NCBI GenBank assembly: GCA_001683985.1
Contig: MAEO01000055.1
Span: 1 to 32,194, forward strand
Reading direction: 5' to 3'
Origin: Smithella sp. M82
GTDB lineage: Bacteria > Desulfobacterota > Syntrophia > Syntrophales > Smithellaceae
DNA length: 32,194 bases
Shown here: in pieces, positions 1 through 32,194 of the stretch
Numbering within the stretch: the first letter of the stretch is position 1
Layout of the letters: each line of letters starts with the position of its first letter
Made by a program: the position numbers and the translations under genes
The notes under the pieces: model-generated
The model's database searches: none
What the model was told of the DNA's origin: nothing
What the model saw: the letters and a program-made list of their open reading frames with translations, nothing else

Positions 1-45
1 GGATTGTAATCATTGAACTTTCAGTGAAAATCCATCCATATTTTC

Positions 46-234
46 TCACATCCAATGACTTTCTGCGGAAGATGGGCTAAGGCTGACAGACGACGCACCC
101 GCGCGCAGAGCAAGCAGTCCGAAGATCACTTTGAATATGCAGAACGGCACTCCGATGGTCAGAGCCTGAAAGGAAGGCGATAAAAATACATTATCTCCGA
201 TTCTTTCTATCCGCTGCTTTGTCTGTTCTTTCAT
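46..234 (-). CDS. Possible small hypothetical protein
   Basis: This 62-residue reading frame has one hydrophobic stretch in the middle (about residues 24-46) and a charged N-terminus. I do not recognise a family. No convincing ribosome binding site precedes the start and the codon use is not distinctive, so it may be a chance reading frame. The rest of positions 1-300 holds nothing else that I can identify. Confidence 0.22.
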   Translation of the reverse strand: MKEQTKQRIERIGDNVFLSPSFQALTIGVPFCIFKVIFGLLALRAGASSVSLSPSSAESHWM

Positions 235-300
235 AAAGCACCAATAACGTTCTATGTTCTATGTTTAATATTGCAGGAAGCTATGTTTGGCAGGATTAAG

Positions 301-756
301 TTACCTGCCGGAACAGATTTCTTTTTTAAGTGCATCCGTCATTGAATCAGGTTGTATTTCAAACCATTTCTTTTGTTTTGTTTCCCCTCCGGCATATATT
401 ACTTTATTATTCTTATCATAATGACTTATTGCTAACACAGCTATATTGCTCTTTTTACAGTCTATTTCATACAAACATGTTTTGTAGGAAAAGTTTCCAT
501 ATTCTTCCACAGACAAGCCATCTTTTATTCTTGATTGTAATTCCATCGTTTTACCGACATCAGTATAGATTTCTTTGGCTAATACCTGAACAGAATTATT
601 TGCAGAATCCACTTTTATGCTTCCCTTACTATATGAATATACATTACCATCTTTATCCGTCTCATATTTCATCCAGTCGGATGAACTCTTCTCGCATCCT
701 GCAATAAGCAAAAGGACAAGAAACGACAAAGAAACAATCAAGCTGATTTTTTTCAT
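301..756 (-). CDS. Lipoprotein, surface-adhesin E-like
   Basis: A 151-residue secreted lipoprotein. The N-terminus has a Lys-Lys charge, a hydrophobic core and a lipobox ending Leu-Ile-Ala-Gly-Cys, so signal peptidase II cleavage and outer- or inner-membrane anchoring are expected. The mature part starts with a W-M-K-Y motif, then alternating beta-type segments and two cysteines in the second half (CLYEIDC). This resembles the surface-adhesin protein E domain family (PF16747); the function in this organism is unknown. I chose the ATG at 756 because AAGGAG lies five bases upstream; an in-frame GTG at 762 lies inside that site. It stands alone, with a gap to the amphi-Trp gene. Confidence 0.68.
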   Translation of the reverse strand: MKKISLIVSLSFLVLLLIAGCEKSSSDWMKYETDKDGNVYSYSKGSIKVDSANNSVQVLAKEIYTDVGKTMELQSRIKDGLSVEEYGNFSYKTCLYEIDCKKSNIAVLAISHYDKNNKVIYAGGETKQKKWFEIQPDSMTDALKKEICSGR

Positions 757-784
757 AATCACTCCTTATCAATACAGCAGTTGT

Positions 785-1009
785 TTATTTTTTGATCCAT
801 TTAATCTGAAACTCTATTTCTTCTTTGCCCCCTTCCCTTTCATGCTCAATATTCAGGTGGGCTCCCGCCGGCACATATATACGTTCTCCGGCAATCTGGA
901 TGCTAAACCTATCGCCTTTTTCCAACGCGTCCGCCAGACGACGAAGTTTAGAAATAAATTCAGGGATAGGATAACTTTTTTCAATATCCCTGTTTTTCTT
1001 TTTACGCAT
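785..1009 (-). CDS. Amphi-Trp domain protein
   Basis: A 74-residue protein. After a basic N-terminus it has an amphipathic helix (FISKLRRLADALEKGD) followed by beta strands and ends in a short strand containing Trp (FQIKWIKK). This pattern fits the amphi-Trp domain family, small proteins of unknown role common in archaea and anaerobic bacteria. The start at 1009 has a GGAGAG about ten bases upstream. It is the last gene of a likely operon with lepB and the membrane-anchored hypothetical protein, all on the minus strand. No enzyme motif is visible. Confidence 0.68.
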   Translation of the reverse strand: MRKKKNRDIEKSYPIPEFISKLRRLADALEKGDRFSIQIAGERIYVPAGAHLNIEHEREGGKEEIEFQIKWIKK

Positions 1010-1057
1010 ATGATGTTTTCTCTCCTTTTTCAGCTAGGCTTACGATGTCACTATTCA

Positions 1058-1552
1058 TTACTTTTCGAGAACCTGCATTTCCTTCGCGTCGGTTACAAGC
1101 CATTTCTTTTCTATCTTTTGCAGGTTAATTTCCAACGCCAGCGCGTGATCATTCCTTTGATTATATGCGTCGGTTGCTTTTACGTAAGCTGTGACGACGG
1201 CATGCGCCCGCGGAACCTGGATAGATTCAATTTTTAAATCTTTAAGGCCGATGGAAAGATTTCGATAATAGCTTCCGGCAATCGACAGGCATGCCGGAAT
1301 ATCTTTTTGTAAAACCGTTTGCGAAACGTTATAGCTTGGAATATCGACCTGACATGTTTGAGCAATTTTTTCCTGTACGTGCCGGATACGTAACGCGAAT
1401 TCCAGTTCGTTTTCGTTCGGTGTCCAGGTCATTTCTTTGGCCAGCGAGCGTAGTTGCTTTTTTACAGCCCTTGCTTCCCAGTCAACAGATAAAAGTATCA
1501 CCCCTGTCGCAACAAGTATCAGGACAACTGTCAGATATTTTTTCGTTACCAT
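1058..1552 (-). CDS. Membrane-anchored hypothetical protein
   Basis: A 164-residue protein with a single N-terminal hydrophobic helix (about residues 6-23) after two lysines, so it is probably an inner-membrane-anchored or secreted protein with a periplasmic domain. The rest is mixed alpha/beta with two cysteines (in QTCQVD and PACLS) that could form a disulphide. I do not recognise a family; an NTF2-like fold is possible but not shown. Its ATG lies inside the last codons of lepB (seven bases of overlap), which indicates translational coupling and a shared operon. Confidence 0.62.
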   Translation of the reverse strand: MVTKKYLTVVLILVATGVILLSVDWEARAVKKQLRSLAKEMTWTPNENELEFALRIRHVQEKIAQTCQVDIPSYNVSQTVLQKDIPACLSIAGSYYRNLSIGLKDLKIESIQVPRAHAVVTAYVKATDAYNQRNDHALALEINLQKIEKKWLVTDAKEMQVLEK

Positions 1553-2043
1553 AACGGTGTACCCGCAATACGTTTTAATGGTGTTTGTCCAAACGCATGT
1601 CCTTTGGCCTGCATGCTGCGATTATCGCCCACTACATAAACATTTCCGGGTTTGACTAGAGTAGGCGGAATATTCCAGTCGCTCTTGCCTGATACATAAG
1701 GCTCATTTACTTTTTTACCGTCAACAAAAAGCCGGCCTTCTTTAAATTCAACACTCTGCCCTTCGGTGGCCACTACCCGCTTGAGCAACATTACATTTTG
1801 CCCCGCTATTTGCACAAGGACAACATCAGGCGGCGCCGGTTTGGAAAAAAGATACCGCAGGGCAAAGCAGAAATTAAACGAACCGGTAAAATAGGTGGGC
1901 GCCATGCTTTCACCCTGAATGCGAAAAGGTATAAACACGAATTTAAAAATAATAAAAGCGATTATGGCAACAACGGAGACACGCAGCAAATAGCGTTTTG
2001 TTATTTTCGGGAAAAGAAAACTTTTTATGGCGCTGTCGGTCAT
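1546..2043 (-). CDS. lepB: Signal peptidase I
   Basis: Signal peptidase I (S26 family), which cleaves signal peptides from proteins exported by Sec or Tat. It is 165 residues, the short Gram-positive-like length. One N-terminal membrane helix (about residues 20-38) is followed by the catalytic serine box GESMAPT (Ser46), the catalytic lysine box LLKRVVA (Lys88) and the GDNRSM box (139-144). All boxes needed for activity are present. The start at 2043 has only a weak AGAAA site. It leads an operon with the hypothetical membrane-anchored protein and the amphi-Trp protein. The SDR remnant ends six bases upstream. Confidence 0.92.
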   Translation of the reverse strand: MTDSAIKSFLFPKITKRYLLRVSVVAIIAFIIFKFVFIPFRIQGESMAPTYFTGSFNFCFALRYLFSKPAPPDVVLVQIAGQNVMLLKRVVATEGQSVEFKEGRLFVDGKKVNEPYVSGKSDWNIPPTLVKPGNVYVVGDNRSMQAKGHAFGQTPLKRIAGTPLW

Positions 2044-2049
2044 TTTCTT

Positions 2050-2313
2050 TCAAATAGTTTTTTTGAACAACTTATCCCTAACGCGGCTTATCGTCAGCAT
2101 AACAAGGTGGTAAATCGGAAAACAGTATTTCTTGAAAAAGAAAAGCAGCTTTATGTCGAAGGAAGTGATGATAAAAAATTTACGGTTGCGAATCGCGCTG
2201 ATGATCAGCTCTGCGACTTTCTCCGGCGCGATTGCTCTTTTAAGAAAACGCGCCCGCATTTTTTGTTCCTGAGTTGCTCTAATATAAACTGCCGAGTATT
2301 TTTTATTAATTAC
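2050..2313 (-). pseudogene. Probable remnant of a short-chain dehydrogenase C-terminus
   Basis: The minus strand is open from just after a stop at 2314-2316 down to 2050. An internal ATG at 2259 would give 69 residues. The translation resembles the C-terminal tail of membrane-associated SDR proteins: a segment like APEKVAELIISAIRNRKFFI followed by a basic hydrophobic tail. No Rossmann GxxxGxG motif or YxxxK motif is present and no other part of an SDR is visible upstream before the FAD dehydrogenase gene. I infer a deletion remnant. It could instead be a small membrane protein; similarity is judged by eye only. Confidence 0.4.
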
Positions 2314-2430
2314 TTATCTAATTTTTTACCTGAGTGAAAATTTCTGATAATTTTTTCTGGATTTCCGCCTCCGCGAGAATGGCACCATTATACCAGACAG
2401 TTCCTTTCGATAACCCAGAATTCAATGTTC

Positions 2431-3753
2431 TCAGCGAATTATACCTTTCGCGGCGATAATGCCGGATATGGCCGCGCCTAAAATGCCACGACTCTTGCCG
2501 GTACCGTCACCGGCAACAAATACACCTTTAATGTTCGTTTCCAGATAACGGTCAGTCGGGAAATGTGTGTCGAAAAACTTTATCTCCGGCGCGTACATCA
2601 ATGTTGACGGATGAAGAATTCCCGGAATTATCTTATCCAGTGATTTGAGCGATTCCCATAAATTATCCATGATACGCGCAGGCATGGCCAATGTAATGTC
2701 ACCGGGAGTTGCGTTGCAGGTTGCCTTGCAGGCCTCAAAATGGCGAATTGTGCTGTTGAATGTTGCCGCCGAACTTCTTCTCCCCTCCCGGAAATCACCT
2801 ACCCGTTGGACAAGAGGTTTCCCACCACCCAGCAGAAAGAATTGCCCGGCAATTCTCTGCCCGAATTCTGTTGTATCGGAATAAGGTTTGGTCAAAGCAA
2901 CTGTGTTGAGTAACGCAAAATTCGTGTTCTTGGTCTTTTTACCGAAAAGGGCATCGCCATTAATCAATTTGAATTCGCCGTAATTTTCTATACGCACCCT
3001 CCCGCCGGGATTGGTGCAGAATGTTCTGACTCTATCACTGTGGCGCCCTGTTTTAAAAATAAATTTGGGATCGTAAACAATATCGGTAATGAAGTCGTAA
3101 AATTTTCTGTTGAGTTCCAGGCGAATTCCCACATCAATCGGACCATAATTATTGTTGATGTTCATTTTCCTCGCAAGATCGCGAAACCAGTAGGCACCGC
3201 CGCGTCCCGGAGCGACAAGAATTATCCGCGCATGGTAGTGTATTTTTTTCTTATCGCAGCGACAGTCAATTCGGAATTTATTGTTATCTGGTTTTTCGAT
3301 AGTCACGGCTTCCGTGTTCAGCAGTAAATCGGTTTTTTTTAGATAGCCGCGCAAATAATTTACCAAAGCCTTGCCGTTATCGCTGCCCCAGTGCCACTGC
3401 TCCGGCGCAATGAATTGCGCGCCATGCTCTGCCGCCATATCGGCAATCGTCTGAATATTTTTGGTATTTTCAATGAAGGTTACCTGACGGCAGTGCGGAA
3501 ATCCGATAAATATTTTTTTGATTTCCTGCATTATTTTTTCCGTTATTTCGCGGTCAATTTGCAGTTCATTGATATCCAAGCCGATGCGATAATCAAAATT
3601 CAGTTTACCGTCATTGAGTAATCCACCGGCGGGATACGAATTACGATCAATAATGGCAATTTTATCCATTCCCAGTTTTTCCAGCCAGATTGCGGCAAAA
3701 AGTCCGGCCGGACCTGAGCCGATAATTAGAACATTGTAGTTTTTTTGTACCAT
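2431..3753 (-). CDS. FAD-dependent dehydrogenase, COG2509 type
   Basis: A 440-residue flavoprotein. The N-terminal dinucleotide-binding motif IIGSGPAGLFAA (about residues 9-21) binds FAD, and the C-terminal VFVAGDGTGKSRGILGAA motif is the second FAD contact found in this class. Overall layout matches the uncharacterised FAD-dependent dehydrogenases of COG2509. It lacks the extra N-terminal domain of the longer (about 530-residue) members. Cys residues in a CKATCNATPGD motif precede the substrate-side segment. The substrate is unknown. The start has an AGAGGT site eight bases upstream. It lies just downstream of radC on the same strand, about 60 bases away. Confidence 0.83.
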   Translation of the reverse strand: MVQKNYNVLIIGSGPAGLFAAIWLEKLGMDKIAIIDRNSYPAGGLLNDGKLNFDYRIGLDINELQIDREITEKIMQEIKKIFIGFPHCRQVTFIENTKNIQTIADMAAEHGAQFIAPEQWHWGSDNGKALVNYLRGYLKKTDLLLNTEAVTIEKPDNNKFRIDCRCDKKKIHYHARIILVAPGRGGAYWFRDLARKMNINNNYGPIDVGIRLELNRKFYDFITDIVYDPKFIFKTGRHSDRVRTFCTNPGGRVRIENYGEFKLINGDALFGKKTKNTNFALLNTVALTKPYSDTTEFGQRIAGQFFLLGGGKPLVQRVGDFREGRRSSAATFNSTIRHFEACKATCNATPGDITLAMPARIMDNLWESLKSLDKIIPGILHPSTLMYAPEIKFFDTHFPTDRYLETNIKGVFVAGDGTGKSRGILGAAISGIIAAKGIIR

Positions 3754-3813
3754 CTCTTGCTACCTCTAACTGGATTCATCTTTAACGGGATAAATCCTAC
3801 TACTCTGCCCTTT

Positions 3814-4518
3814 TTATTGTCCGGTTAATCCTTCTTCTGCAAAACTGAAAAATGCATTGTCGCCGATAATGATATGATCCAAAACTTTTACTTCCATAAG
3901 TTTTCCAGCGGATATCAATTCCTGAGTAAATTTTTTATCTTCCGGACTGGGTGCAACATTGGCGCTGGGGTGATTATGGACGCAGATAATTGCCGCGGCA
4001 AATTTTTGTAAAGCCGCGTGCATGATTTCCCGTACAATGGGCATGGCATGATTAACCGTACCGACTGCAGTATCGCTAATTTCGATGATTCGATTGTTGC
4101 TATTGAGATAGAAAACTTTAAATACTTCTGTTTTGAGGTCACGCATTTGCGGCATGATTATGTCAACAATATCCCGAGCGGACGAAATCTTTTGTTTGGA
4201 ACCGTTGACTTCGACTTCACGAAAGCGCCTGCCGATTTCCAGTGCAGCCTGGATTTGTGCGATTTTGGCGGGACCGAGACCTTTGAATTCTTTCCACTGA
4301 CGCATATCGGTATGGCTCATGTTGCGAAAGGTGCTGAATTTGTCAATAATCCGTCGTGCCAGATCAATGGCGCTTTCGCCCTTTATTCCCGTTCGCAAAA
4401 GAATTGCCAGCAGCTCGGAGTTGCTCAATATTCCCGCGCCTTTTTTTAGTAATTTTTCCCTCGGCCGGTCATCCTGCGGCCATGAGTTGATGCCGGTTTT
4501 TTTGTTTGGCTCGGACAT
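3814..4518 (-). CDS. radC: RadC family JAB-domain protein
   Basis: A 234-residue member of the RadC/UPF0758 family. The N-terminal half holds a helix-hairpin-helix-like region (about 25-100, with GLGPAKIAQIQAALEIGRR). The C-terminal JAB1/MPN-like metalloprotease fold carries the zinc motif His181-x-His183 and Asp194 (HNHPSAN...SPED). Family members were once linked to DNA repair, but the real role is unsettled. Length is normal. The start at 4518 has no strong ribosome site. It is divergent from the histidine kinase gene, so the 265-base gap holds both promoters. Confidence 0.93.
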   Translation of the reverse strand: MSEPNKKTGINSWPQDDRPREKLLKKGAGILSNSELLAILLRTGIKGESAIDLARRIIDKFSTFRNMSHTDMRQWKEFKGLGPAKIAQIQAALEIGRRFREVEVNGSKQKISSARDIVDIIMPQMRDLKTEVFKVFYLNSNNRIIEISDTAVGTVNHAMPIVREIMHAALQKFAAAIICVHNHPSANVAPSPEDKKFTQELISAGKLMEVKVLDHIIIGDNAFFSFAEEGLTGQ

Positions 4519-4685
4519 ATTTTAAACCTGATAAAGTTAGGAAGCATTTTAGCCGATTATTCAGATATCATTTTAATATCCCTGATTTTAAATCCCACGG
4601 CGTTTTGCGCATGGGATAATTTGACCATCACGTTCAGCGCAATCTGTTTCCAGTAAATATACAAAGTAAAAAAATATTAATCAAG

Positions 4686-4715
4686 GTATATAATTTACCG
4701 GTATATAATTTACCG
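4686..4715 (+). repeat. 15-bp tandem duplication with two -10-like boxes
   Basis: GTATATAATTTACCG occurs twice, head to tail and without mismatch. Each copy contains TATAAT (4689-4694 and 4704-4709), so the repeat supplies two possible -10 elements upstream of the histidine kinase gene. No good -35 is visible at the right distance for either. The rest of 4519-4783 shows only AT-rich intergenic sequence. Confidence 0.8.
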
Positions 4716-4783
4716 GATTGGGGACTTGCTTTTTTGTCTTAATCTTGCTATCAAAATTCAGCTATAAAAATCGGGCAGCAATT

Positions 4784-6010
4784 ATGAATAATTATTTTCT
4801 CATCTTTATTTTAGGTCTGGCAATAATAGCAACTATCAGTCTTGTGTACTCGATATGGCGCAGCCGCAAGGATGAGCAAAAAATGATCAGCATTATCCAC
4901 GGCTCTCCTATTCCCACTTTTGTTTTATCCAGGGATCATAAAATAATTTACTGGAACAGAGCTCTACAGGCGCTAAGCAATATCAAACCCAGTGATGTTC
5001 TCGGCACCGATCGACAATGGAAAGCTTTTTACAAAGATAAACGGCCCTGTCTTGCTGATCTGATTTTGGATGGAGAAATAGATCAAAATGCTAAATTATA
5101 CTCTGGAAAAGTAACCAAATCAAAACTACTGGAAGATGCCTATGAAGTATCGCAATTTTTCCCCGATATGGGTGAAAAAGGGAAATGGTTTCGAATCACT
5201 GCGGCAGGACTGAAAGATTCCAACAATAATTTATTCGGCGCCATGGAAACGCTGGAAGATATTACCGAACAAAAAGCGGCACAGGATGAACTTTTGCAAA
5301 GAACCAAATTGGAGTCACTGGGAACATTTGCCGGCGGCGTGGCCAAAGACTTTGACAACCTTCTCTCTGCAATTCTACGCAATGTTTTTCTGGCCAAAAT
5401 ATCAGCCGCCGACGAAGATAAAATCATAGAAGATGGTCTGGCTGTAGCGGAGCGAGCCGGCTTGCAAGCCAAAGAATTGGCTCACCAGTTGAGTATCTTC
5501 GCCCATGGTGGTTATCAGGTTCATAAACTGGAAAAGATGGAACCTATTTTGAAAGAAGCCGCTCAAAATATTTTTAAAGATCCCGGTATCAAATGCAACA
5601 TCTATATACCCGAAGAACTGTGGCAATGTGAAATCGATGCGAAACAGATCAGGCAGGTGTTCGAAAATGTTTTAATCAATGCGAAGGAGGCCATGCCCGA
5701 CGGCGGCACTGTGGATCTTATCGCAGAAAACACAACAATCGAAACGAACATAAAGTCTTTGAAAAAAGGAAGTTATGTCAGAATTACAATTAAAGACTAC
5801 GGAGAGGGAATTCCACCGGAATATCTTTCCAGAATATTTGATCCTTATTTTACGACAAAAAAGAAGGGCCGGGGCGGCCTGGGCCTGGGATTGGCTATCA
5901 GCGATTCCATAATTAAATACCATAGTGGATTGATTTCAGCAGAATCCTCTGTTGGCTTAGGAACAACATTTTCAATTTATCTGCCTGCAACGCCGAAAAA
6001 CGAATCATAA
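4784..6010 (+). CDS. PAS sensor histidine kinase with altered H-box
   Basis: A 408-residue membrane-bound sensor kinase. One N-terminal membrane helix (about residues 3-21) leads into a PAS domain (about 35-165, with the GTDRQWKAFYKDKRPCLADL signature of one PAS subgroup), an H-box region and a C-terminal ATPase domain with intact N (NVLINAKEAMPDGG), G1 (DYGEGIP), F (FDPYFTTK) and G2 (GLGLGLAIS) boxes. The H-box reads GGVAKDFDNLL where relatives have GG-x-A-H-D-F-N-N: residue 188, the phosphate-accepting His, is Lys (codon AAA at 5345-5347). It may therefore be a pseudokinase or act through its ATPase domain only. No response regulator is adjacent. I prefer the ATG at 4784 over an upstream in-frame TTG at 4718, which would add 22 residues ahead of the membrane helix. 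Confidence 0.9.
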   Translation: MNNYFLIFILGLAIIATISLVYSIWRSRKDEQKMISIIHGSPIPTFVLSRDHKIIYWNRALQALSNIKPSDVLGTDRQWKAFYKDKRPCLADLILDGEIDQNAKLYSGKVTKSKLLEDAYEVSQFFPDMGEKGKWFRITAAGLKDSNNNLFGAMETLEDITEQKAAQDELLQRTKLESLGTFAGGVAKDFDNLLSAILRNVFLAKISAADEDKIIEDGLAVAERAGLQAKELAHQLSIFAHGGYQVHKLEKMEPILKEAAQNIFKDPGIKCNIYIPEELWQCEIDAKQIRQVFENVLINAKEAMPDGGTVDLIAENTTIETNIKSLKKGSYVRITIKDYGEGIPPEYLSRIFDPYFTTKKKGRGGLGLGLAISDSIIKYHSGLISAESSVGLGTTFSIYLPATPKNES

Positions 6011-6129
6011 GCAAATAGTCACAACCATATTTTTACGCCTTCTCTTTTTTCTGTTGACATATTTTTTTAGCTAGACATGAACTTGATTTAAATTTATACT
6101 TCGCCGCACTTTTTTGAAGGAGGCGGACG

Positions 6130-6828
6130 GTGAAAAAAACAACATTAACTCTCTTATGTTTTATATTCCTATATCCGATTTGTCTTTTTGCGGCAGACAT
6201 ATCTGTAGCAGACAAATTTAGGAAAAGTTTCCCCAAAAACAATTTCGAAAGCATAACACCCACCGCTATTAGAGGTGTCTATGAAGTCTATAACGGCAAC
6301 CAGATTTACTATTACATGCCGAAAGACGATATAATCATCGGCGGACCGATGATTTCCAAAAACGGAGTAAATATAACCAGGGAAAGTTATTCCAAAAAAA
6401 CGGCACAAAAGATGGCCAAGTTGCAGACGGACAGCGCTCTTAAAATAGGCAATGGAAAAACTACTGTTGTGGAATTCATGGACCCCAATTGCTACCACTG
6501 CCGTCAGGCTTATAAATTCTTTTCTCAACGGCAGGACGTTACTCTGTATGTTTTCTTTTTCCCGCTATCTAAAGAATCGGCAAATAAAATCAAATATACT
6601 TTGTGTTCAAAAAATGTATTAAAGACTTATGACGATGTCATGAACGGAAAGTTCGATAATAACGCCGCTCTGCCTGTCTGCACGGATAAAAAAGTGGATG
6701 AAACCGTTAAAACGCACATGCAGCTTATTTCACAAATAGGAGCCAGAGGAACGCCTTTATTTTACATTAAAGGTCAGGTAGTTGACGGATTTGATCTTCC
6801 TGCGATTGAAAGACTTTTAAAAGACTAA
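6130..6828 (+). CDS. DsbC-like periplasmic thiol-disulphide protein
   Basis: A 232-residue exported protein. Residues 1-22 form a Sec signal peptide. A short N-terminal domain (about 25-95) resembles the DsbC dimerisation region, and the thioredoxin fold follows with the active site Cys121-Tyr-His-Cys124 and a cis-proline loop (ARGTPLFYI). Two more cysteines (LCSKN and PVCTDK) could form a structural pair, as in DsbC. It probably isomerises or reduces disulphides in exported proteins. The start is GTG at 6130 with a strong GGAGG site. It converges with metG. A TTGACA at 6054 has no matching -10. Confidence 0.82.
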   Translation: MKKTTLTLLCFIFLYPICLFAADISVADKFRKSFPKNNFESITPTAIRGVYEVYNGNQIYYYMPKDDIIIGGPMISKNGVNITRESYSKKTAQKMAKLQTDSALKIGNGKTTVVEFMDPNCYHCRQAYKFFSQRQDVTLYVFFFPLSKESANKIKYTLCSKNVLKTYDDVMNGKFDNNAALPVCTDKKVDETVKTHMQLISQIGARGTPLFYIKGQVVDGFDLPAIERLLKD

Positions 6829-6863
6829 AAAAGCGGTTGACAGGTTTTTATACAGCAACACTG

Positions 6864-8765
6864 TTATCTGATTTTTGCTCCCTTTTGGGGTTCGCGATCA
6901 AAAGTCAGAACGGTCAGTCCGTTATCTATATCGGTAGCTAAAAGCATTCCATGAGATTCTATTCCCATTAATTTTGCCGGTTTTAAATTGGCGACAATCA
7001 CTATTTTTTTGCCGATTAATTCCGTCGGAGTGTAATCCTTGGCAATGCCGGCAACAATTGTCCGTTCTTCACCGATATCGACTTTAAGTTTGATAAGTTT
7101 ATTGGACTTGGGAACAGCCTCCGCTGCCAGAATTTCTCCTGCACGTAAATCAATCTTGGCAAATTCCTCATAGTCTATATCCGGTTTCAAATTAATTGCA
7201 GGGACTTTTTCGACCGAAGTCTGGCTTGAATCTTTCTTCTGATTGACACGCGGAAATAAAGATTCGCCGCGGATCAGAGAACTACCTGCATTCAAAGCGT
7301 CTTCTTTATTGATACTTGCCATATCCAGTCTTTCCGATTGATCTGCTCCGATTTGCCGCAAAATTTTCTCTGCGGTTTGCGGCATGAAAGGCATAAGCAA
7401 AATAGCAATCGAACGCAAGGCCACCAGCAGATTATACATGATCGACGTCAGTTTTTCTTCATTGGCCGGATTTTTGCCTAAAGTCCATGGTTCATTTTCG
7501 ACAATGTATTTATTGGTGATATTGATAAAATCCCAAATAGCAATTAATGCTTTATGCAACGCCATATCTCTAAAGCCTGATTTAACTTCGGCAACGGCAT
7601 TTAAAGCGGCATCATACAGGACAGAATCTCTTTTCTTTCGATCGATTTGGGGTACTTTGCCGTCACAATATTTAACAGCCATGGTAATAGTACGGCTGAC
7701 CAGATTGCCCAAGTCATTGGCCAAATCGGAATTTAACCGCTGGACAAAAGCTTCTTCAGAAAAATTGGAATCCAACCCGAAAACCATATCTCTTAAAAGA
7801 AAATAACGAAACGCATCCAAACCGTATTTATCCTTTAAATCAAGAGGCCGGACAATATTGCCGAGGCTTTTGGACATTTTGCTTTGATCGGAATTCCAGT
7901 AACCATGCACATTCAAATGCTGGTAAGGTTCAATACCGGCTGATTTGAGCATTGTCGGCCAGTAAATGCCGTGCGGCTTCAAAATATCTTTGGCTATAAG
8001 ATGTTCGGCCACCGGCCAGAATGTTTTAAATTTTTCACCATCGGGATAATCCAAAGCGGTAAGGTAATTAATCAGAGCATCGAACCAGACATAAGTCACA
8101 TAGCCTTCATCAAACGGCAAAGTGATTCCCCATTCCAGACGGGATTTGGGACGCGATATGCAAAGGTCTTCCAGCGGATCACGCAAAAATGCCAGCGCTT
8201 CATTTCTATATCTTTCCGGCCGGATAAATTCAGGATTGTCCTTTATATGATCAATCAGCCATTTCTGATATTTGCTCATCTTGAAGAAATAATTTTTTTC
8301 CTCGATGTACCTCGGTTCTCTGCCGTGTTCGGGACACTTACCATCTGCTATTTCCTTTTCTGTCAGAAATCTTTCACAGCCAAAGCAGTAATAACCGCCG
8401 TAACTGCCGAAATAAATATCACCGGCATCATAAACCTTCTGAAGAATATAACGTACTGTTTCGATATGATCGGCATCGGTTGTCCTGATAAAATAATCAT
8501 TGGTGATTGCCAGTTCCGGACAAAGGGCGCGAAACTGCGCGCTGATTTTGTCCGCATATTCCTGAGGAGTGACTCCGGCTTTTTGTGCGGCTTCGGCAAT
8601 TTTATCGCCGTGTTCATCAGTGCCTGTGACAAAAAAAGTTTTTTCACCTATCATGCGATGATATCTGGCTAAAACATCGGCAACTATTGTAGTATAAGCA
8701 TGCCCCATATGCGGTGAAGCATTGACGTAATAAATCGGTGTTGTTATGTAATACGGTTTTGACAT
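6864..8765 (-). CDS. metG: Methionine-tRNA ligase
   Basis: Class I aminoacyl-tRNA synthetase that charges tRNA-Met, 633 residues. It has the HIGH box as HMGH (19-22), one zinc knuckle (CFGC...CPEH), the KMSKS loop (SKMSKSLGN), an anticodon-binding helical domain and a C-terminal EMAPII/Arc1p-type tRNA-binding domain (IDLRAGEILAAE...). I start at 8765 (MSKPYYITTP) because AGGA lies eleven bases upstream. An in-frame ATG at 8792 overlaps the ricT stop codon by ATGA and would add nine residues. It is the last gene of the tmk-holB-ricT-metG operon. Confidence 0.96.
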   Translation of the reverse strand: MSKPYYITTPIYYVNASPHMGHAYTTIVADVLARYHRMIGEKTFFVTGTDEHGDKIAEAAQKAGVTPQEYADKISAQFRALCPELAITNDYFIRTTDADHIETVRYILQKVYDAGDIYFGSYGGYYCFGCERFLTEKEIADGKCPEHGREPRYIEEKNYFFKMSKYQKWLIDHIKDNPEFIRPERYRNEALAFLRDPLEDLCISRPKSRLEWGITLPFDEGYVTYVWFDALINYLTALDYPDGEKFKTFWPVAEHLIAKDILKPHGIYWPTMLKSAGIEPYQHLNVHGYWNSDQSKMSKSLGNIVRPLDLKDKYGLDAFRYFLLRDMVFGLDSNFSEEAFVQRLNSDLANDLGNLVSRTITMAVKYCDGKVPQIDRKKRDSVLYDAALNAVAEVKSGFRDMALHKALIAIWDFINITNKYIVENEPWTLGKNPANEEKLTSIMYNLLVALRSIAILLMPFMPQTAEKILRQIGADQSERLDMASINKEDALNAGSSLIRGESLFPRVNQKKDSSQTSVEKVPAINLKPDIDYEEFAKIDLRAGEILAAEAVPKSNKLIKLKVDIGEERTIVAGIAKDYTPTELIGKKIVIVANLKPAKLMGIESHGMLLATDIDNGLTVLTFDREPQKGAKIR

Positions 8766-8788
8766 ATAAAAATAATTCCTATCGCTAA

Positions 8789-9538
8789 TCATTGAAAATT
8801 GGCGAACTCATCCATTTTTTCCAAATCTATAGTTTCCTTGTCCTCCGAAACTTCCCCACCATTAGCCTTGGCAGATTTGGGACATTTTCTTCGGTCGGCG
8901 TACGTCTCTTTTTCGAAAGCCAGGCAACACATCAACCGGCCGCATAATCCGGAAATCTTTTCCGGATTCAGCGACATACTCTGTTGTTTAGCCATTTTAA
9001 CGGTAACCCTCTCCATGTTTTGTAAAATTCCGGCACAACAAACCATCCGGCCGCAAATGGCAATGCCTTTTGTCATACGTGTTTCCTGACGGGCGCCGAT
9101 TTGCTTCAGTTCTATTCGCATCTTGAATTTTTGGACCAGGTCTTTGACCAGATCGCGAAAATCAACTCTGTTTTCAGCAGTAAAGTAAAAAATGATTTTA
9201 TTCCTTTCAAAAGAGCACTCCACATCTATCAATTTCATGGAAAGTTCCCGTTTTTGAATTTTTTCCAGACAGAACCTGCGGGCATTTTCTTCCAGTTTAT
9301 CATTTTCTTCTTTACGCTTTAAATCTTCAGCCGTTACTTTACGGATAACTTTCTTGAGATTCGCAGGCGTTTCCGATGCCGGACATCTTTTTACATCAGC
9401 GGCAACTACTCCCAGCGACAAACCATTATCAGTATCAACAATAACCTGATCTTTCTTGTGAAGAATAAGATCGTCGGCGTTAAAGTGATATATTCTGCCC
9501 TCTTCCTTAAATTTAATTCCAATAATATTTACAAGCAA
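8789..9538 (-). CDS. ricT: PSP1-domain protein RicT (YaaT-like)
   Basis: A 249-residue PSP1-domain protein. In Bacillus subtilis RicT (YaaT) works with RicA and RicF on RNase Y-dependent RNA maturation and carries an iron-sulphur cluster. Here the cysteine set is Cys162, Cys167, Cys168, Cys199, Cys204 and Cys205, in two CGRxxCC motifs, which is the family signature. A lysine- and glutamate-rich tail follows. The start is TTG at 9538 with an AAGG about eleven bases upstream. The position between holB and metG is the common bacterial arrangement. The role in this lineage is not established. Confidence 0.85.
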   Translation of the reverse strand: MLVNIIGIKFKEEGRIYHFNADDLILHKKDQVIVDTDNGLSLGVVAADVKRCPASETPANLKKVIRKVTAEDLKRKEENDKLEENARRFCLEKIQKRELSMKLIDVECSFERNKIIFYFTAENRVDFRDLVKDLVQKFKMRIELKQIGARQETRMTKGIAICGRMVCCAGILQNMERVTVKMAKQQSMSLNPEKISGLCGRLMCCLAFEKETYADRRKCPKSAKANGGEVSEDKETIDLEKMDEFANFQ

Positions 9539-9560
9539 TTTTTACCCGGCCTTCTATTTA

Positions 9561-10541
9561 TCAATAATTTAACTTAAATGCCATTGCTTCCAATGTCAAT
9601 AATTTGTTGACATTTTGCTCGATAGTCTCTCCTGCCCGTTCCACCAGCTCAATATTCTGAAGAATTTGCTCTCCCGACAAGCGCGCGGCATGATTGAAAA
9701 TAAAGGAAGCTTTATCCTGATTGATCAACATGTCATTTTTTTTGGTTTCTTTATAAATCAAAACATCCCTGAAGAAAGTGTTGAGAATGTCAAGCCCTTC
9801 TTTAATTTCCTTTTTCCCCTGTCCCAAAAAAGATGCAAAATTAATTAAGCTGAAGGGGTCATCTCTTCGTGTACCGGAAAGCAATTCCAGAAGTTCTGTA
9901 CGATAATCAACTATATCATCTTTATTCAGTTCCAACGCCTGACCAATCGAACCGCCGGACAAAGAAGCCAGAAGCAAAGCTTTTTGATCATTGATGTTCA
10001 TCCGGTCGACAAGAAATTTAGCTACTATATCGAAACATAGAGGATTGAAACGAAAGTGCTGGCAACGCGAAATAATAGTCGGGAGCATTGAATATGGCCG
10101 TGATGTAATCAAAATCAATACATTGGAAAGGGACGGTTCCTCCAGTATTTTCAAAAGCGCGTTGGCCGCCTGATCGTTCATTTTATCGGCTTCATCAATA
10201 ATAAAAACCCGCTGTTTTGCTTCCAGCGGTTTACATTTCATTTGTTCCTGAATTTCACGAACGGCATTAATGCGAATGAACTGACCATCGGCCTCAACGA
10301 AAAAGACATCGGGATGGTTATTACGCCGGATTTTTCTGCAGGAAGAGCATTCACCGCAGGAATCATGGAGATTATCTTCTTTTTCACAGTTGAGAGCTTT
10401 GGCAAATTCCACGGCCAGAGTTTTCTTGCCTATGGCGGAAATACCGCTAAAAAGATAAGCATGCGCCACCCGTTTTTGAACCAGACCTTGTCGTAGAGTT
10501 TCTATTTTTCTTTTATGACCGTATATATCATGAAAAGACAT
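9561..10541 (-). CDS. holB: DNA polymerase III subunit delta'
   Basis: A 326-residue clamp-loader subunit of the replicative polymerase. It has a Walker A-like loop (GISAIGKKT, 33-41), a zinc module of Cys52, Cys62, Cys65 and Cys68, a Walker B box (IIDEADKM) and the SRC motif (SRCQHF). The C-terminal collar domain is AT-rich in sequence but normal in length. It sits 22 bases after tmk and 22 bases before ricT, a conserved neighbourhood. The ribosome site is weak, so translation may depend on its upstream neighbour. Confidence 0.92.
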   Translation of the reverse strand: MSFHDIYGHKRKIETLRQGLVQKRVAHAYLFSGISAIGKKTLAVEFAKALNCEKEDNLHDSCGECSSCRKIRRNNHPDVFFVEADGQFIRINAVREIQEQMKCKPLEAKQRVFIIDEADKMNDQAANALLKILEEPSLSNVLILITSRPYSMLPTIISRCQHFRFNPLCFDIVAKFLVDRMNINDQKALLLASLSGGSIGQALELNKDDIVDYRTELLELLSGTRRDDPFSLINFASFLGQGKKEIKEGLDILNTFFRDVLIYKETKKNDMLINQDKASFIFNHAARLSGEQILQNIELVERAGETIEQNVNKLLTLEAMAFKLNY

Positions 10542-10563
10542 AATTATATGATCTTATAAAAAA

Positions 10564-11211
10564 TCAAATTTTCAGATTAATAAAATTACTAATACATTGG
10601 CGCACTTCATTTTGAATCGTGTTCACATCGCGGTTCGCATCAATCAGGCAAAAACGATCCGGATCATTTTTCAGCAAACGGAGATAACCTGCACGTATTT
10701 TTTTGTGAAAATCCAAGGTTTCTTTCTCAAATCTGTCGATGGAAGAAGATTCCTTGAGATTATCATTGCGTTTGTTTGCCCTTTGCAGACCGACTTCCAC
10801 CGGTAAATCAAAAAGCAAAGTCAAATCCGGTTTCAACAGCATTGACGAATAATCGTTGACCAACCCGATAAATTTCTCATCAAGGCCGCGGCCGGCACCC
10901 TGATAAGCGTATGTAGCATCGGAAAAGCGATCGCATAAAACGATTTTGCCTTGCTTTAATGCGGGCATAATTACATCGCGAACGTGTTGAGCCCGTGCCG
11001 CGCAAAACAGAAACATCTCTGTCTTCTCGCACATATTATTATTTTTCCTATCAAAAAGGATACCCCCGATTTTCCGGCCAATTTCGGTCCCGGAAGGTTC
11101 CTGAGTAACAATCAGAGAAACATTCTTCTGACTTAAATATTCGGCAACAAGTTTTATCTGAGTTGATTTCCCTGAACCTTCAATGCCCTCAAAGGTTATG
11201 AATTTTTTCAC
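10564..11211 (-). CDS. tmk: Thymidylate kinase
   Basis: Thymidylate kinase, which phosphorylates dTMP to dTDP for DNA synthesis, 215 residues from the start chosen here. The P-loop is GIEGSGKST, the DR motif lies in LCDRFSDATYAYQG, and the LID region is basic. I choose GTG at 11211 (reading MKKFITFEG) since GAGAGG lies seven bases upstream; another in-frame GTG at 11229 would add six residues. The sequence just upstream contains a perfect 12-bp palindrome at 11229-11240. It is the first gene of the tmk-holB-ricT-metG operon. Confidence 0.95.
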   Translation of the reverse strand: MKKFITFEGIEGSGKSTQIKLVAEYLSQKNVSLIVTQEPSGTEIGRKIGGILFDRKNNNMCEKTEMFLFCAARAQHVRDVIMPALKQGKIVLCDRFSDATYAYQGAGRGLDEKFIGLVNDYSSMLLKPDLTLLFDLPVEVGLQRANKRNDNLKESSSIDRFEKETLDFHKKIRAGYLRLLKNDPDRFCLIDANRDVNTIQNEVRQCISNFINLKI

Positions 11212-11228
11212 TGTTTCAACCTCTCGCA

Positions 11229-11240
11229 CCCAACGTTGGG
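11229..11240. promoter_or_regulatory. 12-bp perfect palindrome upstream of tmk
   Basis: CCCAACGTTGGG at 11229-11240 is self-complementary. It lies 18 bases upstream of the chosen tmk start and just touches the alternative GTG. It could be an operator or the base of a hairpin. Nothing links it to a known regulator. Confidence 0.3.
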
Positions 11241-11445
11241 AAAATTAATCCACGTTGCCCAAAATACACAACTCAATTCTTTTTACGATAATCAGACGTA
11301 CTCAGCGGCAAGTAAAAAACGATTTGTAAACGACACCTTGTCAAACAGGAGCCGGGATTTCCAAGTCACAGAATTAAAGGAAAACAGGGAATATATCTAT
11401 ATTCGAATGGATTTATTCCCGGTTGTGATTTTCGCCATAGATAAT

Positions 11446-11625
11446 TTATTGGCCTTCCCCTGGAACAATCGCTTCCACAGGACATTGGTCAACACAAGTT
11501 CCACAATCATTACAAAGTTTAGCGTCAATAACATACTTGTCTTCGCCTTCAGAAATTGCTCCGGTCGGGCATTCGCTTTCACAAGAACCGCAAGCTATAC
11601 ATTCGTCAGTAATCACATACGCCAT
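11446..11625 (-). CDS. Ferredoxin, 2[4Fe-4S], 59 residues
   Basis: A 59-residue bacterial-type ferredoxin that carries low-potential electrons. It holds two complete motifs Cys-x2-Cys-x2-Cys-x3-Cys-Pro: Cys9, 12, 15, 19 and Cys38, 41, 44, 48, which bind two [4Fe-4S] clusters. The N-terminus MAYVITDECIACG is typical of the Clostridium-type family. The ATG at 11625 has an AAAAGGAG site ten bases upstream. It is monocistronic, about 200 bases from tmk and from nfu. Its partner enzymes cannot be told from the context; the acyl-CoA dehydrogenases in this window are a loose possibility only. Confidence 0.95.
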   Translation of the reverse strand: MAYVITDECIACGSCESECPTGAISEGEDKYVIDAKLCNDCGTCVDQCPVEAIVPGEGQ

Positions 11626-11654
11626 AATTCTTAATACTCCTTTTACTAATAATT

Positions 11655-11673
11655 ATTTCAACAAAATTGAAAT
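11655..11673. promoter_or_regulatory. 19-bp palindrome upstream of ferredoxin
   Basis: ATTTCAACAAAATTGAAAT at 11655-11673 has perfect 7-base arms. It lies 29 bases upstream of the ferredoxin start codon, within the untranslated leader or promoter. It could be an operator or a leader hairpin. Confidence 0.32.
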
Positions 11674-11697
11674 TCACCAACAATTTTTTGCCGGTAA

Positions 11698-11731
11698 ATC
11701 GTTGTTAATCAAAACCAACGATAATTGTCAA
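11698..11731 (-). promoter_or_regulatory. Candidate ferredoxin promoter with inverted repeat
   Basis: On the minus strand TTGACA (11731-11726) is a good -35. The -10 is poor: TTAACA or TAACAA at 16-18 bases. An inverted repeat ATCGTTG / CAACGAT (11698-11704 and 11716-11722) overlaps it and could bind a regulator. The rest of 11626-11831 shows no gene. Confidence 0.3.
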
Positions 11732-11831
11732 TTAACTAAATAGAAATTAATTTGGCATCCTCATTATCATAAACAGCAAAGATAAAACAAGATTGTTTTG
11801 CCAGGATAATTACTTCAGAAAATACAAACAG

Positions 11832-12053
11832 TTAAACAGCTACAACTTCTTTTATTTCGGGAACTTGCGCTTTAATAACTTTTTCTATACCTGCTTTTAA
11901 AGTCATTTGAGCCATAGGACAACCGTGGCAGGCGCCGGTTAACTTTACTTTCACTATTCCATCCGGGCTGACATCTACAAGTTCTACATCCCCGCCATCG
12001 GCCTGCAGATTGGGTCTAATAATTTCAATAGCTTTTTGTACTTTCTCTTTCAT
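11832..12053 (-). CDS. NifU-like C-terminal domain protein (Fe-S scaffold)
   Basis: A 73-residue stand-alone Nfu domain, which carries and delivers [4Fe-4S] clusters to target proteins. The cluster-binding motif is Cys42-His-Gly-Cys45 in ACHGCPMAQ, and the LQADGGDVELV segment is the family signature. It has no A-type or NifU N-terminal domain, as is common in anaerobes. The start has an AAAGGAAAA site. It lies between the ferredoxin and a lipoprotein on the same strand. A need for cluster supply is plausible given IspH, the ferredoxin and RicT, but that link is inferred. Confidence 0.88.
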   Translation of the reverse strand: MKEKVQKAIEIIRPNLQADGGDVELVDVSPDGIVKVKLTGACHGCPMAQMTLKAGIEKVIKAQVPEIKEVVAV

Positions 12054-12092
12054 AATTATTTTCCTTTAATCGGTTTAAATTATTTCCTCCGT

Positions 12093-12692
12093 TTAATGAG
12101 GCATGTAAGCAATCAATTTACGAGTAACATCACGGGCAACTTTAATCAAATCAGGCTTGATCAACATATAATCTTCCTTTATATCATACCCGGCCTTCCA
12201 CATTAATTTACCGGTGGAGGCTTCGTATAATTTCATGGTCATACCGACAAACGCCTTTTTATCATCCTTCACTACTATATAATCCCACGAATCAACAGAG
12301 ACCATTAAAAAAGCATCAACATTGAGTAATTCGCCGATTTTTCTACTCAAATTCGGGTCAGAAAAATTAACTGTCTGCAATTTAGCAAGATATTCCGTCA
12401 TTGCTTTATTTAATTCTTCATTAGCCAAAAGCTGACTGTTAAAACTTTCCGTTCCTGCCACAAAGGTAAACCACTTCTTTTCAATCAGCGCACCTTCAAT
12501 ATTTTTTTCGACTTCCGCCCTTACTTCTTTTGTTCCTTCAGGCATAACCATTTCCAAGGGGAAAATAATTACTCTTTTAGGATGAAAATCACCGGCTTCC
12601 GACGCCAGCTGGGAAAAACGCAGTCCGCTGCAAGCAATTGTTGTTAAAACAAAAATCAATAAAACAAATTTTACGAACAACTTTTTTCTCAT
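12093..12692 (-). CDS. Putative lipoprotein
   Basis: A 199-residue lipoprotein with a basic N-terminus, a hydrophobic core and a lipobox ending Thr-Ile-Ala-Cys at about residue 21. The mature part begins with strands carrying RVIIFPLEM and later shows a domain with alternating alpha and beta segments (for example LNVDAFLMVSVDSWDY and LYEASTGKLMWKAGYDI). This looks like the periplasmic nucleotide-binding-like fold of LpoB/CsgG-type or GNA1162-type lipoproteins, but I cannot name a family. The start has GGGAG six bases upstream. It follows ispH on the same strand. Confidence 0.7.
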   Translation of the reverse strand: MRKKLFVKFVLLIFVLTTIACSGLRFSQLASEAGDFHPKRVIIFPLEMVMPEGTKEVRAEVEKNIEGALIEKKWFTFVAGTESFNSQLLANEELNKAMTEYLAKLQTVNFSDPNLSRKIGELLNVDAFLMVSVDSWDYIVVKDDKKAFVGMTMKLYEASTGKLMWKAGYDIKEDYMLIKPDLIKVARDVTRKLIAYMPH

Positions 12693-12728
12693 AATTAACT
12701 CCCTTCTTCGCTAAGGCACACCCTCATA

Positions 12729-14456
12729 TCAGAAACCATACCACAACAGAACGCAAAAACCAGCCATGATATAACCGGTTTCCAGAAGACCTTCCTTAAC
12801 GGCCCCGGAAAGGGCGGTCTGTTTATCACAAAACCGGAAACAAATCCATAAATATAATACACAGACGATCAGAAAAATACTCAGAGATGATGTCCAGCCT
12901 GCCAAATAAGAAAAAACAAGAAGAACTAATAATATCAATGAAATGATTTTTAAAATGGTTATTGTCCTGTCTCTGCCGAAAAACACAGGAATTGTTTCCT
13001 GACCTATTAATTTATCACTCTGGATTTCTAAAATATCCGACATCGCCGAACGGATAAAAACAACTCCAAAAGTAAAAACAAACGCAACGATTAAACCTGT
13101 ATTAAAAGAATAATTTCTGTCTAATACAGGTAAAATTGCCGCTACTATGCCCCAGGCAGCGGACATAAATATATTTTTCGAACCGGGCAAATCTTTTAAG
13201 CCGCGGAAGTGCCATTTACCGGGCAGAATTTTTATATTATAAATTATGCCGGCAAGAGAAATAACAAATAAAAAAGTGAAAGGCAAAACCGCGTTTTGCA
13301 ACGCCAAAGCAAGGGCAATCACTATAGAAATTAAAGCGGTAATAAAGTATATTTTACCATAGCGGTGGTAACTCTCTTCGCGGAAAGAACCGACAAGGCC
13401 CGCCGGTTTGCGGCTAAGCAGCCGATTCAAAACATGCATCGCGTAGACAAAGAAAGAAGCAATCGCAATAAAAGAAAATTTCACCGGCATTTTCTGCAGC
13501 AGCATGCAGGCCAGACAAAGGCACCCTGCACCCAGAGCCGAATAAACATCGGTTCTGATTGCTGATATCCAAAGACTGAGCAATTTGCCTATTTTTTTTA
13601 ACTTACGACTTTGACCCTCCATAATTTTATCCATCACCCGATCGATAATCCAGTTGGGTGTGGAAGCGCCTGCCGAAACCCCGATGCGATTGTAATGGCC
13701 TAAATTTATATTTTCCATATCAGACGGAGTTTCGATATGAAAAGTTGCCGATTGTTTTCTTTGCGCAAGATCAGCCAGCCTTCTGGTATTGGCGCTGTTT
13801 TTCCCGCCGACGATGAACATCGCATCCATTTCGCCGGCCATTGCCATGACTTCCGCCTGTCTTTGTTTCGTGGAAGAACAAATAGTGTTAAAGACAACCG
13901 CCTGCGGACAAAGCTCTTTAATCTTTTCCACAATTTTACTGTAATTGTCAAAGTCCTGCGTTGTTTGAGCGACAACGCAAACTTTATCCGTGCAGAGCAA
14001 TCTATCTACATCATCCAAAGCAGATATAATAACGCCGTGGCCACCGGCGTATCCCAACAGGCCATCGACTTCCGGATGTTCCTTATCGCCCACGATCACA
14101 ACCATGTAATCAAGAGCGGCGTGTTTTTTAATGATGGATTGCACGTAACCTACCTTGGGACAGGTAGCGTCAATAATTTTGATACCGTTTCCTTTGATTT
14201 TTTTTCTTTCAGCCGGAGCAATGCCGTGGGCACGAATAATCAGGATGGCATTTTCTTTGTCCTTTATTTCTTCTATATTTGCAATGGGTTTAACACCACG
14301 GCTTTTGAGCAGTTCAATTGTTTGAGGGTTATGAATCAACGGACCATAAGTATAAATCTGCCGGCGTGTTTCATGCTGCGCGATATCCACTACAATATCC
14401 ACAGCTCTTCGCACACCCATGCAAAAACCGGCTGTTCTGGCAAGCTTAATCTCCAT
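12729..14456 (-). CDS. ispH: IspH fused to a UbiA-like prenyltransferase domain
   Basis: A 575-residue fusion. Residues 1-285 are IspH (LytB), which reduces HMBPP to IPP and DMAPP in the MEP isoprenoid pathway: iron-sulphur cysteines Cys12, Cys99 and Cys193, substrate histidines in PLIHN, RAHG and KEHPEV, and the VSAGASTPNWII motif. From about residue 300 the rest is strongly hydrophobic, with about seven to nine membrane helices. It carries a UbiA-like Asp box (MSDILEIQSDKLIGQETIPV), but the first Asp-rich motif is degenerate (HVLNRLLSR). So the C-terminus may be a divergent prenyltransferase. The reading frame is continuous. It overlaps tlyA by 11 bases, implying coupling. Confidence 0.88.
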   Translation of the reverse strand: MEIKLARTAGFCMGVRRAVDIVVDIAQHETRRQIYTYGPLIHNPQTIELLKSRGVKPIANIEEIKDKENAILIIRAHGIAPAERKKIKGNGIKIIDATCPKVGYVQSIIKKHAALDYMVVIVGDKEHPEVDGLLGYAGGHGVIISALDDVDRLLCTDKVCVVAQTTQDFDNYSKIVEKIKELCPQAVVFNTICSSTKQRQAEVMAMAGEMDAMFIVGGKNSANTRRLADLAQRKQSATFHIETPSDMENINLGHYNRIGVSAGASTPNWIIDRVMDKIMEGQSRKLKKIGKLLSLWISAIRTDVYSALGAGCLCLACMLLQKMPVKFSFIAIASFFVYAMHVLNRLLSRKPAGLVGSFREESYHRYGKIYFITALISIVIALALALQNAVLPFTFLFVISLAGIIYNIKILPGKWHFRGLKDLPGSKNIFMSAAWGIVAAILPVLDRNYSFNTGLIVAFVFTFGVVFIRSAMSDILEIQSDKLIGQETIPVFFGRDRTITILKIISLILLVLLVFSYLAGWTSSLSIFLIVCVLYLWICFRFCDKQTALSGAVKEGLLETGYIMAGFCVLLWYGF

Positions 14457-15201
14457 TTTGCTTTTTCTTTCGCGCCAGAATAAAAAATTCTTTGTTGCCT
14501 TCGTGGCCTAGTATAGGCGAGGCGCAAGTTCCCTGAACTTGTAAATTCAAAGACTCGCAAAACGCGCTGATGTCCTGCAGAACACGCTCATGAAGAGCGG
14601 GATCGCTGACCACGCCTTTTTTGCCCACCTCTTCTTTCCCGACTTCGAACTGAGGTTTTATCAGTGCCAGAATTAGCGCTTCATTGCCAATTAATCGCGT
14701 AACCGCCGGAATAACAATTTTCAGAGAAATAAAAGACACATCTATCACGGCTAAATCAATCCGTTCATCCAGATCAGCACCGTCATAGTAACGGATATTG
14801 GTGCGTTCAATTACAGCCACCCGTGTGTCTTCGCGCAGTTTCCAGGCCAGCCGGCCGTAGGCGACATCAAGAGCGTAAACTTTTCTTGCGCCCGACTGTA
14901 AAAGGCAGTCCGTAAAACCTCCGGTGGAAGTCCCGACATCCAGAGCCACCATTCCCTCAACATTCAACCCAAATTCTTTCAAGGCTCCGGCCAATTTCAA
15001 TCCGCCGCGGCTCACGTAAGGATTGTCTTCACCCTTTATATGTATTTCCGCATCGGCAGGAACAATTTCTCCCGCTTTATCCGGATAGGCATCATTAACT
15101 TTAACAACGCGGGCCAGAATCAGCGCACGTGCGCGCTCCAGCGTAGGCGCCACCCCGCGATCAATAAGCAATTTGTCCAGACGGATTTTTTGAGCAGTCA
15201 T
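14446..15201 (-). CDS. tlyA: TlyA-family rRNA 2'-O-methyltransferase
   Basis: A 251-residue TlyA family methyltransferase. The N-terminal S4 RNA-binding domain (about 1-62: RLDKLLIDRGVAPTLERARALI) is followed by an FtsJ-type SAM domain with motif I VALDVGTSTGGFTDC. In mycobacteria TlyA methylates ribosomal cytidines; older annotations call it hemolysin. Active-site lysine and aspartate positions look conserved (KLAGAL, VIDVSFISL, LIKPQFEVGK). Its neighbours are the isoprenoid genes, and it commonly lies next to dxs. Here an alpha/beta hydrolase gene on the opposite strand separates it from dxs. Confidence 0.93.
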   Translation of the reverse strand: MTAQKIRLDKLLIDRGVAPTLERARALILARVVKVNDAYPDKAGEIVPADAEIHIKGEDNPYVSRGGLKLAGALKEFGLNVEGMVALDVGTSTGGFTDCLLQSGARKVYALDVAYGRLAWKLREDTRVAVIERTNIRYYDGADLDERIDLAVIDVSFISLKIVIPAVTRLIGNEALILALIKPQFEVGKEEVGKKGVVSDPALHERVLQDISAFCESLNLQVQGTCASPILGHEGNKEFFILARKKKQNGD

Positions 15202-15260
15202 AAACTTACGTATTCTGAAAACTATCAGCCATGTTTTGTCTGATATTATTATTTATCATT

Positions 15261-15338
15261 GAGTTGTGAAACTACAAGAAATATTTATTCGTTTACTCTG
15301 AATTGTGAACTACCAGATATTACAACGCAAGACAAGAT
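15261..15338. repeat. Dispersed repeat, copy A
   Basis: This stretch upstream of tlyA shares blocks with 21000-21080 in the same order: GAGTTGTGAAAC (15261-15272), ATTGTGAACTACCAGATATT (15302-15321) and ACAAGAT (15332-15338). Spacing between the first two blocks is 41 bases here and 44 there. Within this copy, a weaker direct repeat of TTGTGAA-ACTAC is visible. Copy B covers the start of xseA. Confidence 0.7.
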
Positions 15339-15349
15339 CGATATTAATC

Positions 15350-15378
15350 TTGTAACACATTTAAATATTTAGTATTAT
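15350..15378 (+). promoter_or_regulatory. Candidate sigma-70 promoter of the alpha/beta hydrolase
   Basis: TTGTAA (15350-15355) and TATTAT (15373-15378) are spaced by 17 bases. An inverted repeat ACAAGAT / ATCTTGT (15332-15338 and 15347-15353) overlaps the -35, so an operator there is plausible. The expected leader is about 45 bases. Confidence 0.5.
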
Positions 15379-15428
15379 AAAATCCTATTTATATAGGGAG
15401 AAAATCCTGAATATAAGGTGAACCAGCA

Positions 15429-16340
15429 ATGGAACCTGTGAAAGGCGAATTAAAGATGGAGTCATTAATGATTCCAATTGACTCCGTCGACAGTATTCAT
15501 CTTAAACATATCTGTATAGATAAAGACGGGCCGCCTGTTTTCATGCTGCACGGCGCAGTCGAGAACGGAAAGATCTGTTATTCGGATTCGGGACGTGCCG
15601 GACTCGGTCCATATCTGGCCAGGCATGGCTACGATGTCTATGTAGGAGACCTCCGCGGCAGGGGCGGGAGTACACCTCATGTTAATGCCAATTCCAAATA
15701 CGGCCAAACCGAGGCAATTACCGAAGACATTCCTGCCTTTATTGAAAAAATAATATCGCTCCGCGGCAATACTCCGCAGCGTTGTGTATGCCATTCATGG
15801 GGTGGAGTCTTAACCCACTCGACCTTATTACGCTTTCCCAAATACAGGAATATAGTTAAATCAATTGTATATCTCGGGGCAAAACGCAGAATATGTGTTC
15901 TCAATATGGACCGCCTTTTCCAGATTAATCATGTTTATTGCCGGCTCGGCAGGGAATTAGTAAAGAAACACGGGTATTTCCCATCCACCATGCTGGGATT
16001 GGGAGACGATGAATCGGCAGGAATGCGACACGGTACTGAGGTATGGATATGGTCAAAAAAGTGGGTCGATACCACCGACGGATTTGATTACGGTGAGGCA
16101 GCAAAAAAGGTTCATCTGCCGCCGACGCTTTATATCGCAGCAATCGATGACCCCTGTCTTGGCCACTACAAGGACGTTTGGAATTTTATGATGGAGTCAG
16201 GAAATCATGTAAAAGACTTTATGGTCCTCAGCAAAAAAAACGGCAACCTGCACGATTACAACCATGTTTCCATGATGACGCACAGAGATGCTCCGAATGA
16301 TCACTTTCCCAAGGTATTGGAATGGCTGAGAAGGTATTGA
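15429..16340 (+). CDS. Alpha/beta hydrolase
   Basis: A 303-residue alpha/beta-hydrolase fold protein without a signal peptide. It has the HG oxyanion motif (FMLHGAVENG), GDLRGRGGS after beta-4, and a nucleophile elbow CHSWGG with Ser123, where the first Gly of the usual GxSxG is Cys. Asp240 or Asp241 (AAIDDPC) and His279 (DYNHVS) fit the remaining triad. The substrate is unknown; esters or thioesters of acyl groups are possible. The RBS AAGGTGAA is seven bases upstream. It lies on the opposite strand inside a run of isoprenoid genes, which suggests insertion. It converges with dxs. Confidence 0.75.
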   Translation: MEPVKGELKMESLMIPIDSVDSIHLKHICIDKDGPPVFMLHGAVENGKICYSDSGRAGLGPYLARHGYDVYVGDLRGRGGSTPHVNANSKYGQTEAITEDIPAFIEKIISLRGNTPQRCVCHSWGGVLTHSTLLRFPKYRNIVKSIVYLGAKRRICVLNMDRLFQINHVYCRLGRELVKKHGYFPSTMLGLGDDESAGMRHGTEVWIWSKKWVDTTDGFDYGEAAKKVHLPPTLYIAAIDDPCLGHYKDVWNFMMESGNHVKDFMVLSKKNGNLHDYNHVSMMTHRDAPNDHFPKVLEWLRRY

Positions 16341-16387
16341 ACAATTCGGGCGGGAAAAATTAGAATTTCTGCCAACCATAAGACAGT

Positions 16388-18292
16388 CTACTTTTTCGAA
16401 AGCATTTCTTTTACAGCCCCAATAATGCCTTCTTCATCAAGGCCGTACTTGTGACGCTGCTCGGCCTGTGTGGCGTGACAGACAAATTCATTAGGAATGC
16501 CCAACCGTTTTACTCGAACATCGGCCACATTTTTTTCAGCCAGCAGTTCCAGAACAGCGCTGCCGAATCCACCCTGAAGAATATTTTCTTCAATTGTAAT
16601 AATTTCTTTAATCGTCTCTGCCGTTTTTATTATCAGTTCTTCATCAAGAGGTTTGACAAATCGGGCATTTATAACCTTGATATTCAGCCCTTCTTTTGAA
16701 AGTTTTTCCGCCGCAGTCACGGCAGAAGTCACAACAGAACCGATAGCGATAATTGCCAGATCGGAACCTTCTTTCAAAACTTCGCCTTTGCCAATTTCCA
16801 AAGTTTTCAGTTCGCCATCTAAATCGATACCCACACCCCTGCCTCTCGGATAACGCAACGACACCGGATGGCCGCAACTAATAGCCGTTTTCAGCATGTG
16901 CTGCAGTTCATTTTCGTTTTTAGGCGCCATAACAATAATATTAGGAATGGAACGCAAATAAGAATAATCTAAGAGCCCCTGATGAGTGGCGCCGTCTTCG
17001 CCAACAAGTCCGCCGCGATCAATGGCAAAAACAACCGGCAGTTTTTGCATACACACATCGTTTACAATCTGATCGTAGGCTCTTTGCAGGAAAGTCGAAT
17101 AAATGGCAACGACAGGAATCAATCCTTCTATCGCCAGACCCGACGCAAAAGTTACGGCGTGCTGCTCCGCAATGCCGACATCGTAAAAACGGTCGGGAAA
17201 TTCCCGAGAAAACTGATTAAGACCGGTCCCCTCACACATTGCTGCAGTGATCGCCACAATACGGGAATCGGCATGTGCCATTTTTACCAGAGTGTCTCCA
17301 AATACTTTCGTATATGAGGGAATATCCGACTGTGAAGAAATAGTCCGGCCGGTTTCCACATCAAAGGGCGCCACTCCGTGAAAACCTAATGGATCTTCTT
17401 CGGCAAATTCGTACCCCTTGCCTTTTTTGGTGACAACATGAATGAGTACCGGTCCCGGAAATCCCCGGATATTCTCAAAATTTTTAATGAGATGATTCAG
17501 ACGGTGACCTTCCAGCGGCCCGACATAAGTAAAACCCATTTCTTCGAAAAACGCTCCCGGAACAAACAAAGTTTTCCAAGATTCTTCTACTTGACGAATC
17601 AATTTGATTATATACCTGCCAACACCAGGGATCTTCTTCAGCAAGTTTTTTGTATTTATTCTCAGTTTGGTCAAAGCATTACCGGTCATCAGGCGGTTTA
17701 AATAAGAAGACAATGCGCCGACATTCGGAGAAATAGACATTTCGTTGTCATTCAAAATTACTATCATGTTTTTCTCGCGATCACCGGCCCAGTTCAAACC
17801 TTCAAAAGCTATTCCCGTGGTCATAGAACCGTCACCGATAACGGCTATTATTTTTTTGCTGTCACCTTTTAAACTTGCGGCTTCGGCAAATCCCGACGCG
17901 GCAGAAATAGAGGTTCCGCTGTGTCCGACATTAAAAACATCATAAATACTTTCTTCTCTTCTGGGAAATCCGCTAATACCGTTTTGTTTGCGTAAAGTGG
18001 AAAATTTGTCTTTGCGTCCTGTTATAATTTTATGTGCATAAGATTGATGACCCACATCCCAAACGATTTTATCCTGCGGTGTATTGAAAACGTAATGAAG
18101 CGCCAGAGTCAGTTCCACCGTTCCCAAAGATGAAGCCAAATGACCGCCGGAAGTCGCCACTGTATTTATAATCAAACTTCTGATTTCTTTTGCCAGAGTA
18201 TTAAGTTCGGCTATATTGAGTCTGCGGATATCCGCAGGATATTCTATTTTTTGCAAAACACTGTAATTTACTGTTTTTAGCTGTTTTACCAA
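16388..18292 (-). CDS. dxs: 1-deoxy-D-xylulose-5-phosphate synthase
   Basis: DXS, the thiamine-diphosphate enzyme that condenses pyruvate and glyceraldehyde 3-phosphate at the entry of the MEP pathway. It is 634 residues from the start chosen here. Visible motifs are GGHLASSLG (substrate histidine), the ThDP motif GDGSMTTGIAFEGLN...NDNEMSI, the catalytic Glu in GIAEQHAVTFASG, and DRGGLVGEDG. All key residues seem intact. I choose TTG at 18292, since AAAGGA lies seven bases upstream; TTG at 18298 is too close to that site. It follows ispA and the MITE-like element on the same strand. Confidence 0.96.
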   Translation of the reverse strand: MVKQLKTVNYSVLQKIEYPADIRRLNIAELNTLAKEIRSLIINTVATSGGHLASSLGTVELTLALHYVFNTPQDKIVWDVGHQSYAHKIITGRKDKFSTLRKQNGISGFPRREESIYDVFNVGHSGTSISAASGFAEAASLKGDSKKIIAVIGDGSMTTGIAFEGLNWAGDREKNMIVILNDNEMSISPNVGALSSYLNRLMTGNALTKLRINTKNLLKKIPGVGRYIIKLIRQVEESWKTLFVPGAFFEEMGFTYVGPLEGHRLNHLIKNFENIRGFPGPVLIHVVTKKGKGYEFAEEDPLGFHGVAPFDVETGRTISSQSDIPSYTKVFGDTLVKMAHADSRIVAITAAMCEGTGLNQFSREFPDRFYDVGIAEQHAVTFASGLAIEGLIPVVAIYSTFLQRAYDQIVNDVCMQKLPVVFAIDRGGLVGEDGATHQGLLDYSYLRSIPNIIVMAPKNENELQHMLKTAISCGHPVSLRYPRGRGVGIDLDGELKTLEIGKGEVLKEGSDLAIIAIGSVVTSAVTAAEKLSKEGLNIKVINARFVKPLDEELIIKTAETIKEIITIEENILQGGFGSAVLELLAEKNVADVRVKRLGIPNEFVCHATQAEQRHKYGLDEEGIIGAVKEMLSKK

Positions 18293-18322
18293 AACCAATT
18301 CCTTTCTAACAATATAATTAAG

Positions 18323-18470
18323 ACCATTTCCAAATCAAAGATGATATTGAGGCGGCTGGGCGGAAGCACGGCATGCGCCGGGTAAACTCTGAGGCGTATT
18401 GCACATACGCTGAGCCGACAATCCCGATTCATCGGGACCAACAAAAATAGCGCTTTGATTTAGAATTGGT
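18323..18470. repeat. MITE-like 148-bp element with 18-bp terminal inverted repeats
   Basis: The ends are ACCATTTCCAAATCAAAG (18323-18340) and the reverse complement of ACCAATTCTAAATCAAAG (18453-18470): 16 of 18 match. The interior holds two strong hairpins: GCGTAT-TGCAC-ATACGC (18394-18410) and TCCCGAT-TC-ATCGGGA (18422-18437). No reading frame is present. The layout is that of a small non-autonomous mobile element or a structured repeat; no clear target duplication is visible. It fills the ispA-dxs gap and ends five bases from the ispA stop codon. Confidence 0.68.
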
Positions 18471-18475
18471 ATAGC

Positions 18476-19387
18476 TCACGATTTTCTTTCCATTACATAA
18501 CGCGCAATCGAAATCAGCGGTCGCGCCCTTTCATCAAAATCGGAAAGACTAACTTCCGCCGCATCTATATATTTTGCCAATTTTTCTTTCGCCTTTTCCA
18601 GCCCCATTAAAGATGGATAGGTTAACTTGCCGCGGGCGGCATCACTGCCTGTTTCTTTGCCCATTAGCTCGCGGTCTCCTTCCACATTCAAAATGTCATC
18701 CGCTATCTGAAAAGCCAAGCCCACATTTATTCCGTATTCGGCCAGAGCATTAATTTTTTCTTTGGAAGCATTGGAAATAATCGCTCCTGATCTTACCGCT
18801 GCTGCAATCAGCGCTCCTGTTTTCCGCCGGTGAATTTCACGGAGAATTTTTTCGTCAGACGCGAATTTTTCTGAAAGCACGTCCAGAGCCTGACCGCCAA
18901 CCATGCCGTCAATTCCGGCAGCCTGAGCAATTTCCTGAATGACTGCTATACGTTTTTCCGCGGAAAGCCTCACTTTTTCCGTTCGGGATAAAAGAACAAA
19001 CGCTTCGGTAAGCAAAGCGTCACCGGCAAGAATGGCTATGTCTTCTCCAAAAACTTTGTGGCAGGTGGGCTTGCCTCGCCGGAAATCGTCGTTATCCATT
19101 GCCGGCAAATCATCATGAATAAGAGAATAGGAGTGAATCAACTCCAATGCACAGGCGACCGGTATAGCCGGCCCCAGATCCCCGCCGACTGCGTCCGCCG
19201 CTGCCAGACAAAGAATTGGCCTGATACGTTTTCCTCCATTGAAGACACTGTACCGAACGGCTTTATATATATCAGCCGGTGTTTTATTTTCACCGGGAAG
19301 ATAACGCTCCAGCGCTTCTTCCACAATTTTTTGCCGATCCTGAAGATATGCTTTTAAGAATAATTCATCTTCAATTACTGTCTTCAT
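18476..19387 (-). CDS. ispA: Polyprenyl synthetase (farnesyl/geranylgeranyl diphosphate synthase)
   Basis: A 303-residue trans-prenyltransferase that chains IPP onto allylic diphosphates. The first Asp-rich motif is DDLPAMD (92-98), with GGKRIRP before it. The second is DDILNVEGD (230-238). The two residues between the Asp pair and the third Asp of the first motif (x2 insert) are the bacterial FPP-synthase type, so farnesyl diphosphate is the most likely product; a longer product cannot be excluded. Its ATG lies in the end of xseB (17 bases of overlap), showing coupling in the xseA-xseB-ispA-dxs operon. Confidence 0.94.
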   Translation of the reverse strand: MKTVIEDELFLKAYLQDRQKIVEEALERYLPGENKTPADIYKAVRYSVFNGGKRIRPILCLAAADAVGGDLGPAIPVACALELIHSYSLIHDDLPAMDNDDFRRGKPTCHKVFGEDIAILAGDALLTEAFVLLSRTEKVRLSAEKRIAVIQEIAQAAGIDGMVGGQALDVLSEKFASDEKILREIHRRKTGALIAAAVRSGAIISNASKEKINALAEYGINVGLAFQIADDILNVEGDRELMGKETGSDAARGKLTYPSLMGLEKAKEKLAKYIDAAEVSLSDFDERARPLISIARYVMERKS

Positions 19388-19601
19388 CCTGAAAATTTCT
19401 CACTTTTAAGGAATCTTCATTACCCAGCAGTATCTCAACACGTCGCTGGGTTTCTTCCAGTTTAGCCGAACAAAAACGAATGAGCCTTACCCCTTCTTCA
19501 AAAGATTTTAAGGCTTCTTCCAGCGGTATATCTCCGGCTTCCATTTTTTTTACTATATCTTCGAGTTTTTCCAAAGCATCTTCAAATTTTTCTTTTGCCA
19601 T
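19371..19601 (-). CDS. xseB: Exodeoxyribonuclease VII small subunit
   Basis: A 76-residue XseB, the helical small subunit that binds the XseA stalk and activates exonuclease VII. The signature FEDALEKLEDIVKKMEAGDI and the pattern of Leu/Glu heptads are clear. The start has GGAGTAATT just upstream. It lies between xseA and ispA, overlapping ispA. Nothing unusual is visible. Confidence 0.94.
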   Translation of the reverse strand: MAKEKFEDALEKLEDIVKKMEAGDIPLEEALKSFEEGVRLIRFCSAKLEETQRRVEILLGNEDSLKVRNFQDEDSN

Positions 19602-19614
19602 AATTACTCCTGAC

Positions 19615-19637
19615 CCCGATAAACGGGATAAGTCCCG
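19615..19637. promoter_or_regulatory. Overlapping hairpins between xseA and xseB
   Basis: CGGG at 19624-19627 can pair upstream with CCCG (19615-19618) or, as CGGGA, downstream with TCCCG (19633-19637). The two hairpins exclude each other. The segment lies in the 96-base gap before xseB and could be a processing or attenuation site, or a fragment of a dispersed repeat. Confidence 0.25.
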
Positions 19638-19697
19638 ACCATGCAGGATAAGCGCGTTAATGAATTCATTTTATTACATACAACAAATTCAGAATTA

Positions 19698-21029
19698 CTA
19701 AGATATTTTTTTTACTTCTGCTTCAAAATTACCTTTTGCCAGCCGGACATTAACTTCATCACCTATATTTAAAGCGTCCGCCTGACGGATAATTACACCT
19801 CCAGGCACACTGCGTGTAATGCTGTATCCTCTTTGCAAAACGACCAGTGGACTCAAGGATTGCAAAACAGCAGAATTTTTCCGAAGCCTTTCATGAAGCG
19901 CCGTCAGACGATATGAAATATTTCTATTTATACTTTCCTGAATATTTTTTAATAAGATCTTTTTTTCACTGATTCGTCTTGCCGGATTTTGATGCCGGAG
20001 ACGCAAATCCAGTTGACTTAAACCGTTATGCAAATACTGCTTTTTTTGATACAAAGCCGCCTTCAGTCTTTCTCTGAGATAATCGAGTTGAATCTGTAAA
20101 TTAATCATATAACGGCGCGGATCTTTGAGTCTGCCCTGCAATTCGATAATTGTATCTTTTTTATCTTTCGCGTAACGGCAATAACCGTCTATCAACCTTT
20201 GTTTAAATTTATCAATGTTCGTTTTTAATTCCATCCATTCCGGCACAATTAATTCCGCGGCGGCTGACGGTGTCGGAGCTCGTAAATCCGCCACAAAATC
20301 ACAAATGGTAAAATCGGTTTCGTGGCCGACTGCCGATACTATCGGTATTGACGAATTGAAAATCTCGCGTGCCAGAGCTTCATCATTAAAAGGAGCGATA
20401 TCTTCCAAAGAACCGCCGCCCCGGGCAACAATAATCACTTCAACGCCGCCAAAAGAATGCAAATTGCGCAGAGCCTGAATTATCTCAGACGCCGCTTCAT
20501 CACCCTGCACCCTTACCGGAGCAATCAATATATCCGCCGCAGGAAAACGTCTTTTGGTTATATTTAAAATATCTTTAATTACCGCGCCGGTAGGTGAAGT
20601 CACTATACCGATTTTCCTGGGCAGGAACGGAAGCTTTTTCTTGTAGCATTCGTCAAATAACCCCTCTGCTGCCAGCTTGGCTTTCAGTTGTTCAAACGCT
20701 TTTTGTAAAGCGCCGACACCGAGAGGTTCCACCGATTCAATAACCAGTTGATAATCTCCGCGCGGCAGATAAACATTCAAACGCGCCCGGCACAAAATTT
20801 TTAAGCCTTCCTCCAACTCAAAATTGGTTTTTCTTTTATAAGCGCCAAACTGGCGGAAAAAAACCGCATTAATCTGACTTTTATCATCTTTCAGGGTAAA
20901 ATATACATGTCCCGATTGCGGCCGCCGCAGATTGGAAACCTCACCTTCCACCAAAAGAGACCCGAATGTTTCTTCCAAAAGAAACTTAATATTATTATTG
21001 AGTTGTGAAACGGTAAGAATTTCTTCCAT
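19698..21029 (-). CDS. xseA: Exodeoxyribonuclease VII large subunit
   Basis: A 443-residue XseA, the catalytic subunit of exonuclease VII. The N-terminal OB fold (MEEILTVSQLN ... SGHVYFTLKD) binds single-stranded DNA. The catalytic domain holds RKIGIVTSPTGAVIKD, VARGGGSLEDI and VGHETDFTICDFVADLRAPTPSAAAE, followed by a coiled-coil stalk and a short C-terminal strand domain. I start at 21029, at the family-typical MEEIL. The frame stays open to 21197, but that extension covers repeats and is not XseA-like. It heads the operon. Confidence 0.95.
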   Translation of the reverse strand: MEEILTVSQLNNNIKFLLEETFGSLLVEGEVSNLRRPQSGHVYFTLKDDKSQINAVFFRQFGAYKRKTNFELEEGLKILCRARLNVYLPRGDYQLVIESVEPLGVGALQKAFEQLKAKLAAEGLFDECYKKKLPFLPRKIGIVTSPTGAVIKDILNITKRRFPAADILIAPVRVQGDEAASEIIQALRNLHSFGGVEVIIVARGGGSLEDIAPFNDEALAREIFNSSIPIVSAVGHETDFTICDFVADLRAPTPSAAAELIVPEWMELKTNIDKFKQRLIDGYCRYAKDKKDTIIELQGRLKDPRRYMINLQIQLDYLRERLKAALYQKKQYLHNGLSQLDLRLRHQNPARRISEKKILLKNIQESINRNISYRLTALHERLRKNSAVLQSLSPLVVLQRGYSITRSVPGGVIIRQADALNIGDEVNVRLAKGNFEAEVKKIS

Positions 21030-21080
21030 TTGTATAATCCTGCATTGTGAACTACCAGATATTGCAGGGTAAAACAAGAT
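21000..21080. repeat. Dispersed repeat, copy B, over the xseA start
   Basis: This copy carries GAGTTGTGAAAC (21000-21011, inside xseA codons for its VSQL segment), ATTGTGAACTACCAGATATT (21044-21063) and ACAAGAT (21074-21080), matching copy A at 15261-15338. Orientation relative to the downstream minus-strand gene is the same in both copies. Confidence 0.7.
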
Positions 21081-21114
21081 TGAATTTAGCGCCGAAACGG
21101 TCAATCCAAAATCA

Positions 21115-21177
21115 GTTGCTGCAGGTTGCTGCAGAAGTATAGTGATACCTACTTCATATTTACTCTTCATATTTACT
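21115..21177. repeat. Two short tandem duplications upstream of xseA
   Basis: GTTGCTGCAG is repeated head to tail at 21115-21134 and CTTCATATTTACT at 21152-21177, both without mismatch. They lie upstream of the xseA start. Their function is unknown; they may reflect slippage in a non-coding region. Confidence 0.75.
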
Positions 21178-21231
21178 TTTGACATACAATAAGACATGAT
21201 TTATATTTTACCATCTTCAAAAACAAATGCG

Positions 21232-21295
21232 CTTATCGTAAGAAAAACAGAAGACGTTCTTTACCGTCACCGTTGAAACATCTCTATACGATAAG
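21232..21295. other. Inverted repeat with 9-bp arms
   Basis: CTTATCGTA (21232-21240) and TACGATAAG (21287-21295) are perfect complements separated by 46 bases. It may be a pair of operator half-sites or a loose structured element in the xseA upstream region. The remaining 21296-21407 is AT-rich with no feature that I recognise. Confidence 0.4.
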
Positions 21296-21407
21296 TGGAA
21301 GATTTTCTGAAACTTTGAAAAATTAGAAACACAAAATAATTAAGCGTACGAGTATAGTTTCCCGTTAAGGTCATTCACCAAAATTATTAAATTACATAAA
21401 TTTAAAA

Positions 21408-21650
21408 GTGGAGGGAGTCGAAAATTCGCGAAGAGAATTCGATGCCGCCGACAGAGTAAGCGGCAACAGATTCATGATAGCCAAATACTGCTGCCCTCTG
21501 GCTAAAGATCCGGTTATGTTCAATGAGTCTTTAAATCAGGCGATAGAAACAGACCCGGCAATTTTGCCGGGCGGATATATTTTAAATGAACTGGCCCGAG
21601 TCAAGTCGCAATTTCTTCCTGACCGGACTGTCATTTATTTTCCGCAATAA
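21408..21650 (+). CDS. Possible small hypothetical protein
   Basis: An 80-residue frame from a GTG. Its codons look more like coding sequence than its AT-rich surroundings, and it contains paired cysteines (KYCCPLAKDP) and a regular C-terminal half (NELARVKSQFLPDRTVIYFP). No family is recognised. The start is doubtful, since the nearest GGAGGGAG follows the GTG; the true start could be further in, for example ATG at residue 23. It lies in an 820-base gap between xseA and the NMO-family gene. Confidence 0.33.
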   Translation: MEGVENSRREFDAADRVSGNRFMIAKYCCPLAKDPVMFNESLNQAIETDPAILPGGYILNELARVKSQFLPDRTVIYFPQ

Positions 21651-21733
21651 GCCGGAAATAATCAGATTAATTCGGTAAAATCACACTGTAAAAATTAATA
21701 ATCATTTCCCGTTATTTTACAGCTAAGATTTCC

Positions 21734-21762
21734 TTGACATACACCACCTGGTTTTTTATGGT
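21734..21762 (+). promoter_or_regulatory. Sigma-70 promoter of the NMO-family gene
   Basis: TTGACA (21734-21739) and TATGGT (21757-21762) are spaced by 17 bases. The spacer holds ACCA-CC-TGGT (21742-21751), a small palindrome that could be an operator half of the kind also seen in the TetR promoter. The leader is about 80 bases. Confidence 0.7.
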
Positions 21763-21850
21763 TTATCCCATGCGAAAACAGTGGTATTAAATAGAAGTGT
21801 TTTTTTGCGGCAAAAATAATTTGACTGAAGACTAAAACAGGAGGTTGTTC

Positions 21851-22813
21851 ATGTTCCAGACGAAGATTACGGAAATGCTAAAAATTAAGTACCCGATTAT
21901 TGGCGGGACGATGATGTGGATTTCATCAGCGGATTTTGTCGCGGCTATTTCCAATGCCGGCGGTTTGGGAATCATTGCGTCATGCATGTACAAAACCAGA
22001 GAAGAATTTTCCAAGGCGCTCGATCGTATCCGCGAATTAACAGACAAACCTTTCGCGGTAAATATCAACTTTTTCCCGACCATGCAACCGATTGACAATA
22101 ATGAATACCTGGATGCATTACTGGAAAAAGGCGTAAAAATCGTTGAAACATCCGGTCATTCCGCACCGGAAGAAATGTGCCGGCGTTTTAAAAAAGCCGG
22201 TTTAATATGGATTCATAAATGCGTCGGCGTTCGTTACGCGCAGAAGGCGGAAAGTCTGGGCGCCGACATTGTCACAGTTGTCGGTCAGGAAAACGGCGGA
22301 GCAACGGGAAAACTTGATATCGGAACGCTGGTTTTGGTTCCCAAAGTTGTCGAAAGTGTAAAAATTCCGGTGATCGGCGGCGGCGGTGTTGCCACCGGTG
22401 AGGGATTTCTTGCCGTTCTGGCTTTGGGAGCTCAGGCTGTTATCATGGGCACCCGCTTACTGACGACAAAAGAAGCTCCCCTTCATGACAACTTAAAGAA
22501 TGCTTTAATCAATGCCAGTGAATTGGATACGATGCTCATCATGCGTTCCCTGGGAGCAACGCACCGGGTGTGGATTAATCAGGCCGCACAGAGGTGTCTT
22601 GAGCTTGAGAACAATAACGGTGATATTATGGAAGTTCTGCAAATCGTATCCGGTGAAAGAGCCAAGATCATGTATCAAGATGGAGATTTGAGCGCGGGTA
22701 TCATTTCGTGCGGTCAGGATGTCGGTTTGTGCCATGACATCCCGACTGTCAAAGAACTCTTTGACCGCATTATTGAAAAAGCATCTGTGACAGCCAAAAA
22801 GTTGGCAGCGTAA
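21851..22813 (+). CDS. NMO/FabK-like flavoprotein (nitronate monooxygenase family)
   Basis: A 320-residue TIM-barrel FMN protein of the nitronate monooxygenase/2-nitropropane dioxygenase family, which also contains FabK-type enoyl-ACP reductases. Motifs: PIIGGTMMWIS near the N-terminus, NAGGLGIIA, a conserved SGHS, the phosphate-binding IPVIGGGGVATGEG and IMGTRLL. Family labels are broad; a role in acyl-CoA or nitro-compound metabolism is possible. I choose ATG at 21851, six bases after AGGAGG; an in-frame TTG at 21845 lies too close to it. It has its own promoter and terminator and precedes the TetR gene. Confidence 0.85.
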   Translation: MFQTKITEMLKIKYPIIGGTMMWISSADFVAAISNAGGLGIIASCMYKTREEFSKALDRIRELTDKPFAVNINFFPTMQPIDNNEYLDALLEKGVKIVETSGHSAPEEMCRRFKKAGLIWIHKCVGVRYAQKAESLGADIVTVVGQENGGATGKLDIGTLVLVPKVVESVKIPVIGGGGVATGEGFLAVLALGAQAVIMGTRLLTTKEAPLHDNLKNALINASELDTMLIMRSLGATHRVWINQAAQRCLELENNNGDIMEVLQIVSGERAKIMYQDGDLSAGIISCGQDVGLCHDIPTVKELFDRIIEKASVTAKKLAA

Positions 22814-22833
22814 AATATATTTCTAATGATTTT

Positions 22834-22873
22834 TGTCTCTGTGGGTTTGGATTAAACTCACAGAGACATTTTT
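22834..22873 (+). terminator. Rho-independent terminator after the NMO-family gene
   Basis: A perfect 10-bp stem, TGTCTCTGTG (22834-22843) and CACAGAGACA (22859-22868), extended inside by GTTT/AAAC, is followed by TTTTT (22869-22873). Confidence 0.92.
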
Positions 22874-22902
22874 GCATTTTATCGGTTGAAGCGAAGTTTT
22901 TC

Positions 22903-22931
22903 TTGACATACCAGATTGGACTTTTTATAGT
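22903..22931 (+). promoter_or_regulatory. Near-consensus promoter of the TetR gene
   Basis: TTGACA (22903-22908) and TATAGT (22926-22931) with a 17-base spacer. The spacer contains CCA-GAT-TGG (22912-22920), a palindrome in a similar place to that of the NMO-gene promoter. The expected start of transcription (about 22938) falls on the A of the TetR ATG. Confidence 0.75.
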
Positions 22932-22937
22932 CACATT

Positions 22938-23702
22938 ATGAATAAGAAATCTCTTATTAAACCTGACACAAAAAAAACAAACAAAAATACTCTCTCTCTA
23001 AAAAATACTTCCCATCTGAATATAAAAACAGATTTATCGATGAAATCTTTGCTGTGCAGAAATAATAACGCACCGCCGGATCAGAAACAACTGTCAATCC
23101 CGCCGGGGCGACTTAAAATTTCCAAAGCGATGATCTCTCTTTTGAAGAAGAAAAACTTCGATGTTATTACCTGGGCAGAAATTGCCGGTACTGCCGGGGT
23201 CAATGAAGCTTTGATTTACAAGTATTTTAAAGATAAACGAAATTTACTGCATTATGTTTTGCAGGAATACTCAGCGGATTTCGTAAAGATTCTCCGCCAG
23301 GACCTTGATAATACCAAGGGAACATTCAATAAAATTAAAACATTCATTTCTTCGACCTTGAATTATTATCAGGGAACACCGGTGTTTGCAAAAATTCTGA
23401 TAATTGAAATACGCAATTTCCCGGCATTTTTCACCGGTGAGACCTACGGGCTGATCAGAGAATACGCAGACATTCTATTGGACATCATTGAAAAAGGCGT
23501 AAAACAGGGAGAAATACGTTCGGACATATCTCCTCGTCATATTCGTCAGATAATTATAGGCGCCATTGAACATTTGTGCCTGCCCAAAATAATATTCGGA
23601 ACAAAAATAAAAACAAAAGACTATACGGAAGAAATCTGCAAGTTGGTTTTTACCGGCATTGTAAAACAAGACAAAATCGGCTCGAAAAAAAGAAGCCTGT
23701 AA
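22938..23702 (+). CDS. TetR-family transcriptional regulator
   Basis: A 254-residue TetR regulator. Residues 1-58 are an unusual Lys/Asn/Thr-rich extension of unknown function. The helix-turn-helix follows at about 59-105 (ISKAMISLLKKKNFDVITWAEIAG...VNEALIYKYFKDKRNLLHYV), and the remaining helical domain should bind a ligand, perhaps an acyl-CoA. Neighbours upstream (NMO-family) and downstream (SDR and acyl-CoA cluster) are the likely targets. No RBS precedes the ATG; the promoter implies a leaderless mRNA or a later start, such as ATG at 23040. A small hairpin GGGAA-ATA-TTCCC lies after the stop. Confidence 0.85.
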   Translation: MNKKSLIKPDTKKTNKNTLSLKNTSHLNIKTDLSMKSLLCRNNNAPPDQKQLSIPPGRLKISKAMISLLKKKNFDVITWAEIAGTAGVNEALIYKYFKDKRNLLHYVLQEYSADFVKILRQDLDNTKGTFNKIKTFISSTLNYYQGTPVFAKILIIEIRNFPAFFTGETYGLIREYADILLDIIEKGVKQGEIRSDISPRHIRQIIIGAIEHLCLPKIIFGTKIKTKDYTEEICKLVFTGIVKQDKIGSKKRSL

Positions 23703-23924
23703 AACAGCCGGGAAATATTCCCTACACTTATTTTTACCTTAATAATCTCAGAACTGTCGCAGTTACTTTTAATTTGCCACCTTTTAATATCAGATATAAT
23801 CCACCCACAGACATTATGTCGTCTTTATTTTTTTCATGAAAATGCAAATTTTTATAATTGTTTAAATCAGTTAGAAAATAAATGATCTTCAAAAAATTTA
23901 TATGACTGAACAACAAAAAAACAT

Positions 23925-23953
23925 TTGACAGCCAGATAAGTATGTGTTACTTA
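23925..23953 (+). promoter_or_regulatory. -35 box and 17-bp palindromic operator candidate upstream of SDR
   Basis: TTGACA (23925-23930) is followed by a perfect palindrome TAAGTA-TGTGT-TACTTA (23937-23953) where the spacer and -10 should be; the -10 itself is weak (TACTTA at 23948). The layout suits repression by a TetR-type dimer. The rest of 23703-24062 is AT-rich and holds no gene I can support beyond a tiny leader frame. Confidence 0.45.
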
Positions 23954-24024
23954 CCTAAGCCGTGCGGGCTTTCTTATACTTCAAGATATCTGTGCAATGA
24001 TCAGGGAGACAGGAGCAACAGATT

Positions 24025-24066
24025 ATGGAACATTTTTTTAACAATAAAAACAGGAGAATCATATGA
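24025..24066 (+). CDS. Possible 13-residue leader peptide
   Basis: An ATG nine bases after AGGAG opens MEHFFNNKNRRII and stops at a TGA that overlaps the SDR start codon as ATGA (24063-24066). It could couple SDR translation, or be accidental. The SDR gene has its own CAGGAGA site within this frame. Confidence 0.25.
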   Translation: MEHFFNNKNRRII

Positions 24067-24830
24067 ACATACAAGACAGTATTGTCGTTGTAACCGGCGG
24101 CGCTTCGGGATTGGGGGAGGCTTGCGTTAGAAACCTGCTCGCCGGCGGCGCAAAAATTGCCATCTTCGATTTTGCCGCTGACCGAGGCGCAAAAATTGCC
24201 GCCGAGTTGGGCAAAAATGTTATTTTTGCCAAAACGGATGTAACCGATGATACGGCTGTTCAGGAAGCCATCAACAAAACCATGGAATCTTTCGGCGCAA
24301 TTAACATCGCCATCAACTGCGCCGGTGGCGCCATACCCATGAAAGTATTATCCAAGAAAGGTCCGATGCCATTGGATGTTTTTAACAAAACGATCCAGCT
24401 AAATCTTGTCGGCACATTTAATGTTATCAGGCTGGTTGTCGAACAGATGGTTAAAAACAATCCTGGTGCGGATGGAGAGAAAGGCGTTATAATCAATACT
24501 TCTTCTGTCGCTGCCTTTGACGGTCAAATCGGTCAGGCTGCATACAGCGCTTCCAAAGGCGGTATTGTATCTATGACTCTGCCGATTGCCAGAGAATGCG
24601 CGGAGTATGGAATCAGAGTAATGACTATCGCTCCCGGACTTTTCGATACCCCGCTGCTTCAAGGCCTGCCGGAAGCAGCACGTGAGTCTCTGGGAAAAAT
24701 GATACCTTTTCCCCAGAGATTGGGAAAACCGGATGAGTTCGCATTTCTAGTCAGACATATTATAGAAAATCGCATGTTGAACGGTGAAGTGATACGGCTT
24801 GATGGAGCCATTCGAATGGCTGCAAAGTAA
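24063..24830 (+). CDS. SDR-family 3-hydroxyacyl-CoA dehydrogenase (type II-like)
   Basis: A 255-residue short-chain dehydrogenase. NAD-binding motif TGGASGLGE (11-19), Asp at the end of beta-2 (IFDFAAD, indicating NAD over NADP), NCAGG motif, catalytic Ser in NTSSVAAFDG, and YSASKGG for the Tyr and Lys. The overall sequence resembles human HSD17B10-type 3-hydroxyacyl-CoA dehydrogenases, including the insert around AIPMKVLSKKGPMPLDVFNK. It likely oxidises a (branched) 3-hydroxyacyl-CoA in beta-oxidation. It is the first gene of the cluster, 15 bases before the hydratase. Confidence 0.9.
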   Translation: MNIQDSIVVVTGGASGLGEACVRNLLAGGAKIAIFDFAADRGAKIAAELGKNVIFAKTDVTDDTAVQEAINKTMESFGAINIAINCAGGAIPMKVLSKKGPMPLDVFNKTIQLNLVGTFNVIRLVVEQMVKNNPGADGEKGVIINTSSVAAFDGQIGQAAYSASKGGIVSMTLPIARECAEYGIRVMTIAPGLFDTPLLQGLPEAARESLGKMIPFPQRLGKPDEFAFLVRHIIENRMLNGEVIRLDGAIRMAAK

Positions 24831-24845
24831 CTTGGATGAGGAAAT

Positions 24846-25626
24846 ATGGATTACACAACAATTCTTTACGAAAAGAGTGAAGGCATAGGCACAATCACGC
24901 TCAACAGGCCCAAGAGCATGAATGCCTTGAACAGTATTGTCCTGGGAGAGCTCAATCACGTCTTCAATGAAATAGCCAGGGATGCCGAGGTGAGGGTTGT
25001 GATAATCACGGGGGGGCGATAATTTCTTCGCTGCCGGTGCGGACATCAATGAACTAGCCGACCTTGCCACTCCCGCCGAGGCCCACGACTGGTTAGCGCC
25101 AGACAATGTTTTCCGCAGACTGGAAGACTTCGATAAGCCGGTCATTGCCCTGGTTTGCGGGCTTGCCCTGGGCGGAGGCTGCGAATTAGCCATGGCCTGC
25201 GACCTGAGGATAGCCGCGGAAAACGCCCAGTTCGGCCAGCCTGAAATCAAGATCGGCGTTATTCCCGGCGGCGGAGGGACGCAGAGACTGCCCCGCCTGA
25301 TCGGCGTCACCAAAGCCAAAGAACTCTTGTTTACCGGCGACAACATAGATGCAAACGAGGCATACAGGCTGGGTCTGGTCAATAAAGTGGTTCCACTCGA
25401 ATCGGCGATGGATGAAGCCCGGAAGGTGGCCTTGAAGATTGTCCGCCAGCCGGCAATGGCCCTTCGTGCAACCAAAATGGCGATCAACGGCGGTATGAAC
25501 ATGGACATCAAATATGCTTTGGCGTATGAAGCTCGTTGCTTCGAGAATCTTTTTTCCACGGAAGACCAGAAGGAAGGGACAAAAGCCTTTTTGGAAAAAC
25601 GGAAACCTGTATTTAAAAACAGATAA
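24846..25626 (+). pseudogene. Enoyl-CoA hydratase, frameshifted
   Basis: An enoyl-CoA hydratase/isomerase of 259 residues if one base is removed. Translation from ATG 24846 (MDYTTILYEKSEGIGTITLN) ends at a TAA after VVIITGGR, because the G run at 25010-25016 has seven Gs where six would continue into DNFFAAGADINEL. After the shift the frame runs to 25626 with the oxyanion-hole motifs ALGGGCELAMACDL and the Glu in GQPEIKIGVIPGGGGTQRLPRL. So the protein would be complete but for one G. It may be a sequencing error, a true mutation or a slippage switch. G+C is higher than in the SDR gene upstream. Confidence 0.88.
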
Positions 25627-25661
25627 TCGGATGCGGTTTTGAACTAGAGGAGGTAATCGAC

Positions 25662-27098
25662 ATGGTTGGAATTACGTCTTATGGAGCCTATATACCCCGC
25701 TACAGGATCGATCGGAAAACGATCTTTACGGCGATGGGGTGGTTTAACGCTGCCACGGCGGGCGTTGCGCGGGGAGAGAAAGCCGTAGCGAACTACGATG
25801 AGGACAGCATTACGATGGGTGTGGCCGCCACGGCGGATTGTTTGGGCCGCCTGCCCCGTGAAAAGATCGGCGGGTTTTATTTCTGCTCGACAACCTTTCC
25901 TTATGTGATCAGACAAAATGCGGCCATCTGTGCTGCGGCCCTTGCCTTTAATCCCGATACAAGGACGGCGGATTTCAGCACATCCTTCCGGTCCGGAACC
26001 ACGGCGCTCATTTCCGCCTGCGAGACGGTCCAGTCCGGAGGGGCAAAGAATTTTGTCGTTACCGCCGCCGATTGTCGGGTAGGGAAGCCGGGGAGCAGCA
26101 CCGAGCATACCTTTGGGGACGGCGCTGCATCGCTTATGATCGGCAGCGAGGATGTAATCGCCGAATTCAAGGGGAGCTACTCCATTTCCAGAGATTTTCC
26201 TGATTACAGGCAGATACAGGGGGAAAAGTTCCTGCATGTCTGGGAGGAAAGATGGATCAGGGATGAAGGCTACAACAAAATTATTCCTGAAGCGGCAGCG
26301 GGACTCACGGCAAAATTCGGTTTGAAGATCGGAGATTTTGCGAAGATTGTCATAGCCTGTCCCGTTGCAGGTCTGGAAAAGTTCTTAGGCGCTGCCCGCG
26401 AGCAGATTCAGGATAACATGGTGCGCAGCGTCGGCGATACCGGAGCGGCTATGCCGTTGATGATGCTGGTTGCAGCGCTTGAGGATGCAAAACCGAAAGA
26501 CAAGATACTTGTTCTAGGCTACGGCAGCGGGAGCGACGCCCTCTATTTTGAGGTGACGGAGCATATAAAGAAGCCCAGAGAGGCAATAGGAGTAAAGGGA
26601 CATCTCCAATTAAAGACGGAACTGACCAATTATAACCGGTATCTCGTCTATCGTGATTTGCTTCCCGTTGACGTGGGGATACGCGGAGAGGAAACCGCCA
26701 TGGAACGAATGTCTCTCGTCTATCGGGAAGGGGAGACGATGGCCGCCCTGCGCGGTTCGCGCTGTAAGGTATGCGGCACTCCGCAGTATCCGAGACGACG
26801 GGTCTGCATCAATCCCGAATGCGGGGCCATTGATCAGATGGAAGACTACTATTTTTATGACAAGATCGGCCGTATCAACTCGTATACCGGCGACAATCTG
26901 GCCTTCAGTTATGATCCCCCGGCGATGTATGGTTTAATCGACTTTGAGGAGGGCGGAAGGCTCTACCTCAACATTACCGACACCGAACTTGGTTCGCTCA
27001 AGGTGGGTTTGCCGGTAAAGATGACCTTCCGCCGCAAGAATGCCAGTCAGCGGCGGGGGATATACTCTTACTTCTGGAAGGCGATGCCGTTGCAGTAA
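25662..27098 (+). CDS. HMG-CoA synthase-like protein fused to DUF35 zinc-ribbon/OB domain
   Basis: A 478-residue fusion. Residues 1-300 have the thiolase-fold layout of HMG-CoA synthase: VGITSYGAYIPRYRI, GVAATADCL, DFSTSFRSGTTAL and FGDGAASLMI. By eye alignment with archaeal HMG-CoA synthases the catalytic Cys is Phe109 (codon 25986-25988), the Glu is Thr77 (STTFPY) and the His is Cys233 (ACPVAGLEKF). Residues 360-470 form a DUF35 domain: zinc ribbon Cys368, Cys371, Cys382, Cys387 then an OB fold. Thus it is probably non-catalytic for HMG-CoA synthesis. A strong GGAGG precedes the start. The thiolase gene follows 40 bases later. In archaea a thiolase, an HMG-CoA synthase and a DUF35 protein form a complex. 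Confidence 0.85.
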   Translation: MVGITSYGAYIPRYRIDRKTIFTAMGWFNAATAGVARGEKAVANYDEDSITMGVAATADCLGRLPREKIGGFYFCSTTFPYVIRQNAAICAAALAFNPDTRTADFSTSFRSGTTALISACETVQSGGAKNFVVTAADCRVGKPGSSTEHTFGDGAASLMIGSEDVIAEFKGSYSISRDFPDYRQIQGEKFLHVWEERWIRDEGYNKIIPEAAAGLTAKFGLKIGDFAKIVIACPVAGLEKFLGAAREQIQDNMVRSVGDTGAAMPLMMLVAALEDAKPKDKILVLGYGSGSDALYFEVTEHIKKPREAIGVKGHLQLKTELTNYNRYLVYRDLLPVDVGIRGEETAMERMSLVYREGETMAALRGSRCKVCGTPQYPRRRVCINPECGAIDQMEDYYFYDKIGRINSYTGDNLAFSYDPPAMYGLIDFEEGGRLYLNITDTELGSLKVGLPVKMTFRRKNASQRRGIYSYFWKAMPLQ

Positions 27099-27138
27099 AT
27101 GACAAAAGAGGTTGAACAATTAGAGGAGGAGAAATAAG

Positions 27139-28351
27139 ATGGCAGCCGGAATCAAGAATAAAGTTGCGATTATTGGAATGGGATGCACCAAATTTGGCGA
27201 GCTTTGGGATAAAAGCGAGCAGGATCTGATGGTTGATGCATATAAGGAAGCCCTTGCTGATGCCGGGGTGGAAACGAAGGACATCGACGCGGCCTGGTTT
27301 GGCAGTTGTTTCGAAGAGGTCAACGTCGGTAAAGGCGGAATAGCGCTCGCACGGGCGCTCAATCTGCCCAATATAGCGGTTACGAGGGTGGAAAATTTCT
27401 GTACATCCGGAACGGAGGCGATCAGGGGGTGCGTGTTATGCCGTGGCATCCGGGGCCTGCGATATAGCGCTTGCGCTTGGCGCCGAGAAACTCAAAGATA
27501 CAGGCTATGGAGGTCTGCCGGATTTCAGCACGGCAATGGGAACGGAGAACATGTTTTACCTGCCGAACCTTACCGCCCCGGGGATGTTTGGAATGGTCGC
27601 AACCGCGTATTTCTCCAAATATGGTTTAAGCCGTGAGGAAGGCAAGAGGGCGCTTGCCAGAATATCTTACAAGAGTCATAAGAACGGCGTATTGAACCCG
27701 AGGGCGCACCTCCGCAGAGAGGTCAGTATCGATGACATGATGGCCGCGCCGATCGTCGCGGAGCCGCTGGGCTTATACGACTGTTGCGGCGTAAGTGACG
27801 GAGCCGCCGCTGCGATTGTCGTCTGGGCCGAGGATGCGAAGAATTTCAGGCATGATCCGATTTACGTCAAGGCGCTGCAATTATCGATAACGCCCGGAAC
27901 AGGCATTGAACACCAGAGCTGGAACGGCATTCATCTGGAATCGACCCGCCACGCCGGAGACGCAGCCTTCAAAGAAGCCGGGATAAAAAACCCGCGGGAA
28001 GAGATAAACCTGATGGAGTTGCATGACTGCTTCTCCATCAATGAGCTTATTACCTATGAAACCCTCCATATATCGCCTATGGGAAAAGCCAGGGAAGATA
28101 TTGAAAGCGGATTTTACGACCTCGACGGCAAGATACCCTGCCAGAGCGACGGTGGACTGAAATGTTTCGGGCATCCGATCGGGGCTTCCGGGATAAGAAT
28201 GATTTACGAAATCTATAAGCAATTGCAGGGAAAGGCGGAGCCGCGGGAAAGACAGCTAAAGACAAATCCCCGGCTCGGCCTCACGCATAATCTGGGCGGC
28301 CTCTGCGGCAGCACCGTCGTCAGCGTGGCCATTTTTGGCAGCGAGTTGTAG
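27139..28351 (+). pseudogene. Thiolase (acetyl-CoA acyltransferase, SCP-x/BbsB type), frameshifted
   Basis: A thiolase of 403 residues once a single base is removed. Frame one runs MAAGIKNKVAIIGMG... to NFCTSGTEAIRG, then a G run at 27425-27429 (five Gs where four fit) shifts it; the second frame continues ACYAVASGACDIALALGAEKLK. Catalytic residues look intact: the nucleophilic Cys in FCTSGTEA, His in LHDCFSINELI, KCFGHPIGASG, and the Cys in GGLCGSTVVS. It would cleave a 3-oxoacyl-CoA with CoA. It likely pairs with the DUF35 fusion upstream. RBS GAGGAGG. The frameshift may be a mutation or a sequence error. Confidence 0.87.
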
Positions 28352-28423
28352 CCATATTCATAAAAATATGAGTGATCTCGACTCCATTTTGGATAAATGT
28401 ACTTTTCCTATGAGGGGGGAAAC

Positions 28424-28990
28424 ATGGATTTCCGCTTAACGGAAGAGCAGAGCATGATCAGGGATACGACCCATAAATTTGTGGATGAGGTTGTCGAACC
28501 ACAGGCTGAAGAGCTGGAAAGATCCGGGAAATATCCCTACGACATTATAAATCGGATGGCCGATCTGGGGATGATGGGCATTCCGTTTCCGGTGGAATAC
28601 GGGGGAAGCGGCGGCGATTGGGTGGGGATGCATATTTGCATTGAAGAGTTGTCCCGCGGCGACGCCACGCTGGGGGCTTTATTGGATGTGACAACCAGTG
28701 TTGTGGCGCAGGAGCTTTATGAATTCGGCACGGAAGAGCAAAAGCAAAAATGGCTTGTCCCGATGGCTCAAGGCAAAGAGATCGGGGCCTTCGGTCTTAC
28801 CGAACCCGGCGCCGGCTCTGACGCCGGCGCGACAAAAACCACGGCAGTTCCCGATGGGGATGAATGGATTATTAACGGTACAAAGCAGTTCATTACCAAT
28901 ATTGGATTAGATAATGCGTCGCTTGTCATCATCACTGCCCGCACCAAGGCATCGGAGGCAGGCGCCAGAGATGAAATCAACACGTTCTAA
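28424..28990 (+). pseudogene. Acyl-CoA dehydrogenase, truncated
   Basis: The N-terminal half (188 residues of about 380) of an acyl-CoA dehydrogenase: helical domain then the FAD-binding beta domain with AFGLTEPGAGSDAGATKTTA and WIINGTKQFITNIG. It stops at DEINTF, where relatives continue into the rest of the beta domain and the C-terminal helices that hold the catalytic base, so it cannot be active. The stop is created by TAA in CTAA right before an IS-like end at 28991. Start ATG 28424 with GAGGGGGGA; an upstream ATG at 28397 is less likely. An intact paralogue follows at 29098. Confidence 0.88.
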
Positions 28991-29080
28991 GAGGCTGTTG
29001 CACAAACCCCTGTTTTGGGGATACCGTTTAACGTTTATCAGCAGAAGCATCGTCTTTTTGCTATCCCTTAAGCAAAACAA
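28991..29080. mobile_element. IS-like terminal remnant
   Basis: Starting right at the break of the truncated dehydrogenase, GAGGCTGTTGCACAAAC looks like the terminal inverted repeat of several transposon families, and CTAA before it fits a YTAR-type target site as used by IS5-family elements. A small hairpin CCCC-TGTTTT-GGGG follows. No transposase or second end is present; the right border is unclear. It is a remnant by inference only. Confidence 0.4.
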
Positions 29081-29097
29081 ATAAGAAAGGATTTCTC

Positions 29098-30243
29098 ATG
29101 CCGAGAAAACTGTTTACCCAAGAGCATCAAATATTTCGTGAAAGTTTCCGCAAATTTCTGGAAAAAGAAGTCACTCCTTTTCTCGATAAATGGGAACATG
29201 AAAAAATCGTACCCAAAGATGTCTGGATGAAGATGGGTGAGAACGGATTTCTCTGTCCCTGGCTGGAAGAAGAATACGGCGGATCAAATGCCGGTTACGA
29301 GTATTCCGTAGTGATCAATGAGGAGTTATCTTTTGTGGGCGCTACGGGTCTTCTGGCCGGTCTGCACAGCGACATTATCGTTCCTTATATCCACAGCTTC
29401 GGCAATGAAGAACAAAAGAAACGCTGGCTTCCGGGATGCGCATCGGGAAATATCATTACGGCAGTTGCCATGACAGAACCGGGAACCGGCTCGGACCTGG
29501 CAGCAATTCGCACAACTGCTGTAAAAGACGGTAACGATTATGTTATTAACGGACAAAAAACATTTATTTCCAACGGTATAAATTGTGATCTTGCAATAGT
29601 TGCCGTCAAAACAGATACCAAAGCAAATCCACCTTTCAGGGGCATCAGTCTTATCTGTGTGGAAGCCGGCACGCCGGGTTTTGAAAAGGGCCGCAAACTC
29701 GACAAAATGGGTTTTCACAGCCAAGACACAGCGGAATTGAATTTCATAGACTGCCGTGTTCCTGCTGCCAATCTTTTGGGTGAGGAAGGACAGGGATTTT
29801 CCTATCTGATGAAGAAACTTCAGGCTGAGAGACTTGTTACGTCGATCATGGCGCAATCCATGGCCGAAGCGATGCTGCAAATGACAATTAAATATTCACG
29901 TGAACGAACGGTTTTCGGAAAACCGATCAGTTCTTTCCAGCACAACACATTTAAAATAGTCGAAATGGCAACGGAAATAGAATTAGGCAAAGCATTTTTA
30001 GACAATCTCATAGGCGAATACATAGCCGGAGAAGATATTGTCATGAAGGTCTCCATGGCCAAAGCCTGGATACCGGAAATGGCCAATCGTGTAGCGTACC
30101 AATGCGTTCAGTTACACGGAGGCTACGGATATATGGAAGAATATCCTATTCGCCGGTTTGCCCGCGATGTAAGAGTAATTCCAATATTTGCGGGGACCAC
30201 AGAAGTAATGAAAGTCATTGTTGGAAAAATGATGGGGTTATAA
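29098..30243 (+). CDS. Acyl-CoA dehydrogenase (LCAD/IVD-like)
   Basis: An intact 381-residue flavoenzyme that dehydrogenates an acyl-CoA to a 2-enoyl-CoA. Motifs: AMTEPGTGSDLAAIRTTA, YVINGQKTFISNG, and RTVFGKPISSFQ, with CVQLHGGYGYMEEYPIRRFARD and IFAGTTEVMK at the end. The position of the medium-chain base (Glu of EGT) is Ala here (FAGT), while Glu244 in LQAERLVTS fits the base of isovaleryl- and long-chain-type enzymes. So a branched or long substrate is plausible. RBS AAGAAAGG. It lies just after the IS-like remnant and replaces the broken paralogue in function, at least in part. Confidence 0.93.
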   Translation: MPRKLFTQEHQIFRESFRKFLEKEVTPFLDKWEHEKIVPKDVWMKMGENGFLCPWLEEEYGGSNAGYEYSVVINEELSFVGATGLLAGLHSDIIVPYIHSFGNEEQKKRWLPGCASGNIITAVAMTEPGTGSDLAAIRTTAVKDGNDYVINGQKTFISNGINCDLAIVAVKTDTKANPPFRGISLICVEAGTPGFEKGRKLDKMGFHSQDTAELNFIDCRVPAANLLGEEGQGFSYLMKKLQAERLVTSIMAQSMAEAMLQMTIKYSRERTVFGKPISSFQHNTFKIVEMATEIELGKAFLDNLIGEYIAGEDIVMKVSMAKAWIPEMANRVAYQCVQLHGGYGYMEEYPIRRFARDVRVIPIFAGTTEVMKVIVGKMMGL

Positions 30244-30334
30244 TTCTAAATTTTTACCGCGAGGCTGGAATAGTGATGAAAAAGATTATGTTGATTCTTG
30301 AAAGTATCTCTCTAAAAAACGATAAGGAGTATTT

Positions 30335-31516
30335 ATGCCGGGGGCATTACAAGGGTTAAAGATTCTGGATTTCACAACACTATTGCCGGGACCTTATGCC
30401 ACGATGTGCCTCGCCGACATGGGTGCAGACGTTTTAAAAATCGTTTCCGGTTCCCGGTCCGATTTAGTAGATTCTCTGCCGCCTTTCATACCAAAAACAA
30501 AACTGTCGGCTGCAGCCGCGCAACTCGGACGCGGCAAACGCTGCATGGCTTTGAATCTCAAAGATCCGAGAGCTATCACCATTATCCATAAGTTAGTTGC
30601 TGATCACGATATTTTAATTGAACAGTTCCGGCCCGGTGTTATGGCAAAATTAAAGCTGGCCTATGAAGATCTTAAAAAAATCAACCCTGCCATTATTTAC
30701 TGCTCTATCACGGGTTACGGACAGACAGGTTCTCTGCGTAACCGCGCCGGTCATGACATCAATTACATCGCCCGTTCCGGCATTGCATCCTATTCGGGAA
30801 AACAAAAATCAGGCCCCAGCCTTATGGGTATGCAGATCGCTGACGTGGCCTCCGGTTCCAATAATGCTGTCATCGGCATCCTGGCAGCAGTCATTAATCG
30901 TCTCCATACCGGCGTCGGTCAGCATATCGATATTTCCATGACGGACGGCATGATCGCCTTCAACGCTATGGTTGGCGCGGGATTTCTTGTTGATGGATGT
31001 GAGCCGTTACGGGAGAAAGAATATCTGAACGGTGGCGCTCTCTATGATTACTATAAGACAAAGGATAATAAATATATCAGTTTTGGCGGACTGGAACCGC
31101 ATTTCTTTGCCAATTTCTGCAATGCCATCAACCGCCCGGATCTGATCCCCGGCGGCATTCTTCCCCGGAATATCAAAACGATTAAAAAGGAAATTTGCGA
31201 AATTTTCCTTTCAAAGACACAGGACGAATGGATTGAAATATTCAACCGGACTGACGCCTGCGTCGAGCCGGTCTTGACCCTTGCAGAGGCCTTCAGCGAC
31301 GCTTTAACAGTAGAGCGCAGGATGGTTGTAAAGGTGGCTCTGCCCGGCGGGGGCAGCGTCAGACAAATCGGAAATCCCGTCAAATTCTCCGAAACCCCTG
31401 TTGAGTACCGGCATGCCGGCGTTTCCGGCCCGGCACACACACGCGAGGTTCTGATTGAGCTGGGTTATACAAATAAGGAAATCGATGAGTTCAAAGAAAC
31501 AGGATTATTCAACTGA
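30335..31516 (+). CDS. Family III CoA transferase, alpha-methylacyl-CoA racemase-like
   Basis: A 393-residue CaiB/BaiF-fold protein. N-terminal GLKILDFTTLLPGPYATMCLADMGADVLKI is the CoA-binding segment. His140 (AGHDINYIARSG), Asp170 (QIADVASGS) and Glu254 (LEPHFF) match the catalytic set of alpha-methylacyl-CoA racemase, whose mycobacterial form uses His126, Asp156 and Glu241 with nearly the same spacing. So a 2-methylacyl-CoA racemase is more likely than a plain CoA transferase, though transferase activity cannot be excluded. RBS AAGGAG. It is next to last in the cluster, 91 bases after the dehydrogenase. Confidence 0.88.
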   Translation: MPGALQGLKILDFTTLLPGPYATMCLADMGADVLKIVSGSRSDLVDSLPPFIPKTKLSAAAAQLGRGKRCMALNLKDPRAITIIHKLVADHDILIEQFRPGVMAKLKLAYEDLKKINPAIIYCSITGYGQTGSLRNRAGHDINYIARSGIASYSGKQKSGPSLMGMQIADVASGSNNAVIGILAAVINRLHTGVGQHIDISMTDGMIAFNAMVGAGFLVDGCEPLREKEYLNGGALYDYYKTKDNKYISFGGLEPHFFANFCNAINRPDLIPGGILPRNIKTIKKEICEIFLSKTQDEWIEIFNRTDACVEPVLTLAEAFSDALTVERRMVVKVALPGGGSVRQIGNPVKFSETPVEYRHAGVSGPAHTREVLIELGYTNKEIDEFKETGLFN

Positions 31517-31597
31517 TACATATTTACAGATGAACACAACCTGGCGATATACCTATTTTTCAGTTAATTGTTTTTTGAAAAACAAAAAGGGAGATTT

Positions 31598-32098
31598 ATG
31601 ATAAGAACACCGGAAGAATCCTTTGGCGCAAAACTCCGCAGGTTGAGAGAAACAAAAGGTCTTAGCATGGAAGTTCTTGCGCACGATACCGGTTATCCGG
31701 CAGAATTTCTCAAAGGAATCAAGGAAGAAAAAACAGCCCCGCCCGTCGCGATAGGTCTCCAGTTGAGTCGCGGCGTCCTCAAGGTCGGAATGGATCAACT
31801 CCAGGAAAGCAAGGAAGCCTCGAGAAGAAGGAAAACCAGTCATAAGAAGAGAGTGGCATCGTATGCTTACGCGCCTCTTACATTGTCCGGAGTTGAAAAA
31901 CACTTAAGAGCTTATCTTGTAACCATTGATCCGGAAACAGAACATAAAGGTGTTGAATACCACCATGAAGGAGAAGAATTTATTTACGTACTTCAAGGTG
32001 GTCTCACTATTCAAGTAGGTCGGAACATTTCAACTTTAAAGAAAGGTGAAACCCACATGACGGTATCCGTCACAAAGGAGCATGAAAATCTCCCCTAA
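31598..32098 (+). CDS. XRE-cupin transcriptional regulator
   Basis: A 166-residue regulator. An XRE helix-turn-helix (about 8-60: GAKLRRLRETKGLSMEVLAHDTGYPAEFLKGI) is joined by a basic linker to a cupin domain (YHHEGEEFIYVLQGGLTIQVG), the ligand sensor. Such proteins usually regulate acyl-CoA or amino-acid catabolic genes beside them. The C-terminus ends at HENLP, about 15 residues earlier than usual for the family, and the last strand looks odd (GETHMTVSVTKEHE), which could reflect a frameshift near 32050. ATG 31598 has AAGGGAGA six bases upstream; an earlier start at 31568 is weaker. Confidence 0.82.
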   Translation: MIRTPEESFGAKLRRLRETKGLSMEVLAHDTGYPAEFLKGIKEEKTAPPVAIGLQLSRGVLKVGMDQLQESKEASRRRKTSHKKRVASYAYAPLTLSGVEKHLRAYLVTIDPETEHKGVEYHHEGEEFIYVLQGGLTIQVGRNISTLKKGETHMTVSVTKEHENLP

Positions 32099-32159
32099 CC
32101 CCTCTTTGCCCAAGGCTAACTATGTCCCATATCTTTTTGCTGGACACAGGGGGGAATTA

Positions 32160-32194
32160 ATGATATCGTGTCCGCATGAAGATATGCGGCAGGG
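32160..32194 (+). CDS. Possible start of a further gene, cut by the window
   Basis: ATG at 32160 is preceded by an AGGGGGGAATT site much like the one at 28414. The eleven visible codons (MISCPHEDMRQ) are too few to identify a product. Confidence 0.22.
   Translation, partial: MISCPHEDMRQ

Follow-up and report, generated by a model that had tools for sequence, protein, structure and literature searches.

The stretch of DNA analysed here (the window) is a 32,194-nucleotide contig of Smithella sp. M82. It encodes a protein in which a domain resembling HMG-CoA synthase is joined to a DUF35 module, with a thiolase gene directly downstream, and it raises the question of what such a protein does when its synthase active site is gone. 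A sequence-only reading of the window had offered two answers: a non-catalytic scaffold that binds CoA, or a new activity. Our analysis favours the former. Judging from sequence comparison and from analogy with known complexes, the fused protein is probably a dedicated non-catalytic partner subunit of the adjacent thiolase, in a beta-oxidation-like thiolysis. The features of the locus are collected in Table 1.

Table 1. Features of the fused gene and its surroundings, in positions of the window.
Feature	Coordinates	Strand	Evidence
SDR, probable 3-hydroxyacyl-CoA dehydrogenase, native flank	24063..24830	+	88% identity to G008, same place
GC-rich 4.2-kb block absent from two congeners	24824..29027	+	DNA comparison, GC3
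Enoyl-CoA hydratase, frameshifted at G run near 25010-25016	24846..25626	+	ORFs, Pfam
Fused pseudo-HMG-CoA-synthase/DUF35 protein, 478 aa, frame intact	25662..27098	+	ORF, Pfam, NCBIfam, AlphaFold
HMG-CoA-synthase/KAS-III-like domain, residues 1-335, without catalytic Glu, Cys, His	25662..26666	+	NCBIfam, alignment, structure match
Codon of Thr77, catalytic Glu column	25890..25892	+	Thr 122/135, Glu 0/135
Codon of Phe109, catalytic Cys column	25986..25988	+	Cys 0/135
Codon of Ala232, catalytic His column (Cys233 is the next codon)	26355..26357	+	His 0/135
DUF35 rubredoxin-like zinc ribbon, Cys368, 371, 382, 387	26748..26828	+	Pfam PF12172
DUF35 OB fold, ChsH2 C-terminal type	26868..27032	+	Pfam PF01796
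SCP2-type thiolase (PRK06157 family), partner gene, frameshift near 27430-27442	27139..28351	+	ORFs, Pfam, NCBIfam
Acyl-CoA dehydrogenase, truncated, N-terminal half only, 197 aa	28397..28990	+	Pfam N domain and part of M domain
Acyl-CoA dehydrogenase, native flank, intact	29098..30243	+	Pfam; 95.5% to G008
Class III CoA-transferase, native flank	30335..31516	+	Pfam; 89% to G008

The fusion itself is as it had been described: one open reading frame holds both the synthase-fold domain and DUF35, and the four zinc cysteines had been numbered correctly. Both DUF35 elements exceeded their Pfam cut-offs, the zinc ribbon at residues 363–389 (26.8 bits against 23.2) and the OB fold at residues 403–457 (33.4 bits against 27.1). 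The N-terminal part gave weak matches to ACP synthase III in Pfam. In NCBIfam, residues 1–333 matched PRK04262 (223.3 bits, E 4e-66; cut-off 244) and TIGR00748 (169.5 bits; cut-off 353), and every HMG-CoA synthase model over the protein scored under its equivalog cut-off. By sequence, the nearest solved chains were PhlA (9skh, 5m3k) and the archaeal HMG-CoA synthase 6esq, and for the C-terminal part the DUF35 chain of 6esq. An AlphaFold model of the fused protein with 30 homologues (pLDDT 87.7, pTM 0.90) had as its top structural match the archaeal HMG-CoA synthase 6et9_I (Z 47.8, rmsd 1.5, 331 residues), PhlA being a further best match (Z about 46). The predicted model thus has the fold of an HMG-CoA synthase, in keeping with the claim that the thiolase-type fold is retained.

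Catalytic columns were assigned by profile and MAFFT alignments to 6esq, PhlA, MucA and the HMG-CoA synthase of S. aureus. In the alignment to 6esq and the S. aureus enzyme, Thr77 and Phe109 stood at the Glu and Cys columns, where the sequence-only reading had put them by eye. Its third assignment was off by one: the His column is occupied by Ala232, and Cys233 lies one column on. The conclusion that the synthase lacks its catalytic triad holds despite this shift, and no alignment placed another Cys, Glu and His in the active site.

The loss is not peculiar to the window. Among 135 fused homologues the Glu column held Thr in 122 and Glu in none. The Cys column held Leu (64), Gln (27), Thr (13), Ile (10), Val (9), Met (5) and a few others, but never Cys; the His column held Pro (83), Tyr (18), Ala (12) and others, but never His. 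Conservation of a Thr/Phe/Cys pattern had been suggested as a check on the family. The Thr recurs in most members, and Phe109 is private to the window copy. Asp153 (130/135; Ala or Ser in the reference synthases) and Arg197 (131/135) are near-invariant marks of the family that differ from the synthases compared, and the four zinc cysteines are invariant in all 123 scored members of the Desulfobacterota set. A true HMG-CoA synthase was rejected because the triad is absent in 135/135 and because the protein also fails the equivalog cut-offs of TIGR00748 and PRK04262. With the triad absent, an archaeal channelling complex whose active synthase takes up the acetoacetyl intermediate does not apply here either.

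The partner thiolase of the window carries the NxC, HDCF and GHP motifs, but its frame is broken: residues 1–99 are read in the frame of 27139 and the remainder in the frame of 27443–28351. The sequence-only reading hinted at this when it spoke of a repaired thiolase, though its reasoning does not mention the break. The C-terminal part by itself exceeds the PRK06157 cut-off (429 against 403 bits), and intact relatives score 593 and 672 bits. The gene had been called active-looking, with its Cys and His motifs intact; this is apt for the family, not for the window copy.

Linkage was scored at 122 loci (120 genome stretches and 2 from a contig scan), four of which were cut by a contig end. At all 118 informative loci, from Desulfobacterota, a thiolase gene lies directly downstream of the fused gene, no more than about 350 bases away and in the same orientation; at two loci, upstream-extended thiolase ORFs overlap the fused gene. 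An intact pair is seen, for instance, at locus L036 of the relative G080, where both genes are on the − strand (fused gene 7983–9440, thiolase 6756–7976). Homologues without a linked thiolase, which had been named as a sign against the proposal, were not encountered among these loci. All 118 partner thiolases have the nucleophile Cys91. HDCF and GHP are found in every one of the 112 that have no gap at that place, six being gapped; the classical C-terminal Cys position is Pro in 104. Most, not all, thiolases of the partner type adjoin a fused gene. Three (L239, L241 and L244) have none in the flank available, and the partner thiolase might not always require the fused protein. Pairwise distances of the thiolase correlated with those of the DUF35 part at r 0.904 and with those of the HMGCS part at 0.781, and the HMGCS and DUF35 parts with each other at 0.838, all calculated without a control gene. 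That DUF35 tracks the thiolase best fits a role as the docking part, which is suggestive only, as the correlation partly reflects shared descent.

The fused family was found in 55 of the 155 genomes of the class and in 110 of the 395 sampled genomes of the phylum. The pair is also adjacent on plasmids of Sphingomonas, Variovorax, Azoarcus, Novosphingobium, Niveispirillum, Rhodococcus and Streptomyces. In the haloarchaea Haloferax, Natronorubrum and Haladaptatus the order is reversed, thiolase then fused gene; L217, L220 and L221 are haloarchaeal plasmids with the reversed pair. A synthase-domain tree was built by maximum likelihood and drawn with a midpoint root; in it the S. aureus synthase and MucA sit on long branches. 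All fused proteins, archaeal included, formed one clade (100/99) of their own, next to PhlA grouped with MucA (99/96) and apart from two active synthases. The simplest reading of this tree, which has few outgroups, would be that the active site was lost first and that the fusion then arose once. A copy on a contig titled Marinilabiliaceae MAG, of Bacteroidota (L034), falls within a group of copies from the order to which the window belongs; the contig is perhaps mis-binned.

Many Desulfobacterota homologues are longer, of about 910 aa, and combine the HMGCS-like, DUF35, SDR and SCP2 domains in one chain, which is followed by the thiolase at L057:8001-10718, L132:5001-7700 and other loci. The SDR on this chain is the enzyme type expected one step before thiolysis. 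Genes for ACAD, ECH, SDR or CoA-transferase were present in the fetched flanks of 97 of the 122 loci. At two loci (L214:4103-10558 and L215:1611-10641) the pair stands beside ring-hydroxylating dioxygenase and AMP-ligase genes, an arrangement resembling the ibuprofen cluster ipfABDEF. IpfE of ibuprofen degraders, annotated as an OB-fold protein that acts with the thiolase IpfD, is a candidate for a characterised member of the fused family.

In the window, DNA similarity to the congeners G008 and G007 ends at 24823 and restarts at 29028/29035. Between these points lie the genes of the hydratase, the fused protein and the partner thiolase, together with one half of an acyl-CoA dehydrogenase gene, in a block whose GC3 is 0.60–0.65 against 0.37–0.53 in neighbouring genes. 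The two congeners have the same operon (NMO, TetR, SDR, ACAD, CoA-transferase), with a classical 407-aa thiolase between SDR and ACAD. Four congeners carry a version of this thiolase at 89–100%, and no close ortholog was found elsewhere in the window's genome (best match 43%). The fused gene was sought in 16 other genomes of the genus and found in none. The block looks like a horizontal swap of the classical thiolase for another kind. The module was seemingly gained as a block in this genome, where it may already be non-functional: since its thiolase is frameshifted, the pair may not work there.

It may be noted that a possible IS end (GAGGCTGTTGCACAAA) follows position 28990; as a repeat it was rejected, as it occurs once in the window's genome. 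The congeners have a lipoprotein-like gene of 305–306 aa between the acyl-CoA dehydrogenase and the CoA-transferase, of which the window (30102–30359, around 30311) has a start remnant only. G008 has an extra 390-aa thiolase between TetR and SDR (G008:C38:30196-31347, within L227) that the window lacks. On the − strand of the window, at 12729–14456, one ORF joins IspH (LytB, residues 3–278) to a UbiA-type prenyltransferase (371–547).

The role of scaffold proposed for the synthase-like domain is favoured because the triad is gone in every homologue while the fold and the zinc cysteines are kept, because a thiolase with invariant motifs is linked at every informative locus, and because PhlA offers a precedent. 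In the PhlACB complex only PhlC residues contact the substrate and take part in acyl transfer, yet PhlA and PhlB are required for a functional complex, and a continuous cavity joins all three. A part in thiolysis is suggested by the SDR and SCP2 domains that relatives carry on the same chain, by the genes of the 97 loci, and by the block standing in place of a classical thiolase. By this reasoning the DUF35 part would dock onto the thiolase. The pseudo-synthase part, the inactive remnant of an HMG-CoA synthase, would help to build a shared CoA/acyl cavity, much like PhlA and PhlB around PhlC, or the synthase and DUF35 around the archaeal thiolase. The chemistry would be left to the thiolase, which would cleave a 3-ketoacyl-CoA with CoA as the final step of a beta-oxidation-like spiral, the dehydrogenase, hydratase, SDR and CoA-transferase being encoded around the pair. 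In this scheme we infer that the two proteins form a physical complex, that the reaction runs towards thiolysis, and what its substrate is.

Other functions for the pair have to be weighed against this. The fused protein would still be a scaffold if the pair, instead of performing thiolysis, worked like PhlACB as a C-acyltransferase or condensing enzyme whose substrate, phenolic or otherwise, carries no CoA. Its closest structural and sister-clade relatives, PhlA and MucA, are indeed acyltransferase subunits, and some copies adjoin ring-hydroxylating dioxygenase and ligase genes; however, the beta-oxidation-type surroundings of the Desulfobacterota copies (97/122 loci), the fusions to SDR and SCP2 domains and the position of the window block in the congeners' classical thiolase place make this unlikely. 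We consider it slightly less probable again that the pocket of the pseudo-synthase catalyses a new reaction or serves as a ligand sensor. The near-invariance of Asp153 and Arg197, residues that differ from those of the synthases compared, would suit such a role, as would Gln at the Cys column in 27 members, which recalls the KSQ decarboxylase domains. Against it, the Cys column varies over Leu, Gln, Thr, Ile, Val and Met in a way that suits the lining of a pocket and not conserved chemistry, and the His column varies too (Pro, Tyr, Ala). That the partner thiolase is a retro-aldolase, as in ChsH2-Ltp2 and Shy-Sal, is very improbable: the DUF35 plus thiolase-fold architecture is of the same type, but Sal relies on Tyr302 and Cys304 of a YDCY motif, whereas the partner thiolases keep Cys91, HDCF and GHP invariant. 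On the same counts (118/118 and 112/112), identity with the Ltp2/Sal aldolases was rejected.

A different kind of alternative concerns the window's genome only and is compatible with a scaffold role for the family, namely that the block came from outside, has no function and is decaying. The two frameshifts and the truncated gene inside 4.2 kb point that way, as does the absence of the fused gene from the other genomes of the genus searched. Yet a draft assembly may contain false frameshifts, and one of the two here lies in a G run. The fused gene, moreover, is intact and well conserved; when its decay was sought as deviation from 53 highly conserved columns none was seen, the window copy deviating at 1 of them with a family median of 1. 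We regard decay as a real possibility, somewhat short of an even chance.

Beyond the partner-subunit reading, a broader proposal may be outlined, which is rather unlikely to hold as a whole. The fused family would then represent two-part thiolases found across domains of life, in which a dead enzyme has become an obligate pocket-forming subunit. Its old Cys column would be a variable specificity position, its pseudo-active site (Asp153, Arg197) would be where a regulator or the acyl group binds, and some lineages would have taken the preceding dehydrogenase into the chain to allow channelling.

In its general form the idea is not new, since an earlier structural paper on DUF35 had already recorded fusions to thiolase-superfamily, SDR and SCP2 domains and had pointed out the inactive thiolase-superfamily member in phlABC. 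We found no literature on the fused family as such, a search mostly without subscription papers and hence weak evidence of novelty. What deserves attention is that in Desulfobacterota, Proteobacteria, Actinobacteria and haloarchaea alike a pseudoenzyme has been retained in fused form and linked to a single partner. As database names of the fused proteins span 'OB-fold domain-containing protein' to 'hydroxymethylglutaryl-CoA synthase', pathway reconstructions may wrongly assign HMG-CoA synthase to bacteria or miss a thiolase subunit. Comparing chains that have SDR-SCP2 with chains that lack it offers a way to test whether the dead subunit serves substrate channelling.

Several known systems share parts of this design. 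In the steroid aldolases ChsH2-Ltp2 and Shy-Sal (6ok1), DUF35 likewise shares a chain with another enzyme of the pathway and docks onto a partner of thiolase fold, but the fused enzyme is a hydratase instead of a pseudo-synthase and the active site is that of an aldolase. The benzoylsuccinyl-CoA thiolase BbsAB (7pxp) is a thiolase with a DUF35 subunit, encoded in a beta-oxidation-like operon of anaerobic toluene degradation; unlike the fused protein, it is not known to have a synthase-like domain. Identity with BbsAB was rejected on NCBIfam scores (NF053627, 15.7 against 250 bits; NF053628, 121 against 750 bits). The archaeal complex of thiolase, HMG-CoA synthase and DUF35 has the same part folds, and its synthase is the best structural match (31% identity), but there Cys, Glu and His are retained and DUF35 is a protein of its own, whereas the fused protein has lost all three residues. 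MucABC of Streptococcus macacae (9vbo, 9vbt), by structure title a multi-component acyltransferase, also has a synthase-like subunit that lacks the triad (its residues in the Glu, Cys and His columns are Cys, Glu and Gln), but MucA, on a long branch, groups with PhlA and not with the fused family.

The closest precedent for the fused protein is PhlA, the dead synthase subunit of the PhlACB acyltransferases PpATase and CsATase (5m3k, 9skh), which has the HMG-CoA-synthase fold without the catalytic Cys and Glu and is 33% identical to the fused protein in the synthase domain. The composition is the same, an inactive synthase-like part, DUF35 (PhlB) and a catalytic thiolase-fold partner with Cys and His (PhlC), the frame of the window thiolase being broken. 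Further hallmarks of the PhlACB type are its dodecameric assembly and an acyl transfer that does not depend on CoA. The differences are that PhlACB comprises three separate genes where the fused protein joins two accessory parts, and that it serves antibiotic biosynthesis on phenolic substrates while the fused family occurs in degradation-type clusters. Hence, the fused pair extends the three-part kind known from PhlA and the archaea to a degradation-type setting, with the two accessory parts fused.
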